Part shown: piece after piece, positions 1 through 64,000 of the stretch | Layout of the letters: the number at the start of each line of letters is the position of its first letter | Position numbering within the stretch: position 1 is the first letter of the stretch | From: Nocardiopsis sp. MG754419 | Lineage (GTDB): Bacteria; Actinomycetota; Actinomycetes; Streptosporangiales; Streptosporangiaceae | Assembly: GCF_018207095.1 (NCBI RefSeq) | Contig: NZ_QOCZ01000002.1 | Span: 1-64,000, forward strand | Length of the DNA: 64,000 bases | Direction: 5' to 3' | Translations under genes and position numbers: made by a program | Notes under the pieces: model-generated | What the model was told of the DNA's origin: nothing | Databases searched by the model: none | What the model saw: only the letters and a program-made list of their open reading frames with translations

Positions 1-545
1 GCCCCCAGGAGCCCCAGCACCCCCAACATCAACAGGGCGTACCTGGGTCCGGCCAAGGCCACGACACCGGCGGTCAGGATCGGGGAGAAGACGAACAGCA
101 GTTCCTGGGTGGTGGCCTCGGCGGCGTAGATGGCCTGCCGTGCCGGCCCGTGCGTCAACCGCGGCCACAGGGCGCGCACGATCTGGTTGGCCGGGGTGCC
201 GAACAGCCCGGTGCCCAGGGCCAACGGCACGGACAGCCACCACAGCGACGCCGGCAGCAGGGCCAGGGCCGACAACCCGATGGTGAACACCACGCCGCAC
301 ACCAGCACCAGACGGTCGCTGCCGCCCCGGTCCGCCATCCGTCCGCGCAGGGGTCCGACCAGGGCCATCCCCAAGGTGAACGCGCCCGCGACCAGGCCGG
401 CGAAGGTGTAGGAACCGGTCCACCCCTGCACCAGGAAGGTGACCGCGATCATCAGCCCCGGCGTGTAGAAGCGCGCGGTCAGCGACCACACCAGCAGGGA
501 CATGACGTGGGGCACGGCGAAGAGCCGCCGGTAGTTCGCGAGCAC
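1..545 (-). CDS. MFS transporter, C-terminus cut by window edge
   Basis: Reading leftward from a GTG at 545 there is an uninterrupted frame of about 181 codons to the window edge. It is strongly hydrophobic, with several membrane segments. A conserved loop 'GPLRGRMADRGG' follows the second segment and resembles the motif-A loop (G-x3-D-R-x-G) of major facilitator transporters. 'GTPANQIVRALWPRL' and 'FVFSPILTAGVVAL' also fit MFS permeases. The substrate cannot be told. The frame stays open upstream of the GTG without an ATG, so the start is uncertain. It is divergent from malQ with about 190 bp between them. I see the frame and hydrophobicity directly; the MFS family assignment is by recognition. 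Confidence 0.75.
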   Translation of the reverse strand, partial: MLANYRRLFAVPHVMSLLVWSLTARFYTPGLMIAVTFLVQGWTGSYTFAGLVAGAFTLGMALVGPLRGRMADRGGSDRLVLVCGVVFTIGLSALALLPASLWWLSVPLALGTGLFGTPANQIVRALWPRLTHGPARQAIYAAEATTQELLFVFSPILTAGVVALAGPRYALLMLGVLGLLG

Positions 546-738
546 GCCCTCGATTATGCATTCGGTGCGGTCGGGCCGCGACGGAATATCCAGAACGTAC
601 GACCACGGCCGCTTTTCGTGCCGAAACGTCCTCGCCGCGACCGGGGTGCGCGGGGGCCGATCGGACAGACCCGCGCGACGATTCGACCCCACGCCGAGGT
701 CACCTCCCGTGTACGCGCGCCCGGGTGGGGCATGATCG

Positions 739-2790
739 GTGTCTGTGAGGGACGTTCAGCTGGCCCGGGTGGCCGAGCAGTACGGGATCGCGACCACGTA
801 CGAGGACTGGCGGGGACGACGGGTGCCCGTCGGCCTCGACACGATCCGCCATGTCCTGGCGGCGCTGGGGGTGGATCCGTCCGACCCCGAGCCCGGCCCG
901 AGGCGGGGTCCGCTGCCGCCGGCCGTGGTGGTTCGTGAGGGCAAGGCGCCGGACCTGGCGCTGCCCCGCGGCTCCCACAGCACGGTGGAGACGGCCGATG
1001 GCGCCCTGCTGCCCTTCGACCCCGGCCTGCCGCTGGGCGTGCACACCCTGCGGGTCACCGAGAACGGCGACGAACACGTCGCCCCGCTGCTCGTGGTCCC
1101 CGACCGGATCGAACCCACGGCGCTGCGCGAGCACCACCGTCTGTGGGGCCTGATGACGCAGGTGTACAGCGTGCGATCGCGCGCCTCCTGGGGCACCGGA
1201 GACCTGCGCGACCTCGCCGAACTCGCGGACTGGAGCGCCCGCGACCTGGGCGCCGAGTTCACCCTGATCAACCCGGTCCACGCCACCGAACCCGTGGCCC
1301 CGGTCGAACCCTCGCCCTACCTGCCGGTGAGCCGGCGCTACGCGAGCCCGCTCTACGTCAGGATCGAGGACGTGCCCGAGTACGCACGGCTCGATCCCGC
1401 CCAACGCGAGACCATCCAGCGCCTGGCCCGGCCCCTGCGCGAGCGCGGACGCACCGCCGACCTGCTCGACCGTGATGCCGTTTGGGAGGCCAAGAGGGCC
1501 GCCCTGGAGGTGCTCTTCCAGGTGGCGCGCGCCCCGGGCCGTGAGATGGCCCTGCGCCGGTACCTGGAGAGCGAGGGACAGCCGCTGGTCGAGTTCGCCA
1601 CCTGGTCCGCCCTGGCCGAGGAGTACGGCCCCGACCACCGCACCTGGCCCGCGCACCTGCGCGACGTCGATGCGCTCGCGGTGGGCCAGGAGGCGCTCCG
1701 GCGCTGGCCCCGGGTGGAGTTCCACCGCTGGCTCCAGTGGATCCTCGACGAACAGCTCGCCCACGCCCAGGAGGGCGCCCGCAACGGCGGGATGAACGTG
1801 GGGATCGTCCACGACCTGGCCATCGGCGTCCAGGCGGGCGGCGCCGACGCGTGGATGTACCGGGACGCGCTGGTGCAGGGCCTGCACGTGGGGGCGCCAC
1901 CGGACGAGTTCAACCGGCGCGGGCAGGACTGGGGACAGCCGCCGTGGCATCCCACCGTGCTGGCCCGCCAGGGCTACGGTCCGCTCCACCAGATCCTGAC
2001 GCACAGCCTGCGTCACGCGGGCGGACTACGGATGGACCACGTCATGGGCCTGTTCCGCCTGTGGTGCGTCCCCGAAGGCGCCTCCGCCGACCAGGGCACC
2101 TACCTCCGATACGACCACGAGGGCATGGTGGGCGTCCTGGCCCTGGCTGCGCGCAGGGCGGACGCCGTCATCATCGGCGAGGACCTGGGCACCGTGGAAC
2201 CGTGGGTGCGCGAGCACCTGTCCGACCGTGGTGTCCTCGGCACCTCCGTGCTGTGGTTCGAGAACGACCGGGAGGGTCGACCGCGCACGCCCGACCAGTG
2301 GCGCACCGACTGCCTGGCCACCGTGGCCACCCACGACCTGCCGCCGGTGGCGTCGTTCCTGTCCGCCGAACACGTGGAGCTGCGCGACCGTCTGGGGCTG
2401 CTCGACCGGCCCGTCGACGAGGAACGGGCGGACTCCGAACATCGTGTGGGTCTGTGGCGCGATGTGCTCGTGGAACTGGGCTTCCTCGACGTCGACGTGG
2501 ACCCGGTGACGGATCCGGCGGCGGTCGTGGCCGCCATGCACGCCTACCTGGAGGCCACGCCCTCCCGCATGCTGGGGGTGGCGCTCGCCGACGTGGTGGG
2601 GGAGCGGCGCATGCAGAACCAACCGGGCACCAGCACCGAGTACCCCAACTGGAGGATCCCGCTCACCAGCAGCGAGGGTGAACCGGTCCTGGTGGACGAA
2701 CTGCTGGCCGACCCGCGCATGGTCGGGCGGATCCGCCGGTCCCTGGGCCCTCTGGCCGGCCCCGGGCGGGGCTTCGGACGCGGACTCTAG
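739..2790 (+). CDS. malQ: 4-alpha-glucanotransferase (amylomaltase, GH77)
   Basis: Cytoplasmic enzyme that transfers alpha-1,4-glucan segments between maltodextrins, used in glycogen and maltodextrin metabolism. The 683-residue protein has an N-terminal extra domain (about residues 1-130) and then a GH77 barrel. The family catalytic triad is visible: Asp433 in 'RMDHVMGLFRLW' (nucleophile), Glu481 in 'IGEDLGTVEPW' (acid/base) and Asp533 in 'ATHDLPP'. 'NQPGTSTEYPNWR' near the C-terminus is also typical. The start is GTG at 739; a second in-frame GTG at 745 is possible and no strong ribosome-binding site separates them. Length matches actinobacterial MalQ. It stands alone, converging on pepN. 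Confidence 0.95.
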   Translation: MSVRDVQLARVAEQYGIATTYEDWRGRRVPVGLDTIRHVLAALGVDPSDPEPGPRRGPLPPAVVVREGKAPDLALPRGSHSTVETADGALLPFDPGLPLGVHTLRVTENGDEHVAPLLVVPDRIEPTALREHHRLWGLMTQVYSVRSRASWGTGDLRDLAELADWSARDLGAEFTLINPVHATEPVAPVEPSPYLPVSRRYASPLYVRIEDVPEYARLDPAQRETIQRLARPLRERGRTADLLDRDAVWEAKRAALEVLFQVARAPGREMALRRYLESEGQPLVEFATWSALAEEYGPDHRTWPAHLRDVDALAVGQEALRRWPRVEFHRWLQWILDEQLAHAQEGARNGGMNVGIVHDLAIGVQAGGADAWMYRDALVQGLHVGAPPDEFNRRGQDWGQPPWHPTVLARQGYGPLHQILTHSLRHAGGLRMDHVMGLFRLWCVPEGASADQGTYLRYDHEGMVGVLALAARRADAVIIGEDLGTVEPWVREHLSDRGVLGTSVLWFENDREGRPRTPDQWRTDCLATVATHDLPPVASFLSAEHVELRDRLGLLDRPVDEERADSEHRVGLWRDVLVELGFLDVDVDPVTDPAAVVAAMHAYLEATPSRMLGVALADVVGERRMQNQPGTSTEYPNWRIPLTSSEGEPVLVDELLADPRMVGRIRRSLGPLAGPGRGFGRGL

Positions 2791-3019
2791 GAGAGTTCGT
2801 TCCGGGGCCGCGCCGCGCTTCGGCCCACGTCCGCGTGCTCCCGGAGCGTCGGGAACGTTCGACGGCTCCTCGGGCGCAGATAAGCGCTGTCCGCCGGGGC
2901 GCGAACGCACCACCCGCCCCGGGCGTGGGGAGCCGCGCCTGTACAGCACACCGCCCGTGGTCCGGGGCGCAGGCACGTGGGCCGGACGATCCGGAACCGA
3001 TCCGGGGTCGCCCCGACGA

Positions 3020-3057
3020 CGGAACGCTCGGCCGGGACGACCCGACCGAGCGTTCCG
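3020..3057. terminator. 12-bp hairpin between convergent malQ and pepN
   Basis: CGGAACGCTCGG (3020-3031) pairs perfectly with CCGAGCGTTCCG (3046-3057) around a 14-nt loop. No T tract follows. It is the only clear structure in the 378-bp gap (2791-3168) between the stops of malQ and pepN, so it probably ends transcription in both directions. I see no credible gene in the gap. Confidence 0.6.
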
Positions 3058-3168
3058 CTACGCTCTCGGCGCACTCGGCATCACGTGCTTCGAGGACCGT
3101 GGGAACGCGCCGTCACGAGGCAACGGAGGATCCGAGGCGGTCGCCGGGGCTGTGTGCCGCGCTCGCCA

Positions 3169-5712
3169 TCAGCCCTTCTGACCGGCGGCGATGTCCGTGG
3201 CGCGGGCGCGCAGGGCGCGCTCCACCCCGGCCCGTCCCTCGATCAGCAGGCGGCGCAGCGCGGGCGCCGGGGCGTGCTCGGCGATGTAGGCGTCCGTGCG
3301 CTCCAGCGTCGCCCGCTCGACCAGGTGGCTCGGGTAGGCGGCCTCGGCGAAGGTCTGCGCGAACTCACCGGTCCACTGGTCCCAGGCCGGGGCCAGCTGC
3401 TCGAAGTACCGGTCCAGGAAGTGCCGGTACAGCTCGGACTGCAGCGGGTCGGTGAAGCCCAACAGCACCGCGCGGAACTCGGCGTTGGCCAGGTCACCAC
3501 CGATGATGCGCGCCCAGGCGGCCTCCTTGGCCTCCGTGGTGGGGACCGCGGCCCGGGCACCGGCGGCGTTGCGCTGCCCGGCGGCGGTGGGGTCGGCCTT
3601 CAGCTCGGCGGCGATCTCGGCCTCACCCGCCTCACCGGCGGCGACCAGCCGGTGCAGCAGGGTCCAGCGCAGGTCGGTGTCGACGGTCAGACCGTCCACG
3701 GTGAGCGCGCCGTCCAGCAGCCCGCGCAGCAGGGACAGATCGGCCTCGGTGACGGCCACCGACGCGAGGGCGTTGACGTAGGCCAGCTGCAGGTCGCTAC
3801 CGGGCTCGGCGGTGGACAGCAGCTCACGCAGGCGGGAGCCCAGCTTCTCGAAGCCGATCGGGCGCCAGGCCGGGTCGGCGTAGTTGACGATGGCGCCGGC
3901 GGCCTGACGCAGCAGGGTCTGGGCGACCATCACGTCGTCGACGCCGCTGATCCCCGAGATCACCAGTTCCACGTAGTCGCGGGCGGCCATCTCGCCGTCG
4001 CGCGTCATGTCCCAGGCGGAACCGAAGGCCAGGGCGCGCGGCAGGGACGCGCGGATCTCGCCCACACCCTCCACGACGGTGCGCAGGGAGCGCTCGTCGA
4101 GACGGATCTTGGTGAAGGTCAGGTCGTCGTCGTTGATGAGCACCAGGTCGGGGCGGGCCCTGCCCACGAGTTCGGCCACCTCGGTGCGCGCGCCGCTGAC
4201 GTCCAGTTCCACGCGGTCGCGGCGCACGACGCCTTCGGCGGTGCGGTCGTACAGGCCCACGGCCAGACGGTGCGAGCGCAGAGTCGGGTGCTCGGGGGCG
4301 GCCTCCTGCAGGATCGCGAAGGAGGTGAAGTTCCCGTCGGCGTCCACCTCGAACTCCGGGCGCATGGTGTTGACGCCCGTGGTCTCCAACCACTCGCGCG
4401 ACCAGTCGGACAGGTCCCGGCCGGAGGCGGCCTCCAGGTGCTTGAGGAGGTCCTTCAGTTCGGTATTGCCGAAGGCGTTCTCCTTGAAGTAGGCGCGCAC
4501 GCCCGCGAAGAACGCGTCCACGCCCACGTACGCCGCGAGCTGCTTGAGCACCGAGGCGCCCTTGGCGTAGGTGATGCCGTCGAAGTTGACCTCCACCGCC
4601 TGGATGTCGACCATGTCGGCGGCGATCGGGTGCGTCGAGGGCAGCTGGTCCTGACGCAGCGCCCACGCCTTCTCGACGTTGGCGAAGGTGGTCCAGGCGT
4701 CGGTCCACTTGGTGGCGTTGGCCTGGCAGTAGACGCTGGCGTAGGTGGCGAACGACTCGTTCAGCCACAGGTCGTCCCACCAGCGCATGGTGACCAGGTC
4801 ACCGAACCACATGTGCGCCATCTCGTGCAGGATGGTCTCGGCCCGGCGCTCGTAGCGGGCGTCGGTGACGCGGGACCGGAAGACGTAGTCCTCCAGGAAG
4901 GTGACCGCGCCGGCGTTCTCCATGGCCCCGGCGTTGAACTCGGGCACGAACAGCTGGTCGTACTTGCCGAACGGGTAGCGCAGGTCGAACAGGCCGTGGA
5001 AGAAGTCGAAGCCCTGCTTGGTGACCTCGAACAGAGCGTCGGAGTCCAGGTGCTCGGCCAGGGACGTACGGCAGTACAGGCCCAGCGGGATGCCGTCGTG
5101 CTCGTCGCGGACCACGTGGTAGGGGCCGGCGATGAGCGCGGTGATGTAGGTGGACATGACCGGGGTGGCCGGGAAGTGCCAGCGCACCCGCGTGTCGCCG
5201 GCCGCCTCGCGCTCCACGTCAGGGGCGCTGTTGGACACGACCTCCCAGGACGGGGGCGCGTACACGGTCAGTTCGAACGTGGCCTTGAGGTCGGGCTGGT
5301 CGAAGCACGTGAACATACGGTGCGCGTCGGCCGTCTCGAACTGGGTGTACAGGTAGACCGACTCGTCGACCGGGTCGACGAATCGGTGCAGGCCCTCGCC
5401 GGTGCGCATGTAGGCGGCGTCGGCGACCACGGTCAGCTCGTTGTCTGCGGCCACGTCGGGCAGGGTGAGCCGTTCGCCGTCGAACAACGCGGCGACGTCG
5501 AGCTCCACGCCGTTCAGGGTGGCGCTGCGCATCGTGGGCGCGGCCAGCTCGATGAAGGTCCGGGTGCCCGGCTCGGAGGAGGAGAAACGCACCGCGGTGG
5601 TGGACCGGAAGGTCTCGTCCCCGGTGGTCAGGTCCAGCTCCACGGCGTAGGAGTCGACGCTGAGGATCCGCGCCCGCTCCCGGGCCTCGTCCCGTGTGAG
5701 GTTCCCTGCCAC
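3169..5712 (-). CDS. pepN: Aminopeptidase N (M1 zinc metallopeptidase)
   Basis: Cytoplasmic zinc exopeptidase that removes N-terminal residues from peptides, acting downstream of proteases such as Clp. The 847-residue product carries the M1 exopeptidase motif GAMEN (262-266) and the zinc site HEMAH (His296, Glu297 catalytic, His300) with the third ligand Glu319 in 'WLNESFA'. A C-terminal ERAP1-like helical domain follows. Length fits the actinobacterial/mammalian-type PepN (about 850). The start is GTG at 5712 with GGAG a few bases upstream. It is divergent from the DsbA-family gene, with 219 bp between the starts. No defect seen. Confidence 0.95.
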   Translation of the reverse strand: MAGNLTRDEARERARILSVDSYAVELDLTTGDETFRSTTAVRFSSSEPGTRTFIELAAPTMRSATLNGVELDVAALFDGERLTLPDVAADNELTVVADAAYMRTGEGLHRFVDPVDESVYLYTQFETADAHRMFTCFDQPDLKATFELTVYAPPSWEVVSNSAPDVEREAAGDTRVRWHFPATPVMSTYITALIAGPYHVVRDEHDGIPLGLYCRTSLAEHLDSDALFEVTKQGFDFFHGLFDLRYPFGKYDQLFVPEFNAGAMENAGAVTFLEDYVFRSRVTDARYERRAETILHEMAHMWFGDLVTMRWWDDLWLNESFATYASVYCQANATKWTDAWTTFANVEKAWALRQDQLPSTHPIAADMVDIQAVEVNFDGITYAKGASVLKQLAAYVGVDAFFAGVRAYFKENAFGNTELKDLLKHLEAASGRDLSDWSREWLETTGVNTMRPEFEVDADGNFTSFAILQEAAPEHPTLRSHRLAVGLYDRTAEGVVRRDRVELDVSGARTEVAELVGRARPDLVLINDDDLTFTKIRLDERSLRTVVEGVGEIRASLPRALAFGSAWDMTRDGEMAARDYVELVISGISGVDDVMVAQTLLRQAAGAIVNYADPAWRPIGFEKLGSRLRELLSTAEPGSDLQLAYVNALASVAVTEADLSLLRGLLDGALTVDGLTVDTDLRWTLLHRLVAAGEAGEAEIAAELKADPTAAGQRNAAGARAAVPTTEAKEAAWARIIGGDLANAEFRAVLLGFTDPLQSELYRHFLDRYFEQLAPAWDQWTGEFAQTFAEAAYPSHLVERATLERTDAYIAEHAPAPALRRLLIEGRAGVERALRARATDIAAGQKG

Positions 5713-5931
5713 GCAAAGCTCCCTTCGCGGCCGCCGTCATCGCCGGCCGGAGTTCGTTGCCGACCACGGCGGGCCCGCCGACCAGCGGATGATCCGGGGG
5801 CGGGCCACGTCGGGCCGAAGGTCGTCTATCGGCTTCGATCCTGCCACGCGCGCGCGTGGAATGCGCAACCGATGCGCGTGGTTGGGGACCTACGCGGCGA
5901 AGTTTTCGACCCATCGGACGAGGAGCACCTG

Positions 5932-6564
5932 ATGACGCAGACCCCCGAGCACCCGGGCGACGGTATCGCCTGGGCCGACATGTGGTTCGACCCGGCGTGT
6001 CCTTGGGCCTGGATCACCTCCCGCTGGCTCTTGGAGGTGGAGAAGGTGCGGCCGGTGCGGGTGCGCTGGCACGTGATGAGCCTGGGCGTCCTCAACGAGG
6101 GCCGTGACCTCGACCCGGCCTACAAGGAGTCCATCGCCCGCACCTGGGGGCCGGTGCGCGTGTGCATCGCCGCCGAGCAGCGGTTCGGAGCCGAGGTGTT
6201 GGGCGCCCTGTACACGGCCCTGGGCACCCGTTTCCACGACAAGGCCGAACCCCGCACCGTCGACACGGTCCGCGCGGCCCTGACCGACGCCGACCTGCCC
6301 GTGGACCTGGCCGACGCCTTCGCCTCCACCGACTACGATGAGGCCCTGCGCGCCTCGCACGCCGAGGCCATGAAGCTGGTCGGTACGGACGTCGGCACCC
6401 CCGTCATCCAGGTCGAGGGCATCGCGTTCTTCGGCCCGGTCGTGTCCCCGATCCCGCGGGGCGAGGACGCCGGGAAGCTGTGGGACGGTGTGCGCCTGGT
6501 CGCCGGGACCGATGGGTTCTTCGAGCTCAAGCGCACCCGCACGCGCGAACCCGTCTTCGACTGA
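5932..6564 (+). CDS. DsbA-family protein, Rv2466c-like (mycothiol-dependent reductase family), CxxA active site
   Basis: A 210-residue thioredoxin-fold DsbA-family protein. It closely resembles Mycobacterium Rv2466c, a mycothiol-dependent oxidoreductase: 'WFDPACPWAWITSRW' near the N-terminus, then 'HVMSLGVLNE', 'WGPVRVCIAAEQ', 'VGTPVIQV' with the cis-Pro, and 'FFGPVVSPIPRGEDAGKLWD'. Rv2466c as I know it has CPWC; here it is CPWA, so the resolving cysteine is absent and chemistry would be monothiol. The start ATG 5932 is chosen because upstream sequence is antisense to pepN and the homology begins here. The frame is open far upstream by chance. A 51-residue acidic gene follows after 17 nt, probably in the same transcript. 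Confidence 0.9.
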   Translation: MTQTPEHPGDGIAWADMWFDPACPWAWITSRWLLEVEKVRPVRVRWHVMSLGVLNEGRDLDPAYKESIARTWGPVRVCIAAEQRFGAEVLGALYTALGTRFHDKAEPRTVDTVRAALTDADLPVDLADAFASTDYDEALRASHAEAMKLVGTDVGTPVIQVEGIAFFGPVVSPIPRGEDAGKLWDGVRLVAGTDGFFELKRTRTREPVFD

Positions 6565-6581
6565 TCCACCTGGAGGACCCC

Positions 6582-6737
6582 ATGCCCGGGCCCGACGACG
6601 ACCGCCGCGTCGACTTCTTCGACGACCTGGAGATCCTGCCCGACATCACGGGTGACGAGCGCTCCGAGGGGTGGGGCGACTCCGACGAGGACTCCACCGC
6701 GCGGCTGATCGCCGACCGACCCCCGCACTGGGACTGA
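6582..6737 (+). CDS. Small acidic protein of unknown function
   Basis: A 51-codon frame starting at ATG 6582 with GGAGG at 6572-6576, a good ribosome-binding site. The product is strongly acidic ('[17 protein letters not shown]', '[12 protein letters not shown]') and ends '...DRPPHWD'. It has no signal peptide or membrane segment. It lies 17 nt after the Rv2466c-like gene and is probably co-transcribed with it. I do not recognise a family. The well-placed ribosome-binding site and spacing argue that it is real; I cannot assign a role. Confidence 0.6.
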
Positions 6738-6910
6738 CCCCTCGGCCCGGTTCCGCCGCACCGGCGGGGCCGGGCCGACGGCGTGGGGGACCCGCACCGC
6801 TCGCGACCGGTGCCATCGGTGCCGCTCGGGGACCCGTGGAACCACGGGTCGGGGGCCGGTCGGCCCGCGCACTCTGGCCAACCCGAATCGGATTCTGCGA
6901 CAGTGGGGCC

Positions 6911-8332
6911 ATGCGATCCCTCTACATCGACGGCGCCTGGCACGACTCCACCTCCGATGAGGCCCTGGACGTGGTCAACCCGGCGACCGAGCAGGTCATC
7001 GACGCCGTTCCGGCCGGTTCCACCACCGACGTCGACGTCGCGGTCCAGGCCGCGGTCGCCGCCTTCCCCGCCTGGTCGGCTCTCACTGCGGGGCAGCGCG
7101 TCACCCACATGGCCAAGGCACTGGAGCTGTTCGACGCCCGCCTCGACGACATCGCCGCGATCCTGACGGCCGACATGGGCGCACCCGTCAAGTTCGCCAC
7201 CAAGGTGCAGGCGGGGCTGCCCGCCCGGATGTTCCGCACCTACATCGACCTGGTCGAGGAGTACGGCGAGCGCTACTTCACGGGCGAGGAGGTCGGCAAC
7301 TCGCTGGTGGTGCACGAACCCGTCGGTGTGGTCGGCGCCATCACCCCGTGGAACTACCCGCTGCACCAGATAGTGCTCAAGGTCGTCCCGGCGCTGCTCG
7401 CCGGGAACACCGTCGTTCTCAAGCCCAGCGAGATCGCACCGCTCAGCGCCTACGCCCTGGCCGAGGTGTTCGACGAGGCCGACCTGCCCGCCGGTGTGTT
7501 CAACCTGGTCAGCGGCGTCGGCCCGGTGGTGGGCGAGGCGATCGCCGCGCACCCGAAGGTCGACATGGTGTCCTTCACCGGTTCCACCCGCGCCGGCACC
7601 CGGGTGTCCCAGGTGGCGGCCGAGACGGTGAAGCGGGTCGCCCTGGAGTTGGGCGGCAAATCGCCCAACGTCATCCTCCCCGACGCGGACCTGCCCCTGG
7701 CGGTCAAACGCGGGGTCGCCGACGTCATGCGCAACACCGGGCAGAGTTGCAACGCGCTCACCCGCATGCTCGTGCACCGCGACTCCTACGAGGAGGCCGT
7801 GGGGTTGGCCGCGGCCGCCGCCGCCAAGCACGCGCCCGGCGACCCGACCGACGAGGGCACCCGCATGGGTCCGCTGGTGTCCGAGGCCCAACGCGAGAAG
7901 GTCCGCTCCTACGTCGATCTCGGCGTGGAGGAGGGCGCACGCCTGGTCACCGGCGGCTCCGCCCCGGTGGAAGGCCGTGACCGGGGCTTCTACGTCCAGC
8001 CGACGATCTTCGCGGACGTGCGCAACGACATGCGCATCGCTCAGGAGGAGATCTTCGGCCCGGTGCTGGCGCTCATCCCCTACGACACGGTGGAGGAGGC
8101 CGTCGCCATCGCCAACGACACCGTCTACGGCCTCAGCGCGGCCGTGTGGTCGGGTGACACCGACGAAGGACTGGCGGTGGCCCGTCGGCTGCGCGCCGGT
8201 CAGGTCGAGCTCAACGGCGGCGACCTCAACCCGCGCGCGCCCTTCGGCGGCTACAAGCGCTCCGGCAACGGTCGCGAGTGGGGACTGCCGGGCCTGGAGG
8301 AGTTCTGCGAGGTCAAGGCCGTGCAGATGTAG
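6911..8332 (+). CDS. NAD(P)-dependent aldehyde dehydrogenase
   Basis: Oxidises an aldehyde to its carboxylic acid with NAD(P)+. The 473-residue protein shows the superfamily landmarks: '[10 protein letters not shown]' (cofactor region), '[10 protein letters not shown]' (Rossmann loop), general base Glu246 in '[10 protein letters not shown]', nucleophile Cys280 in 'NTGQSCNA', '[11 protein letters not shown]' and '[13 protein letters not shown]' near the C-terminus. Length is standard. ATG 6911 is the first start consistent with the family N-terminus ('YIDGAWHDS'). The specific substrate (betaine aldehyde, aminoaldehyde or other) cannot be read from sequence. It stands alone, followed by a terminator. 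Confidence 0.93.
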
Positions 8333-8375
8333 CACCGGTACCGGTGGGACCGTGGCCACCGGGGCGGCCCCGGTG
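8333..8375 (+). terminator. Palindrome plus hairpin terminator after aldehyde dehydrogenase
   Basis: Directly after the stop codon lies the perfect 14-bp palindrome CACCGGTACCGGTG (8333-8346). A hairpin follows with stem CACCGGGG (8357-8364) and CCCCGGTG (8368-8375) around a 3-nt loop. There is no T tract. The second hairpin looks like the terminator; the first may be part of it or a protein-binding site. Confidence 0.55.
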
Positions 8376-8500
8376 CGCCTGTGCCCGGCGTCACCCCGCT
8401 CTATCACGGGTCCGGGGAATCCGCCCCGGTGACGCGCGCGTTGTGCGGTGTGGAAAAATTCCGACTGGTCATCCCCGGTCGACATCAAACGAGGTGTGAG

Positions 8501-8647
8501 TTGAGCAACAAGCCCGCGGTCTCCAAGGCAGGTCCTCTGAGCAAGGACCTCAAGTCGATCTTCGTGTACAACCTGATCGCCATCCTGTCGATGGCGGGCT
8601 TCGCCGTCCTCGGTCTGGGTGTGGCCGCCGCCGCGGCCGGGGCCTGA
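8501..8647 (+). CDS. Small single-pass membrane protein, unknown function
   Basis: A 48-codon frame from TTG 8501, preceded by GAGGTG (8491-8496) as ribosome-binding site. The polar N-terminus ('SNKPAVSKAGPLSKDLK') is followed by one hydrophobic segment of about 25 residues ('FVYNLIAILSMAGFAVLGLG', then an Ala-rich end). The frame extends further upstream, but the sequence there looks non-coding and the ribosome-binding site supports the TTG. It lies between aldehyde dehydrogenase and rpiB as its own unit. I do not recognise a family; the predicted topology is a single helix. Confidence 0.6.
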   Translation: MSNKPAVSKAGPLSKDLKSIFVYNLIAILSMAGFAVLGLGVAAAAAGA

Positions 8648-8758
8648 TCCGGCCCGCCGACGAGGCGCACCGCGCCCGCATGCTTCGCCGCGTCCCTCCC
8701 GGAACGACCCGGGTGGGGCGCGGCGCTTTGTGCGCCGGGGAGGTGTCACACTGGTGAC

Positions 8759-9226
8759 GTGCGTGTTTACCTTGGATCAGATCATGCGGGCTTCGAGCTC
8801 AAAGAACACCTCGTCTCCTGGCTGACGGAGCGCGGACACGAGGTCGTGGACGCCGGACCGGCCGTCTACGACGCGGTGGACGACTACCCGCCGTTCGTCC
8901 TGCGCGCCGCCGAGGGCGTGGCGAAGGACCCGGGCTCCCTGGGCATCGTCATCGGTGGCTCCGGCAACGGCGAGCAGATCGCCGCCAACAAGGTCGAGGG
9001 CATCCGGGCCGCCCTGGCCTGGAGCGAGCAGACCGCCACCCTGGCGCGCGAGCACAACGACGCCAACGTGCTCGGCATCGGTGGGCGGATGCACTCCCAG
9101 GAGGAGGCCACCCGCTTCGTCGAACTCTTCCTGTCGACCCCCTACAGCGACGAGGAGCGGCACACCCGCCGCATCGCCATGCTCGGTGACTACGAGCGGA
9201 CCGGCGAGCTCCCCCCGCTTCCGTAA
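8759..9226 (+). CDS. rpiB: Ribose-5-phosphate isomerase B
   Basis: Interconverts ribose 5-phosphate and ribulose 5-phosphate in the pentose-phosphate pathway; also called RpiB/LacAB family. The 155-residue protein has the family signatures 'YLGSDHAGFELK' at the N-terminus and 'GGSGNGEQIAANKV' in the phosphate/active-site region, plus 'EHNDANVLGIGGRM'. GTG 8759 gives the exact family N-terminus. Length matches actinobacterial RpiB. A terminator hairpin follows. Confidence 0.95.
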   Translation: MRVYLGSDHAGFELKEHLVSWLTERGHEVVDAGPAVYDAVDDYPPFVLRAAEGVAKDPGSLGIVIGGSGNGEQIAANKVEGIRAALAWSEQTATLAREHNDANVLGIGGRMHSQEEATRFVELFLSTPYSDEERHTRRIAMLGDYERTGELPPLP

Positions 9227-9277
9227 CACTGCGCGGCCGTGCCCTTCCCGAACGGAGGGGCGGCGGACCCCGCCCAC

Positions 9278-9306
9278 GGCCCTCGGGCGCACCGCGCACG
9301 AGGGCC
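9278..9306 (+). terminator. Hairpin terminator after rpiB
   Basis: GGCCCTCG (9278-9285) pairs with CGAGGGCC (9299-9306) over a 13-nt loop, 50 nt downstream of the rpiB stop, followed by TT. Confidence 0.5.
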
Positions 9307-9446
9307 TTCGGCGTGTCAGGGGACGGGTCCCGCGGTCACGTCGCCGCGCCGCGACGCCCCGGCGGGGGTCCCTGGCGGTTCCGTGTGCGGATGTGGCATC
9401 CTGACGCGTGACCAGGCGCGTCGCGGGCCTGTGGATGATCCGATCC

Positions 9447-9475
9447 CCGGGGTTTAGGCCCAGCCCAAACCCCGG
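9447..9475. promoter_or_regulatory. Inverted repeat in the 511-bp gap before the PP2C phosphatase gene
   Basis: CCGGGGTTT (9447-9455) and AAACCCCGG (9467-9475) form a 9-bp inverted repeat with an 11-nt centre. It is followed immediately by the A+T-richer 'ATTATGGGGTAGAAC', which could hold a -10 element. The rest of the gap (9227-9737) shows no convincing gene. The repeat lies about 260 nt upstream of the phosphatase start, so it may be an operator or a terminator. I cannot decide which. Confidence 0.35.
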
Positions 9476-9737
9476 ATTATGGGGTAGAACGACGCCGGAG
9501 ACACGTGCCAGTCCGGCACCCCAAGCGCTACAGTTCGTGCACAGCGGCGGGCCACAGCCATCCGCGGTGCAGCGGTGGCGCCTCTCGGGCTCCCACCACT
9601 CTGTCGGGTGTTCCTCCACACCATCCGGCCCGCCGACGCGACACCCGCCCCGACGCGTCCCCGGCCGCGGCGGTGCGCCGTACGACGACCAGGAGTGACC
9701 CCCGCGGGTGATGCGGGCGCGCCGAGCCAGAGGACCA

Positions 9738-10841
9738 ATGAACTCCACACCGACCGCCAAGGCCACCCGTCTGCTGCGATCCACCACGCAGCGGCTCGTC
9801 GCGGTGCTCCGGCGCAAGGTGCTGTTCCGCTACCGGCTCGTCCTCATCACCCTGGTCGTCCTGGCCGTGGGGATCGGCGTGGGGGCCGTGTGGGGCCCCA
9901 CCGGCTGGTTCCCGCCCAGTTCCACCATCCTCACCGTGCTCGCCGGTGGTCTGCTGCTCAAGCGCAAGAGTCTGGCGTTCCTGCTCGGCGTCGTCGCCGC
10001 GGTCCTGCTGTTCGTGGCGTCCATGCTCGACTTCGGCCAGGTGGGCCCGGGGCTGCTGGTCACCATCGGGGTCACCGGTGTGCTCTCCTACCTGCTGTCC
10101 GGTGTGCGCGAACGCCTCGGCGTGCAGGGGCTCAGCGGCGAGATGATGCTGTTGGACCTGCGCGACCGCCTACGCCACCAGGGCAGAATGCCCGAACTCC
10201 CGCAGGGGTGGGGGCGCACCGCCGTGCTGCGCCAGGCCGGCGGGTCCTCCTTCGGCGGCGACTTCGTGGTGTCCATCCTCCGGGAGAACCGGCTCGACAT
10301 CGCCGTGGTGGACGTGTCCGGCAAGGGGGTGGACGCCGGTACCCGCGCCCTGATGCTGTCGGGTGCCTTCAGCGGACTCATCGGCGCCGTACCCGCGCGC
10401 GACTTCCTCGCCCACTGCAACGACTACCTCATGCGCAACAGCGGCGGCGAGGGGTTCGTGACCGCCGTCCACCTGAGCGTGGACACCGACACCGGCGCCT
10501 TCCAGGTCGCCTCCGCCGGACACCCGCCCGCCCTGCACTTCGACGGCGGCAGCGGAGTGTGGAGCACCACCGACGCCAAGGGCGTGGTCCTCGGCGTCAT
10601 CCCCGAGCTGACCTACACCTTCGTCGAGGGAAAGCTCCGCCCTGGCGACGCCATCATGCTCTGCACCGACGGGCTCATCGAGACCCCGGGCGAGGACCTG
10701 GACGCCGGCATAGACCGTCTGCTCGGCGCCGCCGACACCTTGGTCACCCAGGGGTTCGCCACCGGGGCCGGCGAGATCGTGGACTCCCTCAGCAAGGACA
10801 AGAACGACGACTGCGCCCTCGTCGTGCTCTGGCGCACCTGA
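9738..10841 (+). CDS. Membrane-anchored PP2C/SpoIIE-type serine phosphatase
   Basis: A 367-residue protein. The first ~130 residues hold three to four hydrophobic segments ('LVLITLVVLAVGIGVGAVWG', 'LLGVVAAVLLFVASML', 'LLVTIGVTGVLSYLL'). The rest is a cytoplasmic phosphatase domain of the RsbU/SpoIIE group: 'FGGDFVVSIL', 'IAVVDVSGKGVDAG', 'VTAVHLSVDTDTGAF', 'ASAGHPPALH', 'IMLCTDGLIETPG'. The Asp residues in VDVSGKG and CTDGLIE are the metal ligands of the family. Such proteins dephosphorylate anti-anti-sigma factors and so tune sigma-factor activity; no partner is nearby, so that role is inferred. ATG 9738 has AGAGG upstream; in-frame GTG and ATG codons further upstream (9708-9711) are less likely. 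Confidence 0.85.
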   Translation: MNSTPTAKATRLLRSTTQRLVAVLRRKVLFRYRLVLITLVVLAVGIGVGAVWGPTGWFPPSSTILTVLAGGLLLKRKSLAFLLGVVAAVLLFVASMLDFGQVGPGLLVTIGVTGVLSYLLSGVRERLGVQGLSGEMMLLDLRDRLRHQGRMPELPQGWGRTAVLRQAGGSSFGGDFVVSILRENRLDIAVVDVSGKGVDAGTRALMLSGAFSGLIGAVPARDFLAHCNDYLMRNSGGEGFVTAVHLSVDTDTGAFQVASAGHPPALHFDGGSGVWSTTDAKGVVLGVIPELTYTFVEGKLRPGDAIMLCTDGLIETPGEDLDAGIDRLLGAADTLVTQGFATGAGEIVDSLSKDKNDDCALVVLWRT

Positions 10842-11090
10842 CCGATCTCCGCGCCGACGCGCTCCGGGTGAGCCCAAGGGGCCGCCACCGGCGGTAGGGT
10901 CGACATGTTCCCCGACCCCGGTACGAGGTTCTTCGTACACGTCCCCGGATCGCCGTGTCCGCCCTCTCCGCCCCCGGGCGCCGACGCCGCACGGCCCACC
11001 ACGCCGGCGATGCGGGGCCGGGCCTTCCCGGAATCCACCGGCCCGGCAGACGCGTGCACCGGGCCCCGGCGACGCAAGGGGGTGCTTCGC

Positions 11091-12431
11091 ATGGACGGCG
11101 AGCGCGCTGAAGAACTCATCGATCTGGTCGAGAACAACGACCTGACCGGGATCAGGCTCTGGTTGGCCGAACACAGGCCCCACGAGATCGCGGACGAATT
11201 CGCCCGCATGTCCGGCAGTGAGGCGATCATCCCCTTCCGGCTCCTGGACAAGGACCGGGAACTGGAGGTGTTCGAGGAACTCGACTCCGGCCAGCAACAG
11301 AACATCCTCCTGGGCCTGCGCGGAACCGATTTCCACGACCTCCTCGAGGAGATGGACCCCGACGACCGTGCCCGACTCATCGGTGAGGCGCCCGCCAAGA
11401 TCGCGACCCGCGCCCTGGCCGGACTGAGCCCCGCCGAACGGCGCATGACCGCCGCCCTCCTGGGATACCCGGAGGACTCGGTCGGTCGGTACATGACCCC
11501 CGAGACGGTGATCCTGCACCGGGACCTCACCGTCGGTCGCGCCCTGGAGGTGGTCCGGGCCAAGGGGGCCGACGCGGAGACCATCTACACGTTGCCGGTG
11601 GTCAGCGACGGTCGCCGACTGGTCGGCACCATCACCCTGAGCGATCTGGTGGTCAGCGACGACGACCGGCTCCTCAAGGACCTGGTGGACGTGTTCTCGC
11701 CCCGGGCGCGCGCCAGCGAGCCCGCCGAGGACGCCGCCCGACTCATGCAGGAGGCCAATCTGGTCTCCCTGCCCGTGGTGGACTCCGAGGACCGGTTCGT
11801 CGGTCTGCTCACCTTCGACGACGCCCTCGAGGTCATCGAGGCGGCCGACACCGAGGACATGGCCCGCCAGTCCGGTGCCAGTCCCATCGACGACCACTAC
11901 GTGTCCGTCGGGGTGCTCCGCCTGGTGGGGGCCCGGTCCGTGTGGTTGCTCCTCCTCATCGTCGCGGCCACGCTCACCGTCAACGTCATGCAGGTGTACG
12001 AGGCCACCCTGGAGGAGGTCACGGCGCTGGCGATGTTCGTGCCGATGCTCATCGGCACCGGCGGTAACGTCGGCGCCCAGTCGGCGACGGCGATCGTGCG
12101 CGCCCTGGCCGTCGGCGAGGTGCGGGTGCGCGACCTGCCGTCGGTGATCTGGAAGGAGAGCAGGGTCGGCCTGCTCCTGGGTTTCATGCTCGCCGGGGTC
12201 GCTCTGGTCATCGGTTCCCTGCTCGTGGGCTTCCAGGTCGCCGTGGCGGTCGCGCTGTCGGTCATCGCCATCTGTACCTGGGCGGCGATCATCGGCTCCT
12301 CCATGCCGCTGCTGGCCAGGAAGGTCGGTGTCGACCCGGCGGTCGTCTCCTCCCCGATGGTCGCGACGCTCGTCGACGCCACGGGCCTGCTCATCTACTT
12401 CTCCATCGCCCGTATGGTCCTGGGGATCTGA
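11091..12431 (+). CDS. mgtE: Magnesium transporter MgtE
   Basis: Mg2+-gated Mg2+ channel of the inner membrane. The 446-residue protein has, in order, an MgtE N-terminal superhelical domain (about 1-130, 'FRLLDKDRELEVFEEL'), two CBS domains (about 135-260, 'YMTPETVILHRDLTVGRAL' and 'ANLVSLPVVDSEDRFVGLL') and five membrane helices (about 280-446). The family motif 'PMLIGTGGNVGAQSA' lies in the membrane domain. The frame is open further upstream, but family homology begins at ATG 11091; GTG 11082, in frame, is an alternative. In the 249-bp upstream gap I recognise no Mg-sensing riboswitch. Confidence 0.93.
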   Translation: MDGERAEELIDLVENNDLTGIRLWLAEHRPHEIADEFARMSGSEAIIPFRLLDKDRELEVFEELDSGQQQNILLGLRGTDFHDLLEEMDPDDRARLIGEAPAKIATRALAGLSPAERRMTAALLGYPEDSVGRYMTPETVILHRDLTVGRALEVVRAKGADAETIYTLPVVSDGRRLVGTITLSDLVVSDDDRLLKDLVDVFSPRARASEPAEDAARLMQEANLVSLPVVDSEDRFVGLLTFDDALEVIEAADTEDMARQSGASPIDDHYVSVGVLRLVGARSVWLLLLIVAATLTVNVMQVYEATLEEVTALAMFVPMLIGTGGNVGAQSATAIVRALAVGEVRVRDLPSVIWKESRVGLLLGFMLAGVALVIGSLLVGFQVAVAVALSVIAICTWAAIIGSSMPLLARKVGVDPAVVSSPMVATLVDATGLLIYFSIARMVLGI

Positions 12432-12587
12432 GGGGCTCTCGCCCCCTTCTCTCGTGCGCCGTCGAGCAGGGCGGATGCGGTTCGGGCGATTCGTCTTTCA
12501 GTGGGCGTTTCCTGTGGGGTCCGCGCGGCATGAACCCCCGGTCGACCGGGTATCGCGTCAGAAGGCAACGGACCTAGGGGGGAATCC

Positions 12588-12788
12588 ATGTCCGGTAGCG
12601 GAGAAGCGTTCGACCGGTTGAAGAAGGCCGTCGGCGACAACGCGGACAAGGTCGAAGGGGTCGTCGGCAAGGCCGCCGACGCCGCCAAGAAGGCCACCGG
12701 AGGTGCCCACGACGACAAGATCGACAAGGGGGCCGGAGCCGCCACCGACTACCTGCGCAAGCGCGCTCAGGAGAACAAGAAGTCCTGA
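12588..12788 (+). CDS. Rv0909/MT0933-type small antitoxin-like protein
   Basis: A 66-residue, lysine- and alanine-rich amphipathic helical protein ('FDRLKKAVGDNADKVEGV', 'DKIDKGAGAATDYLRKR'). It fits the small actinobacterial family annotated as MT0933/Rv0909-like antitoxin. Similar helical proteins of this kind are also called CsbD- or stress-like, so the antitoxin label is weak. No toxin gene is adjacent. GGGGGGAA sits before ATG 12588 as ribosome-binding site. It is likely a solo gene between mgtE and the M23-like gene. Confidence 0.65.
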   Translation: MSGSGEAFDRLKKAVGDNADKVEGVVGKAADAAKKATGGAHDDKIDKGAGAATDYLRKRAQENKKS

Positions 12789-12841
12789 CGGCGTGGTCGG
12801 TCGGAGATCGCGGAGCGGATGGAGCGGGTCCACAATGGTGG

Positions 12842-13717
12842 ATGCCCTCATCCGCTCCGCGTCCGTTCGCCCTCCTCCTCGCCCGCGTGCGCATGCCCCT
12901 CATGTGGGTCGCCATGGCGGCCCTCCTCGCCGGCTACCTCGGCCTGTCCTGGTGGGTGGGAGGGGCGCTGCTGGTCCTCGCGCTCGCCGTCCACCTGCGT
13001 CTGGGCACGCCGCGCTGCGCCCCGCGGGTCCTCGCGCCCCCGGTCCGCGGCCGGTGGATGGCCCTGACCAGCCCCGTGGACCACGTGCCCAGCCAGGGCA
13101 CCCACGCCTACGGACAGACACACGCTCTGGGCCTGGTCGCCGAGGACGGGACGCGCCCCGACATCGCCTGGCGGCCCCTGAGCCGCCCGCCCGAGGACTT
13201 CCCCGCCTTCGACGCCCCCGTGTACGCCCCGGCCGACGGGCGCGTCGTGCGGGTCCACGACCGGCGTCGGGACCACCGCAGTCGCAACTCCTGGCCCTGG
13301 CTCCTGGGCTCGGTCCTGGAGAACACCCTGCGCGAGGTCAGGGGCCCCTCGGGTCTGCTCGGCAACCACGTGATCATCGACGTGGGCGGTGCGTACGTGC
13401 TCCTGGGTCACCTGCGCCGGGGATCGATCCTCGTGGCCCCGGGCGACCGGGTCGAGGTCGGTCGGCCGATCGCGCGCTGTGGGAACTCGGGCGCCTGCAC
13501 CGAACCCCAGGTCCGGATGCAGCTCATGGACGTGCCACGGCCTCTGATCGCGGCCGGGCTGCCGTTCGTCTGGGGGAGCGGTTGGAACCGGGCCGACCCA
13601 GAGGCGGTCGGCCTTCCCGAGACCTGGCGTCCGGTGATGGTGATGGGTCCGGAGGAGGTCCCCGCCGGCCGGGGCGGCGCGAGGGAAGATTACCCTGATC
13701 AGGTAAGGCGTACCTGA
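12842..13717 (+). CDS. M23-like (LytM) membrane protein with degenerate zinc site
   Basis: A 291-residue protein. Two hydrophobic segments occupy residues 18-52; an extracytoplasmic M23/LytM-like domain follows at about 75-230. Family landmarks are present: 'APVYAPADGRV' (125-135), 'GNHVIIDVG' (174-182) and 'YVLLGHLRRGSILVAPGD' (185-202, His190). In active relatives the last motif reads roughly 'STEPHxHFQLMD', giving two metal/catalytic histidines. Here it is 'CTEPQVRMQLMD', so both histidines are replaced. The protein is therefore probably a non-enzymatic LytM factor, perhaps a regulator of an amidase, or a binding protein. ATG 12842 gives the shortest sensible N-terminus. The gene ends 42 nt before the [2Fe-2S] gene. 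Confidence 0.75.
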   Translation: MPSSAPRPFALLLARVRMPLMWVAMAALLAGYLGLSWWVGGALLVLALAVHLRLGTPRCAPRVLAPPVRGRWMALTSPVDHVPSQGTHAYGQTHALGLVAEDGTRPDIAWRPLSRPPEDFPAFDAPVYAPADGRVVRVHDRRRDHRSRNSWPWLLGSVLENTLREVRGPSGLLGNHVIIDVGGAYVLLGHLRRGSILVAPGDRVEVGRPIARCGNSGACTEPQVRMQLMDVPRPLIAAGLPFVWGSGWNRADPEAVGLPETWRPVMVMGPEEVPAGRGGAREDYPDQVRRT

Positions 13718-13759
13718 CCACGGGGTGGTGTACCCGACCACAGGGTGAGGTGGTGGACG

Positions 13760-14410
13760 ATGAGCGCGGTCGAGAGCGCCCCCTGCAAGCTCACGGTCTG
13801 CCGCGGGTGTTGCTGCGGCACCAAGAAGAAGGTGCCGGGCGTCGACCACAAGGCGCAGCTGGCGAGGCTGAGCGCCATCGACGATCACGCCGCGCGCCGT
13901 GTCCCGGTCCGGACCAGTAAGTGCCTGGGCATCTGTTTCCAGGCCAACGTCGTCGTGGTCCAACCCTCCGCCGAAGGACGCGCCGCCGGTGGCCGCCCCG
14001 TCTGGCTCGGCGCGATCACCGAGGACAAGCTCCTGGACGCCGTCGACGACTGGATCTTCGAGGGCGGTCCCGGCGTGGCACCGCTGCCGGCCGTCCTGGA
14101 GGAGCACGTCACCTCCAAGGACGCCAAGAAGCCGAAGAAGCGCAAGAAGTCCGAACGTTCCAAGGCCGCGAAGAAGGAACGCAAGAAGGCCGGGAAGAAG
14201 GCGAAGAAGGCCGAGAAGAAGGCCGAGAAGAAGGCCGGAGGGGCCGACGCGGACGGCAGACCCGAGAAGCCGAAGCCCGCGAAGCCGGAGAAGGCGGGCA
14301 CGTCCGAGAAGACGAAGAAGGCCGAGAAGGCGAAGAAGGGCAAGAAGTCCAAGAAGGACGAGAAGTCCAAGAAGGGCAAGAAGTCCGAGAGGCGCGGCGA
14401 GGAGAACTAG
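13760..14410 (+). CDS. (2Fe-2S) ferredoxin-domain protein with long Lys-rich tail
   Basis: A 216-residue protein. Residues 1-115 form a thioredoxin-like [2Fe-2S] ferredoxin domain: cysteines 14, 17, 18 and 19 in 'VCRGCCCGTKKK' and 55 and 59 in 'SKCLGICF' supply candidate cluster ligands. From about residue 120 the protein becomes a low-complexity tail of about 95 residues made almost only of K, E, A, S, R, G and P ('KKPKKRKKSERSKAAKKERK' and similar). The tail resembles nucleic-acid- or polyanion-binding tails of actinobacterial proteins. The domain suggests electron transfer or cluster binding; the partner is unknown. ATG 13760 has 'GAGGTGGTGG' upstream. Confidence 0.75.
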   Translation: MSAVESAPCKLTVCRGCCCGTKKKVPGVDHKAQLARLSAIDDHAARRVPVRTSKCLGICFQANVVVVQPSAEGRAAGGRPVWLGAITEDKLLDAVDDWIFEGGPGVAPLPAVLEEHVTSKDAKKPKKRKKSERSKAAKKERKKAGKKAKKAEKKAEKKAGGADADGRPEKPKPAKPEKAGTSEKTKKAEKAKKGKKSKKDEKSKKGKKSERRGEEN

Positions 14411-14439
14411 GCCGGCCCGGGCGAGGTCCCGGACCGGCC
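14410..14439. terminator. Hairpin between convergent ferredoxin-domain and ABC genes
   Basis: GGCCGGCCCGGG (14410-14421) pairs with CCCGGACCGGCC (14428-14439) with one mismatch around a 6-nt loop. The stem starts at the last base of the ferredoxin-domain stop codon and ends 6 nt before the ABC gene's 3' end, so it can serve both strands. Confidence 0.6.
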
Positions 14440-14444
14440 CGGTG

Positions 14445-16343
14445 TCAGCCGCTCTGCGAGGCGAACTGCGTTCGGTACAGCGCCGTGTACAGCCCGCCCG
14501 CGGTCAGGAGTTCGTCGTGCGAACCGCGCTCCAGGATCCGACCGTCCTCCAGCACCAGGATCTGGTCGGCCTCCCGGACGGTCGCCAACCGGTGGGCGAT
14601 GACCAGCGAGGTGCGGCCCTCCAACGCCACCGCCAAGGCCTCTTGGACCGCGGCCTCGGACTCCGAGTCCAGGTGCGCGGTGGCCTCGTCGAGGATCACC
14701 ACCGACGGTGCCTTCAGAAGCAGTCGCGCGATGGCCAGTCGCTGCTTCTCACCACCCGAGAGCCGGTAACCCCGGTCGCCCACCATGGTCTCCAGGCCCT
14801 GGGGGAGTCGCTCCAGCAGCGACCCCAGACGCGCCATCCGAAGTGCCTCGAACAGTTCGGCGTCGGTCGCCTCGGGGCGTGCGTAGCGCAGGTTGGCGCC
14901 CACGGTGTCGTGGAACAGCTGCGCGTCCTGGGTCACCACGCCCACCGAGGAGCGCAGGGAGTCTCCGGTCGCCTCGCGCAGGTCCAGGCCGCCGACCCGC
15001 ACCCCGCCCTCGGTCGGGTCGTACAGGCGTGACACCAGGTGCGTGAGTGTGGTCTTGCCCGCACCGGAGGGTCCCACCAGAGCGACCATCCGCCCCGGCT
15101 CGGCGCGGAAGGACACCCCGCTCAGCACCTGGGTGTCCTCGCCGTCCTCCGCCTGGGGGGTGAGTTCCAGGGACGCCACCGACGACTCCGAGGCACCCGG
15201 GTAGCGGAACGACACCTGGTCGAACTCCACGCTCAGCGGGCCCTCGGGCAGGGGACGGGCGTTCGGGCTCTCCTCGATCTGCGGCTCCAGGTCCAACACC
15301 TCGAAGACACGGTCGAAGGAGACCAGCGCGGTCATGATCTCCACGTGGACGTTGGACAGGGTGGTGACCGGCCCGTACAGCCGGGCCAGCAGGGTGGTGA
15401 GCGCGACCAGGGTGCCGACCTCGAAGGCACCGTCCACCGCCAGCACACCACCGACGCCGTAGACCATCGCGATGGCCAGCGCCGTGATGGTCGCGAGCAT
15501 CGTGAACAGCAGACCGCCGTACACCGACTGGCGGACCCCCAGGTCACGGACGCGGGCGGCCTTGCCGGAGAACGCGCGGTTCTCCTCGTCCGGCCGGCCG
15601 TACAGCTTCACCAGCATGGCGCCGCCGACGTTGAACCGCTCGGTCATGAGCGAGCTCATCGACGCGTTGTTGTCCATGGCCTCGCGAGAGATGTTCGCGA
15701 GCTTCCGGCCGAGCAGCTTCGCCGGGACGATGAACAGCGGCACCAGCACCAACGCGAGCAGCGTCACCTCCCACGACAGGGCCAGCATGGTGATGAGCAC
15801 GGCCACCACGCTGATGAGGTTGGACACCACCGACTGCAGAACCGAGGTGATGGCCCGCTGCGCGCCGATCACGTCCGTGTTCAGCCGGCTGATGAGCGAG
15901 CCGGTCTGGGTACGGGTGAAGAAGGAGATCGACATCCGCTGCACGTGGCCGAACACCTGGGTGCGCAGGAGGTAGATGACACCCTCACCGATCCGGGAGG
16001 ACAACCACCGCCCGGCCATGGTGATGACACCCTCCAGCACCGCCAGGCCGCCCGCGGCGACGGCCAGCCACACCACCACCGAGGTGTCTCCGGGGATGAT
16101 GCCCTGGTCGATGATGGCCCGCAGCAGCAGGGGGTTGGCCACCACGACACCGGCGCCGATCGAGGTCACCAGCAGGAACAGCAGAATGGACCGCCAGTGC
16201 GGCCGCGCGTAGGACAGGATGCGTCGGATGATCCCCGGGGGCAGCCGTTGGCCCCGGGCGCTCCCGTCGTTGACGAGTGCCCTGTAGGAGGGCCTCCCTG
16301 ACATCATCGGCAGCCTCGTTTCGTACATCGGTTCGCCACGCAT
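14445..16343 (-). CDS. ABC exporter, fused membrane and ATPase domains
   Basis: A 632-residue half-size ABC exporter (MsbA/MDR type) that would act as a dimer. Residues about 45-340 form a six-helix transmembrane domain; about 370-632 is the nucleotide-binding domain. It shows Walker A 'GPSGAGKTT' near residue 425, Q-loop '[10 protein letters not shown]', signature 'LSGGEKQRL', Walker B '[12 protein letters not shown]' and switch His in 'AHRLATV'. The substrate (lipid, peptide or drug) is not readable. The start is uncertain: ATG 16343 is used, with in-frame ATG codons at 16328 and shortly after. It lies 76 nt downstream of the nucleotidyltransferase gene on the same strand, possibly one transcript. 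Confidence 0.92.
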
Positions 16344-16419
16344 GGGTCAACACCGATAGGAACGCGCCGCTTCCCAGGTGAGGCGGGCACGGGTGAGGGA
16401 CCCGTGCGAGGGCCGAGGG

Positions 16420-16929
16420 TCAGAGGGAGTGTGCGAGGCGGCCGAGCGCCGCCGTGGTGGAGCGCCCCGGTGTGAAGGGCAGCTCCCACGCCTGGGCACC
16501 GAGCGCCTCCGCGCCGCGGATCTTGGCCTGGGTGAAGCGGTCGCCCGCGGTGAAGGCCAGGGCCGCGGGGGCCAGCGGACGCAGGAGCTCCGCGTAGGCC
16601 GACCAGTCGGCGACCGCCGGGGGGCCGTCGATGATGAAGGAACCCGCCACGCAGGACAGGGCGGCGATGGTCTCGGCCCGCTCCGCGTCGGGGTTCACCG
16701 GCCGTCCAGGGCCCTTCCAGGCGTGTACGCGCCCGTCGGACTCGAGGCCGACCACCAGGGGCAGGCCGCGCTCGGCGATGGATCGCAGGAAGCGGATGTG
16801 TCCCACGTGCAGGACGTCGAAGACGCCGGTGACCACGACCGGACGGTCGAGGACCTCCGGCCGTTCGAACCAACGGACACTGAGCGGCGCCGGCGCCTGG
16901 TGCGCCTCACCGGTATCCGATTCCCGCAT
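16420..16929 (-). CDS. Cytidylyltransferase-like nucleotidyltransferase (RfaE2/TagD type)
   Basis: A 169-residue protein with the HxGH nucleotidyltransferase signature 'TGVFDVLHVGHIRFL' (His41, His44) and the C-terminal 'GRSTTAAL', which matches the 'STT' motif of RfaE2/HldE and glycerol-phosphate cytidylyltransferase enzymes. Such enzymes activate a sugar or polyol phosphate with CTP or ATP; the substrate here is unknown. The frame is open upstream to 17085, but ATG 16929 is chosen because GGAGG precedes it and family homology starts there. The first 20 residues are a low-homology extension. It may be co-transcribed with the ABC exporter downstream. Confidence 0.82.
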   Translation of the reverse strand: MRESDTGEAHQAPAPLSVRWFERPEVLDRPVVVTGVFDVLHVGHIRFLRSIAERGLPLVVGLESDGRVHAWKGPGRPVNPDAERAETIAALSCVAGSFIIDGPPAVADWSAYAELLRPLAPAALAFTAGDRFTQAKIRGAEALGAQAWELPFTPGRSTTAALGRLAHSL

Positions 16930-17170
16930 GTGGTCCCCGTTCCCTCCGTGCGAGTGAGGGGCGCCCGCACTCGATCGTGCCGACGGGTCCGCCCGAAAGG
17001 TCAACGTACCCCGCGGGCAGGGGTATTCCGTCTCGGGGACGCGTGACCGAACAACGTTCAGGTGGAACCGTCCGATTCGTGACACCTCGTTGTGAGCCGC
17101 CCCACCCGAACCGTCGACCGATGTGATGCGTCACACATGCTGTACGGGCGTGGAGAAAGGTGGTCGGAAC

Positions 17171-17437
17171 ATGGGTTGGGTGCTCGTCGTCGAGGAGTCG
17201 GTGGGGTCCGGGCAGAACATCCGCTGGGGTGTGGGCCGGGTCCAAGGGACCTACGAGGAACCGGAGCGGGCCCGGGAGGAGGGACTGCGACTGGCGAGGG
17301 AGTACGAGCCCAGGCATCCGTGGTCGCAGGAGGGGCGACGGATCTACCGGCTGTCGGAGGACGTGCATCTCGTCAACGTCCAGGGGGCCACGTCCTCGTT
17401 CCACTTCCGGGTGAGTGTGGCCGAACGCGTCGAATGA
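17171..17437 (+). CDS. Small conserved-looking hypothetical protein
   Basis: An 88-residue soluble protein ('MGWVLVVEESVGSGQNIRWG', '...YRLSEDVHLVNVQGATSSFH', ending 'VSVAERVE'). GAAAGGTGG precedes ATG 17171. It has mixed charge with alternating hydrophobics, suggestive of a small beta-rich domain. I recognise no family. An upstream in-frame ATG at 17123 exists, but its leader is cysteine-rich and lacks a ribosome-binding site. The neighbour on the left is divergent. Confidence 0.6.
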   Translation: MGWVLVVEESVGSGQNIRWGVGRVQGTYEEPERAREEGLRLAREYEPRHPWSQEGRRIYRLSEDVHLVNVQGATSSFHFRVSVAERVE

Positions 17438-17522
17438 GGGCGCGGGCCGGGGGAGCCGTCGCACGGAGGACGGAGCGCGGGCCGTGGCCGCTCGGTGCGT
17501 ACTCCGTTTTCCGGTGGTGCGA

Positions 17523-17748
17523 GGTCGTCCCCTGGGGGTGCCGGTGAAGTGAGCCGGTGGCTTGAGGTGCACGGTTCGCTTCGAGAGGAGCGGGGGTTCG
17601 GGGGTCGTCCCCTGGGGGTGCCGGTGAAGTGAGCCGGTGGCTTGAGGTGCACGGTTCGCTTCGAGTGGAGCGGGGGTTCGGGGGTCGTCCCCTGGGTGTA
17701 ACGGCGAAGCGAGCCGGTGCCTTCAGGCACACGACTCGCTTCGAGAGG
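17523..17748 (-). repeat. Three tandem 80-bp hairpin repeats abutting tRNA-Gly
   Basis: Three copies start at 17523, 17603 and 17683 with a period of exactly 80 bp. Copies 1 and 2 differ by about one base; copy 3 is diverged and runs into the 3' end of tRNA-Gly. On the tRNA strand each unit holds a hairpin. In copy 3 the outer stem is CGAAGCGAG (17705-17713)/CTCGCTTCG (17735-17743) and the inner stem GTGCC (17717-17721)/GGCAC (17726-17730). Copies 1 and 2 keep the outer stem with substitutions that are mostly tolerated as G-U pairs. They look like serial terminator or trailer hairpins downstream of the tRNA. Confidence 0.8.
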
Positions 17749-17819
17749 AGCGGGCGACGAGAATCGAACTCGCACAACCAGCTTGGAAGGCTGGGGTTCT
17801 ACCATTGAACTACGCCCGC
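17749..17819 (-). tRNA. tRNA-Gly (anticodon TCC)
   Basis: The reverse complement folds as a 71-nt cloverleaf: acceptor GCGGGCG pairs with CGCCCGC, discriminator T. The D-arm has 'AGTTCAATGGTAGAAC', the anticodon loop 'CTTCCAA' gives anticodon TCC, and the T-arm 'GAGTTCGATTCTC' contains the TTCGA signature. CCA is not encoded. Confidence 0.95.
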
Positions 17820-17936
17820 GTGGCGCCAGGGACTTTGAGTTTCCTCTAGACTCGTGGAGCCGACGGAGACAAGAGTACAGTCTCCGGGGCGGTGGTCGCA
17901 CACCCGATGTCGGGTTCGTGTGTCCTCGCCGGGTCA

Positions 17937-18011
17937 CGGGGTGTAGCGCAGCTTGGTTAGCGCGCATGCTTTGGGAGCATGAGGCCGCGGGTTCGAATCC
18001 CGCCACCCCGA
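17937..18011 (+). tRNA. tRNA-Pro (anticodon TGG)
   Basis: A 75-nt cloverleaf: acceptor CGGGGTG pairs with CACCCCG, discriminator A. The D-arm is 'GCGCAGCTTGGTTAGCGC', the anticodon arm 'GCATGCTTTGGGAGCATG' gives anticodon TGG, and the T-arm is 'CGGGTTCGAATCCCG'. CCA is not encoded. It is divergent from tRNA-Gly with 117 bp between them. Confidence 0.95.
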
Positions 18012-18044
18012 CGAAACCCTCCTCGGTCGTCCGGCCTCCAGGCC

Positions 18045-18060
18045 GGGGGCCGTGGCCCCC
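18045..18060 (+). terminator. Hairpin downstream of tRNA-Pro
   Basis: GGGGGCC (18045-18051) pairs with GGCCCCC (18054-18060). The 2-nt apparent loop means the top pairs must open. It lies 34 nt after the tRNA and before the tig leader. Confidence 0.45.
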
Positions 18061-18238
18061 TGCGTATCTGCCCTAGACTTGGTGCGATCAGCAGGAAACC
18101 GTAAGTCCCAGCCCGTCGCAGGGCACCCCAGTAGAACGTGGTCATGACCGACCGGGGTGCGCGCGTGCATTCGCCGTTCGTGTGGTGCGCCTGCGGGCCG
18201 ACGTGGACACCAGCCGGCAAACCTAGGAGTACCGCCCC

Positions 18239-19663
18239 GTGAAGACCGATGTCGAGGAGCTCAGCCCGACCCGGGTCAAGCTGACCATCGAGGTGCCCTT
18301 CGAGGAGCTCGAGCACGCTTTCGACGAGACCTACAAGTCGCTCGCGAAGCAGGTTCGGATCAAGGGCTTCCGCCCGGGCAAGGCACCGGCGCGGCTGATC
18401 GACCGCTACGTCGGCCGAGGTGCGGTGATCAGCGAAGCGGTCAACCACGCCGTTCCGGAGCTCTACAACGAAGCCATCCAGAAGGAGGAGATCTTCGCGC
18501 TCGGTCAGCCCGACGTGGAGGTCACCAAGCTGGAGGACAACGACGAGCTCGCCTTCACCGCCGAGGTCGACATCCGACCCAAGTTCGAGGTGAAGGACTA
18601 CAAGGGCATCGAGGTGACCGTCGACAACGCGGCCGTCACCGACGAGCAGATCGATGAGCAGATCGGCACCCTGCGCGAGCGTTTCTCCACGCTCGTGGGC
18701 GCCGACCGCCCCGTCGAGGACGGCGACCACCTGTCCATCGACCTGTCCGCCGCCATCGATGGTGAGAAGCTCGAGGACGTGGCCGTGAGCGGCTACTCCT
18801 ACGAGGTCGGCACCAACACCATGCTGGAGGGCCTCGACGAGACCCTGCGCGGCATGGAGTCCGGTGGCGAGGCCACCTTCAAGACCACCCTGGTGGGTGG
18901 CGAGCACGAGGGCCGTGAGGCCGACGTCACCGTCACCGTGCACTCGGTGAAGGTGAAGGAGCTGCCGGAGCTGGACGACGAGTTCGCCCAGCTGGCCTCG
19001 GAGTTCGACACCATCGACGAGCTGCGTGAGGACGTGCGTACGCGCATGGCCGACATGCGTCGTATGCAGCAGCTGTCCGCCGCCCGTGACAAGGCGCTGG
19101 AGAAGCTCATCGAGTCCGTCGAGGTCCCGCTGCCCGACGCGGTCGTCGACGAGGAGATCACCCGTCGTCGTCAGAGCCTGGAGCAGCAGCTCGGTCAGAG
19201 CGGTCTGACCAAGGAGGCCTACCTCGAGTCGCAGGAGAAGACCGAGGAGGAGTTCGAGGAGGAGCTCAAGACCGGCGCCAACTCGGCGGTCAAGGCGGGC
19301 TTCATCCTCGACCAGCTGGCCCTCCAGGAGGACCTGAGCGCCGACCAGGGCGAGCTCAGCCAGTACGTGTTCGAGCAGGCCCAGCGCATGGGCGTCAGCC
19401 CGGACCAGCTGGCCCAGCACCTGGTCGAGTCGAACCAGATCCGGGTCGCCTTCACCGAGGTCGTCCGCGGTAAGGCCATGGACCTGGTCCTGGCCGACGC
19501 CAAGGTGACCGACGAGGACGGCAACGCCATCGAGACGCCGAAGACCGACGCGGACGCCGTGGAGGAGGCCGCCAAGGCCGCCGCCGCCGTGGCCGAGGAG
19601 GCCGGTGACGCCGACGTGGCCGAGACCGCCGACGAGGACACCGCCAAGGACGACACCAAGTAG
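18239..19663 (+). CDS. tig: Trigger factor (ribosome-bound chaperone/PPIase)
   Basis: Binds at the ribosomal exit tunnel and shields nascent chains; also a peptidyl-prolyl isomerase. The 474-residue protein has the N-terminal ribosome-binding domain with signature 'GFRPGKAP' (43-50), the FKBP-type PPIase domain (about 155-245, 'DGDHLSIDLSA', 'MLEGLDETLRGMESG') and the C-terminal helical arm domain. A low-complexity Ala/Asp/Glu tail of about 45 residues ends the protein, common in actinobacteria. GTG 18239 follows 'CCTAGGAGTACC', a clear ribosome-binding site. It heads the tig-clpP1-clpP2-clpX block, with a terminator between tig and clpP1. Confidence 0.97.
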   Translation: MKTDVEELSPTRVKLTIEVPFEELEHAFDETYKSLAKQVRIKGFRPGKAPARLIDRYVGRGAVISEAVNHAVPELYNEAIQKEEIFALGQPDVEVTKLEDNDELAFTAEVDIRPKFEVKDYKGIEVTVDNAAVTDEQIDEQIGTLRERFSTLVGADRPVEDGDHLSIDLSAAIDGEKLEDVAVSGYSYEVGTNTMLEGLDETLRGMESGGEATFKTTLVGGEHEGREADVTVTVHSVKVKELPELDDEFAQLASEFDTIDELREDVRTRMADMRRMQQLSAARDKALEKLIESVEVPLPDAVVDEEITRRRQSLEQQLGQSGLTKEAYLESQEKTEEEFEEELKTGANSAVKAGFILDQLALQEDLSADQGELSQYVFEQAQRMGVSPDQLAQHLVESNQIRVAFTEVVRGKAMDLVLADAKVTDEDGNAIETPKTDADAVEEAAKAAAAVAEEAGDADVAETADEDTAKDDTK

Positions 19664-19686
19664 TCCCGGCGCCTCAGCGTTCGCGC

Positions 19687-19725
19687 GGGCCCCGGGCCGG
19701 CCCTCTCCGGGTCGGTCCGGGGCCC
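19687..19725 (+). terminator. 17-bp hairpin terminator after tig
   Basis: Stem 19687-19703 pairs with 19709-19725 over all 17 positions (two G-U pairs) around the loop TCTCC. It is the longest hairpin in the window after a housekeeping gene and separates tig from the clpP operon. Confidence 0.7.
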
Positions 19726-19779
19726 GTCGCGTGCGTTCGCCGGCAGAAGAAAAGGTGCGCCACGACCCCGGCGCACCTG

Positions 19780-19793
19780 CGCTCAAAGCGAAC
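19780..19793. promoter_or_regulatory. Putative ClgR operator upstream of clpP1
   Basis: CGCTCAAAGCGAAC; the reverse complement GTTCGC-TTTGA-GCG fits the GTTCGC-N5-GCG motif I know for ClgR, the Xre-type activator of clp genes in Streptomyces and relatives. It lies about 78 nt upstream of the clpP1 start, downstream of the tig terminator, where an activator site would be expected. The match is exact to that short consensus; binding is inferred. Confidence 0.55.
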
Positions 19794-19870
19794 AGGGACG
19801 CGATCCGGACGAGCCCGGCGTCCGTCGGCGTTAGTGTCGCTGTATCGCGACCGTTTCGATTCCGGAGCAG

Positions 19871-20512
19871 GTGACGAGAGTGCCTCAGACCTTTGATGAG
19901 TCCCCGCGATTCGACGCTCGTACGTCGGACCCGCAGCTTTCCCCTTTTATCGAGCAGACGCCTCAGCGCCTGCTGCGCCAGCGAATCGTATTCCTCGGCC
20001 AACAGGTCGACGACGACATCGCCAACCGACTCGTCGGTGAGCTTCTGTTGCTGTCCGCGGAGGACCGGCAGCGGGACATCACCATGTACATCAACTCGCC
20101 GGGTGGTTCCGTCACGGCGGGCATGGCGATCTACGACGTCATGCAGTACATCCCCAACGACGTGCGTACCGTGGGTATCGGTATGGCCGCTTCCATGGGC
20201 CAGATGCTTCTGTGCGCCGGTGCGGCGGGCAAGCGCTACGCACTGCCGCACACCCGCGTCATGATGCACCAGCCGTCCGGTGGCATCGGGGGCACCGCCT
20301 CCGACATCCGGATCCTGGCGGACCAGCTGCTCTATGTGAAGAAGATGTTCATCGAGAAGATCTCCGAGCACACCGGGCAGACGGTCGAGCAGATCGAGAA
20401 GGACGCCGACCGGGACCGTTGGTTCACGGCTCAGGAGTCGCTGGAGTACGGCTTCATCGACGAGGTGCTGGAAGGCACCCTCGACGTGACCAGTGACCGT
20501 AGCCAGAGCTGA
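19871..20512 (+). CDS. clpP1: ATP-dependent Clp protease proteolytic subunit ClpP1
   Basis: Serine peptidase that forms heptameric rings; in actinobacteria it assembles with ClpP2 into a mixed tetradecamer fed by ClpX or ClpC. The 213-residue product has the catalytic triad Ser108 ('GMAASMGQ'), His133 ('VMMHQPSGG') and Asp182 ('DADRDRWF'). '[17 protein letters not shown]' is the handle/oxyanion region. The start is GTG 19871; GTG 19880 is an alternative closer to 'GACGAGA'. It is followed by clpP2 after 44 nt, so the two form an operon. Control by ClgR is suggested by the box at 19780. Confidence 0.97.
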   Translation: MTRVPQTFDESPRFDARTSDPQLSPFIEQTPQRLLRQRIVFLGQQVDDDIANRLVGELLLLSAEDRQRDITMYINSPGGSVTAGMAIYDVMQYIPNDVRTVGIGMAASMGQMLLCAGAAGKRYALPHTRVMMHQPSGGIGGTASDIRILADQLLYVKKMFIEKISEHTGQTVEQIEKDADRDRWFTAQESLEYGFIDEVLEGTLDVTSDRSQS

Positions 20513-20556
20513 CCTGACCTGGTCCATGGATCGACGTTGTGCGTGGAAGGCGTGAA

Positions 20557-21213
20557 ATGACCGAGTTCAACCCCAGTCTCATCGGCGGCGCGGCCTCGAT
20601 GGCTCCTCAGAGTCGCTACGTGCTGCCGTCCTACGTGGAGCGCACGTCGTACGGCGTCAAGGAGATGAATCCGTACAACAAGCTCTTCGAGGAGCGGATC
20701 ATCTTCGTCGGCGTCCAGATCGACGACACGTCCGCCAACGACCTGATGGCCCAGCTCATCACGCTTGAGCAGCTCGACTCCGAGCGGGACATCCAGATGT
20801 ACATCAACTCGCCGGGTGGTTCCTTCACCTCCCTCATGGCGATCTACGACACCATGCAGTTCGTGCGCCCCGACATCCAGACGGTGTGCATCGGACAGGC
20901 CGCCTCGGCCGCCGCGATCCTGCTCGCGGGCGGCACGAAGGGCAAGCGCGGCGCGCTGCCCAACGCCCGCATGATGATCCACCAGCCCGCCACCGAGGGC
21001 ATGCACGGCCAGGCCAGCGACATCGAGATCCAGGCCAACGAGATCACCCGGATCCGGCAGCAGCTGGAGACGACCCTGGCCAAGCACACGGGTCGTTCCG
21101 CCGAGCAGGTGTCCAAGGACATCGAGCGCGACAAGATCCTCACCGCGGAGGAGGCCGTCGAGTACGGTCTCATCGACTTCGTGCTGCCCTACCGCAAGGC
21201 CTCCCTGAAGTAG
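20557..21213 (+). CDS. clpP2: ATP-dependent Clp protease proteolytic subunit ClpP2
   Basis: Second ClpP paralogue, partner of ClpP1 in the hetero-oligomeric protease. The 218-residue protein has Ser117 ('[12 protein letters not shown]'), His142 ('MMIHQPA') and Asp192 ('[16 protein letters not shown]'). The longer N-terminal leader before '[13 protein letters not shown]' is typical of ClpP2. ATG 20557 follows GGAAGG. It forms an operon with clpP1 and lies upstream of clpX, with two hairpins in the gap. Confidence 0.97.
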
Positions 21214-21238
21214 GGCACCCGCCGAAGCGATCCCCGTA

Positions 21239-21279
21239 CCGAACCGGACCCCGCGCTCTCGCTCGGGTGTCCGGTTCGG
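21239..21279 (+). terminator. Hairpin after clpP2
   Basis: CCGAACCGGAC (21239-21249) pairs with GTCCGGTTCGG (21269-21279), 11 bp, with a 19-nt loop. It starts 26 nt after the clpP2 stop. Confidence 0.6.
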
Positions 21280-21305
21280 GGGATCTTCGGCCTCTGAAAG
21301 GGCGC

Positions 21306-21363
21306 ACCGGACCGGTTTGGGACCCGCCAGGGACAGCCCGGTGGTGAAGCCGGTCCGGTTTTT
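21306..21363 (+). terminator. Second hairpin with T tract upstream of clpX
   Basis: ACCGGACCGG (21306-21315) pairs with CCGGTCCGGT (21350-21359), and the stem runs into TTTTT (21359-21363). This is the classical form of an intrinsic terminator and is unusual in this window, where most hairpins lack a T run. It lies 145 nt before clpX, so it could separate clpP1P2 from clpX or act as an attenuator. Confidence 0.55.
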
Positions 21364-21507
21364 CGCTTAGTCTGGCGGAGAGCGACACACAGATCGCCCC
21401 GTTCGTGACCGGTCGGTCGTGGACGGAGTTCCACGGAAGTTCCCTTCCGTGCCGTTCGCGCGAGGCGCGTCGGGAGCGGGGCGGCCTTAGTTTTGAGGAG
21501 TGGCTGG

Positions 21508-22782
21508 GTGGCACGCATCGGCGACGGCGGGGACCTGCTGAAGTGCTCATTCTGCGGTAAGAGCCAAAAGCAGGTGAAGAAGCTCATCGCGGGCCCTGGC
21601 GTGTACATCTGCGATGAGTGCATCGATCTGTGCAACGAGATCATCGAAGAGGAACTCGCCGACGCCACCGAGCTCACGTGGGATTCCCTCCCCAAACCGC
21701 GGGAGATCTTCGACTTCCTGGACTCCTACGTGATCGGTCAGGAGCAGGCGAAGAAGGCCCTGTCGGTGGCGGTGTACAACCACTACAAGAGGGTGCGTTC
21801 GGAGAGCGACCGTCCCGGTGACGAGGACGTCGAGATCGCCAAGTCCAACATCCTCCTGCTGGGACCGACCGGCTCGGGCAAGACCCTGCTGGCGCAGACC
21901 CTCGCCAAGATCCTGAACGTCCCCTTCGCCATCGCCGACGCCACGGCGTTGACCGAGGCGGGGTACGTCGGCGAGGACGTCGAGAACATCCTGCTCAAGC
22001 TGATCCAGGCCGCGGACTACGACGTCAAGAAGGCCGAGACCGGGATCATCTACATCGACGAGGTCGACAAGGTCGCCCGCAAGAGCGAGAACCCGTCGAT
22101 CACCCGGGACGTGTCCGGCGAGGGCGTGCAGCAGGCACTGCTGAAGATCCTGGAGGGCACCACCGCGAGTGTGCCGCCGCAGGGCGGTCGCAAGCACCCG
22201 CACCAGGAGTTCATCCAGATCGACACCACCAACGTGCTGTTCATCTGTGGTGGCGCCTTCGCGGGGCTGGAGCAGATCATCGAGTCCCGTACCGGGCAGC
22301 AGGGCATGGGCTTCAACGCCGTGCTGCGGCCCAAGGGCGAGACGTCGGGGACCGCGCTGTTCGGCGACGTCATGCCGGAGGACCTGCTCAAGTTCGGGAT
22401 GATCCCCGAGTTCATCGGCCGGCTGCCGGTGATCACCAGCGTGCACAACCTGGACAAGGCCGCGCTGATCCAGATCCTCACCGAGCCGCGCAACGCCCTG
22501 GTCAAGCAGTACCAGCGGCTGTTCGAGCTGGACAACGTGGAGCTGGAGTTCACCCAGGACGCGTTGGAGGCCATCGCCGAACAGGGCATCATTCGCGGCA
22601 CCGGGGCCCGTGGCCTGCGGGCCATCATCGAGGAGGTCCTGCTCTCGGTGATGTACGAGGTGCCCAGCCGCGAGGACGTGGGCCAGGTGATCATCACCCG
22701 GGAAGCGGTCGAGCAGCACGTGAACCCGACGATCGTGCCGCGCGCCCAGCTGGACGAGGACCGTCAGGAGAAGTCGGCCTGA
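21508..22782 (+). CDS. clpX: ATP-dependent Clp protease ATP-binding subunit ClpX
   Basis: AAA+ unfoldase that delivers substrates to ClpP1P2. The 424-residue protein begins with the zinc-binding domain (Cys13, Cys16, Cys35, Cys38 in 'CSFCGKS' and 'ICDECID'). The AAA module follows: Walker A 'GPTGSGKT' near residue 118, Walker B 'IIYIDEVDK', pore loop '[10 protein letters not shown]', and the '[13 protein letters not shown]' sensor-2 region. GTG 21508 is chosen over TTG 21493 because GAGGAG (21495-21500) sits 7 nt before the GTG. The gene ends 140 nt from the convergent DUF305 gene with a hairpin between. Confidence 0.97.
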
Positions 22783-22819
22783 TCACCTCCGTGCGGGCCT
22801 GAGCCGCACACACGGGCAA

Positions 22820-22852
22820 CGGGGCGCCTCCGCTCGAAGTGGGGGCGCCCCG
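22820..22852. terminator. Hairpin between convergent clpX and DUF305 gene
   Basis: CGGGGCGCC (22820-22828) pairs with GGCGCCCCG (22844-22852), 9 bp, loop 15 nt, in the 140-bp gap between convergent genes. It probably acts in both directions. Confidence 0.55.
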
Positions 22853-22922
22853 CCGTGTCCACGGCCCTCAGGGCCCCTGCCGAGGCCCGGGGTCCCCGCG
22901 CGGCCCGGAGGCGGGAGACGCT

Positions 22923-23633
22923 CTACCCGTCCTCGAGGACCGACTCCATGCGGGCGATCTCGGTGTTCTGCTCGGCGATGAGGTCGTTGGCCATCTTCAT
23001 GACCGTCTGGTCCCGGCCCTCGGAGAGGACCTCCACGGCCATGGCGACGGCGCCCTCGTGGTGGGCGCTCATCAGCTCCACGAAGAGGTGGTCGAACGCG
23101 TCGCCCTCGGCGTCGGCGAGCCGCTCCATGTCCTCGTCGGAGACCATCCCCTGCATGTCGTCGTGGTCGACCTCCAGGTCGCAGCGGGGGACGTCCTCGT
23201 CCTCGGAGTGGTGGCCGCCCTCGCCCTCCAGCCCGCAGAAGTTCTGGTGGGCGGGGTTCTCGCGGGCCGGCGCGAAGACGTGCTCCTCCAACCAGCTCTC
23301 CATGGCGGAGATCTCCGGCCCCTGCGCGGCGGAGATGCGGTCGGCGATGCGTTCGATGCCGTCGCGCTCGTAGCGCTCCTCGACCAGGTCGGTCATCTCC
23401 AGTGCCTGGGAGTGGTGTTCGATCATCTTCACCAGGTAGGTGACGTCGGCCTCGTTGTGGCCCTGCTCCTCGGCGAGGGCGGCGATCTGTTCGGCGGTGG
23501 CCGGGGTGGAGGACTCTCCGGGGGCTCCGGGGGCGATGACGTTGGCGGACTCCTGTCCGTCGTCGTCCGCGCCACAGGCCGGGGCGGCGAGCAGGACGAG
23601 GGCGGTTCCGGCGGCGAGTGCCAGGCGACGCAC
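22923..23633 (-). CDS. DUF305 lipoprotein
   Basis: A 236-residue exported protein. The N-terminus 'RRLALAAGTALVLLAAPAC' is a lipoprotein signal with the cysteine as acylation site, followed by an acidic linker. The DUF305 domain carries both paired-histidine motifs, 'MIEHHSQALEM' and 'MSAHHEGAVAMA'. DUF305 is a ferritin-like four-helix fold; many members are linked to copper or other metal handling, but the function is not settled. GTG 23633 has GGAGGAG upstream. It is divergent from the first LVIVD gene (290 bp between starts), which suggests a shared promoter region and a functional link. Confidence 0.85.
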   Translation of the reverse strand: MRRLALAAGTALVLLAAPACGADDDGQESANVIAPGAPGESSTPATAEQIAALAEEQGHNEADVTYLVKMIEHHSQALEMTDLVEERYERDGIERIADRISAAQGPEISAMESWLEEHVFAPARENPAHQNFCGLEGEGGHHSEDEDVPRCDLEVDHDDMQGMVSDEDMERLADAEGDAFDHLFVELMSAHHEGAVAMAVEVLSEGRDQTVMKMANDLIAEQNTEIARMESVLEDG

Positions 23634-23923
23634 GAGGTCTCCTCCAGGGGACGGGGGTGGACGGGCCGGGTGGACCGCCGATGTCGATCGAACGCGACAT
23701 CCTGCGGGTTTTCTACTCACTCCATGGGTGCTTTGTCCAGTGCGGGCCCAAGTCGGAGGGGTCGTGTCACGCTCCCCGTGCGGCGGAGGCCGGGGTGGTG
23801 GGTCCGTGGTGTTTCGGGACGTGATGCCCGGTCTCGGCGTTTCGTCTGGTCGGTGGCGACCGGGCGGGATAGAACCCGAAGTAGTCGAATGACTTCTCCG
23901 TGTGACGGTCGGAAGGTGGGCGC

Positions 23924-25318
23924 ATGGCCTCGGGAACGGTTCGGCGGCACACCCGTCGCGGCGGCGTCGCCGTCCTGGCGCTGATCGTGGCGGCGGTCTC
24001 CGCCGCTCCCGCCGCCGGTGCCGCCGACGCCCCCGACGACGTGAGTACCGGTGGGGGAGTCGAGCACCTGGCCAACGTCCCCAAACCCGCGGCGCTGGGG
24101 GAGTCCTACAACACCGACCTGGCCTTCACCGGAGACCACGTGATCGTCGGCAACTACGGGGGATTCACCGTCCACGACATCTCCGACCCCGCCGATCCGG
24201 TCGTGGTGGCCACGGTGGTGTGTCCCGGCGGCCAGGGGGACGTCACCGTCAGCGGCGACCTGCTCTACTTCTCCGTCGACTACCCCCGTGCCGGTGAGGA
24301 GTGCGGCGCCCCCGCGACCCCCGCCACCGACCCGGACGGGTTCGAGGGTCTGCGGATCTTCGACATCGCGGACAAGACCCGGCCCGAGTACGTGACGTCC
24401 GTGCGCACGGACTGCGGCTCGCACACCCACACGCTCGTCCCGGGGGAGGCCGAGGGGCGCGAGTACGTGTACGTGTCCTCGTACTCGCCCGACGCGAACT
24501 TCCCCCACTGTCGGCCGCCGCACGACAAGATCACGATCGTCGAGGTCCCGCTGGAGGACCCTGCCGCGGCCTCCGTGGTCGCCGAGCCCGTCCTGTTCCC
24601 CGACGGGGGCCACGACAGCACCACCGGCTGCCACGACATCACCGCCTACCCGTCCCGAGGGCTGGCCGCCGCGGCCTGCCTGGGCGACGGTCTGCTGCTC
24701 GACATCACCGACCCCGTGAGCCCGCGGGTCACCACGCGGGTCCAGGATCCGAACTTCGCGTTCTGGCACTCGGCGACCTTCACCGACGACGCCTCCCAGG
24801 TGATCTTCACCGACGAACTCGGCGGTGGAAGTGGTGCCACGTGCAATGAGGACGTCGGTCCCGAACGGGGCGCGAACGCGATCTACGCGATCGACGACGC
24901 GGGGGACGACCCGGAACTCGTGTTCCGGAGCTACTACAAATTGCCGCGTCATCAGTCCGAAACTGAGAACTGTGTGGCGCACAATGGATCGCTGATCCCC
25001 GTCGCCGGCGCGGATCTCTTCGTGCAGTCCTGGTACCAGGGCGGTGTGTCGGTCATCGACCTCGACGACCCCGAGCGGCCCGTCGAGGTCGGGTACTTCG
25101 ACCGTGGGCCTGCGGACCCGGAGGTACTGCGCACCGCGGGCTCGTGGTCGGCCTACTACTACAACGGCCACGTCTACTCGTCCGACATCGAACGCGGTCT
25201 GGACGTCCTCGCGCTCACCGATCCCCGATTCGACGGGGCCGAGAACGTGGTCCTCGACGAGTTCAACCCGCAGTCCCAACCGCGGGTGTCGTCCCGCCGT
25301 TCCAGGCACGGTGTGTAG
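23924..25318 (+). CDS. Secreted LVIVD-repeat protein, copy 1
   Basis: A 464-residue protein with a signal peptide (residues 1-34, ending '...AAPAAGAADA'). The mature part is a beta-propeller-like array of LVIVD repeats, for example 'GNYGGFTVHDISDPADPVVV' and 'GLRIFDIADKTRPEYV'. Conserved patches rich in His, Cys and Asp recur in all four copies: 'CGSHTHTLVPG', 'GCHDITAYP', 'FWHSATF', 'DELGGGSGATC', 'HNGSLIPV' and 'QSWYQGGVSVIDL'. The clustered histidines could bind a metal, but that is inference. It is complete and the most diverged of the four copies. It ends 'DEFNPQSQPRVSSRRSRHGV'. GGAAGGTGGG precedes ATG 23924. Confidence 0.85.
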   Translation: MASGTVRRHTRRGGVAVLALIVAAVSAAPAAGAADAPDDVSTGGGVEHLANVPKPAALGESYNTDLAFTGDHVIVGNYGGFTVHDISDPADPVVVATVVCPGGQGDVTVSGDLLYFSVDYPRAGEECGAPATPATDPDGFEGLRIFDIADKTRPEYVTSVRTDCGSHTHTLVPGEAEGREYVYVSSYSPDANFPHCRPPHDKITIVEVPLEDPAAASVVAEPVLFPDGGHDSTTGCHDITAYPSRGLAAAACLGDGLLLDITDPVSPRVTTRVQDPNFAFWHSATFTDDASQVIFTDELGGGSGATCNEDVGPERGANAIYAIDDAGDDPELVFRSYYKLPRHQSETENCVAHNGSLIPVAGADLFVQSWYQGGVSVIDLDDPERPVEVGYFDRGPADPEVLRTAGSWSAYYYNGHVYSSDIERGLDVLALTDPRFDGAENVVLDEFNPQSQPRVSSRRSRHGV

Positions 25319-25350
25319 CCGAATCGGGTCAGGTCGGCGGCGTGTGAACG

Positions 25351-25400
25351 AACATGTTTCTTTTGTTTCCCTCTATACATAATGATGTTGAGCTGTGTAC
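25351..25400 (+). promoter_or_regulatory. A+T-rich promoter-like stretch before LVIVD copy 2
   Basis: 'ACATGTTTCTTTTGTTTCC' followed by 'CTCTATACATAATGATGTTG' is far richer in A+T than its surroundings. It contains -10-like TATACA and CATAAT hexamers, 40-65 nt before ATG 25440. It suggests a separate promoter for copies 2 to 4. No precise -35/-10 pair can be fixed. Confidence 0.4.
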
Positions 25401-25439
25401 GTTCTTCCTGTTTCGCTCCATTCAGAACCAGGAGTACAC

Positions 25440-26744
25440 ATGGCGTCATCCCCCACCCACCCCCCCGCAAGGCGCCCGCTTCACCGCCGAGCCCTCACCG
25501 GGGTCTCCCTCGGTGCGGCAGCCCTCCTGACCGCGGGACTCCTGGGCCCCGCGGCCGCGTCCGCCGACGTCACCGCCTTCGAAAGCGACGCGGAGACCAG
25601 CTCCAACGTCTCCCACGTGGCCAACCTCCCCAAGTCCGAGGCCATGGACGACTTCAACTCGGACCTGGCGTTCACCGGGGACTACGCCATCGGTGGCAAC
25701 TACAACGGCTTCGTCATCTACGACATCTCCGAGCCGGAGTCCCCCGAGGTCGTCTCCGAGGTCCTGTGCCCGGGTGGTCAGGGCGACGTGTCGGTCAGCG
25801 GTGACCTGGTGTACTTCTCGGTCGACTACCCGCGTGCGAGCGACGAGTGCGGCGCCCCGTCGGTGCCCACCACGGACCCGAACGGGTTCGAGGGCATCCG
25901 GGTCTTCGACATCTCCGACAAGGCGGCCCCCGAGTACGTCGCCGCCGTGGCCACCGACTGCGGTTCGCACACCCACACCCTGGTGCCCGGCAAGGACGGC
26001 GCGCACGACTACGTGTACGTGTCCTCGTACTCGCCCAACGCGAACTTCCCGAACTGTCAGCCTCCGCACGACAAGATCTCCATCGTCGAGATCCCGCTCG
26101 ACGACCCCTCGGAGGCCGCCCTGGTCACCGAGCCGGTGCTGTTCCCCGACGGCGGTAACACCAACACCAGCGGGTGCCACGACATCACCGCCTACCCGGA
26201 GATCGACCTGGCCGCCGGTGCCTGCATGGGCGACGGCATCCTCATGGACATCTCCGACCCGGCCCACCCCGTGGTGACCGACGTCGTCCGGGACCCGAAC
26301 TTCGCCTTCTGGCACTCGGCGACCTTCACCAACGACGCCGGCACGGTGATCTTCACCGACGAGCTCGGCGGTGGCGGCGGCGCCATCTGTACCGAGGCCT
26401 ACGGTGTCGAGCGCGGCGCCAACGCCATCTACACCATCGGCGGCACCGACGACGACCCCGAACTGGGCTTCGAGAGCTACTACAAGATCCCGCGCGTGCA
26501 GACCGCCACCGAGAACTGCGTCGCCCACAACGGCTCGCTCATCCCGGTTCCGGGTCAGGACTTCTTCGTGCAGTCCTGGTACCAGGGCGGTGTGTCGGTG
26601 ATCGACTTCAACGACCCGAAGAACGACATCACCCGTGGACTCGACGTCCTGAAGATCGAGGACCCGCGTGTGCGCGCCGCCGAGCGCGTCACCTACGACG
26701 AGTTCAACCCCCAGTCGCAGCCGAGCTACCGTCCCGGCCGCTGA
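25440..26744 (+). CDS. Secreted LVIVD-repeat protein, copy 2, with 35-codon internal deletion
   Basis: A 434-residue paralogue of copies 1, 3 and 4 with a twin-arginine-containing signal region ('RRPLHRRALTGVSLGAAALL', cleavage near 'AAASADV'). The repeats and His/Cys patches are intact up to 'VIDFNDPKN'. The sequence then jumps directly to 'DITRGLDVLKIEDP', skipping the segment that in copy 3 runs from 'PKEIGFWDPDD' to 'NGHVYSS'. Compared with copy 3, 105 nt (35 codons) are missing in frame after 26624. This would remove most of one propeller blade, so folding may be affected. AGGAG precedes ATG 25440. Nucleotide identity to copy 4 is near complete in several tracts. Confidence 0.75.
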   Translation: MASSPTHPPARRPLHRRALTGVSLGAAALLTAGLLGPAAASADVTAFESDAETSSNVSHVANLPKSEAMDDFNSDLAFTGDYAIGGNYNGFVIYDISEPESPEVVSEVLCPGGQGDVSVSGDLVYFSVDYPRASDECGAPSVPTTDPNGFEGIRVFDISDKAAPEYVAAVATDCGSHTHTLVPGKDGAHDYVYVSSYSPNANFPNCQPPHDKISIVEIPLDDPSEAALVTEPVLFPDGGNTNTSGCHDITAYPEIDLAAGACMGDGILMDISDPAHPVVTDVVRDPNFAFWHSATFTNDAGTVIFTDELGGGGGAICTEAYGVERGANAIYTIGGTDDDPELGFESYYKIPRVQTATENCVAHNGSLIPVPGQDFFVQSWYQGGVSVIDFNDPKNDITRGLDVLKIEDPRVRAAERVTYDEFNPQSQPSYRPGR

Positions 26745-26805
26745 CCGACCCCACGAATCCCTCCCGGTGGCTCCTCCTGGGGAGTCAGGGCAAACGGGAG
26801 GACCA

Positions 26806-26831
26806 GGGGCCGCGGCGTTCGCCGCGGCCCC
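26806..26831 (+). terminator. Hairpin between LVIVD copies 2 and 3
   Basis: GGGGCCGCGGC (26806-26816) pairs with GCCGCGGCCCC (26821-26831) around GTTC. It lies 62 nt after copy 2. Confidence 0.6.
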
Positions 26832-26875
26832 ACCGCAGACCACCCCCGCCCTCCCCGCGATCCACAGGAGAAAGC

Positions 26876-28279
26876 ATGCCCGCAGCTTCCTCCGGGCGCG
26901 GAGGAATCCGGCGCTCGGCGGCCGTCGCACTCACCGCGGCGGCCACCCTGCTGACCGGACTCCTCGGCCCGGCGACCGCTCATGCCGACATCCCGCCGTC
27001 CGACAGCGTGACCAGCGACAACGTCGAGCACATCGCCAACGTGCCCAAGCCCGAGGCGGTCAGCAACACCAACTCGGACCTGGCGTTCAGCGGTGACTAC
27101 GTGATCGGCGGCAACTACGACGGGTTCGTCATCTACGACGTCGCCGACCCCGCCGACCCGCGGATCGTCTCCGAGGTCCTGTGCCCGGGCGGGCAGGGTG
27201 ACGTGTCGGTCAGCGGCGACCTGTTGTACTTCGCCGTGGACTACCCGGCGGCGAACGAGGAGTGCGGGGCCCCCGCGGTCCCGGTGACCGACCCGAACGG
27301 GTTCGAGGGCGTCCGGGTCTTCGACATCTCGGACAAGACCCAGCCCGAGTACGTCGCGGCCGTGCGCACCGACTGCGGCTCGCACACCCTCACCCTGGTG
27401 CCGGGCGACGACGAGCGCGAGTACGTGTACGTGTCCTCCTACGCCCCGGCGGCGGAGTTCCCGAACTGTCAGCCTCCGCACGACAAGATCTCCATCATCG
27501 AGGTGCCGCTCGACGACCCGGCCTCGGCCGCGGTGGTCAACGAACCCGTGCTGTTCCCCGACGGCGGCAACCACGACCAGGACGGTCTCCTGCGACCCAC
27601 CGAGGGCTGCCACGACATCACCGCCTACCCGGAGAAGGGCATCGCCGCCGGGGCGTGCATGGGCGACGGCATCCTCATGGACATCTCCGACCCGGTCGAG
27701 CCGGTCGTGACCGAAATCGTGCAGGACGAGAACTTCGCGTTCTGGCACTCGGCGACCTTCACCAACGACGCCGGAACGGTGATCTTCACCGATGAGCTCG
27801 GTGGCGGTGGCGCGGCCACCTGCACCGAGGAGATCGGACCCGAGCGCGGCGCCAACGCCATCTACACGCTGGAGGGCGAGGGCGCCGACAGCACCCTGGA
27901 GTTCGCCTCCTACTACAAGCTGGAGCGCCACCAGGGCGACCAGGTGTGCGTGGCGCACAACGGCTCCCTGATCCCGGTGCCCGGCAAGAACTACTTCGTG
28001 CAGTCCTGGTACCAGGGCGGCGTCGCGATCATCGACTTCAACGACCCGAAGAACCCCAAGGAGATCGGCTTCTGGGACCCCGATGACCGCATCGACCCCG
28101 ACATCGAGAACGGCAGCTCCTGGTCGGCCTACTACTACAACGGCCACGTCTACTCCTCGGACATGCGCCGGGGCCTGGACGTCCTGGAACTGAACGACCC
28201 GCGTCTGCGCCCGGCCGAACGCGTCACCTACGACGAGTTCAACCCGCAGACCCAACCGGTCTACCGCCCCGGCAGGTAG
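26876..28279 (+). CDS. Secreted LVIVD-repeat protein, copy 3 (complete)
   Basis: A 467-residue protein with signal peptide 'RRSAAVALTAAATLLTGLLG...ATAHAD' and LVIVD repeats such as 'GNYDGFVIYDVADPADPRIV' and 'GVRVFDISDKTQPEYV'. All conserved patches seen in copy 1 are present, including 'CGSHTLTLVPG', 'EGCHDITAYP' and 'QSWYQGGVAIIDF', and the segment missing in copy 2 is intact ('SSWSAYYYNGHVYSSDMRRG'). It carries a short insertion 'NHDQDGLLRPTEG' before the 'CHDI' motif. AGGAGAAAGC precedes ATG 26876. It is the best reference for the family in this window. Function is unknown; it is probably an extracellular or surface beta-propeller. Confidence 0.85.
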   Translation: MPAASSGRGGIRRSAAVALTAAATLLTGLLGPATAHADIPPSDSVTSDNVEHIANVPKPEAVSNTNSDLAFSGDYVIGGNYDGFVIYDVADPADPRIVSEVLCPGGQGDVSVSGDLLYFAVDYPAANEECGAPAVPVTDPNGFEGVRVFDISDKTQPEYVAAVRTDCGSHTLTLVPGDDEREYVYVSSYAPAAEFPNCQPPHDKISIIEVPLDDPASAAVVNEPVLFPDGGNHDQDGLLRPTEGCHDITAYPEKGIAAGACMGDGILMDISDPVEPVVTEIVQDENFAFWHSATFTNDAGTVIFTDELGGGGAATCTEEIGPERGANAIYTLEGEGADSTLEFASYYKLERHQGDQVCVAHNGSLIPVPGKNYFVQSWYQGGVAIIDFNDPKNPKEIGFWDPDDRIDPDIENGSSWSAYYYNGHVYSSDMRRGLDVLELNDPRLRPAERVTYDEFNPQTQPVYRPGR

Positions 28280-28294
28280 CACCCGCTCACCGGA

Positions 28295-28329
28295 CGGGGC
28301 GCCGCGCGTGCATCGCGCGCGGCGCCCCG
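28295..28329 (+). terminator. 14-bp hairpin between LVIVD copies 3 and 4
   Basis: CGGGGCGCCGCGCG (28295-28308) pairs perfectly with CGCGCGGCGCCCCG (28316-28329) around a 7-nt loop, 15 nt after the copy 3 stop. Confidence 0.7.
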
Positions 28330-28403
28330 CGGTGCACCCCCGGCCCGGCCCGTCGCGACGGACCGGGCCTCGATCGCTCCCCTCCACAACCGAAAAGAGG
28401 ACC

Positions 28404-29710
28404 ATGCGCACTCCCACGCGTCGTGTGGCGGCGTTCGCCGCGGCCGCGGCCACGGCGCTGCTGACCGGGCTGCTCGGCCCGGCGGCCGCCCACGCGGACA
28501 CCCCTCCCTCCGACGACATCAGCAGTGACCACGTCGAACTCGTGGCCAACGTCGCCAAGCCCGAGGCCGTGAGCAACGTCAACTCGGACCTGGCGTTCAG
28601 CGGCGACTACGCCATCGGCGGCAACTACGACGGGTTCGTCGTCTACGACATCTCCACGCCCGAGGACCCGCGGATCGTCTCCGAGGTCGTCTGCCCGGGT
28701 GGTCAGGGCGACGTCGCGGTCAGCGGCGACCTGCTCTACTTCGCCGTGGACTACCCGCGTGCGAGCGACGAGTGCGGTGCCCCGTCGGTGCCCACCACGG
28801 ACCCGAACGGGTTCGAGGGCATCCGGGTCTTCGACATCTCCGACAAGGCGGCCCCCGAGTACGTCGCCGCCGTGCCCACCGACTGCGGCGCCCACACCCT
28901 CACGCTCGTCCCCGGCAAGGACGGCGCCCACGAGTACGTGTACGCGTCCTCGTACTCGCCCCACGTGAACTTCCCGAACTGTCAGCCCCCGCACGACAAG
29001 ATCTCCATCGTCGAGATCCCGCTCGACGACCCCGCCTCGGCGGCCCTGGCGGCCGAGCCCGTGCTGTTCCCCGACGGGGGACACCGCTCGACCAGCGGCT
29101 GCCACGACATCACCGCCTTCCCCAGCGAGGACATCGCCGCCGCGGCCTGCATGGGCGACGGCGTGATGCTCGACATCTCCGACCCGCTGGAACCGGTCGT
29201 GACCGAGGTCGTCCAGGACCCGAACTTCGACTTCTGGCACTCGGCGACCTTCACCAACGAGGGCCGGAACGTCCTGTTCACCGATGAGCTCGGCGGCGGT
29301 GGCGCCCCCACCTGCACCGAGGAGATCGGACCCGAGCGCGGCGCCAACGCCATCTACGCGCTGTCCGGTGAGGGGGACGACACCACCCTCGAATTCCAGA
29401 GCTACTTCAAGATCGACCGCCACCAGGGCGACCAGGTCTGTGTCTCGCACAACGGCTCGCTCATCCCGGTTCCGGGTCAGGACTTCTTCGTGCAGTCCTG
29501 GTACCAGGGCGGTGTGTCGGTGATCGACTTCAACGACCCGAAGAACACACCTGGTCGGCGTACTACTACAACGGTTACGTCTACTCCTCCGACATCGAGC
29601 GGGGCCTCGACGTGATCAAGCTGACCGACCCGCGTCTGCGCGCGGCCGAGCGCGTCACCTACGACGAGTTCAACCCGCAGACCCAACCGGTCTACCGTCC
29701 CGGCCGCTGA
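28404..29710 (+). pseudogene. LVIVD-repeat gene, copy 4, frameshifted by a deletion
   Basis: It starts at ATG 28404 ('RTPTRRVAAFAAAAATALLTG' signal region) and reads as an intact paralogue for 381 codons to 'VIDFNDPKN' (29546). After that the frame continues only as 'TPGRRTTTTVTSTPP...' and stops at 29615. Two bases on, another frame resumes the family sequence: 'TWSAYYYNGYVYSSDIERG', '...DEFNPQTQPVYRPGR', stopping at 29710. Against copy 3, 61 nt are missing, which breaks the frame. The break falls at exactly the same point as the deletion in copy 2. The truncated product (403 residues) might still be exported. A sequencing or assembly error is an alternative. Confidence 0.75.
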
Positions 29711-29725
29711 TCCGGCGGGGACCGA

Positions 29726-29754
29726 GCGGGGTGGGGGAACCGTCCCCACCCCGC
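29726..29754 (+). terminator. Hairpin after LVIVD copy 4
   Basis: GCGGGGTGGGG (29726-29736) pairs with CCCCACCCCGC (29744-29754), 11 bp, 16 nt after the original family stop codon. It closes the LVIVD array. Confidence 0.65.
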
Positions 29755-29776
29755 ACCCATGAGATCCGTCATGGGT
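29755..29776. promoter_or_regulatory. Inverted repeat upstream of the ABC/two-component operon
   Basis: ACCCATGA (29755-29762) and TCATGGGT (29769-29776) form a perfect 8-bp inverted repeat with a 6-nt centre (GATCCG), about 78 nt before the ATPase start. Size and spacing suit a dimeric regulator such as the operon's own LuxR-type response regulator; binding is inferred. A second loose pair, TGGTCC...GGACCA, follows at about 29819-29844. Confidence 0.4.
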
Positions 29777-29853
29777 GGTCCTCCGCCCCGGTCACATCGG
29801 GCCGGTGACTAGTGCGCATGGTCCTCGGCACCTGATCGGACCAGGCTGGGGAC

Positions 29854-30837
29854 ATGCTCACGACGACGAGAACATCGGCCCCCGACCCCCCGACCGCGTC
29901 CGCCGTCCGGGTGCGCGACCTCGCGTGCTCCTACGGGGACGTCCGCGCCGTGCGCGGAGTCTCCTTCGACATCGTCCCCGGAGAGCTCTTCGCCCTCCTC
30001 GGCACCAACGGGGCAGGCAAGACCACGACCATCGAGGCGCTGGAGGGATTCCGGAACCCCACCGCCGGCACCGTCCGCGTCCTGGGGCTGGACCCCCGCC
30101 GGCGCCGCCGCGCGCTCCAGGGGCGGGTGAACGCCGTCCTGCAGGAGAGCGGCACCTTCGCCGACCTCACCGTCATCGAGACCATCGAGCTGGTCCGGCG
30201 TACATCCGGACGCCGCCGCGACCTGGACGAGGTCCTGTCGGCCGTCGACCTCACCGGTCGGGCCGGCGCCCGGGTCGGCCACTTGTCCGGGGGCCAAAAG
30301 CGCCGTCTGGACCTGGCCCTGGCCGTCGTCACCCGTCCCGAGGTGCTGCTGCTGGACGAGCCCACCACCGGCATGGACCCCGAGGCGCGCCGCACCGTCT
30401 GGGCCCTCATCGCCGAACTGATCCGTGAGGGCACCGCCATCCTGTTGACCACCCACTACCTGGAGGAGGCCGAGCGCCTCGCCGACCGGATCGCGGTGAT
30501 GCACCACGGTCGGATCGAGGTGGCCGGGACCCTGGACCAGGTCCTGGCCGGGCACGGCGACCGGATCTCCTTCCGGCTGGAGGGGAGCCCGCCGGAGGAT
30601 CCACCGGTCCTGCCCGGCGCCGAGGCCGTCGTCGAGGGGGAGCGCGTGACCTACACGGTCGACGGAGCCGACCACGCACGTCGGGCGCACCGGGCGATGG
30701 CGGCCCTGGGCACCTGGGCGGACCGGCACCGCCTGGACCTGCTCGACCTGGCCCTGCACCGTGCCTCACTGGAGGACGTCTTCCTCCGCGTCGCGGACGG
30801 ACACGAGATCCCCACCCCGACGGGAGTGAGCCGATGA
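29854..30837 (+). CDS. ABC transporter ATP-binding protein (DrrA type)
   Basis: A 327-residue cytoplasmic ATPase of an ABC-2 exporter. It shows Walker A 'GTNGAGKTTT' (about residue 50), Q-loop 'VLQESGTF', signature 'LSGGQKRRLDL', Walker B 'LLLDEPTTGMDP' and switch His in 'LLTTHYLEEAE'. A C-terminal domain (about 230-327) follows, as in DrrA/antibiotic-export ATPases. ATG 29854 opens the frame. Its stop overlaps the permease start by 4 nt (ATGA). It is followed by a histidine kinase and response regulator in the same operon, an arrangement often tied to stress- or drug-responsive export. Confidence 0.93.
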   Translation: MLTTTRTSAPDPPTASAVRVRDLACSYGDVRAVRGVSFDIVPGELFALLGTNGAGKTTTIEALEGFRNPTAGTVRVLGLDPRRRRRALQGRVNAVLQESGTFADLTVIETIELVRRTSGRRRDLDEVLSAVDLTGRAGARVGHLSGGQKRRLDLALAVVTRPEVLLLDEPTTGMDPEARRTVWALIAELIREGTAILLTTHYLEEAERLADRIAVMHHGRIEVAGTLDQVLAGHGDRISFRLEGSPPEDPPVLPGAEAVVEGERVTYTVDGADHARRAHRAMAALGTWADRHRLDLLDLALHRASLEDVFLRVADGHEIPTPTGVSR

Positions 30838-31658
30838 GCACCACGGACGCACCGGTCCGGGTCGGTCCGGCCCGCCAGATCCAGGTGTACTCGCGAGCCG
30901 AGCTCACCCTGTTCTGGCGCTACCGCACCGCCGTCTACTTCGCCCTGTTCCCTCTGGCCCTGGCCATGATGGGGCTGTTGCAGGCGGGGACGGAGATCGC
31001 CCCCGGGGTCGACGCGGGCGCCTACTTCACCGCGGGCTCGCTGATGCTGCCCCCGCTGTTCCTGTCCATCATGCACCTGACCAACGTGGTCACCTCCCGG
31101 CGCGAACAGTTCGTCCTCAAACGCCTGAGGGTGTCCGGCACCCCGGCCACGGTGGTGTTCGGGGCGTTGATCGTCTCGGTGCTGGTGGTCACGGCGGTCA
31201 TCTCGCTGGTCATCGGGGTGGTCCTGCTGCGCCGGTACGACCTGGCACCGGCCGATCCGCTCCTGGTGGTGCTGCCGATCGTCCTGGTGACGGTGGCGGT
31301 CTCCCTGTTCTCGATCGCCTTCACCCGGCTGTGCCGCAACGCCGAGAGCGCCCAGATGATCTGTATGGTTCCTCTGATGCTCTTCTACCTGCTGAGCGGG
31401 ATGGCGTTCCCCCTGGCCTCGCTTCCGGACCGCCTGGCCGATCTGGCCCGCTTCCTCCCGGGCGCCCCCGGTGTCGACATCGTCACCAGCGCCTACTTCG
31501 GTCGCGACTTCACCGGCGCGGGCGACGGCACCCGGGTGCTCGCCGGTGCGGAACTGTGGGCCGCCGCCGTGCCGGGGCTGCTGGTGATCCTCGCCTGGCT
31601 GGTGCTCTCCGCCTTCCTCGTGCGTTTCGTGCGGTGGGACCCGCGAGGCACGCGGTGA
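30834..31658 (+). CDS. ABC-2 type permease
   Basis: A 274-residue integral membrane protein with about six hydrophobic helices ('FALFPLALAMMGLLQAG', 'VVFGALIVSVLVVTAVISLV', 'VTVAVSLFSIAFTRL', 'MICMVPLMLFYLLSGMAFPL', 'LLVILAWLVLSAFLV'). 'FVLKRLRVSGTPATVVFGAL' and 'LSGMAFPLASLPD' are typical of the ABC-2 membrane family. It partners with the upstream ATPase; the exported substrate is unknown. It overlaps both neighbours by 4 nt, so the four genes are translationally coupled. Confidence 0.9.
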   Translation: MSTTDAPVRVGPARQIQVYSRAELTLFWRYRTAVYFALFPLALAMMGLLQAGTEIAPGVDAGAYFTAGSLMLPPLFLSIMHLTNVVTSRREQFVLKRLRVSGTPATVVFGALIVSVLVVTAVISLVIGVVLLRRYDLAPADPLLVVLPIVLVTVAVSLFSIAFTRLCRNAESAQMICMVPLMLFYLLSGMAFPLASLPDRLADLARFLPGAPGVDIVTSAYFGRDFTGAGDGTRVLAGAELWAAAVPGLLVILAWLVLSAFLVRFVRWDPRGTR

Positions 31659-32791
31659 ACGCCTCCACCGACGACGAGCGTCTGCGCCGCACCCGATGGG
31701 TGGTGGTGCGCACGCTCGCCGGCATGGCCTCGGGACTGCCGCTCATGGTGCTGCTCCAGTGGTACCTGAGCGGCACCCCGGGCCCGGCGGGACTGGTCAC
31801 CGCACTCCTGCCGGCCACGGCGGCGGGCGCGCTCGCGCTCTGGCTGACGCTGCGCCACGCGCTGGCCCTCGGGGAACGGCCCCTGCCCCTGTACGCGTCC
31901 TCCTTCGTGGCGTCGGTCGCCGCGGTGTGGATCCTGTTGCCGGGGGCGGCGGCGCTGGTGGTGCCGACGGTCTGGTGGGGGATGACGACCCCGGCCGTGC
32001 CCCGTCGGTGGAGCGCGCCCACCGGCGTGGTGCTGTTGGCGCTGCCCTGGGCGCACGCCGCGCTCGCCGGTGCACCGACGCCCTCCCCGCTCTGGTTCCC
32101 GGTCATGCTCGTCCTCGCCGGGGTGATGCTCACCGGGCACCGGATGAACCTGCGGATGTGGGAACTGTCGCGGGAGGTGGTGGCCGGCCGCCACGTCCGC
32201 GAACGGCTCGCGGCCAGTGAGGAGCGCCTGCGCATCGCACGCGACATCCACGACCTGCTCGGACATCGTCTGTCCGGGATCGCGGTCCGCAGCGAACTCG
32301 CCGCGCGACTGGCCGAGGCCACCCCGGAGCGGGCCGCCCACGAGATGCGGATCGTCCAGGACGAGGCCCGCCGCGCGTTGCGCGAGGTGCGCTCCACCGT
32401 GAGCGGCTACCGCGACGTCGACCCCGCCGAGGAACTGGAGGGCGCCCGTGAGGTGCTCGCCGCCGCCGGGGTCCACCTCACCGTCACCGGTGATCCCCGG
32501 GACATCCCCGCGCCCCTGCGCACCACAGCGGCCTGGGTCGTCCGCGAGGCGGTGACCAACGTCGTCCGCCACAGCGAGGCCCGCCACTGTGAGATCACCC
32601 TGGACGCCGACGGTGCGTTCACCCTCCAGGTCGTCAACGACGGAGCCCCCGCACACCGGGGGAGCGGTAGTGGTCTGCTCGGCCTGACCCAACGGGTCGC
32701 GGCGGAGGGCGGCACACTGGAGGCCGGCGCTGAGGACGGCGGGCGCTTCCGTCTGAGCGTGGTCGTTCCCCGAGCGGAGGTGGCACGGTGA
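31655..32791 (+). CDS. Sensor histidine kinase (NarL/DesK type)
   Basis: A 378-residue membrane kinase. Residues about 20-150 hold four to five membrane helices with short loops, so it probably senses within or near the membrane. A HisKA_3 domain follows with phospho-acceptor His199 in 'ARDIHDLLGHRLSG', then a HATPase domain with 'VREAVTNVVRHSEA' (N box) and 'GSGSGLLGLTQRV' (G box). GTG 31655 is chosen because it overlaps the permease stop (GTGA), although the frame is open upstream. The overlap with the response regulator start makes it the direct cognate kinase. Confidence 0.92.
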   Translation: MNASTDDERLRRTRWVVVRTLAGMASGLPLMVLLQWYLSGTPGPAGLVTALLPATAAGALALWLTLRHALALGERPLPLYASSFVASVAAVWILLPGAAALVVPTVWWGMTTPAVPRRWSAPTGVVLLALPWAHAALAGAPTPSPLWFPVMLVLAGVMLTGHRMNLRMWELSREVVAGRHVRERLAASEERLRIARDIHDLLGHRLSGIAVRSELAARLAEATPERAAHEMRIVQDEARRALREVRSTVSGYRDVDPAEELEGAREVLAAAGVHLTVTGDPRDIPAPLRTTAAWVVREAVTNVVRHSEARHCEITLDADGAFTLQVVNDGAPAHRGSGSGLLGLTQRVAAEGGTLEAGAEDGGRFRLSVVVPRAEVAR

Positions 32792-33393
32792 TCCGGATCC
32801 TCCTGGCGGAGGACGCGCACCTGGTGCGCGGGGCCATCGCCGCCCTGTTGGACCTGGAACCCGATCTGGAGGTGGTGGGCCAGACCGGCCGGGGCGACGC
32901 GGTGGCCGACCTGGTCGCACGGCACCGACCCGACGTGGCGGTGCTCGACGTCGAGATGCCCGGCACCGACGGGCTGAGCGTCGCGGAACTCCTGGCGGAG
33001 ACCGCCCCCGACTGCGCCGTCGTGGTGCTCACCGGGTTCGGACGCCCCGGCTACCTGCGCCGCGCCGTCCGGGCGGGGGTGCGGGGGTTCCTGCACAAGG
33101 ACGCGCCCGTGACCGAGCTGGCCCAGGCCGTGCGCGTCGTGCACGCGGGCGGGCAGAGCATCGACCCGGAGCTGGCCACGGCGGCGATGACCGCGGGGGT
33201 GAGCCCGTTGACCCGGCGCGAGACCGAGGTCCTGCGCGCCCTGTCCCGGGGGGTCGGTTTCACGGAGGTCGCGCGCGCCCTCGACATCGCCGAGGGCACC
33301 GTCCGTAACCACGTGTCCGCGGCCATCGCCAAGACCCGCGCCGAGAATCACATCGGCGCCGTCCGTGTCGCCCAGGACATGGGCTGGCTCTGA
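32788..33393 (+). CDS. LuxR/NarL-family response regulator
   Basis: A 201-residue regulator. The receiver domain (1-120) has the acidic pair in 'LLAEDAHLV', phospho-acceptor Asp54 in 'VAVLDVEMPGTDG' and Lys in 'FLHKDAPV'. The C-terminal LuxR-type helix-turn-helix (about 137-197) includes 'LTRRETEVLRALSRG' and 'EVARALDIAEGTVRNHVS'. The GTG start overlaps the kinase stop. Its likely target is its own ABC operon; the inverted repeat at 29755-29776 is a candidate site. It ends 4 nt from the convergent Rpn-like gene. Confidence 0.93.
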   Translation: MIRILLAEDAHLVRGAIAALLDLEPDLEVVGQTGRGDAVADLVARHRPDVAVLDVEMPGTDGLSVAELLAETAPDCAVVVLTGFGRPGYLRRAVRAGVRGFLHKDAPVTELAQAVRVVHAGGQSIDPELATAAMTAGVSPLTRRETEVLRALSRGVGFTEVARALDIAEGTVRNHVSAAIAKTRAENHIGAVRVAQDMGWL

Positions 33394-33397
33394 GCCG

Positions 33398-34258
33398 TCA
33401 GTCGAAGAGGTCCTCGGGGCGCTCCACCCGCACAGCCCCGGGGATCCACCGCTCGAGGGTCGCCAGGTCGGCGCAGGAGGTGATGCGCTCGCGGGTCGTG
33501 GCCGACAGGTCGAACCCGCGGGCCTCCAAGACGGAGATGACGTTCTTGGCGGCCTCGAGCGTCCGGCCCTCCTCGCGCCCGATCCCGACGTACTTGCGGG
33601 CGAAGTCGCTCTGCCACTCGTAGGTTTCCACGGCCATCAAGGTCTCCATCTCCTTCCGAGCGGCCTCGTTGAGACCGGCGAGCAGGTAGTCATAATAGAA
33701 CGTTCGGTTCTCGGGGGCCGTGGAGTTCAGTGCCTCCACCACGGTCCTCAGCGTCTCGGGGTCGTCGTCGCCGTGTGCCCTGGCGGACAGCACGGCCAGT
33801 TCGGGCAGTGCGCGGGCCTGGTCCTCCCCGGTGATCCTGGGCATCCGACCCGGCCCGATGGTGAGAGGTTCCAGATCGAAGCCCGGGTGTCCGGTGCGGA
33901 TCGGACGCGCGCACCATGCCGCCACGGTGTCGGTCGGACACAGGACCAGCAGCATGGTCGGGCACTTCAGGCGAACGTGCAGGGTGACCAGATAGGCGGG
34001 CCAACTTCGCCGTTTGGCCTGGTCATGACCGTGTTGGCGTTCGACCACCACCGCCATGACGTTCTCAGTGCCGTCGCGCAGCACCACGGCGCCGTCGCCG
34101 TTGAACTCCTTGGGGTCGCAGTTGGTCAACACCGAACTGGTGTTGAGCGCCTCGGTGTGAGTGGGTACCTCGAGGCCCAGGGACTCCAGCAGGACCGGGG
34201 CCAGGGCGGGCTGGTTCTGCACCAGGCGCAGGGGAATCTCGTGTTCTCGTGTCGGCAT
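33398..34258 (-). CDS. Rpn/PD-(D/E)XK nuclease-like protein
   Basis: A 286-residue protein of a type frequent in many copies in Streptomyces-like genomes. Asp in 'FNGDGAVVLRDG' followed by 'VMAVVVERQHGHDQAKRRSW' gives a D...E-x-Q pattern of the PD-(D/E)XK fold used by Rpn (recombination-promoting nuclease) proteins. The C-terminal part is helical ('ALNSTAPENRTFYYDYLLAG', 'EEGRTLEAAKNVISVLEARG'). The role is unknown; DNA cleavage is inferred from the family. Base composition is somewhat lower in G+C than its neighbours ('TCATAATAGAACG' patch), which hints at acquisition. The ATG start is at 34258. Confidence 0.7.
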   Translation of the reverse strand: MPTREHEIPLRLVQNQPALAPVLLESLGLEVPTHTEALNTSSVLTNCDPKEFNGDGAVVLRDGTENVMAVVVERQHGHDQAKRRSWPAYLVTLHVRLKCPTMLLVLCPTDTVAAWCARPIRTGHPGFDLEPLTIGPGRMPRITGEDQARALPELAVLSARAHGDDDPETLRTVVEALNSTAPENRTFYYDYLLAGLNEAARKEMETLMAVETYEWQSDFARKYVGIGREEGRTLEAAKNVISVLEARGFDLSATTRERITSCADLATLERWIPGAVRVERPEDLFD

Positions 34259-34408
34259 CGGGCTTCCTGGGATACGGGCGCGGTCGAGCGCACCCCGAAC
34301 GGGGCCTCGACCGGCGAGGGGCGGCCGGGAACGAGAGTGCCCTGTTCTCCACCGATCCGTGGGCGTTTTCGAGGATGCGCCGAGTATGTGTGCGACCGGA
34401 ACCGCGGA

Positions 34409-35653
34409 TCAGCGGGGGTCGAACAGCCGGTCGGTGGGCACGTCCAGGATCTCCGTCATACGACCGGTGAAGTACACCGTGCCCAGGGCCAGCACGCGGT
34501 CGCCCAGGGCGGCGACCGCGTCGGGCGTGAGACTCTCGGCGTCCACCCGCTCCCAGTGCGCGGGCAGGTCGTGCTCGAAGCGCAGGTGCGCCTCGGGCAG
34601 ACGGACCGCCGACACGGCCTGTCCCTCCAGCGCGGCCACGGCACCGGAGACGTCCTTGTGGTCGGGCAGGCACAGCAACACGTGGTCCACCCCGCCCCAG
34701 CGGGCGCGTGCCTGTTCCAGGGCGGTCGCCACCCCCACACGATCGATGGCCGAGTCCACCAGCACGCGAGCGGTGGAGCCGCCCGGTACGGGGTGTTCGG
34801 ACAACCGGGCCGGCAGGTGCAGGGTGCCCAGGACCCGGTGCAGGCGGTCGACCGGCGCGGGCCCGTGACCGTGGAGTTCGAGCATGCGGGTGGCGGCTGC
34901 CACGCCCAGCACGCCCGAGGCGGCGGACAGCCCCGGTGGCCGTAGAGCGACGGGCGGCGCGGTGTCGGGCGCGTCCGGGTCCACCACCTCGGGGGTCACC
35001 CGGCCGGAGGTGACCTCGGACAGGGTCCGCTCCACGACGGGGGCGACCTCCGGGCTCTGCGGCAGGCTGACCAGGGCGCGGGTGCGTTCACCCGCCACGC
35101 GGGTCTTCTCCCGGGCGATCTCGGCCACGGTGTCGCCGAGGACCCCCACGTGCTCGGCGAAGACCATGCCGAGCGCCACGACCTCGGGGTCCACCAGGCG
35201 CAGTTCGTCCCGGTGGCCCCCCATGCCCGCCTCCAGGACGCACACGTCCGCGTCGATCTCGCGCGCCTTGAGCAGCCCGGCGACCAGGAACAGCCCGCTC
35301 GGAGCCAGGTAGCCGTCACTCTCGGGCAGGTGTGCTCGGGCGGCGTCGATCTCCGCTCCGAGGGCGTCCAACGCGGCGTCGGTGATCGAGGTCCCGTCGA
35401 CCCGCACGCGTTCGCGGTACCCCCGGAAGCTCGGTCCCGTCACCAGGACCGTGCGCAGACCCGCCGCGGACAGCGTCGCCGCGGCCACGGTCGCCGTGCT
35501 CCCCTTGCCCTTGGAACCCACCACCCCCAGCACGGGCGTGTGCGCGTCGGACAGGCCCAGGGTCGTCAGCAGGGAGGCGGCACGGTCCAGGCTCCGGGTC
35601 CGTCCCGGCGTCCGTGCGGCCCACTCGGAGAAGAAGGGGTCAAGGCTCGGCAT
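34409..35653 (-). CDS. FolC-like Mur ligase family protein (second, divergent paralogue)
   Basis: A 414-residue ATP-dependent ligase-like protein. The P-loop 'VVGSKGKGSTATVAA' replaces the 'GTNGKTST' of true FolC. 'CVLEAGMGGHRDELR' corresponds to the FolC 'VEVGLGGxxDxTN' motif, and 'AEHVGVLGDTVAEIAREKTR' to 'IGxDHxxxLGxTxxxIAxEK'. So the fold and ATP site are conserved, but substrate residues differ. It may be a folylpolyglutamate synthase paralogue or act on another substrate. ATG 35653 matches the family start. It is transcribed divergently from folC (111 bp between starts), with the Rpn-like gene downstream. Confidence 0.82.
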   Translation of the reverse strand: MPSLDPFFSEWAARTPGRTRSLDRAASLLTTLGLSDAHTPVLGVVGSKGKGSTATVAAATLSAAGLRTVLVTGPSFRGYRERVRVDGTSITDAALDALGAEIDAARAHLPESDGYLAPSGLFLVAGLLKAREIDADVCVLEAGMGGHRDELRLVDPEVVALGMVFAEHVGVLGDTVAEIAREKTRVAGERTRALVSLPQSPEVAPVVERTLSEVTSGRVTPEVVDPDAPDTAPPVALRPPGLSAASGVLGVAAATRMLELHGHGPAPVDRLHRVLGTLHLPARLSEHPVPGGSTARVLVDSAIDRVGVATALEQARARWGGVDHVLLCLPDHKDVSGAVAALEGQAVSAVRLPEAHLRFEHDLPAHWERVDAESLTPDAVAALGDRVLALGTVYFTGRMTEILDVPTDRLFDPR

Positions 35654-35764
35654 GGTCCAAGTATGGTCTCGGTGACATCGGGCTTCGCACGGCCGACCCC
35701 GAGTCCGAGACCAGGTGAGGGCGCGTACACTGGCGCGGGTGTACACCCCGATCATCGAGATCCC

Positions 35765-37114
35765 GTGAGCGGCGACGGCGCCCATGAGCGCTACGCCGAG
35801 GTCACGGCGCAGATCCTCTCCCGCGCCCCAGAGACCGACATCGATCCGCGTCTGGACCGGGTCCGTACCCTCCTGGACCTGTTGGGCGACCCGCAGCGCA
35901 CCTTCCGGGTCGTCCACATCACCGGGACCAACGGCAAGACGTCCACGGCGCGGATGATCGACGCGCTGGTGCGCGGACGTGGCCTGCGCGTGGGCCGTTA
36001 CACCAGCCCGCACCTGCGGACCGTGCGCGAACGCATCGTCGTCGACGGTGAGCCCATCTCCCAGGAACGGTTCGTCGAGGCCTACGACGACATCCGGCCC
36101 TACATCGAGATGGCCGACGCGATGAACGACGCCCCGTTGTCGTTCTTCGAGATCCTCACCGTCATGGCCTACGCCGTGTTCGCCGACGCCCCCGTGGACG
36201 TCGCCGTGGTGGAGGTCGGCCTGGGCGGCACCTGGGACGCCACCAACGTCGTCGACGGGGACGTCGCCGTGGTGACGCCCATCGGCATCGACCACACCGA
36301 GTACCTGCCCGACACCCTCGACGGCATCGCCGAGGAGAAGTCCGGCATCATCAAGCCCGGCTCCGTCGTGGTGCTGGCGCAGCAGCCGCTGCCGGCCGCG
36401 GAGGTCCTCCTCAGGCACTCCGCCGAGGTCGGCGCGACCGTCGCCCGTGAGGGGCTGGAGTTCGGGGTGACCTCCCGTGAGGTGGCCGTCGGCGGTCAGC
36501 AGATCGCCGTCAAGGGTCTCACCGGTACCTACGACAACCTCTTCCTCCCGCTGTTCGGCGAGTACCAGGCCGGCAACGCCGCCGTCGCCATCGCCGCCGC
36601 CGAGGCCTTCTCCGCCGCGGAGGACGCGGCCGGGCTCGATCCCGTGCTCGTCGGTGAGGCTCTGGCGGGGCTGGAGGCACCCGGGCGTATGGAAGTCGTG
36701 CGCAGCAGCCCGACCGTCATCGCCGACGCCGCGCACAACCCGGCCGGAATGATCGCCACCGCCGCCGCCGTCGAGGAGGCCTTCACCTTCTCCCGGCTCA
36801 TCGGTGTGGTGGCCGTCATGGCCGACAAGGACGTCGAGGGGATCCTGGATCCCCTGGAACCACTGCTCGACGAGATCGTCGTCACCCGCAACTCATCACC
36901 GCGTTCCCTCGAACCCGAGAGGTTGGCCGCACTCGCCGTGGAGGTCTTCGGCGAGGACCGGGTGCACGTGGCTCCCCGACTCGACGACGCCATCGACCGG
37001 GCCGTGGGCCTGGCGGAGGACGGCGGCGAGTTCGGTGGGGTCGGCGTGCTGGTCACCGGTTCGGTGGTCACCTCAGGCGATGCCGTGCACCTGCTGCGCG
37101 GCGGCGGCGAGTAG
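35765..37114 (+). CDS. folC: Folylpolyglutamate synthase / dihydrofolate synthase
   Basis: Adds glutamate to dihydropteroate or folates, retaining them in the cell and producing active cofactors. The 449-residue protein has P-loop 'HITGTNGKTSTARM' (about residue 52), 'VAVVEVGLGGTWDATNVV', 'IGIDHTEYLPDTLDGIAEEK' and 'DAAHNPAGM'. The frame is open far upstream; GTG 35765 is chosen because homology begins just after it. It starts the conserved folC-DUF4233-ndk-mreB run. In related actinobacteria valS usually lies upstream; here the divergent FolC paralogue does. Confidence 0.95.
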   Translation: MSGDGAHERYAEVTAQILSRAPETDIDPRLDRVRTLLDLLGDPQRTFRVVHITGTNGKTSTARMIDALVRGRGLRVGRYTSPHLRTVRERIVVDGEPISQERFVEAYDDIRPYIEMADAMNDAPLSFFEILTVMAYAVFADAPVDVAVVEVGLGGTWDATNVVDGDVAVVTPIGIDHTEYLPDTLDGIAEEKSGIIKPGSVVVLAQQPLPAAEVLLRHSAEVGATVAREGLEFGVTSREVAVGGQQIAVKGLTGTYDNLFLPLFGEYQAGNAAVAIAAAEAFSAAEDAAGLDPVLVGEALAGLEAPGRMEVVRSSPTVIADAAHNPAGMIATAAAVEEAFTFSRLIGVVAVMADKDVEGILDPLEPLLDEIVVTRNSSPRSLEPERLAALAVEVFGEDRVHVAPRLDDAIDRAVGLAEDGGEFGGVGVLVTGSVVTSGDAVHLLRGGGE

Positions 37115-37149
37115 CGGGCGGCGGGCAACCTCCGACGAAGGGAAACGCC

Positions 37150-37551
37150 GTGCGCACAGTCTGCGCCGTAGTGCTCGTGTTCGAGGCCATCGTGATCGGG
37201 CTGGCCATCCCCATCGCCATCCAGTTGGAGGGGATGGACCCGACCGTGGCCGGTCTGGTGTGGGGCGGCATGGCCGTGGCCGCGCTGCTGCTCTCCGGTC
37301 TACAGAAGCACACCTGGGCGTACTACGCCGCCTGGGTCCTGCAGGCCGCCTTCCTGTTCACCTCGTTCACGGTCAGCGGCGCGCTCCTGGTCGCGATCGT
37401 GTTCGTGTCCCTGTGGGTGACCGCCGTGATCCTCGGCCGCCGGGTCGACGAGGTGAAGGCGGCCCACGCCGCTCACGAGGGCGAAGCCGAGGACGGGGGC
37501 GGTGCCGACGGTGACGACGTGACCACCGCGTCGGGACCGCAAACGCGATAG
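37150..37551 (+). CDS. DUF4233 membrane protein
   Basis: A 133-residue integral membrane protein with about four hydrophobic segments ('VCAVVLVFEAIVIGLAIPIA', 'LVWGGMAVAALLLSGL', 'YYAAWVLQAAFLF', 'GALLVAIVFVSLWVTAVIL') and an acidic cytoplasmic tail ('GEAEDGGGADGDDV'). It is the actinobacterial DUF4233 protein conserved between folC and ndk; its function is unknown. GTG 37150 follows 'GAAGGGAAACGCC'. It is probably co-transcribed with folC (35-nt gap). Confidence 0.88.
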   Translation: MRTVCAVVLVFEAIVIGLAIPIAIQLEGMDPTVAGLVWGGMAVAALLLSGLQKHTWAYYAAWVLQAAFLFTSFTVSGALLVAIVFVSLWVTAVILGRRVDEVKAAHAAHEGEAEDGGGADGDDVTTASGPQTR

Positions 37552-37714
37552 TGTGACGCACGTCCGGGTGGGTACCGGTTCCGCGGTCGGCGGACCGCCC
37601 CTCGCCCTCCCCGCCCCGGACGCACACCCGTACACCCCGCCGCGCGCCGTCACGCCGAGGGCCCTTCGGTCCGGTCCGTGCCGCGCGGGGGTCCAGTGAG
37701 GAGTTGAAACGCAC

Positions 37715-38119
37715 GTGGAGCGCACTCTCGTTCTCATCAAGCCGGACGGTGTCCGCCGCAACATCGTCGGCGAGGTCATCTCGCGCATCGAGCGCAAGGG
37801 CCTGAAGCTGGTCGCGATGGAGCTGCGCACGCTCGACACCGGCACCGCCAAGACCCACTACGAGGAGCACGCCGCGCGTCCGTTCTTCGAGTCGCTGGTG
37901 GACTTCATCACCGGTGGCCCGCTGGTCGCCATGGTGGTCGAGGGCGAGCGTGCCATCGAGGCCTTCCGCTCGCTGGCCGGCGCCACCGACCCGGTGACCG
38001 CGGCCCCGGGCACCATCCGCGGTGACTTCGCCCTGGAGGTGCAGAAGAACATCGTGCACGGTTCGGACTCCACCTACTCGGCCGAGCGCGAGATCAAGCT
38101 CTTCTTCCCGGACCTGTAG
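37715..38119 (+). CDS. ndk: Nucleoside diphosphate kinase
   Basis: Transfers the gamma-phosphate between NTPs and NDPs through a phosphohistidine and balances nucleotide pools. The 134-residue protein has 'LVLIKPDGV' at the N-terminus, catalytic His115 in 'NIVHGSDS', and '[20 protein letters not shown]'. Length fits the bacterial enzyme. GTG 37715 follows 'GTGAGGAGTTG', a good ribosome-binding site. A small G+C-rich hairpin (CCCCGG...CCGGGG at 38127-38142) follows the stop and may end transcription. Confidence 0.97.
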
Positions 38120-38260
38120 GTTCCGGCCCCGGTCGGCCGGGGTGCGACGAGCGATGGCGTGACGCGTCCCTTCGGGGGCGCGTTCGTCGTTTTCCCAGGT
38201 GAACGGTGCCGTTCTCCTGGGTGCTCGGAGGGTGACGAGGCAACGATTCGGTGTGTTTGC

Positions 38261-38286
38261 GTAACGGACTAAGTGCTGACCGTTAC
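38261..38286. promoter_or_regulatory. Inverted repeat in the mreB upstream region
   Basis: GTAACGG (38261-38267) and CCGTTAC (38280-38286) form a perfect 7-bp inverted repeat with a 12-nt centre, about 92 nt before the mreB start. 'TTACGATACGG', which overlaps its right arm, resembles a -10 region. The layout suits an operator in the promoter of the elongation operon; the regulator is unknown. The rest of the ndk-mreB gap shows no gene. Confidence 0.4.
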
Positions 38287-38377
38287 GATACGGGGGACTG
38301 CATACCTAACGTGCCGGAACGACTACCTATGGTCGTCGGGCACGACCACGCCCGAACGGCGCCTCTGAGGACGTTAC

Positions 38378-39412
38378 ATGCCGAACAACCTTGCATTTCT
38401 GGGCCGGGACATGGCCGTCGACCTGGGTACCGCCAACACACTCGTGTACGTGCGCGGCCGCGGTATCGTCCTGAACGAGCCTTCGGTGGTCGCGCTCAAC
38501 ACCTCGACCGGCAAGATCGTGGCTGTCGGTATCGAGGCCAAGCAGATGATCGGGCGCACGCCCACCAACATCACCGCCATCAGGCCCCTCAAGGACGGCG
38601 TCATCGCCGACTTCGAGGTCACCGAGCGGATGTTGCGCTACTTCATCCAGAAGATCCACCGCCGCCGCCACTTCGCCAAGCCTCGCATCATCGTGGCCGT
38701 GCCCAGCGGCATCACCTCCGTCGAGCACCGCGCCGTCAAGGAGGCCGGCTACCAGGCCGGGGCCCGCCGCGTCTACATCATCGAGGAGCCCATGGCCGCC
38801 GCGATCGGCGCCGGGCTGCCCGTCCACGAGCCCACCGGCAACATGGTCGTCGACATCGGGGGTGGCACCACCGAGGTCGCCGTCATCTCCATGGGCGGCA
38901 TCGTCACCTCCCAGTCCATCCGGGTGGGCGGCGACGAACTCGACCACGCGATCACGACCTTCGTCAAGAAGGAGTACTCCCTGATGATCGGGGAGCGCAC
39001 CGCCGAAGAGCTCAAGATGGCGATCGGCTCCGCCTACCCCACCGGGACGGAGGAGATGCACGCCGAGGTGCGCGGCCGCGACCTCATCAGCGGACTGCCC
39101 AAGACCATCGTCATGTCCGAGTCCGACGTGCGTCAGGCGATCGAGGAGCCGGTCACCGCCATCATCGACGCCGTCCGCACCAGCCTCGACAAGTGCCCGC
39201 CCGAACTGTCCGGCGACATCATGGACCGCGGTGTCGCGGTCACCGGCGGCGGCGCGCTGCTGCGCGGCCTGGACGAGCGCCTGCTCCACGAGACGGGCAT
39301 GCCGATCCACGTCGCCGAGAACGCGCTCGACTCGGTCGCCATCGGCTCCGGCACCTGCGTGGAGAACTACGAACGCCTCCACCAGGTCCTCGTTCCGGAA
39401 CGGCGGCGTTGA
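38378..39412 (+). CDS. mreB: Rod-shape determining protein MreB
   Basis: Bacterial actin homologue that organises lateral cell-wall synthesis; in mycelial actinobacteria it is mainly linked to spore or aerial wall formation. The 344-residue protein has the actin-fold phosphate loops '[14 protein letters not shown]' and '[15 protein letters not shown]', '[11 protein letters not shown]' and '[15 protein letters not shown]'. Length is canonical. ATG 38378 starts the mreB-mreC-mreD-mrdA-rodA operon; mreC follows after 1 nt. Confidence 0.97.
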
Positions 39413-39413
39413 C

Positions 39414-40313
39414 ATGCTGCGCGACTCCTCGCGGTCCCGCTTGCTGCTCGCCGTCCTGGTCGCGGCCGCCCTGGTCCTGCTGGTCGTCGACGCCCGTCCC
39501 GGTTCCGACCCGGTCACCTCGGCCGCCCGCGCCGGCGGCGAACTGGTCTTCGCGCCCACCGCCGCCGCCGTCGGCGCGGCCTCAGGCCCCTTCACCCGGG
39601 TCTACGACGGGTTGAGCCAGGGACCCGAGGCCGCCGACCGCATCGCCGAGCTGGAGGAGACCAACGCCGAACTGGAGTCCGAACTCCAGGCCGCGCGCAT
39701 CGACGACCAGCGCGCCGACGAGCTCGACGCGCTGCTGCACCTGTCCGGTCTGGGCGGCTACGAGGTCGTCCCGGCCCAGGCCGTCACCCGCACCACCGCG
39801 CGGGGCTACGCGCACACCGCCACCCTGGACGCCGGCACCGCCTCCGGGATCGAACCGAACATGACCGTGGTCAACGGCGAGGGCCTCGTGGGCCGGGTCA
39901 TCGAGGCGGGGCCGCGCACCGCCACCGTCAAGCTCGCCACCGACGTCAACTCCTCGGTGGGCGCCCGCCTGGAGCAGACCCGCAAGATCGGCGCGATCAC
40001 CGGCGGCAGCGTCCCCGGCGGGCCCGAGGCCGACATGACCCTGGAACTGTTCGACATGGAGGCGCCCATCGACCAGGGGGACCGGGTGGTCACGCTCGGC
40101 TCCCACGAGGGTGCGCCCTTCGTACCCGGCGTGCCCATCGGCACCGTCGACGAGGTGCAGGTCGCTCCCGGCGCGCTCAGTCGGATCGCCCGGATCACCC
40201 CGGCGGTGGACTTCGCCGCCCTGGACGTGGTGGGCGTGGTCGTCGAGGGTCCGGGCACGGACCCGCGCGACTCCGTCCTGCCGCCCAAGCCCGACCCCGA
40301 GGGGGACCAGTGA
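39414..40313 (+). CDS. mreC: Rod-shape determining protein MreC
   Basis: A 299-residue bitopic protein of the elongasome. One membrane segment (about 8-24, 'LLLAVLVAAALVLLVVDA') is followed by a coiled-coil stretch (about 72-105, 'RIAELEETNAELESELQAA') and the paired beta-barrel region ('VVPAQAVTRTTARGYAHTAT', 'GLVGRVIEAGPRTATVKLAT', 'GDRVVTLGSHEGAPFVPGVP'). ATG 39414 is chosen over upstream frame extension because it begins right after the mreB stop. It overlaps mreD by 4 nt. Confidence 0.95.
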   Translation: MLRDSSRSRLLLAVLVAAALVLLVVDARPGSDPVTSAARAGGELVFAPTAAAVGAASGPFTRVYDGLSQGPEAADRIAELEETNAELESELQAARIDDQRADELDALLHLSGLGGYEVVPAQAVTRTTARGYAHTATLDAGTASGIEPNMTVVNGEGLVGRVIEAGPRTATVKLATDVNSSVGARLEQTRKIGAITGGSVPGGPEADMTLELFDMEAPIDQGDRVVTLGSHEGAPFVPGVPIGTVDEVQVAPGALSRIARITPAVDFAALDVVGVVVEGPGTDPRDSVLPPKPDPEGDQ

Positions 40314-40867
40314 GGGCCGTCGCAACCCTGCTCATGGTGGCCGCGGCGGTGCTCGCCCAGGCCACCATCGTCAACCGGCTTCCCTTCGACTGGGGTCCCG
40401 GGCCCGACCTGGTCCTGGCCGCCGTCGTGGCGGTCGCCCTGACCACGAGTCCCGCCGCGGCCGCAGGCTGCGGTTTCGCGGCGGGCCTGGCCATGGACGT
40501 CATGCCGCCCGCCGAACACCCCATGGGCCGCTACGCCCTGGTGTTGTGCGTGGCCGCGTACCTGGTGGCGCTGTTGCGCGCCAACACCGGCCTGGGCGGC
40601 AGTGGGGCCCGGGTGTCGCGCTGGGCCGCCCTCGGGGTGGTGGCGGGCGTCTCCGTGGGGGTCGGGCTCGGCTACGCGTTCATCGGACTGGTCATGGGGG
40701 ACGGCCACGTCACCCTGGCCGCGGTGGCCGCCAACGTGGGGATCGGCACGCTGCTGACCACGCTGGTCGCGCCGCTCGTCACCCTGCCCGTCCTGGGGGT
40801 GCGGTCCCTGCTCACCGAGGACGACTTCGCCACCATCCAGGGGCCGACCTCCGTGGGAGGGTGGTGA
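40310..40867 (+). CDS. mreD: Rod-shape determining protein MreD
   Basis: A 185-residue multispanning membrane protein (about five helices: 'VATLLMVAAAVLAQATIV', 'LVLAAVVAVALTT', 'ALVLCVAAYLVALL', 'WAALGVVAGVSVGVGLGYAF', 'GIGTLLTTLVAPLVTLPVLG'). It scaffolds MreC and PBP2. 'PAEHPMGRYALVLCV' matches the MreD core. The GTG start overlaps the mreC stop (GTGA) and mrdA begins 4 nt after its stop, so the operon is translationally coupled. Confidence 0.92.
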   Translation: MRAVATLLMVAAAVLAQATIVNRLPFDWGPGPDLVLAAVVAVALTTSPAAAAGCGFAAGLAMDVMPPAEHPMGRYALVLCVAAYLVALLRANTGLGGSGARVSRWAALGVVAGVSVGVGLGYAFIGLVMGDGHVTLAAVAANVGIGTLLTTLVAPLVTLPVLGVRSLLTEDDFATIQGPTSVGGW

Positions 40868-40871
40868 CGTC

Positions 40872-42977
40872 GTGCGCAAGCCGCCCGTCGACCCCACAGT
40901 TCCCGGCCGCCGTCTCGGTCGGGCCGGTCTGCTCCTGGCCCAGTTCCTGGTGCTGGTCCTGTTCGCGGCCCTCGTCGGCCGCCTGTGGTACCTCCAGGTG
41001 CCCATGGCCGAGCACTACCGCGAACTGGCCGTGGCCAACCACCACCAGCAACTGGTCGTGCCCGCCACCCGGGGCCAGATCCTGGACTCCGCGGGGCGAC
41101 CCCTGGTCAACAACCGCACCGAACTCGTCGTCTCGGCGGACTACCACGAGATCCAGGCGATGGAGGACGGCGGCGAGAAGGTCCTGTCGGACCTGGGGGA
41201 GGTCCTCGACGTCCCCCTGGAGGAACTGCGCCAGCGCATGCGCCTGTGCGGTCCCGAGGTGGAACGCCCCTGCTGGCCCGGTTCGCCGTACCAGCCCGTC
41301 ACCCTCGCCGAGGGGGTCGAGGGGCCCGTGGCCCTCCAGATCATGGAGAGCGCCGACGACTTCCCCGGGATCACCGCGCAGGCCCAGGCCGTGCGCGAGT
41401 ACCCGCAGGGCGAGCACGCGGGCCAGATGCTCGGCTATCTCCAGCCCGTGACCCAGGAGGAGCTGGACGCGCGCGAGGAGCTGCGCACCCGCTTCACCGG
41501 CATCGACCAGGTGGGCCGTGACGGCCTGGAGGCGGTCTATGACTCCGAACTGCGGGGCACGGCGGGCCTGCGCACCCTGGGCGTCAACAACCACGGCGAG
41601 GTCATGGACGTGATCTCCGACGAGCTGCCCGTGGCCGGTCGCCACCTCGTGACCCACATGGACATCGGGGTGCAGAAGGCCGCCGAGAAGGCGCTCGCCG
41701 AGGGCATGGCCGCGGCCCGGCCCAAGTACCGGGCCGACTCCGGCGCCGCCGTCGTCCTGGACGTCACCAACGGCGGTGTGGTCGCCATGGCCAGCCTGCC
41801 CACCTACGACCCGGGTATCTGGCAGGGCGGCATCGACCAGAAGACCTTCGACGAGATGCTCAGCGAGGAGGCCGGGGAACCGCTGCTCTCCCGCGCCGTC
41901 CAGGGCACCTACCCGCCCGGCTCGACCTTCAAGGTGTCGTCGATGTCGGCCGCGGTCGAGAACGGCTACGCGTTGCGCAGCACCTACGCCTGCCCCGGTT
42001 CGGTCACTCTCGCCGGGCAGAGCTACGAGAACTACGCCGGCGCCGGTCAGGGCAGCATCACCCTGAAACAGGCCATCATCGCCTCCTGCAACACCGTCTT
42101 CTACAACTTCGGCTACCAGATGTGGCTCAAGGACGGCGGACTGCACCCGGACGGCGACCCAGCCGAGGACATGGCGGAGATGGCCCGGGGCTACGGGTTC
42201 GGTTCGCCCACCGGGGTGGACCTGCCCTACGAGACCGGTGGCCGTATCCCCGACCGCGAGTGGAAGCGCACCTTCTGGGAGGAGACCCGGGAGGTCAACT
42301 GCGACCGCGCCGAGAACGGCTACCCGGACATCGCCGAGACCAACCCGGCGCACGCCGCCTACCTCAAGCAGCTCGCCCACGAGCACTGTGTCGAGGGTTT
42401 CGAGTGGCGCGCCAACGAGGCCATCAACTTCGCGATCGGCCAGGGCGACGTCCTGGTCAGTCCGCTCCAGCTGGCCTCCGCCTACGCCGCCATCGCCAAC
42501 GGCGGGACGTTGTACGAGCCTCGCGTGGCCAAGGCGATGGTCGCCGCCGACGGCTCCGAGGTGGAGCCCATCGAGCCGACCATCAAGGGCGAGGTGCCCG
42601 TCAGCGACGAGACCATCCGCTACCTGCAGGAGGCACTGACCGAGGTCACCACCTCCGGTACCGGTGGCGGGGCCTTCGGCGACTTCCCGCAGGACCAGGT
42701 GGCCGTGGCGGGCAAGACCGGTAGCGCCGACGCCGAGCAGCGCCAGGTGTCGTCCTGGTTCGCCTCCTACGCCCCGGCGGACGACCCGCAGTACGCGGTG
42801 GTCGTCCTGGTCTCCCAGGGCGGTACCGGTGGTGAGACGGCGGCGCCGATCGCCCGCAAGATCTACGAGGCCATCTACGGCCTCGGGGACGGCAAGGAAC
42901 TGCTCCCGGGCGGCGAGCCCTACTCCGACCTGCCGACCGTGCGCACGGACGGTTCCATCGACCCCCTGGAGCGGTGA
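40872..42977 (+). CDS. mrdA: Penicillin-binding protein 2 (elongation-specific transpeptidase)
   Basis: Class B PBP that cross-links peptidoglycan with RodA. The 701-residue protein has one N-terminal membrane helix (about 15-40), a PBP dimerisation domain (about 55-220) and a transpeptidase domain. The three active-site motifs are present: SxxK 'GSTFK' (Ser351, Lys354), SxN 'SCNT' in 'IIASCNTVFYNFG', and 'VAGKTGSAD' (KTG). The GTG start at 40872 matches the family start. It overlaps rodA by 4 nt. Confidence 0.95.
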   Translation: MRKPPVDPTVPGRRLGRAGLLLAQFLVLVLFAALVGRLWYLQVPMAEHYRELAVANHHQQLVVPATRGQILDSAGRPLVNNRTELVVSADYHEIQAMEDGGEKVLSDLGEVLDVPLEELRQRMRLCGPEVERPCWPGSPYQPVTLAEGVEGPVALQIMESADDFPGITAQAQAVREYPQGEHAGQMLGYLQPVTQEELDAREELRTRFTGIDQVGRDGLEAVYDSELRGTAGLRTLGVNNHGEVMDVISDELPVAGRHLVTHMDIGVQKAAEKALAEGMAAARPKYRADSGAAVVLDVTNGGVVAMASLPTYDPGIWQGGIDQKTFDEMLSEEAGEPLLSRAVQGTYPPGSTFKVSSMSAAVENGYALRSTYACPGSVTLAGQSYENYAGAGQGSITLKQAIIASCNTVFYNFGYQMWLKDGGLHPDGDPAEDMAEMARGYGFGSPTGVDLPYETGGRIPDREWKRTFWEETREVNCDRAENGYPDIAETNPAHAAYLKQLAHEHCVEGFEWRANEAINFAIGQGDVLVSPLQLASAYAAIANGGTLYEPRVAKAMVAADGSEVEPIEPTIKGEVPVSDETIRYLQEALTEVTTSGTGGGAFGDFPQDQVAVAGKTGSADAEQRQVSSWFASYAPADDPQYAVVVLVSQGGTGGETAAPIARKIYEAIYGLGDGKELLPGGEPYSDLPTVRTDGSIDPLER

Positions 42978-44155
42978 TGGACACGCACATGGGATCGCCC
43001 CGGTCCGGCAACCTCGGGCGTACCGCCGCGACCGCGGCGGGGAACGCGCGGCGCCTGGACTGGCTCCTGATCGCCTCCGTGGTGGCCCTGGGCGCCATCG
43101 GTTCGCTCCTGGTGTGGTCGGCGACGCTGCCCGGCGACGGCGGCGATCCGAGCGACTCCATCGACGCGCTCCTGCGCCACCTGGCGCACCTGGGGGTGGC
43201 GTGGGTGGTGTGCCTGGCCGTGGCCGCCGTCGACTACCGGACGGTCCGCGCCTACGCGCCCATCGTCTACGCGGTCACGATCATCGCCCTGGTGTTGGTG
43301 CTGACCCCGTTGGGCGCGGTCATCAACGGTTCGCGGGGCTGGATCGTCATCGCCGGGTTCCAGTTCCAGCCGAGTGAGCTCGCCAAGGTCGGACTGATCC
43401 TGGTCCTGGCCACCCTGCTGGGCGAACCCCGCGACGGCGAGACCCGACCGATGACCCGCGACGTGCTGTTCTGTCTGCTGGTCGTGGCGATCCCGCTCGC
43501 CCTGGTCATGCTCCAACCCGACCTGGGCACCACGCTGGTGCTGTGCTCGATCTTCCTCGGCATGCTCACGCTGTCCGGGGCGCCCGTGGTGTGGGTGGGC
43601 GGCATGCTCGCCGCCGGTGCCGTCGGGGCCATCGCGGTCTGGTGGTTCGACCTGCTGGAGCCCTACCAGGTCGACCGCATCGCCACCCTGATGGACCCCG
43701 CCGCCGATCCGCAGGGCGCCGGGTACAACTCCGCCCAGGCGCTCATCGCCGTGGGTTCGGGCGGCTTCGACGGCACGGGTCTGTTCCAGGGCGAACAGAC
43801 CCACGGCCGGTTCGTGCCCGAACAGCACACCGACTTCATCTTCACGGTGGCGGGAGAGGAGCTCGGGTTCGTCGGGGCCGCGATGATCATCGTCCTGATG
43901 GGCGTGGTCATCTGGCGCGTCCTGCGCGTCGCCCTGGGCTGCGACCTGCCCTATCCGCGGTTGCTGTGCGTGGGGGTGGCCGCCTGGTTCGGCTTCCAGG
44001 GCCTGATCAACATCGGCATGTGCCTGGGGGTCCTGCCGGTCACCGGGCTGCCCCTGCCGTTCGTGTCCTACGGCGGTACCGCGATCATGGCCAACATGCT
44101 CGCCCTGGGGCTGGTGCTCGGGGTCAACTCCCGCGACCGGGGTTTCGAGTTCTGA
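42974..44155 (+). CDS. rodA: Peptidoglycan glycosyltransferase RodA (SEDS family)
   Basis: Lipid II polymerase of the SEDS family that works with PBP2. The 393-residue integral membrane protein has about ten helices. It shows SEDS motifs: 'GSRGWIVIAGFQFQPSELAK' in the first half, 'LGTTLVLCSIFLGML', 'EQHTDFIFTVAGEELGFVGA' and 'TGLPLPFVSYGGTAIMANML' at the end. GTG 42974 is followed by ATG; either may serve. It is the last gene of the mre operon and a hairpin follows. Confidence 0.95.
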   Translation: MMDTHMGSPRSGNLGRTAATAAGNARRLDWLLIASVVALGAIGSLLVWSATLPGDGGDPSDSIDALLRHLAHLGVAWVVCLAVAAVDYRTVRAYAPIVYAVTIIALVLVLTPLGAVINGSRGWIVIAGFQFQPSELAKVGLILVLATLLGEPRDGETRPMTRDVLFCLLVVAIPLALVMLQPDLGTTLVLCSIFLGMLTLSGAPVVWVGGMLAAGAVGAIAVWWFDLLEPYQVDRIATLMDPAADPQGAGYNSAQALIAVGSGGFDGTGLFQGEQTHGRFVPEQHTDFIFTVAGEELGFVGAAMIIVLMGVVIWRVLRVALGCDLPYPRLLCVGVAAWFGFQGLINIGMCLGVLPVTGLPLPFVSYGGTAIMANMLALGLVLGVNSRDRGFEF

Positions 44156-44160
44156 CGCGT

Positions 44161-44190
44161 GCCGGTCCCGGGCGCCCGTCCCGGACCGGC
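44161..44190 (+). terminator. Hairpin after rodA
   Basis: GCCGGTCC (44161-44168) pairs with GGACCGGC (44183-44190), and inner CGGG/CCCG can extend it. It starts 6 nt after the rodA stop and marks the end of the mre operon. Confidence 0.55.
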
Positions 44191-44634
44191 AGGCGCCCCG
44201 TGCCACCGGCGCCCTGCGCCGACCCCTCGCGGCCCGCCGGCGGCCCGACAGGGGCCGGTAGGCGCCCCGCCGCGACCCACGGTCGCGTGACCTCACGCCC
44301 ACCGCACGTTCCCTCGCGCTCCGTGGTGCCCGTCGGTCGATCCGAACGCCCGGGCGGGTCCGTGGTCGCGTGGTCCGTCCGCCCGGTCCGCCGCACGCCG
44401 CGCCCGCGCCGTACGCCGGCACGGCCCGGGAGCGGCTCCGGATCTCATCGCCGACCCGCCCCGCCCCGGCGGGGGTTCCGCAGGGTCCCCGACGCCGTCG
44501 TCCCTGTGGAAAACGGGTGGTGGGCCCGTGACGCCGGTAGCCTGGTGCGGAACCGCGCGTGAGCAACACCGGTACCGCGGGTACCCGGCCAGGAGCCGGC
44601 CTGACACGTTGTCCGCCGATCGAAGGCCCACACC
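44191..44634. other. Intergenic stretch without a recognised gene
   Basis: 444 bp of very G+C-rich sequence between rodA and the radical-SAM gene. The possible frames here give only low-complexity Arg/Pro/Gly peptides and have no ribosome-binding site. The promoter of the downstream gene should lie near its 3' end, but I see no convincing -35/-10 pair. Confidence 0.5.
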
Positions 44635-46572
44635 ATGTCCGTCGAAAACCTCTTCCCGCGTCTAGAGCCCCTGCTGAGCCGGGTGAGCAAGCCGATCCAG
44701 TACGTGGGCGGCGAGCTCAACTCCGTCGTCAAGGAGTGGGACGACTCCCAGGTCCGTTGGGCGCTCATGTATCCGGACGCCTACGAAGTGGGCGTGCCCA
44801 ACCAGGGCGTCCAGATCCTGTACGAGATCCTCAACGAGCGCGAGGGGGTCCTGGCCGAGCGCACGTACGCCGTGTGGCCGGACCTGGAGTCGTTGATGCG
44901 GGAGCACGGCATCCCGCACTTCACGATCGACGCGCACCGCCCGGTCCGCGCCTTCGACGTGCTCGGGCTGAGCTTCGCCAGCGAGATGGGCTACACGAAC
45001 ATGCTCACGGCGCTGGACCTGGCCGGCATCCCGCGCCGCTCCGCCGACCGCACCGAGGCGGACCCGATCGTGCTGGCCGGGGGGCACTCGGCCTTCAACC
45101 CGGAACCCATCGCCGACTTCCTGGACGCGGTGGTGCTCGGCGACGGCGAGGAGATCGCCCTGGCCGTCACCGAGATCATCCGGGAGTTCAAGGAGGAGGG
45201 CGAACCGGGCGGGCGCGACGGTCTGCTGCTGCGTCTGGCCTCCACCGGCGGCGTGTACGTGCCGCGCTTCTTCGACGTCACCTATCACGACGATGGTCGC
45301 ATCGCCGCCTACACGCCCAACCGGGCGGGTGTTCCGAGCACGGTCCAGAAGCACACCGTGATGGACCTGGACCGCTGGCCCTACCCGAAGAAGCCCATCG
45401 TGCCCACGGCCGAGTCGGTCCACGAACGCTACAGCGTGGAGATCTTCCGCGGCTGCACCCGAGGGTGTCGCTTCTGCCAGGCCGGGATGATCACGCGCCC
45501 GGTGCGCGAGCGCAACCAGGAGACCGTCCAGAAGATGGTCAAGGAGGGGGTGAAGAACTCCGGCTTCCAGGAGGTCGGTCTGCTCTCCCTGTCCAGTGCG
45601 GACCACAGCGAGATCGGTGACATCGCCAAGAACCTCGCCGACGACTACGAGGGCACCAACACGGGTCTGTCGCTGCCCTCCACCCGGGTCGACGCCTTCA
45701 ACATCGACCTGGCCAACGAACTCACCCGCAACGGTCGCCGCTCCGGGCTGACCTTCGCACCCGAGGGCGGCAGCGAGCGGATGCGCCGGGTCATCAACAA
45801 GATGGTGACCGAGGAGGACCTCATCCGTACCGTCACCGCCGCCTACGCGGCGGGGTGGCGACAGGTGAAGCTGTACTTCATGTGCGGGCTGCCGACCGAG
45901 GAGGACGAGGACGTCCTGGCCATCGCGGACCTGGCCACCGAGGTCATCCGGACCGGCCGTGAGGTGACCGGGCGCAAGGACATCCGCTGCACGGTCTCCA
46001 TCGGCGGCTTCGTGCCCAAGCCCCAGACGCCCTTCCAGTGGGCCGGACAGACCTCCCACAAGGACGTGGACGCCCGACTGCGCAAGCTCCGGGACCGGCT
46101 GCGCGGCGACCGCAAGTACGGCAAGTCGATCGGCCTGCGCTACCACGAGGGACGCCCGTCGATCATCGAGGGACTCCTGTCCCGCGGTGACCGGCGCGTG
46201 GGCCGGATCGTGGAGCAGGTCTGGGAGGACGGCGGACGCTTCGACGGGTGGAGCGAGCACTTCTCCTACGACCGGTGGGCGAAGGCGACCGAGGTCGGCC
46301 TGGCCGAGACCGGGGTCGACCTGGACTGGTACACCACCCGTGATCGCGATGAGGACGAGGTCCTGCCCTGGGACCACCTCGACGCCGGGCTGGACCGTTC
46401 CTGGCTCTGGCAGGACTGGCAGGACTCCCTGCACGGCGAGGAGTCGCTGGAGATCGACGACTGCCGCTGGAACCCCTGCTACGACTGCGGCGTGTGCCCC
46501 AGCATGGGCACCGAGATCCAGATCAACGACCCGGCCGAAGGGCGGCCGATGCTGCCCCTGTCCGTCGTCTGA
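44635..46572 (+). CDS. TIGR03960-type B12-binding-like radical SAM protein
   Basis: A 645-residue protein of the family that pairs with a DUF2344 protein next to rne in actinobacteria and some Firmicutes. The N-terminal ~200 residues resemble a B12-binding-like domain ('YPDAYEVGVPNQGVQILYE'). The radical SAM core contains Cys-x3-Cys-x2-Cys in 'RGCTRGCRFCQAG' for a [4Fe-4S] cluster. A C-terminal Cys-rich patch 'CRWNPCYDCGVCPSMG' may hold another cluster. A role in RNA or nucleotide modification is often assumed but not proven. ATG 44635 matches the family start. Confidence 0.9.
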   Translation: MSVENLFPRLEPLLSRVSKPIQYVGGELNSVVKEWDDSQVRWALMYPDAYEVGVPNQGVQILYEILNEREGVLAERTYAVWPDLESLMREHGIPHFTIDAHRPVRAFDVLGLSFASEMGYTNMLTALDLAGIPRRSADRTEADPIVLAGGHSAFNPEPIADFLDAVVLGDGEEIALAVTEIIREFKEEGEPGGRDGLLLRLASTGGVYVPRFFDVTYHDDGRIAAYTPNRAGVPSTVQKHTVMDLDRWPYPKKPIVPTAESVHERYSVEIFRGCTRGCRFCQAGMITRPVRERNQETVQKMVKEGVKNSGFQEVGLLSLSSADHSEIGDIAKNLADDYEGTNTGLSLPSTRVDAFNIDLANELTRNGRRSGLTFAPEGGSERMRRVINKMVTEEDLIRTVTAAYAAGWRQVKLYFMCGLPTEEDEDVLAIADLATEVIRTGREVTGRKDIRCTVSIGGFVPKPQTPFQWAGQTSHKDVDARLRKLRDRLRGDRKYGKSIGLRYHEGRPSIIEGLLSRGDRRVGRIVEQVWEDGGRFDGWSEHFSYDRWAKATEVGLAETGVDLDWYTTRDRDEDEVLPWDHLDAGLDRSWLWQDWQDSLHGEESLEIDDCRWNPCYDCGVCPSMGTEIQINDPAEGRPMLPLSVV

Positions 46573-46697
46573 CCGGGACCGCCCGAGAAGAGAGTGCGCA
46601 CGGGTGCGTGGTGGGGGACCGCCGCGCACCCGTGTCGTCGTTCCGGACCGGCGGTCCCCGAAGGGCTCGGGAGGCGGGTCGGTCGTGCATACGAAAG

Positions 46698-46725
46698 GCC
46701 CCAGGACACTGGTGTGGCCTGGGGC
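46698..46725 (+). terminator. Hairpin in the gap before the DUF2344 gene
   Basis: GCCCCAGG (46698-46705) pairs with CCTGGGGC (46718-46725), with an inner ACAC/GTGT stem. It lies 125 nt after the radical-SAM stop. 'AGAGTAAAATGCG' follows, whose TAAAAT resembles a -10 element. Confidence 0.45.
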
Positions 46726-46828
46726 AGAAGAGTAAAATGCGCGCTCCGGGTGTCTTCGCCCTACGGTGTGCTCGCGTCGCTGTGTCCGCTGTGCGTTCCG
46801 TGGGCCGGAGTTTCCGGGAGAGGAAGGT

Positions 46829-46863
46829 GTACGGCCCGGCGCCCCGCTCGCGCCGGGCCGTAC
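46829..46863 (+). ncRNA. Candidate structured leader or small RNA upstream of DUF2344-rne
   Basis: A perfect 14-bp hairpin, GTACGGCCCGGCGC (46829-46842) with GCGCCGGGCCGTAC (46850-46863) around a 7-nt loop, lies in the 557-bp gap 46573-47129. About 60 nt later comes an isolated T8 run (46923-46930), striking in this composition. Together with the hairpin at 46698 and the TAAAAT motif it could be a long 5' leader or a small RNA gene. The gap contains no convincing protein gene. Function is inference only. Confidence 0.3.
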
Positions 46864-47129
46864 GTGAAGTAAGACTCGCGGGGGTCGTCGGGGGTTGCCA
46901 CCGATCGCGGATTTTCTTTGGATTTTTTTTCCGGGCACCCGTGTTCAGGGGGTGAATGCCGGTCCGAGATCCGCTTCGGGGCCATCCGGGACTTTTCGAT
47001 CCCAGGTCAGTGGGGCAAGAACCGGTATGCGAAGTCCTGTTGGCGCATGTGCACCGCGGCGCACCGTACGCTGAGCAGGACGAGGAACAGCCCCTTCGGG
47101 CCGCCATCGACGGCCCGTTCACAGGGGGC

Positions 47130-48023
47130 ATGAGGAAAGGAGCTGAGCTGCCCCCCGCACACGAGGGCACCACCTCACCCTCCACCGCCAAACCCGGCCC
47201 ACGGCTCCGTGTCCGCTACGCCAAGCGCGGACGCATGCGTTTCGCAAGCCACCGTGACATCGCCCGGGCACTGGAGAGAGCTCTACGCAGGGCCTCCGTA
47301 CCCGTGGCGTTCTCCGCCGGCTTCTCACCGCATCCCAAGATCTCCTACACGGGAGCGGCTCCCACGGGGGTCGCGAGCGAGGCGGAGTACTTCGAGCTGA
47401 CCATGGCCGAGGAACGCCGACCCGAACAGGTCAGGGACGCGATCGACGCGGCCATGCCCGACGGGATCGACGTGCTCGACGTCGTCGAGGCCCGCACTCC
47501 GGGTCTGGCCGACCGGCTTCAGGCCTCCGAATGGCGCGTGGAGATGGACGGCGTCGACCCCGATGACGTCGCCAGGGCGGTGGCCGACTACCTGGCCGCC
47601 GACAGTGTCGAGGTGGAACGGGTGACGAAGAAGGGCCGACGCCGCTTCGACACCCGCCCGGCTGTACTCGGTATCGATATCGATGTGTGTCGTGCACCCC
47701 ACGGGCGCGTCCCCGGGGAGCGACACGCGACATATGCCATACTTCGAATGGTCGTACGGCACACGACACCTGCCGTTCGACCGGACGACGTGCTGACCGG
47801 CCTTCGTCACGTGGCCGACCTCGCGCCGCCGTCATCACCCATGATGACCCGGCTGGCGCAGGGGCCACTGGACGAGGTGACAGGTGCGATCGCCGACCCG
47901 TTCGACGCGGACCGAATCGAAGCTCCCACCACTGAGAGCCCCGGGTCCGCGAACGATGAGACGAACGATCGACGCACCCGCGCACCACAGCCGTCATCGC
48001 CCATGACGGGACCGCCCCGATGA
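47130..48023 (+). CDS. DUF2344 / TIGR03936 family protein
   Basis: A 297-residue protein of the radical-SAM-linked DUF2344 family: 'RVRYAKRGRMRFASHRDIAR', 'AFSAGFSPHPKISYTGAAP', 'SEAEYFELTM'. It is the usual partner of the TIGR03960 protein and usually lies just before rne. The C-terminal ~60 residues are low-complexity. ATG 47130 is chosen because family homology starts about 25 residues later and a GGGGG run precedes it; the upstream open frame is not conserved-looking. It lies 161 nt upstream of rne. Confidence 0.88.
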   Translation: MRKGAELPPAHEGTTSPSTAKPGPRLRVRYAKRGRMRFASHRDIARALERALRRASVPVAFSAGFSPHPKISYTGAAPTGVASEAEYFELTMAEERRPEQVRDAIDAAMPDGIDVLDVVEARTPGLADRLQASEWRVEMDGVDPDDVARAVADYLAADSVEVERVTKKGRRRFDTRPAVLGIDIDVCRAPHGRVPGERHATYAILRMVVRHTTPAVRPDDVLTGLRHVADLAPPSSPMMTRLAQGPLDEVTGAIADPFDADRIEAPTTESPGSANDETNDRRTRAPQPSSPMTGPPR

Positions 48024-48184
48024 GCGGTCTCAAGGCGGGGAACATGGGCGCAACCACAGGACTTTGCCCCGGTGGCACTCCGGTGCCACCGGCGCTGACA
48101 CAGCGACGACAGCTCTCGTGAGCCGCGCCGTCGACCGTACGCGGCCGGCGGAGCGCCCGAGGGCTTTGACGGGAGACCGCCCGG

Positions 48185-51100
48185 ATGCTCGACAACGAGC
48201 CCAAGAACGGTGCCGAAGGCACCGCGGGTACAACTGAAACAACCGAGAACACGGCGGCGACGCCCCCAGCGGGGGACGGCGGCGTTCGGGTGACCTCATC
48301 CGCGCCGGCCAAGGGCGCTCGCCGCGCCGCGGGACCACCCCCCGAACCCGACGACGTCTTCACACCGCCGTCCAAGCCGACCACCACCCTGGCCGGTTCC
48401 GGTGAGGGCGGCACGGTCACGACCTCCGTGCGCACCACGGTGCGCAAGCGGACGGTACGCGCCGCCGGTCGTCCCGACGACGTCCCGGCCGCCACCACTC
48501 GCGCTCGGCGCACGCGCGCCGCGGTGAAGGAGTCGCCGGCCGAGGCCCCCGTCACCGAGGACGACAAGAGCGTCGCGCGGGCCGAGGACACCTCGTCCGG
48601 AAGGGACGCGGGCACCGAGGAGGCCGGTACCAAGGAGGGCTCCGCCCGCGGGCGCACGCGCTCCCGGAGCCGTACGCGTGCGACCAAGGCCGTCGAGGCC
48701 TCGGTCCCCGCCGTCGTCGAGGAGGACGAGGAGACGGAGGAGACCGCGGCCGAGCCGACGGGCGCCGTCTTCACGCCGCCCGGCGGCATGCTCTTCCAGC
48801 CTCCGGTCGCCCAGCAGAGCGCCCCCGCCAAGACGCGGAAGAAGGACCGGGACGAGGTCGTCGAGCCGGAGGCCGACGACACCGAGGACTCCACCGAGGA
48901 GGCGGAGGCCCCCGCGGAGGAGACCGGTGGCGACGAGCGCCCCGGCCGTCGGCGTCGCCGTCGCGGTGGTCGTGGTCGCGGTCGTTCCCGCGGTGCGGAG
49001 GACACCGACGGCGAGGACACCGACACCACCGAGGCCGCGGAGACCCCGACCAGGGAACGGGCCAAGGACGCCAAGCGCTCCGAGGGCGGATCCCAGGACC
49101 GTGACGAGGACTCCGCCGAGGAGTCCGACGACGGTGAGTTCGGCGACGAGGGCGAGCGCAGCAGCCGTCGCCGCCGTCGCCGTCGGCGGCGTTCCGGGAG
49201 CGGCTCCGGCACCTCGGGTGAGGCCGTCACCGACGACCCGCCCAACACCGTGGTCAAGGTGCGCGAGCCCCGCCAAGAGCGTCCCATCGAGGACGAGGTC
49301 CAGGCGGTCCGTGGCTCCACGCGTCTGGAGGCCAAGAAGCAGCGCCGCCGCGAGGGGCGCGAGCAGGGACGTCGCCGCGCCCCGATCGTCACCGAGTCGG
49401 AGTTCCTGGCCCGCCGTGAGGCGGTCAAGCGCGACCTGGTGATCCGTCGGACCGGTGACCGTACCCAGATCGCCGTCCTCGAGGACGACATCCTCGTCGA
49501 GCACTACGTGGACCGGGCCACCCACCGCTCCTACGTGGGCAACGTGTACCTGGGCCGGGTGCAGAACGTCCTGCCGTCGATGGAGGCCGCCTTCGTCGAC
49601 ATCGGCAAGGGCCGCAACGCCGTGCTGTACGCGGGCGAGGTCAACTGGGACTCCTTCGGTCTGGAGGGGCAGCCCAAGCGCATCGAGTCGGTGCTCAAGT
49701 CCGGTCAGTCCGTCCTGGTGCAGGTCACCAAGGACCCGATCGGTCACAAGGGCGCCCGCCTCACCAGCCAGATCAGCCTGCCCGGCCGTTACCTGGTGTA
49801 CGTCCCCGGCGGTTCCATGACCGGCATCAGCCGCAAGCTCCCCGACAAGGAGCGTGCCCGCCTCAAGCAGATCCTCAAGAAGGTGATGCCCTCCGGCGCC
49901 GGCGTGATCGTCCGCACGGCCGCCGAGGGTGCCAGCGAGGAGGAGCTGGAGCGCGACATCACGCGTCTGGCCAAGCAGTGGGAGTCCATCAAGCGCAAGT
50001 CGAAGTCGGCGAACGCCCCGTCCCTGCTCAACAGTGAGCCGGACCTGACGGTGCGGGTCGTCCGGGACGTGTTCAACGAGGACTTCTCCAGCCTGGTCGT
50101 GTCCGGTGACGAGGCATGGACCACCGTCCACGAGTACGTCGACTACGTGGCGCCCAACCTCGCCGAGCGGCTGTCGCACTGGAACGAGGACCGGGACGTC
50201 TTCTCCGCCTACCGGATCGACGAGCAGATCAACAAGGCGCTCGAGCGCAAGGTGTGGCTGCCCAGCGGTGGCTCGCTCATCATCGATCGCACCGAGGCCA
50301 TGACCGTGGTCGACGTCAACACCGGAAAGTTCACCGGCCAGGGCGGAAACCTCGAGGAGACGGTCACCAAGAACAACCTGGAGGCGGCCGAGGAGATCGT
50401 CCGCCAGCTGCGCCTGCGCGACATCGGCGGCATCATCGTCATCGACTACATCGACATGGTGTTGGAGTCCAACCGCGACCTGGTGCTGCGCCGGATGTTG
50501 GAGTGCCTGTCCCGGGACCGCACCAAGCACCAGGTGGCCGAGGTCACCTCGCTGGGCCTGGTCCAGATGACCCGTAAGCGGGTCGGCCAGGGGCTCCTGG
50601 AGGCCTTCTCGCACTCCTGTGACCACTGCAACGGTCGTGGCCTGCTGCTCTCCGCCGATCCGGTGGAGAACAAGGGCGGCGGCGGCAACGGCGGCGGTCG
50701 CAAGAAGAAGAAGGGCAAGGGCGACGCCGAACCCGCGGCCGAGAAGGCCGTGGAGAAGGCCGAACAGCCCTCCGGCAGGGACGAGCAGGGCGAGCGGACG
50801 GACCGTTCCCCGGAGACCTCCGAAACGGTCGAGAAGGCCGCGGAGGAGACCGTGGAGCAGACCGACAAGCCCGCCAAGCGCAGCCGGAGCCGCAAGAGCG
50901 CGGACAAGGCCGACAAGGTCGAGGCGACGGAGGGCACCGAGGCCGTCCCGGCCGAGGACGCCGGTGCGACTTCGGGCGAGTCGGCCGAGGCCGCGCCCGC
51001 CAAGAAGACCCGCAAGCGGGCCTCGCGGGCCAAGAAGGCCGCCGAGACCGCTCCGGAGGCTCCCGAGGGCGTCGAGGCCGCCCCCGCGGCGCAGGAGTCG

Positions 51101-51382
51101 ACCCCGGAGGCACCCGGGGGCGTCGAGGCCCCTGAGGCGTCCGAGGCCCCGGCTAAGAGGACCCGCCGGCGCACCACCACCCGCAAGGCCGCCAAGGCCG
51201 ACAACGGTGAGGGTGAGCGGGCGACGGCGGAAGGTGACGAGTCGGACTCGGCCACCGCCACCCCGACCCCCGCCGAAGGTGACGCCGACGGCGCCACCGA
51301 ACGGCCCAAGCGTCGCCGCACACGGCGGACCAAGACGGCGGTGGCCTCACCGACCGGTGGTTCCTCGGTCGACGCGGGCTGA
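48185..51382 (+). CDS. rne: Ribonuclease E/G
   Basis: Endoribonuclease for mRNA decay and rRNA processing. The 1065-residue protein has a long disordered N-terminal region (1-~400) with acidic and Arg-rich blocks ('GRRRRRRGGRGRGRSRG', '[12 protein letters not shown]'). The catalytic core follows: S1 domain ('RVQNVLPSMEAAFVDIGKG'), RNase H/DNase I-like region with metal-binding Asp in 'VVDVNTGKF' and 'IIVIDYIDM', and Zn-link 'CDHCNGRG'. A second disordered C-terminal arm (~835-1065) with Lys/Arg and 'EAPEG/EAPGG' repeats would be the degradosome scaffold. Layout (core in the middle) is typical of actinobacterial RNase E. ATG 48185. Confidence 0.95.
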   Translation: MLDNEPKNGAEGTAGTTETTENTAATPPAGDGGVRVTSSAPAKGARRAAGPPPEPDDVFTPPSKPTTTLAGSGEGGTVTTSVRTTVRKRTVRAAGRPDDVPAATTRARRTRAAVKESPAEAPVTEDDKSVARAEDTSSGRDAGTEEAGTKEGSARGRTRSRSRTRATKAVEASVPAVVEEDEETEETAAEPTGAVFTPPGGMLFQPPVAQQSAPAKTRKKDRDEVVEPEADDTEDSTEEAEAPAEETGGDERPGRRRRRRGGRGRGRSRGAEDTDGEDTDTTEAAETPTRERAKDAKRSEGGSQDRDEDSAEESDDGEFGDEGERSSRRRRRRRRRSGSGSGTSGEAVTDDPPNTVVKVREPRQERPIEDEVQAVRGSTRLEAKKQRRREGREQGRRRAPIVTESEFLARREAVKRDLVIRRTGDRTQIAVLEDDILVEHYVDRATHRSYVGNVYLGRVQNVLPSMEAAFVDIGKGRNAVLYAGEVNWDSFGLEGQPKRIESVLKSGQSVLVQVTKDPIGHKGARLTSQISLPGRYLVYVPGGSMTGISRKLPDKERARLKQILKKVMPSGAGVIVRTAAEGASEEELERDITRLAKQWESIKRKSKSANAPSLLNSEPDLTVRVVRDVFNEDFSSLVVSGDEAWTTVHEYVDYVAPNLAERLSHWNEDRDVFSAYRIDEQINKALERKVWLPSGGSLIIDRTEAMTVVDVNTGKFTGQGGNLEETVTKNNLEAAEEIVRQLRLRDIGGIIVIDYIDMVLESNRDLVLRRMLECLSRDRTKHQVAEVTSLGLVQMTRKRVGQGLLEAFSHSCDHCNGRGLLLSADPVENKGGGGNGGGRKKKKGKGDAEPAAEKAVEKAEQPSGRDEQGERTDRSPETSETVEKAAEETVEQTDKPAKRSRSRKSADKADKVEATEGTEAVPAEDAGATSGESAEAAPAKKTRKRASRAKKAAETAPEAPEGVEAAPAAQESTPEAPGGVEAPEASEAPAKRTRRRTTTRKAAKADNGEGERATAEGDESDSATATPTPAEGDADGATERPKRRRTRRTKTAVASPTGGSSVDAG

Positions 51383-51401
51383 GTTCCCGGCGGGACGACA
51401 T

Positions 51402-51439
51402 CCTGGTCCGGATCCGGTAACGCACGGGTCCGGACCAGG
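51402..51439 (+). terminator. Hairpin after rne
   Basis: CCTGGTCCGGA (51402-51412) pairs with TCCGGACCAGG (51429-51439), 11 bp, 16-nt loop, 20 nt after the rne stop. Confidence 0.65.
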
Positions 51440-51467
51440 CCTACTGTGCGGGCCTGTGTCGGGTCGG

Positions 51468-51476
51468 TGGTAATCT
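51468..51476 (+). promoter_or_regulatory. Extended -10-like element before rplU
   Basis: TGG-TAATCT fits an extended -10 (TGN-TANNNT), just after the rne terminator and about 180 nt before the L21 start. No convincing -35 is visible. The remaining leader (51477-51656) has no recognised autoregulatory structure. Confidence 0.35.
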
Positions 51477-51656
51477 GATGGACGGTGCGTCGGCGCGCCC
51501 CAAATGTTCGCGCGCCCCGAGACCGAAGTGCTCTCCACCAAGGTGGGTTTGTTTCCCTCAGATCCCCGCGCCCCGCTACAGGCGATTCGTGGATCGTGGC
51601 ATCACGGTCATGAGTGAGCGCATTATTCGTTGAGCGAGCAGGAAGAGAGTTACCCG

Positions 51657-51968
51657 GTGTACGCGATCGTGCGAGCGGGCGGCCGACAGGAGAAGGTGTC
51701 TGTCGATGACGTCCTGAACATCGACAGGGTCTCCGACGAGACCGGTGCCACCGTCACGTGGCAGCCCATCCTTGTCGTCGACGGTGACAACGTCATCAGC
51801 GAGGTCGACAAGCTGAGTGGCTACACGGTCACCGCCGAGGTCCTCGGCGAGACCAAGGGCCCCAAGATCAACATCCTGAAGTACAAGAACAAGACCGGTT
51901 ACAAGAAGCGCCAGGGGCACCGCCAGAAGCACACCCAGGTGCGCGTCACCGGCATCTCGGCGAAGTAG
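51657..51968 (+). CDS. rplU: 50S ribosomal protein L21
   Basis: Large-subunit ribosomal protein bound to 23S rRNA. The 103-residue protein starts '[13 protein letters not shown]' and contains '[20 protein letters not shown]' and 'HTQVRVTGI', the L21 signatures. GTG 51657 is preferred to TTG 51630 because it gives the exact family N-terminus, with GGAAGAG upstream. It forms an operon with rpmA (13-nt gap), as in most bacteria. Confidence 0.97.
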
Positions 51969-51981
51969 GAGGCCTGGAGAA

Positions 51982-52242
51982 ATGGCACATAAGAAGGGCG
52001 CTTCGTCCAGCCGTAACGGTCGTGACTCGAACGCCAAGCGCCTCGGCGTCAAGCGTTTCGGTGGCCAGTCCGTTTCGGCCGGTGAGATCCTGATCCGTCA
52101 GCGCGGCACCAAGTTCCACCCCGGCGCCAACGTCGGCCGTGGTGGCGACGACACGCTGTTCGCGCTCGTCGAGGGTGAGGTCAAGTTCGGCAGCTTCCGC
52201 GGCCGCAAGGCCGTCAACATCGTTCCGGTCGCCGCCGAGTAG
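51982..52242 (+). CDS. rpmA: 50S ribosomal protein L27
   Basis: An 86-residue large-subunit protein whose N-terminal tail reaches the peptidyl-transferase centre. '[16 protein letters not shown]' at the start and '[19 protein letters not shown]' are diagnostic. AGGAGG precedes ATG 51982. A strong terminator follows before obgE. Confidence 0.97.
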
Positions 52243-52266
52243 GCTGCGTCGCGACGACGGTTTTCG

Positions 52267-52294
52267 GGGCGGGCCAGGGAACACTGGCCCGCCC
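52267..52294 (+). terminator. Hairpin terminator after rpmA
   Basis: GGGCGGGCCAG (52267-52277) pairs perfectly with CTGGCCCGCCC (52284-52294), 11 bp, with a 6-nt loop and TT after it. It is 24 nt after the L27 stop. Confidence 0.75.
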
Positions 52295-52405
52295 TTCGCG
52301 TTGTCACTAGACGAGTCCTTTCGCGGGCCCGTGCCCATCGCGGGGGTGACACGCGACTTTCCAGCCCCGCCAGGAGGCGGAGGCCCACGAGCAACGGGGA
52401 GAGCA

Positions 52406-53770
52406 ATGCCTGACTTCGTCGACGAGGCGGTCTTGCACGTCAAGGCCGGGAACGGCGGGCATGGCTGCGCCTCCGTGCACCGTGAGAAGTTCAAGCCCCT
52501 GGGCGGTCCGGACGGCGGCAACGGAGGCCGGGGCGGCGACGTCGTCCTGGAGGTCGACGCCCAGTCCGCGACGCTGCTGGAGTACCAGCGCAGGCCGCAC
52601 CGCGCCGCCCGCAACGGGACGCCGGGCCAGGGCGGCCACCGGGCCGGGGCCAACGGCGAGGACCTCGTCCTGACCGTTCCCGACGGCACCGTGGTCACCA
52701 GAATGGACGGTGAGGTCATCGCCGACCTGGTGGGCCACGGCACCCGCCTGGTGCTGTCCCAGGGCGGCAGCGGCGGTCTCGGCAACGCGGCACTGGCCTC
52801 CAAGAAGCGCAAGGCCCCCGGCTTCGCCCTCAAGGGCGAGGAGGGCGAAGCGGTCGACGTGCGCCTGGAGATGAAGACGATCGCGGACGTGGGCCTGGTG
52901 GGCTTCCCCAGCGCCGGCAAGTCCTCGCTGATCGCCTCCATGTCCGCCGCCCGGCCCAAGATCGCCGACTACCCGTTCACCACCCTCATCCCGAACCTGG
53001 GTGTGGTGGAGGCCGGTGCCACCCAGTACGTCGTCGCCGACGTGCCGGGTCTCATCCCCGGCGCCAGTGACGGCAAGGGCCTGGGTCTGGAGTTCCTGCG
53101 CCACATCGAGCGCTGCTCCACCCTGCTGCACGTCCTGGACTGCGCCACCTACGAGCCGAACCGCGACCCGGTGAGCGACCTGGAGGCCCTGGAGGCCGAA
53201 CTGGCCGCCTACGGCGAGCAGACCGGCGTGGACCTGTCCGACCGGCCGCGCGTGGTCGCCCTGAACAAGGTGGACGTCCCCGACGCCCGCGACCTCGCCG
53301 ACCTGGTCCGGCCCGTTCTGGAGGAGCGCGGCTACAAGGTCATGGAGGTCTCCGCGGCCTCCCGCGAGGGCCTGCGCGAACTCTCCTACGCGCTCGGCGA
53401 GCAGGTCGCCGCCGCGCGCAGCAGCGCCCCGGTGGCCGAGCCCACCCGGATCGTGCTCCGACCCAAGCTCATCGGCGACATCCCCTTCGAGGTGGTGCCG
53501 CTGGGCGGCAACGCCTTCCAGGTGCGCGGGGACAAGACCGCCCGCTGGGTGCGCCAGACCGACTTCTCCAACGACGAGGCCGTCGGCTACCTGGCCGAAC
53601 GTCTCAACCGGCTCGGCATCGAGGAGGCTCTGGCCAAGGCGGGCGCCACCCAGGGCGCCGAGGTGCACATCGGCACCGAGGAGGACTCGGTGGTCTTCGA
53701 CTGGGACAACTCCCTCGACGCCGAGGCCGTCCCGTCGGGCCCGCGCGGAACCGACGCCCGGCTGGGCTGA
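52406..53770 (+). CDS. obgE: GTPase Obg
   Basis: Ribosome-associated GTPase needed for 50S assembly and linked to stress and differentiation control. The 454-residue protein has the Gly-rich Obg fold ('[18 protein letters not shown]', '[12 protein letters not shown]'), a GTPase domain with G1 'GFPSAGKSS' (about 165-173), switch region '[13 protein letters not shown]', G3 'DVPGLIPGA' and G4 'NKVD', and the C-terminal OCT domain ('[17 protein letters not shown]', '[16 protein letters not shown]') found in Gram-positives. ATG 52406 follows 'GGGGAGAGCA'. It lies between rpmA and proB as expected. Confidence 0.97.
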
Positions 53771-53866
53771 CCCGCGCGGGGACCGACCGCTCCACACCAG
53801 CCGAACCCGTACAGGTCAGGGCACGGCGTCCCCGAGGGGCGCCGTGCCACGGATGGAAAGCCCACC

Positions 53867-55033
53867 GTGGTCCACAGCGCAGACACCCGACAGCACGACG
53901 TCGACCCCCTGGAGGCGGCCGGTCGCCGTGCCGTGGCCCAGGCCCGCAGAGTCGTGATCAAGGTGGGGTCCTCCTCACTGACCACGTCCGACGGGCTCAT
54001 CGACGCCGGTCGCATCCGGGACCTGGTCGAGGTGTTGGCGGCCCGCCGGGCCCTCGGCCAGGAGGTGATCCTCGTCTCCTCCGGTGCCGTGGCGGCCGGG
54101 ATGACCCCGTTGGGCATGACCCGACGCCCGCGCGACCTGGCCTCGCAGCAGGCTGCCGCCAGCGTCGGTCAGGGTCTGTTGGTGGCCTCCTACACCGCCG
54201 AGCTGGTCGGGCACGGGCTGACGGCCGCGCAGGTCCTGCTCACCGTCGAGGACATGATGCGGCGGGTGCAGCACCGTAACGCGCAGCGCACCCTGCGGCG
54301 CCTCCTCGACATCGGGGCCGTGCCGATCGTCAACGAGAACGACACCGTGGCCACCCACGAGATCCGGTTCGGTGACAACGACCGTCTCGCCGCCCTGGTG
54401 GCCCACCTGATGCGCGCCGACGCCCTCGTGCTGCTCTCCGACGTCGACGCCCTGTACGACGGCAACCCCGCCGACGAGGGCACCTCGATCGTGCACCTGG
54501 TGCGCGGCCGGGCCGACCTCGACGGCATCGACATCGGCAGCAGCGGCAAGCGCGGCGTCGGCACCGGCGGCATGGTCACCAAGGTGGACTCCGCGCGCAT
54601 CGCCACCGAGGCCGGGGTGCACACCGTGCTCACCTCGGCGGCCAACGCCCGTGCGGCGCTGGCGGGGGATCGGGTGGGCACGTTCTTCGCCCCCGCCGAC
54701 GGTCGCCGTCCCTCCGCGCGCCAGCTGTGGTTGGCGCACGCCACCGCCGGTCGGGGGAGTCTGGTGCTGGACCCCGGTGCGGTCAGGGCCGTGGTCCGCG
54801 AGAAGGCGTCCCTGCTGCCCGCGGGGGTGGTGAAGGTGCACGGTGAGTTCAGCGCCGGTGATCCGGTGGACCTGCGGGACGAGTCGGGGACGGTGGTCGC
54901 CCGCGGTCTGGTGAACTACGACGCCGCCGAGGTCCCCGACCTCATGGGCCGTTCCACCCGCTGGCTGGCCCGGGAACTGGGCCCCTCCTACGAACGCGAG
55001 CTGGTCCACCGCGACGACCTCGTGGTGCTCTAG
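53867..55033 (+). CDS. proB: Glutamate 5-kinase
   Basis: First enzyme of proline biosynthesis; phosphorylates glutamate. The 388-residue protein has an amino-acid kinase domain ('RRVVIKVGSSSLTT', 'VSSGAVAAGMTPLG', 'VNENDTVATHEIRFGDND', 'LLSDVDALY', 'GTGGMVTKVDSA') and a C-terminal PUA domain (about 295-385, 'GSLVLDPGAVRAV', 'VARGLVNYDAAEV'). The start is GTG 53867. proA lies 3.6 kb downstream, separated by an unrelated hydrolase, SDR genes and a PemK-like gene. Confidence 0.96.
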   Translation: MVHSADTRQHDVDPLEAAGRRAVAQARRVVIKVGSSSLTTSDGLIDAGRIRDLVEVLAARRALGQEVILVSSGAVAAGMTPLGMTRRPRDLASQQAAASVGQGLLVASYTAELVGHGLTAAQVLLTVEDMMRRVQHRNAQRTLRRLLDIGAVPIVNENDTVATHEIRFGDNDRLAALVAHLMRADALVLLSDVDALYDGNPADEGTSIVHLVRGRADLDGIDIGSSGKRGVGTGGMVTKVDSARIATEAGVHTVLTSAANARAALAGDRVGTFFAPADGRRPSARQLWLAHATAGRGSLVLDPGAVRAVVREKASLLPAGVVKVHGEFSAGDPVDLRDESGTVVARGLVNYDAAEVPDLMGRSTRWLARELGPSYERELVHRDDLVVL

Positions 55034-55244
55034 GAGGCCGGCCCGCCGGGAACCGGGGGGTGGGGGGAGCGGCGTCCCGGGGAACCCCGCGTGCGAAGAT
55101 CACCGCCGCTCGGCAGGGTCGCCACCTGCGCCGTCACCCCTGCGGGCATCCGAGAACCGCGCGCCACGCCGGCCCTCCTCGACACGTCCCCGCCCATCCG
55201 TGAAAGGGTGCAGCACAGAGCTTCCTGAGGAGGGTGCCGCCCCC

Positions 55245-56132
55245 ATGTCGAGTCTGATGACACACCTGCTGTCGTTGGCGTTGCGCGTGGTGCGCAAGCG
55301 GACCCTGGAGTCGGTGGAGGACTCCCAGGAGTGGATGCACGAACCGAAGGACGACCCGGACCCGCCCCTGTGGCTCACCCAACGCCACTGGATCACCCAC
55401 CGGGAGATCGGCGGCTTCTCCGGCTACACCGTGCTTCCACGGGAGGTCGAGCAGCCGAGCAAGGCCGTGTTGTACGTGCACGGCGGCACCTACGTCAGCG
55501 AGATCTCCGCCTGGCACTGGGTCCTCATCTCCCGTATGGCCGACGCGGGGTGCCGGGTGGAGGTCCCCATCTACGGCCTGGCCCCCGAACACACCTACCG
55601 GGAGGCGTTCGGTCTCCTGCACCGGATGTACGAGGACCTGCTGGAGGACGTGGCACCCGAGCGCACGCTGCTGGCCGGGGACTCCGCCGGTGGCGGGCTC
55701 GCCCTGGCCCTGGCCCAGACCCTGCCGGAGGTGGGGCTGCCCGAGCCGGCTCGCCTGGCGCTCATCTCACCGTGGGCGGACCTGACGATGTCCAACCCCG
55801 ACATCGCCGAGGTCGAGGAGGAGGACCCCTGGCTCAGTCCGGTGGGTCTGCTGGAGGCCGCGCACTCCTGGGCGGGCGGCGACGACCTGACCGAACCCCG
55901 GCTGAGCCCCGTCTACGGACGGATGGCGGGACTGCCGCCGATGGACCTGTACATCGGTACCCGTGACCTCCTGCTCCCCGACACCCGTCGCCTGCACGAC
56001 CAGGTGACCGAGGCCGGGGGAGAGGCGCACCTCTTCGAGGAGGAGGGCGCCTTCCACATCCACCCGCTGGTCCCGGTCCCCGAGGGCGGCGACGCCCGGG
56101 CGCGCATCATGCGGACCGTCGAGGAGTTGTGA
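55245..56132 (+). CDS. Alpha/beta-hydrolase fold-3 (HSL-type) esterase
   Basis: A 295-residue hydrolase of the hormone-sensitive-lipase-like group. It has the oxyanion motif HGGT (79-82, in 'VLYVHGGTYVSE'), nucleophile Ser147 in 'LAGDSAGGGLALAL', Asp241 in 'IGTRDLLLPDT' and a catalytic His at 271 or 273 in 'GAFHIHPLV'. It should cleave short-chain esters; the substrate is unknown. GAGGAGGG lies upstream of ATG 55245, at slightly long spacing. It converges on two overlapping SDR genes (27-nt gap), which may serve a related lipid pathway. Confidence 0.88.
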   Translation: MSSLMTHLLSLALRVVRKRTLESVEDSQEWMHEPKDDPDPPLWLTQRHWITHREIGGFSGYTVLPREVEQPSKAVLYVHGGTYVSEISAWHWVLISRMADAGCRVEVPIYGLAPEHTYREAFGLLHRMYEDLLEDVAPERTLLAGDSAGGGLALALAQTLPEVGLPEPARLALISPWADLTMSNPDIAEVEEEDPWLSPVGLLEAAHSWAGGDDLTEPRLSPVYGRMAGLPPMDLYIGTRDLLLPDTRRLHDQVTEAGGEAHLFEEEGAFHIHPLVPVPEGGDARARIMRTVEEL

Positions 56133-56159
56133 GGGCACCGAGCGCACCGCGGGAACCGC

Positions 56160-56909
56160 TCACGTCAGCCGTCGGACCACCGACAAGGGCAGGCGTTCGA
56201 GCAGGAACCCGATCGGCACCCAGGGCCAGGCCGGTACGTAGGCCTTGACCCTGCGTTTCTCGATGGCCGTCACCATCGACCGGACCCCCACGTCGAGGTC
56301 CACCATGAACCGGGTCCGGTGCGCCACGTGCTCGTTCATCTCCGTGCGGATGTAGCCCGGGTGGATCACGGACACGTCCACGCCCGGCACGTTCTCCGAG
56401 CGCAACCCCTCGGCGAGGGCGGACACCCCCGCCTTGGTGGCGGCGTAGACGGTCATGGCCCTGCGCATGCCGCGCAGCGCCGACATCGACGAGATCATCA
56501 CCAGGTGTCCGTGACCCTGTGCGCGGAAGATCTCCATGGCCGCCTCCGTCTGCGCCAACGCTCCCACGAAGTTGGTCAGGGCGGTCCGGCGGTTGACGTC
56601 AGGGCGACCCGTGCCGATCGCGGCGCCCCGGCCCAGACCCGCGTTGACGATCACCCGGTCCACGGTTCCGAGCTCGGCGGCGATCTCCGTGAAGGCGGTG
56701 GAGACGGCCTCGCCGTCGGTGACGTCCAGGACCCTGAGCACCACCCGTCGATCGGGGTGCGCGGCGGTGATCTCCTCGCGCAGCGCCGCCAACCGCTCGC
56801 CGCGTCGCGCGCCCAGTCCCAGGTCGTAGCCGAGAGCCGCGAACCGGCGCGCCATCTCGGCTCCGAGCCCCGCCGACGCACCCGTGATGATGATGGTCCC
56901 CTTGCTCAT
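56160..56909 (-). CDS. Short-chain dehydrogenase/reductase (second gene of an SDR pair)
   Basis: A 249-residue Rossmann-fold oxidoreductase. It has cofactor motif 'ITGASAGLGAEM', catalytic Ser in 'MISSMSALRG' and Tyr/Lys in 'VYAATKAG'. After the core a hydrophobic C-terminal stretch ('YVPAWPWVPIGFLLERLPL') suggests membrane association, as in SDRs acting on lipids. ATG 56909 overlaps the stop of the upstream SDR by 4 nt, so the two are translationally coupled and probably act in one pathway. Confidence 0.88.
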   Translation of the reverse strand: MSKGTIIITGASAGLGAEMARRFAALGYDLGLGARRGERLAALREEITAAHPDRRVVLRVLDVTDGEAVSTAFTEIAAELGTVDRVIVNAGLGRGAAIGTGRPDVNRRTALTNFVGALAQTEAAMEIFRAQGHGHLVMISSMSALRGMRRAMTVYAATKAGVSALAEGLRSENVPGVDVSVIHPGYIRTEMNEHVAHRTRFMVDLDVGVRSMVTAIEKRRVKAYVPAWPWVPIGFLLERLPLSVVRRLT

Positions 56910-57742
56910 GCGCGGTGCTCCCTGGGTCGGGTGCGGTCGGGGTCGACGCGTCGCCGGACGCCCTCGGCCACCCGGCGCATCGTGCGGTCGTACAGAGGAC
57001 GCAGGAGCCGTTTGGCGAGCAGGGCGGTCCGTCCCGCCGGTTCGGTGAGGATGAGGTGACGGCGCCGGTCGACCCCCTTGAGGACGCGGGCGGCGATGAC
57101 GTCCGCGGTCACCGTGGAGCCCTCGATCAGCTGGTGGGCCGCGACCTCGACGTCCGGGTCGCCGCTCCTCAGGGAAGAGGCCAGCCCGGTGCGGAAGAAC
57201 GACGGGCACGCGACCGAGGTGGTCACACCGTAGGGGGCGAGTTCGTGGTGGAGGGTCTCGCTGAGCGCCACGATCGCGGCCTTGACCGCGTTGTAGGAGC
57301 TCATGGTCGGCGGATGCACGAGCCCGGCCATCGAGGCGATGTTGACGATGTGCCCCGAGCCCTGCCGTTTCCACATCGGCGTGAAGGTGCGACATCCCCG
57401 GACCACACCGAACAGGTTGATCTCGGTGATCCACCGCCAGTCGTCCATGGTGAGCATGTCGATGCGTCCGCCCGCGGCCACACCGGCGTTGTTGACGAGC
57501 AGGTCCAGCCCGCCCCACGTGTGTTCGACGTGGGTGAGGGCGCCCTCCCAGTCCTCGTCGGAGGTCACGTCCAGCCGCAGGTAGGCGACGCCCGCGGGGA
57601 GCCCTTCGGGGGCCGTCTCGGCCAGGTCGCCGGCGAGCACCCGGTCCCCGCGCGCGGCGAGGGCGGCGACGAGCGCCGCGCCCAGCCCGGAGGCGGCGCC
57701 GGTGACCAGGACCCGGCGGCCGGTGCCGCCGGGGGCGCTCAT
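56906..57742 (-). CDS. Short-chain dehydrogenase/reductase (first gene of an SDR pair)
   Basis: A 278-residue SDR: '[20 protein letters not shown]', '[12 protein letters not shown]', '[13 protein letters not shown]' (Ser) and '[20 protein letters not shown]' (Tyr-x3-Lys). The C-terminal ~60 residues are Arg-rich with '[20 protein letters not shown]', resembling the CMR-type SDRs common in mycobacteria. Substrate unknown; a hydrophobic alcohol or ketone is plausible. ATG 57742. It is divergent from the PemK-like gene. Confidence 0.88.
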
Positions 57743-58065
57743 CCGCGCACTCCGTGCCGCGAGCGGGCGAGGGAGGACCCGCAGGGGCCGCCTCCGGTCC
57801 GCCGCCCCGCGGGGCCGGTCCGGTGGGACCGCGCTTTCAGGGTGCAGTCGGCGCGGGGACGGAGCCGATCGAGGGGGTCGGACGCGTGGGTGGAGGGTGC
57901 GACGTTCATGGCGTCGACACTACGGCGTCGTCCCGCGACGCCGAGCGTGTGCCCGAGGCGCGGGCCGCACACGGGCGGCCACCCTGTCCTCTCTCCCCGG
58001 CCCGACGTGCGAGGAAGGATCACCGCGGCGTACCGTCGGCGCCCGGGTGCCTCTAGGATGCGGGC
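57743..58065. other. Divergent intergenic region between SDR pair and PemK-like gene
   Basis: 323 bp with no supportable gene. It must contain the promoters of both divergent units. I see no clear inverted repeat or -35/-10 pair. Confidence 0.45.
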
Positions 58066-58512
58066 GTGAGCCAACAGACGACACAGAACAGCGACTCCCA
58101 CCCGCACGAGGGCGCCGTCCGCGAGGTCCCCACCGGGCGCAACGCCACCACGCTCGTGTACGCCCCGGAGAAGGACGGGCTCGCCGACGCCGGCGAGATC
58201 GTGTGGACCTGGGTGCCCTTCGAGGAGGACGCCACCCAGGGCAAGGACCGTCCCCTGCTCGTGGTCGGCCGCAAGGGCCGCCGCCTGCACGGCCTGATGC
58301 TCTCCTCCCAGCGCCCCGAGGAGCACGAGCGCCAGGACTGGTTGCCGATCGGCTCCGGCCCCTGGGACCGCGAGGGTCGCGACTCCTTCCTGCGCGTGGA
58401 CCGCCTCTTCGAGTTCGACGAGGCCGCCATCCGTCGGGAGGCCGCCGTGATGGACGAACGCGTCTTCTGGAAGGTCGCCGCGGTGCTGCGCGACCGCTAC
58501 GGCTGGAGCTGA
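58066..58512 (+). CDS. PemK/MazF-like protein
   Basis: A 148-residue protein with the SH3-like barrel pattern of the PemK/MazF family: '[14 protein letters not shown]', '[20 protein letters not shown]', '[17 protein letters not shown]'. The family contains ribosome-independent RNases acting as toxins, but many actinobacterial chromosomal members are solo and of unknown activity. The first ~35 residues are polar and unlike MazF. No antitoxin-sized gene is adjacent on either side. GTG 58066 is used. It lies 164 nt upstream of proA. Confidence 0.75.
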
Positions 58513-58676
58513 CGCTTCGGCCCCCGGCGCGCGGAACCGGGCCCTCCGGTCTGTGGACGACTCCCGCGGTGGTCGACCGCGCGCTATACGCTGGGAACGT
58601 TCCCCCCGGCAGTGGCGCCTCTCGACGATGCGGACGTCACCGGCCGGGGCGGCCTCCCACACAAGGAAGCCCGAAG

Positions 58677-59960
58677 ATGACAGTCAACAGTGACATCGAG
58701 CGCCAGGTCCACGCCGTGGCCGAGCGGGCCGGGGCCGCAGCGGTCGACCTCGCCACGCTCAGCAGGTCGGTGAAGGACGCGGCCCTGGGCGCGATCGCCG
58801 ACGCCCTGGTCAAGCGGGCCGACGAGATCACCGCGGCCAACGCCGAGGACGTCGCGCGCGCCCGCGCCGAGGGCACGAGCCCGGCCATGATCGACCGGCT
58901 CACCCTCACCCCGCAGCGGATCGAGGCCGTCGCCGACGCCGTGCGCGAGATCGTCGAGCTCCCCGACCCGGTGGGGGAGTCGGTGCGCGGCGGGGTGCTC
59001 CCCAACGGTCTGGACCTACGACAGATCCGCGTGCCACTGGGCGTCATCGGGATCATCTACGAGGGCAGGCCCAACGTCACCGTGGACGCCGCCGCCCTGT
59101 GCCTCAAGAGCGGTAACGCCGCCCTGCTGCGGGGTTCCTCCTCCGCATACCACTCCAACACCGCCATCGTGAAGGTCCTGCGCGAGGCGCTGGAGGGCAC
59201 CGAGGTACCGGTCGACGCGATCCAGATGGTGCCCGGGCGCACCCGGGAGTCCTCCACAGCGCTGATGCGGGCCCGCGGTCTGGTCGACGTGCTGATCCCC
59301 CGTGGCGGCGGTTCCCTCATCCAGGCCGTGGTGCGCGACTCGACCGTCCCGGTCATCGAGACCGGTGAGGGCCTGTGCCACGTCTACGTCGACGCCGGCG
59401 CCGACCTGGACAAGGCGGTGGCCATCGCCACCAACGCCAAGGCCCAGCGCTGTTCGGTGTGCAACTCCGCCGAGACGCTCCTGGTACACGAGGCGATCGC
59501 GGAGGCCTACCTGCCGCGGGTGCTGGCCTCCATGGCCGAGGCCGGCGTGACCGTGCACGGCGACCCTCGGGTCATGGCGGTCGCCGCCTCCCACGCGACC
59601 GGTGCCACGGTGGTCGAGGCCACCGAGGAGGACTGGGCCACCGAATACCTGTCCATGGACCTCTCCGTGCGCGTGGTGCCCGACGTCGACGCGGCACTGG
59701 AGCACATCCGGACCTACTCCACCCGGCACACCGAGGCCATCGTCACCGACTCGCTCGCCACGTCCCGGTACTTCGTCGCCCGGGTGGACTCGGCCGCGGT
59801 GATGATCAACGCCTCCACCCGTTTCACGGACGGTGGCGAGTTCGGGTTCGGTGCGGAAATCGGCATTTCCACCCAGAAACTGCACGCCAGGGGGCCGATG
59901 GGGCTCACTGAAATGACGTCGACCAAGTACGTGGTCACCGGAGACGGTCACCTGAAGTGA
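58677..59960 (+). CDS. proA: Glutamate-5-semialdehyde dehydrogenase (gamma-glutamyl phosphate reductase)
   Basis: Second enzyme of proline biosynthesis, reducing gamma-glutamyl phosphate with NADPH. The 427-residue protein has an aldehyde-dehydrogenase-like fold with '[20 protein letters not shown]', '[11 protein letters not shown]', catalytic Cys in '[16 protein letters not shown]' and the C-terminal '[16 protein letters not shown]'. ATG 58677 follows 'ACAAGGAAG'. A terminator follows. In several actinobacteria nadD lies downstream; here it does not. Confidence 0.96.
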
Positions 59961-59989
59961 CCGTGCGACGGAGGTCGTGAAACGAGACG

Positions 59990-60021
59990 GAAGGGCCGTT
60001 CGGGTGACCGGGCGGCCCTTC
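59990..60021 (+). terminator. Hairpin after proA
   Basis: GAAGGGCCG (59990-59998) pairs with CGGCCCTTC (60013-60021), 9 bp, 14-nt loop, 30 nt after the stop. The rest of the 305-bp gap before the next gene has no recognised element. Confidence 0.6.
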
Positions 60022-60265
60022 TCCGTGGGCGATTCCGTGGTGTACCGGCCTCCGGTGCCCAGGGGAAACGCACGGCGCGGTGGTCACTCGGTTCACCACC
60101 CTCGTTCTCCTCGTCGAAACCTGGACAGAAGCGAAACTTCCCCGGACAAGTATTCCCAAAGCGGGCGTCGCTCGGTACTTTCACTGTGGTGTCCACGACG
60201 CTCTTCCCGCACCCGATTCAGGAGCGTCGGACCCCCACCGGTCACGACGAAAGGAAATCCCCCGC

Positions 60266-61240
60266 ATGAAGCTCGGGAGTAAGATCGCCGCGTCCACCGC
60301 CACCGCGGCTCTGGCGATCGGCGGCGTCACCCTCATGTCCGCCCCGGCCCAGGCCGACCTGGTCACCCTCTGCTCCGGCCACGGTGGCGCGATCACTCTG
60401 CCCACGAACCTCAAGGTCGAGGCGGGTAAAAGCTGCTTCCTGGACGGCACCGTGATCCAGGGCGACGTCACTGTGGAGGAGGGTGCGAACCTCCACATCA
60501 TCAGCGGATCCATCACCGGCGAGGTGTCGGTCGACAGCGACGCCTACTTCGACGCGGCCGACACCACGGTCGACGGTGACGTCGTCAACTCCGGCTCCTA
60601 TGGCACCTACCTTGAGGACGGCACCTCGGTCGCCACCCTGAAGGCCCAGGCCGCCGAGGGCTCCGCCAACGACGGTTTCGTCTACGTGGTCGGCTCCTCC
60701 GCCACCTCCGTGGACGCCACCATCGGTGAGATCTACGTCAACGGCGGCCGCATCAGCGGGGACGTCAGCGCCGACGGCGTCGTCTACGCCGACATCTACG
60801 ACAGCGTCGTCCGCGGCGCCCTCACCGTCAACGGCGCCGCCTCCGGTGGCATCCTCTGCGACAGCGAGGTGCTCGGCGACGCCACCTACAGCGCGAGCTC
60901 CGGCCCGGTCGCGGTCGGCGCCGGCGAGACCGAGGGCTACTGCTCCTCCGTCAACTACATCGACGGCGACCTGTCGGTCACCGGCATCTCCGGTGGCGCC
61001 TACATCGACAACAACATCGTCGGTGGCGACCTGGTCGCCAACGGCAACAGCCCGACCGCCCAGATCGGTGACGCCAACCGGGTCCGCGGCGGCGTCATCA
61101 CCGAGGAGGTCGCCATGCGCGCGCTGGCCGCCGAGGTGACCGCCGAGTTCGAGGCCCACGAGGCCGACCTGGAGGAGCAGGTCGAGGAGGCCCGCGCCGA
61201 GACCGTCGAGACGGCTCTCGAGGCCGGTCCCGCCTTCTAG
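60266..61240 (+). CDS. Secreted beta-solenoid (bactofilin-like) protein
   Basis: A 324-residue exported protein with a signal peptide (1-30, ending 'SAPAQA-D'). The mature part is a run of short Gly/Asp/Val-rich rungs such as 'GTVIQGDVTVEEGANLHII', 'GSITGEVSVDSD', 'GRISGDVSADGVVYADI' and 'YIDGDLSVTGISGGAYI'. This periodicity fits a right-handed beta-helix or bactofilin-like solenoid. Four cysteines lie in turns. The last ~45 residues are a charged helix ('EFEAHEADLEEQVEEARAE'). A surface or adhesion role is possible but unproven. AAAGGAA precedes ATG 60266. It stands alone. Confidence 0.75.
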   Translation: MKLGSKIAASTATAALAIGGVTLMSAPAQADLVTLCSGHGGAITLPTNLKVEAGKSCFLDGTVIQGDVTVEEGANLHIISGSITGEVSVDSDAYFDAADTTVDGDVVNSGSYGTYLEDGTSVATLKAQAAEGSANDGFVYVVGSSATSVDATIGEIYVNGGRISGDVSADGVVYADIYDSVVRGALTVNGAASGGILCDSEVLGDATYSASSGPVAVGAGETEGYCSSVNYIDGDLSVTGISGGAYIDNNIVGGDLVANGNSPTAQIGDANRVRGGVITEEVAMRALAAEVTAEFEAHEADLEEQVEEARAETVETALEAGPAF

Positions 61241-61487
61241 GCGCACTCACCCCACCTCGGTCCTTCACCGGGCCCCGGCCCGTGTCCGGGTGTCGGCCAT
61301 GACGGGAACGCAGGGGTCCGGGCGTCGCGACGCCCACGGGGACCCTGGTCGACCGGGTCCCGTTCCCTGCGGAACCCGGTCGGCGCCCGGACGAAGGACA
61401 CCTTCACGGCAGCGTCGACGGCCACCGGCCGTCGGCGCTGCCGTCGTCGTGACCCCGACCGTGCGCCCGACGGGTCCGCTCCTCCCT

Positions 61488-61547
61488 CATGACCCAATTT
61501 ATGTCGTACTCGTGACGGTGGTCATGTTCGGGTGATATCTTCGCGCC
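61488..61547 (+). promoter_or_regulatory. Promoter and inverted repeat of the SDR-ECH-RidA operon
   Basis: CATGACC (61488-61494) and GGTCATG (61520-61526) form an inverted repeat. A -10-like TATCTT (61536-61541) ends 6 nt before ATG 61548, with GTGACG (61512-61517) about 18 nt further up. This spacing predicts a leaderless mRNA starting at or near the ATG. The right arm lies between -35 and -10, so a bound repressor would block it; PaaX downstream is a candidate. The rest of the 307-bp gap shows no gene. Confidence 0.4.
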
Positions 61548-62312
61548 ATGGCTGACTCCGAACGGCGGGCCGTGGTCTCCGGTGGCTCCGGTGGCATCGG
61601 ACGGGCCGTCGTGTTCGCCCTCGCCGAGGCCGGGTACGAGGTGGTCGCGCTCGGCCGCGCCGCGGACCGTCTGGCCGCGCTCACCGACGACGCCCGGACA
61701 CGGGGCCACCGTGTCACCACCCGCGTCTGTGACCTCACCGACGACTCCGCCGTGGCCGACCTGGCCGGCGCGCTCGGCCCCGTCTCGATCCTGGTCAACA
61801 ACGCCGGGGCGGCGCGCAGCGCCCGTCTGCGCGACACCGACGTCGACCTGTGGCACCACCACCTGGACGCCAACGCCACCTCCGCGTTCCTGCTCACCCG
61901 CGCCGTACTGCCCGGCATGCGCGAACGCGACCACGGTCGCGTGGTCTTCGTGGCCTCCACCGCGGCGCACGTCGGCACCCGCTACACCGTCGCCTACGCC
62001 GCCGCCAAACACGCCGTTCTGGGGCTGGCCCGATCCGTGGCCGACGAGGTCGCCGGGACCGGCGTCACCAGCAACGCCGTGTGTCCGGCCTTCGTCCGTA
62101 CCCCGATGACCGAACGCTCGGTGGCCCGCGTCGCCGAGCGCACCGGGCGCGACCCGCGCCAGGCCGAACGCGCCCTCGCCGAGTCCACGCCCCTGGGGCG
62201 GCTCATCGAACCGGAGGAGGTGGCCGCCGCCGTCGCCTACCTGGCGAGCCCCCTGGCCGGGGCGGTCAACGGCCAGTCCCTCACCCTCGATGGAGGAGAC
62301 ACCCAACGATGA
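61548..62312 (+). CDS. SDR family oxidoreductase (3-hydroxyacyl-CoA/3-oxoacyl reductase-like)
   Basis: A 254-residue classical SDR: 'VSGGSGGIGRAVVFALA', 'SILVNNAGAARSA', Ser in 'FVASTAAHVGTR' and 'YAAAKHAVLGLARSVADE', ending 'AGAVNGQSLTLDGGDTQR' as in FabG-type enzymes. It probably oxidises or reduces a 3-hydroxyacyl-CoA intermediate. There is no ribosome-binding site just upstream of ATG 61548, consistent with leaderless translation. It overlaps the enoyl-CoA hydratase gene by 4 nt. Confidence 0.9.
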   Translation: MADSERRAVVSGGSGGIGRAVVFALAEAGYEVVALGRAADRLAALTDDARTRGHRVTTRVCDLTDDSAVADLAGALGPVSILVNNAGAARSARLRDTDVDLWHHHLDANATSAFLLTRAVLPGMRERDHGRVVFVASTAAHVGTRYTVAYAAAKHAVLGLARSVADEVAGTGVTSNAVCPAFVRTPMTERSVARVAERTGRDPRQAERALAESTPLGRLIEPEEVAAAVAYLASPLAGAVNGQSLTLDGGDTQR

Positions 62313-63136
62313 GCGCCTTCCGCGGTTCCGCGCCGTTCACCGACCGGTGGGACCACTTCGACCTGCAGTGGGCCGACGGGGTCACCACCGTGACCCTCGA
62401 CCGCCCGGACCGACTCAACGCCCTCACCTTCGAGACCTACGCCGACCTGCGCGACCTCCTCCTGGAACTGCCGCACCGGGACGACACCCGAGCGCTCGTC
62501 CTGCGCGGCGGCGGCCGGGCGTTCTGTTCCGGCGGCGACGTCGACGCGATCATCGGCCGCACCCTGGAGATGGCCCCCGACGAACTCCTCGCCTTCACCC
62601 GTATGACGGGTGAGGTCGTTCGGGCGATGCGCGAGTGCCCGATCCCCGTGATCGCCGGGATCCACGGCATGGCCGCGGGGGCGGGCGCCGTCCTGGCGTT
62701 GGCCGCGGACTTCCGGGTGGTGGCCCGCTCGGCCCGCTTCGCCTTCCTGTTCACCAAGGTGGGGCTGGCCGGCGCCGACATGGGCGCCGCCTACCTGCTG
62801 CCCCGCATGGTGGGTCTGGGCAACGCCACCCGCGTCCTCATGCTCGGTGACACCCTCGACTCCGCCGAGGCGGAACGGATCGGCCTGGTCAGCGAACTGG
62901 TCGAGGACGACGGGCTCGACGCCGCGGTGGAGCGGCTCGCCGGACGTCTGGCCCAGGGGCCCGCCTTCGCCCACGCCCAGACCAAGGCCCTGCTGTCCCG
63001 GGAGCTCGACATGAGCCTGTCGGGCGCCATCGAACTGGAGGCCATGACCCAGGCGCTGCTCATGCGCGGTGAGGACTACGCCGAGTTCCACGCCGCCTTC
63101 ACCGGTCGTCGTGCCCCCGAGTGGAAGGGACGCTGA
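62309..63136 (+). CDS. Enoyl-CoA hydratase/isomerase family protein
   Basis: A 275-residue crotonase-fold enzyme. It has 'VTLDRPDRLNALTFETYADL', oxyanion-hole loop 'GGGRAFCSGGDVDAII' and 'GMAAGAGAVLALAADFR', then 'VGLAGADMGAAYLLPRMVG'. It acts on CoA thioesters, hydrating or isomerising an enoyl or aromatic-derived ring intermediate. ATG 62309 overlaps the SDR stop (ATGA); RidA follows at once after its stop. The set SDR-ECH-RidA next to PaaX resembles CoA-linked anthranilate/salicylate-type clusters; that specific pathway is inference. Confidence 0.9.
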   Translation: MSAFRGSAPFTDRWDHFDLQWADGVTTVTLDRPDRLNALTFETYADLRDLLLELPHRDDTRALVLRGGGRAFCSGGDVDAIIGRTLEMAPDELLAFTRMTGEVVRAMRECPIPVIAGIHGMAAGAGAVLALAADFRVVARSARFAFLFTKVGLAGADMGAAYLLPRMVGLGNATRVLMLGDTLDSAEAERIGLVSELVEDDGLDAAVERLAGRLAQGPAFAHAQTKALLSRELDMSLSGAIELEAMTQALLMRGEDYAEFHAAFTGRRAPEWKGR

Positions 63137-63571
63137 GTGGAACCCGCATACCCGTCGCCCACACCGCACACCCTGGTCAACCCGCCCGAACTCGGTCCCC
63201 ACCCGGGGTTCTCGCACGCGGTGGTGCCCGCACCCGGGCGCCTCGTGCACCTGGCCGGGCAGATCGCGTCCGGGCCCGACGGCGGACTGGTCGCCGGGCC
63301 CCTGGTCGACCAGTTCGAGCGGGCCCTGACCAACGTCGTCGTCGCCCTGGGCGCCTGCGGGGGTGCCCCCGAACACCTGGTGCGTCTGTGCGTCTACACC
63401 ACCGATGTCGCCGGGTACCGGGCCTTCGGCCGTGAGCTCGGGCGCGCCTACCGCGCCCACATGGGCCGTCACTACCCGGCCATGGCCCTGTTCGGCGTGG
63501 TCGAGCTGTTCGAACCGGGTGCCCTGGTGGAACTCGTCGGCGAGGCCGTCATCCCCGCTCCGGTGGGGTGA
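63137..63571 (+). CDS. RidA family protein (YjgF/UK114)
   Basis: A 144-residue RidA-fold protein: 'HAVVPAPGRLVHLAGQIASG', 'QFERALTNVVVALGACG' and 'YPAMALFGVVELFEPGALVE'. Family members hydrolyse reactive enamines/imines or act in catabolic ring pathways. The residue usually Arg in 'ARxxVEV' is not evident ('EPGALVELVG'), so it may be of a subfamily lacking imine deaminase activity. GTG 63137 directly follows the hydratase stop. Its 3' end overlaps the convergent PaaX gene by 23 bp. Confidence 0.85.
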   Translation: MEPAYPSPTPHTLVNPPELGPHPGFSHAVVPAPGRLVHLAGQIASGPDGGLVAGPLVDQFERALTNVVVALGACGGAPEHLVRLCVYTTDVAGYRAFGRELGRAYRAHMGRHYPAMALFGVVELFEPGALVELVGEAVIPAPVG

Positions 63572-64000
63572 TCGCACCCGGGGCGAGGGTCGCCCGCACG
63601 TGCTCCAGCGCGGGTGCGCGCAGCAGGGCGTGCAGATCGAAGAAGACCCGCGCCGCCCGGCTGCCCGCCCAACGGTCGGGCAGCAGTTCCGGCGGAAGCC
63701 CGGGGTCGAGGAAGGGCAGCCGCCGCCAGGAGTCCACGGCCCGCAGGTGATCGGCGAAGGCGTCCGCCCGCTGTCGCGGGTCCCCGCCCGGCCGGGTGCC
63801 CCGGCGACGCCAGGCGGTCAGCACCGGCTCGTGCTCGTCGAGGAAGCCCCGGTACATGGCCTGGAGCGCGGGCAGGTCCCACCAACGCGCCACGGACGCG
63901 GCGGGGTCGCGAAAGTCCAGGTGGGTGGCGTGGAACAGTTCCGCGTGCCGTTCCAGGTCCAGTTCGCGCAGGGTGGCGCGGGCCTGGTCGGTGAGGTGGG
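63549..64000 (-). CDS. PaaX-family transcriptional regulator, N-terminus cut by window edge
   Basis: From the right edge leftward, about 150 codons stay open to a stop at 63549. The C-terminal domain of PaaX is recognisable: 'VARWWDLPALQAMYRGFLDE', then 'RLPFLDPGLPPELLPDRW' and 'AGSRAARVFFDLHALL'. PaaX proteins repress CoA-dependent aromatic catabolism and are released by an aryl-CoA. It converges on the SDR-ECH-RidA operon and probably controls it and genes beyond the window. The DNA-binding N-terminus is outside the window. Confidence 0.82.
   Translation of the reverse strand, partial: HLTDQARATLRELDLERHAELFHATHLDFRDPAASVARWWDLPALQAMYRGFLDEHEPVLTAWRRRGTRPGGDPRQRADAFADHLRAVDSWRRLPFLDPGLPPELLPDRWAGSRAARVFFDLHALLRAPALEHVRATLAPGAITPPERG

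Follow-up and report, generated by a model that had tools for sequence, protein, structure and literature searches.

A tandem array of hairpin modules behind tRNA-Gly(TCC) in Nocardiopsis, with a covarying proximal hairpin and decaying distal copies

The tRNA-Gly(TCC) locus and its array

The window analysed here is a 64,000-nt stretch of the Nocardiopsis sp. MG754419 genome (contig NZ_QOCZ01000002.1, positions 1 to 64,000). Within it, three direct copies of an 80-nt sequence were found between the tRNA-Gly(TCC) gene and a small convergent ORF (Table 1). The spacing of the copies, which together span 17523-17762, was exactly 80 and 80 nt, in agreement with an earlier note that had described three 80-bp hairpin repeats at the 3' end of tRNA-Gly. 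The TRF score of the array (380) was the highest among the 13 rows returned for the window. Because tRNA-Gly(TCC) is encoded on the minus strand, the array constitutes its 3' trailer or flank and is read from right to left. The repeat self-match begins at -8, such that the array overlaps the tRNA acceptor end by about 8 nt; the unit nearest to the tRNA thus does merge with the acceptor end, as had been proposed. When compared with the first copy (from 17523), the other two copies were 99% and 79% identical, respectively, and the copy adjoining tRNA-Gly was the most different of the three.

Each unit opens with the last bases of the acceptor stem; then come a hairpin in which a single U is bulged (hairpin A), a C-rich spacer, and a second hairpin (hairpin B). 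The core of hairpin B is GGGGRCGACCCCC, and its usual form across units is GGGGGACGACCCCC. When the unit was used as a BLAST query against its own genome, no other match below E 0.1 was obtained, and a covariance model of the unit retrieved the three copies listed in Table 1 and nothing else below E 0.02. Moreover, among the 58 tRNA flanks of this genome, a tandem hairpin was present in only one, that of tRNA-Gly(TCC) (score 126). The next best flank belonged to a duplicated tRNA-Glu pair (score 76), and all others scored 21 or less. In that pair, tRNA-Glu(CTC) and its flank are duplicated at an offset of 188 nt beside tRNA-Gln(CTG) (L142 685-1070; C335:59600-61400 in the same genome).

The start of the convergent ORF was inferred from the length of its conserved part. 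This ORF had no Pfam or NCBIfam match over the cut-off (a weak YafO_toxin hit, E 0.17, fell below threshold), and homologues were present at 16 of the 51 loci compared below.

Table 1. Features of the tRNA-Gly(TCC) locus and its surroundings in the window
Feature	Position	Strand	Description and evidence
Lysine/alanine-rich coding repeats (periods 9-36)	14161-14390	+	C-terminus of a cysteine-bearing small protein (ORF 13745-14410)
Nucleotidyltransferase gene	16420-17085	-	Cytidylyltransferase-like, RfaE domain II-like; next gene on the tRNA strand
Small convergent ORF	17171-17437	+	88 aa from MGWVLVVEES (listed as 104 aa from 17123)
Direct copy, first	17523-17602		80 nt
Direct copy, second	17603-17682		80 nt
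Direct copy, third	17683-17762		80 nt
Unit 3, distal, decayed; hairpin B incomplete	17515-17592	-	Covariance model R1 45.3 bits; 10/16 pairs
Unit 2, distal, decayed on the tRNA strand	17594-17672	-	R1 55.6 bits; 10/16 pairs
Unit 1, tRNA-proximal: last tRNA bases, hairpin A and hairpin B	17674-17752	-	R1 92 bits, E 3.0e-18; covariation
Hairpin B of unit 1 (GGGGACGACCCCC)	17680-17693	-	Genus- and family-wide motif; sequence, pattern searches
Hairpin A of unit 1	17705-17743	-	12-bp outer and 5-bp inner stem, one bulged U; inverted repeat, fold, dG -30.9
tRNA-Gly, anticodon TCC	17747-17819	-	ARAGORN; Rfam RF00005, 70.9 bits
tRNA-Pro(TGG)	17937-18012	+	

Proximal and distal hairpins across the genus

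A total of 51 distinct loci were compared, drawn from 39 of 40 genus genomes and 12 named outgroups; the remaining genome (G019) gave no tRNA-Gly(TCC) locus match, and 39 were therefore examined. Units at the relatives' loci were detected with a profile built from first units. According to the earlier note, absence of the unit from close relatives and a lack of transcription through it would reduce it to a chance local duplication. The unit was found to be widespread in the genus, and the comparison with relatives did not refute the note: two to five units were present at 22 of the 39 loci, one at 6, and none at 11. No units were detected at the 12 outgroup loci. By sequence inspection, the unit-less loci, outgroups included, usually carried a single ordinary hairpin, often with a T-run. 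Self-match lags in the 22 arrays ranged from 77 to 86 nt. On a tig tree (about 990 nt), arrays were placed mainly in one part of the genus, some members of which are without units, and copy number varied between close sisters.

Some further features of these loci were recorded. The divergent tRNA-Gly(TCC)/tRNA-Pro(TGG) pair upstream of tig is kept from Nocardiopsis to Thermobifida and Streptomyces (loci L021-L095), and neither tRNA was visible at the incomplete locus L062. In the tRNA-Gly 3' flanks of L050, L045, and L067, further tandem or tRNA-like stretches with abundant GCGCTCGC lie behind the first hairpin; at L067, ARAGORN reported a tRNA-Gly(CCC)-like stretch at 2336-2406.

On the tRNA strand, the proximal unit of the window folded at -38.6 kcal/mol (z -3.97). 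When proximal hairpin A was aligned across 28 species, 95.5% of cells were paired, compared with 38-48% in slid controls. Nine of its 21 pairs had changed on both sides (5.1 ± 1.2 in shuffles, 1 of 500 of which scored as high), and its covariation was 0.267 vs. 0.173 in shuffles, a value that 0 of 500 reached. Selection thus acts on proximal hairpin A as RNA, on the tRNA strand. Given this strong covariation, it is probably, on sequence grounds, a functional 3' terminator or trailer element of tRNA-Gly. A stable 3' hairpin conserved by covariation, one mark of an intrinsic terminator, was found in unit 1 only; a U-run following the stem, another such mark, was lacking, and a terminator scan of 17100-18250 returned 0 (0.4 expected). 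With no good U-run at the proximal hairpin, its reading as an intrinsic terminator draws on position and covariation, and a hairpin for processing or stability would be an equally good fit.

The distal units behaved differently. Units 2 and 3 folded at -17.8 and -17.8 kcal/mol (z -0.19 and 0.05, respectively) on the tRNA strand, where the window's two distal hairpins kept 10 of 16 pairs, with five A.C and one other mismatch. The five A.C pairs correspond to G.U pairs on the plus strand. In the 71 units with a complete hairpin A that were used, proximal cells on the tRNA strand comprised 393 Watson-Crick (WC), 37 G.U, 11 A.C, and 7 mismatches, and distal cells 537 WC, 90 A.C, 36 G.U, and 25 mismatches. 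The claim that the substitutions are largely compatible with pairing therefore holds on the plus strand but not on the tRNA strand, and the RNA-level selection deduced from it applies to the proximal copy and not to the distal copies, which have lost pairing on the tRNA strand. For the same reason, the suggestion that the repeats are serial working terminators for the tRNA was unsupported. Likewise, the unit nearest to the tRNA does differ most, as had been noted, but it is the conserved copy rather than a derived one; it is the others that have decayed. Moreover, the nearest relative of 35 of the 43 distal units was a unit of their own genome, which indicates that copies were made or homogenised within a genome. 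The distal copies are thus subject to concerted birth and decay, and only the first copy is held to tRNA-strand pairing.

The module at other RNA genes and its known counterparts

A search for the hairpin-B motif GGGGRCGACCCCCNGACCCC that allowed up to one mismatch found it in 35 of the 40 genus genomes, and a reversed control gave none. We scored 64 motif clusters, all outside the tRNA-Gly(TCC) loci of the genus. Fifty-four were on the same strand and no farther than 120 nt from the 3' end of a tRNA or tmRNA gene, five lay farther downstream, and five had no RNA gene called upstream, at least two of which (L190 and L231) look like chance; 23 of the 64 were tandem. At these other RNA genes, the repeat match begins 0-17 nt inside the trailer. 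Exact GGGGRCGACCCCCNGACCCC matches occurred in 129 of the 341 family genomes; the reversed control gave 0 among the matches listed. Of 30 motif loci in other genera, 12 had a tRNA or tmRNA end no more than 150 nt away, and some of the rest lay behind protein genes or unidentified sequence. Hairpin B is thus a family-wide dispersed palindrome, tied in Nocardiopsis to the 3' ends of stable RNAs. At family loci in G063, G116, G188, and G194, GGGGRCGACCCCCNGACCCC was also seen in tandem with a 35-36 bp period.

The closest known kind to the tRNA-Gly array is the tRNA-linked repeats (TLRs) of E. coli. Knowledge of tRNA 3'-end repeats in E. coli goes back to 1978. Twenty-two TLRs, distributed over ten loci and each carrying 18-19 bp from the end of the RNA gene, are described in PMC8144298, a 2021 paper according to which TLRs were until then without known function. 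Like the array, TLRs (tyrT-tyrV, rttR, rrA/rrB/rrF) are tandem or single repeats directly 3' of stable RNA genes (tRNA or rRNA), occur at several loci per genome, and have a unit that starts at the RNA 3' end. However, the tyrV tandem as computed here has a period of 178 and begins 19 nt inside the tRNA, whereas the Nocardiopsis units measure 77-86 bp, repeat 0-7 nt of the tRNA (22 arrays) rather than 18-19, and themselves contain a covarying 3' hairpin. Nor was a sequence relation found: when the array was compared by blastn with the E. coli tyrT-tyrV region only, the best E was 0.52, no similarity beyond chance. Lacking the 18-19-bp copy of the RNA end, the array is TLR-like in its working yet without the feature that defines a TLR.

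Two other kinds of element share part of this anatomy. Dual or clustered intrinsic terminators (rrnB T1-T2; the hairpin clusters of PMC8355165, for which poly-A/U trails are reported as not necessary) also place successive hairpins at a 3' end, but in the array each hairpin is a sequence copy of the others, the copies are homogenised within genomes, and the pairing of the later ones is disrupted on the transcribed strand. Given its occurrence across the family, hairpin B (GGGGRCGACCCCC followed by NGACCCC) resembles the REP-like dispersed extragenic palindromes, from which it differs in its Nocardiopsis tie to stable-RNA 3' ends. No account of such arrays in actinobacteria was found in the literature searched, which lay mostly outside subscription journals.

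Origin of the array and the one-sided change of its distal copies

We consider it likely that the array is a tRNA-Gly(TCC) 3'-end module amplified in tandem by local duplication, with the first copy functional and the rest decaying; as a mechanism, one working 3' hairpin with decaying duplicates is the most likely. The module would comprise hairpin A directly after the acceptor together with hairpin B. Selection on the tRNA strand would maintain its first copy, which would end or trim the tRNA transcript. The extra copies would arise from misalignment of the C-rich tail of hairpin B with the C-rich tRNA end, and would then be homogenised within the genome, decay, and be gained and lost between sister species. 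Both the role of hairpin A in terminating or delimiting the transcript and the origin of the copies by slippage or unequal recombination are inferred.

Simple neutral decay does not predict how the distal hairpins have changed. When pairs that are WC in unit 1 were followed into the later units on the tRNA strand, 58 had become A.C and 3 G.U in 20 arrays, changes being counted once per genome and column with kinship ignored (L033 and L046, whose second hairpins are incomplete, were dropped from the 22 array genomes). Seventeen genomes leaned toward A.C, none leaned the other way, and three were tied. Because A.C on the tRNA strand is G.U on the plus strand, pairing at these changed sites survives only in opposite-strand RNA. 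Regional mutation bias was rejected as the cause: the K (G or T) fraction of flanking intergenic sequence was 0.45 in genomes with units, and module copies at other RNA genes showed the opposite trend (9 WC>AC vs. 26 WC>GU), although 24 of the 39 "second copies" in this comparison were offset by more than 100 nt and may be related modules rather than tandem duplicates. Four-fold sites, used as a further check on mutation bias, gave mixed results confounded by codon use.

Two candidate accounts, strand specialisation and a rut-like role, could explain the bias. Under the former, the array would be a strand-specialised bidirectional insulator, its proximal copy stopping tRNA transcripts and its distal hairpins stopping plus-strand RNA, whether from the convergent gene or antisense, before the tRNA gene. 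In addition to the lean toward G.U on the plus strand and its non-regional character, this account would fit the distal plus-strand folds, which stay stable (in the window, -20.7 vs. -10.8 kcal/mol), and the rarity of transversions in stems relative to sequence outside hairpin A (p 0.0013). However, presence of the convergent ORF made no difference to the bias (25:1 where it occurs, 24:2 where it is missing), by which termination of that gene was rejected as the only explanation for the distal copies. Loops and the bulge were as strongly biased as stems (15:1 vs. 74:8; stem vs. loop p=1), and stems were at least as changeable as spacer (97/658 vs. 43/331 sites). Furthermore, placing the same changes at random yielded nearly the same plus-strand energy (mean z -0.64), a comparison with little signal, and the plus strand has no U-run after the hairpin. 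We therefore judge an insulator unlikely. The evolutionary claim behind it, that duplicated terminators have split the strands, with selection for tRNA-transcript pairing acting on the proximal one and the distal ones held to opposite-strand pairing only, appears rather unlikely.

A rut is a Rho loading site of unstructured, C-rich, and G-poor RNA, and under the second account the distal copies would supply such RNA on the tRNA strand, with Rho finishing read-through past the first hairpin. The distal copies do lose structure on that strand, the bias extends to loops, and distal-stem losses fell on G at 39 of 237 sites and T at 38 of 97, but on C at only 4 of 221. Outside hairpin A, however, no lean toward A/C was seen, changes to and from these bases being equally common (K>M 22, M>K 25), and a rut-like role is in our view also improbable. 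tRNA genes are common integration sites, and the array could instead be a scar of repeated mobile-element integration and excision, with att-like direct repeats; recombination of this sort at the tRNA 3' end had been suggested earlier. In 6 of the 22 arrays, a 9-nt identity precedes the hairpin of a later unit, and 7 of these nucleotides belong to the tRNA. Nevertheless, at most 7 nt of tRNA is repeated, in place of the substantial tRNA 3' segment expected of an att site, and at other RNA genes the match starts within the trailer. No integrase was present among the two neighbouring proteins scanned, no cargo was seen between units in the arrays inspected, and an integrative element, phage, or plasmid origin was rejected, as the array had no match in the phages or plasmids searched. 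We regard such a scar as very unlikely. A Guanidine-II-like riboswitch, with paired hairpins bearing ACGA loops, was suggested by two sub-threshold Rfam matches (17.7 and 17.4 bits). The better of these falls well short of the gathering score of 32 bits, by which a riboswitch identity was rejected; the loop differs between species (GCGA, ACGC, and others), and no guanidine gene was present among the two neighbouring proteins scanned, leaving this identity extremely improbable.

On the preferred reading, of one working 3' hairpin with decaying duplicates, one to five copies at one orthologous tRNA, together with the module at other stable RNAs, form a natural series in which one can trace how copied terminators arise, are homogenised, and decay. 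Were the strand split true, the array would be a one-locus insulator that evolved by strand subfunctionalisation of copied hairpins. The one-sided decay offers a clean test of whether the extra copies serve the other strand, Rho, or nothing.

Follow-up and report, generated by a model that had tools for sequence, protein, structure and literature searches.

Short-read assemblers that use a de Bruijn graph either guess or break the assembly where a repeat reaches the length of the reads (PMC5771137), and when gaps are closed, the rates of misassembly can be high (PMC9575681). The false joins and losses described for such assemblies (PMC5771137, PMC9575681) are like the losses discussed below in two respects: the suspected error coincides with the end of a repeat that is as long as a constant of the assembly, and it is private to one draft, where it disrupts genes that relatives have in intact form. 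They are unlike them in that the losses here amount to only 61, 105 and about 112 nt and are unmarked by Ns, and for both reasons resemble real deletions.

Four genes arranged in tandem make up the region of interest, and all encode LVIVD-repeat proteins according to their profile scores against Pfam PF08309, a family described in PMC2447325. Each of the four window copies passes the gathering cut-off of the family (24.0-29.1 bits, with the cut-off at 20.2 bits), but only a single weak repeat stretch is recognised in each protein. A comparison by sequence with solved chains gives only two matches, both weak and covering about 40 residues, to a haloalkylphosphorus hydrolase. The other known process with which the locus can be compared is gene conversion, or concerted evolution, in tandem paralogues. 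Copies 2 and 4 are identical to each other over two tracts, one of 96 and one of 99 nt, and the paralogues of relatives likewise share tracts, of up to 239 nt. Gene conversion accounts for such a tract, but not for the deletions next to it.

The window, by which we mean the whole stretch of 64,000 nt that was analysed, belongs to C2, a contig of 163,075 nt in a Nocardiopsis draft genome of 6.4 Mb and 474 contigs. The features of the array are listed in Table 1.

Table 1. Coordinates of the LVIVD-repeat array and of its identical tracts and suspected joints (window positions)
Feature	Position	Strand	Evidence or remark
Copy 1, LVIVD-repeat paralogue, complete	23924..25318	+	ORF; PF08309 26.8 bits
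Copy 2, LVIVD-repeat paralogue, apparent 105-nt in-frame deletion	25440..26744	+	PF08309 29.1 bits; five-relative comparison
Copy 3, LVIVD-repeat paralogue, complete	26876..28279	+	ORF; PF08309 28.2 bits
Copy 4, LVIVD-repeat paralogue, apparent 61-nt frameshifting deletion	28404..29711	+	PF08309 24.0 bits; five-relative comparison
Copy 4 reading frame	broken ORF end 29615; native stop 29711	+	ORF analysis
96-nt exact tract, copy 2 side	25854..25949	+	= 28779..28874
96-nt exact tract, copy 4 side	28779..28874	+	= 25854..25949
99-nt exact tract, copy 2 side; probably a single k-mer of the assembly, common to two paths	26526..26624	+	
99-nt exact tract, copy 4 side	29448..29546	+	= 26526..26624
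Suspected false joint, copy 2	26624..26625	+	105 nt absent vs 5/5 relatives
Suspected false joint, copy 4	29546..29547	+	61 nt absent vs relatives

Results

The two junctions

The original prediction was that copies 2 and 4 are perfectly identical over 99 nt and that each then loses DNA at the very next base, in frame in copy 2 and with a frameshift in copy 4. All of this is borne out. The identity is exact and maximal, with an extension of 0 nt at both ends; the loss in copy 2 starts at the base after 26624 and keeps the frame, that in copy 4 starts at the base after 29546 and shifts it, and each is of identical size against all five relatives compared (N. listeri, genome G023, is without a copy 4, and a paralogue takes its place in the comparison at 29546). 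Across the whole window, these two junctions are the only sites where all five relatives have at least 15 nt that are absent from the draft.

Apart from the losses, both genes look healthy. Past its joint, the shifted frame of copy 4 continues through intact conserved sequence (TWSAYYYNGYVYSSDIERGLDVIKL...) up to the normal stop, and a comparison of reading frames and codons found no further stop, frameshift or loss in copies 2 and 4. Between copy 2 and its N. listeri orthologue, 57 synonymous and 42 non-synonymous codon differences are seen over 433 aligned codons. Were the deletions real, they would have arisen very recently. The junction sequences themselves contain no simple or short repeats, and microhomology at the breakpoints, judged by eye against the sequences of relatives, amounts to at most 1-2 nt and is uninformative. 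The 96-nt tract, which also joins copies 2 and 4, has no deletion adjoining it.

Three observations were made beside these. The only other site common to three relatives is near 42,890 (about 42886-42898), where 18-22 nt are present in three of the five and absent from the window. At 17523-17665 the window has a 63-nt exact repeat with a spacing of 80 nt, and relatives have a similar tandem repeat, spaced by 80-81 nt, at an apparently corresponding place; ARAGORN found no tRNA genes at this repeat (17523-17603). In the LVIVD arrays of Nocardiopsis and Streptomonospora (window 23924-29711 and loci L036-L057), identical tracts between paralogues reach 239 nt, a sign of ongoing gene conversion.

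The missing DNA in relatives

The extra DNA was found in relatives that align across the joints (60 genomes searched), including two that are assembled into two contigs each (G007 and G015). The deleted form occurs in 0 of 128 different homologous segments taken from relatives, all of which retain one or both of two flanking motifs at the usual spacing (34-37 residues for the first motif and 72-76 residues for the second). An alignment of 14 sequences of actinobacterial homologues, the most distant of which has 51% identity, places eight invariant residues within the deleted part. A search for the missing segments elsewhere in the genome found only the four known copies among the sampled contigs, of which the short ones (C300-C319, about 400-440 nt) are N except for two long ones and could hide the missing segments.

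N. listeri is the closest relative at this locus, and a counterpart of copy 4 is absent from its alignment. At about 29711-33393, copy 4 and the ABC-transporter and two-component genes that follow it are unmatched in the syntenic N. listeri region, and from about 29710 to 33394 there is no alignment with G007 or G015. This part of the window (about 29711-33393) appears to be a lineage-specific segment.

A ceiling of 99 nt in the draft

Where a de Bruijn graph branches, the contigs that meet have a single word of fixed length in common, and any word longer than this is present only once. Maximal exact repeats were surveyed in 1.92 Mb of the draft, comprising 73 contigs or contig parts. The longest are four pairs of 99 nt, with none longer in these 1.92 Mb, and the next are 98, 96 and 81 nt. 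Two of the four pairs are contig termini (the start of C3 with the end of C6, and the start of C49 with the start of C6); the other two are internal, one being that of copies 2 and 4 and the other lying at an unrelated locus on contig C32. Because of this ceiling and the shared contig ends, the simplest reading of 99 nt is that it is the word length used in the assembly. Loci of relatives, from a few kilobases to 100 kb in size, contain exact repeats of 107, 126, 148, 176 and 239 nt, and so the ceiling derives from the assembly rather than from the genus. N. ganjiahuensis has a natural 99-nt tract without a deletion; thus, the evidence lies not in the length by itself but in the ceiling, the shared contig ends and the recurrence.

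A second case

The internal pair on C32 is exact over 99 nt (C32:15661-15759 and C32:16208-16306) and lies in genes unrelated to the LVIVD array. Directly after C32:15759, coding DNA that is present in seven relatives is absent from the draft, and the reading frame of a conserved gene is broken at the loss. The size of the loss is about 112 nt (108-114 nt from the spacing of matches in the seven relatives, and about 112 alignment columns when six of the seven are compared). The second 99-mer lies within a spacer, beside a gene that we take from its translation to be typA, where relatives carry unrelated sequence. No paralogue is involved in this pair, and a biological reason for a 99-nt piece of a gene in the spacer is not evident. 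We read C32 15661-16306 as a second assembly artefact, in which a spurious copy would have been placed in the spacer and a conserved gene broken. Taking both loci together, private losses are found exactly at the right ends of three of the four internal 99-mers, the fourth being the one in the non-aligning spacer.

Signs of joining are also present elsewhere in the draft. The order of the contigs, whose lengths fall but with much longer contigs interspersed, and N runs of 8, 22 and 2 nt (at C39 15085, C40 14950 and C44 14789, respectively) suggest that contigs were joined after assembly, and unmarked joins are plausible. These three N-gap sites were also considered as further cases of the same kind and were rejected; they have the look of hairpin or homopolymer dropout and do not carry the 99-nt signature.

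Discussion

We put the probability that both deletions are assembly artefacts at roughly 94%, on account of the 99-nt ceiling, the overlaps of contig ends, the recurrence on C32 and the intact genes in relatives, all of them strong but indirect evidence from sequence. The pattern is characteristic of a graph assembly with k=99 that was misjoined at shared k-mers, and the organism itself probably has complete copies 2 and 4. Among the explanations offered originally, an assembly error at the edge of a repeat is thus the one that gains strong support, with 99 nt as a constant of the assembly and the same signature at C32.

The following course of events would produce the joints. The genome would have been built with a de Bruijn graph in which 99 nt is the shared word, so that a longer word would never be present in two places. 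The tract common to copies 2 and 4 would truly extend over at least 99 nt, through ordinary homogenisation of tandem paralogues; a true tract of this size is to be expected because of the long tracts in relatives and the 96-nt tract between the same two copies. The graph would then branch at the 99-mer common to both. We infer that the software step that dropped bases was a later one, of joining or gap closing, which would link the left and right pieces while omitting 105 nt of copy 2 and 61 nt of copy 4. What speaks against an artefact is that a plain k=99 graph would run on into the true sequence past the shared word. The 96-nt tract was joined without error, as expected for a length below k, and is therefore no test of the artefact.

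The deletions might instead be real and specific to the strain, the result of gene conversion between copies 2 and 4 in which aborted repair or template switching left two deletions that begin where the converted tract ends. Gene conversion does occur in the array, given that long identical tracts between paralogues are common in relatives, and the 99-nt tract shared here results from ordinary homogenisation of the tandem paralogues. However, real deletions require two independent events at one base and a kind of loss that is seen in no relative, and they leave unexplained both the signature on C32 in unrelated genes and the ceiling with its contig-end overlaps of equal length. We consider them very improbable. 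Nor is the suggestion of a recombination or replication-slippage hotspot supported: the C32 pattern arises without paralogues, no relative has the deletion, simple repeats are lacking at the junctions and the genes are otherwise intact.

Readings in which the genes are being switched off or lost are, in our judgement, barely credible. Tandem genes for similar, probably secreted proteins are of a type that is able to phase-vary, and a frameshift such as that in copy 4 is something that phase variation could give. Yet if both genes had been turned off by phase variation or by replication slippage at a local repeat, a simple repeat would be looked for at the junctions, and neither has one; moreover, the right ends differ, copy 2 remains in frame and the loss of eight invariant residues could not be reversed by slippage. 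The phase-variation-like decay of the original prediction is likewise unsupported, also in view of the 128 segments from relatives without a deleted form, the otherwise intact genes and the same pattern at C32. It is just as hard to believe in ordinary pseudogene decay of redundant paralogues in the lineage of this draft. Copy 4 may be dispensable, having no counterpart in N. listeri, but neither copy 2 nor copy 4 has acquired any other stop, frameshift or loss, and decay leaves it unexplained that both left ends fall at the edge of the 99-mer.

With an assembly artefact as the preferred reading, the paired deletions are very probably not a real biological feature. The combination of a hard ceiling on the length of exact repeats with losses at the ends of repeats of exactly that length is a test that needs only the assembly, and it can be used on other drafts. 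The present draft would hold unmarked joints that delete coding DNA beside 99-nt repeats, and its apparent pseudogenes need to be checked before they are given a biological reading.
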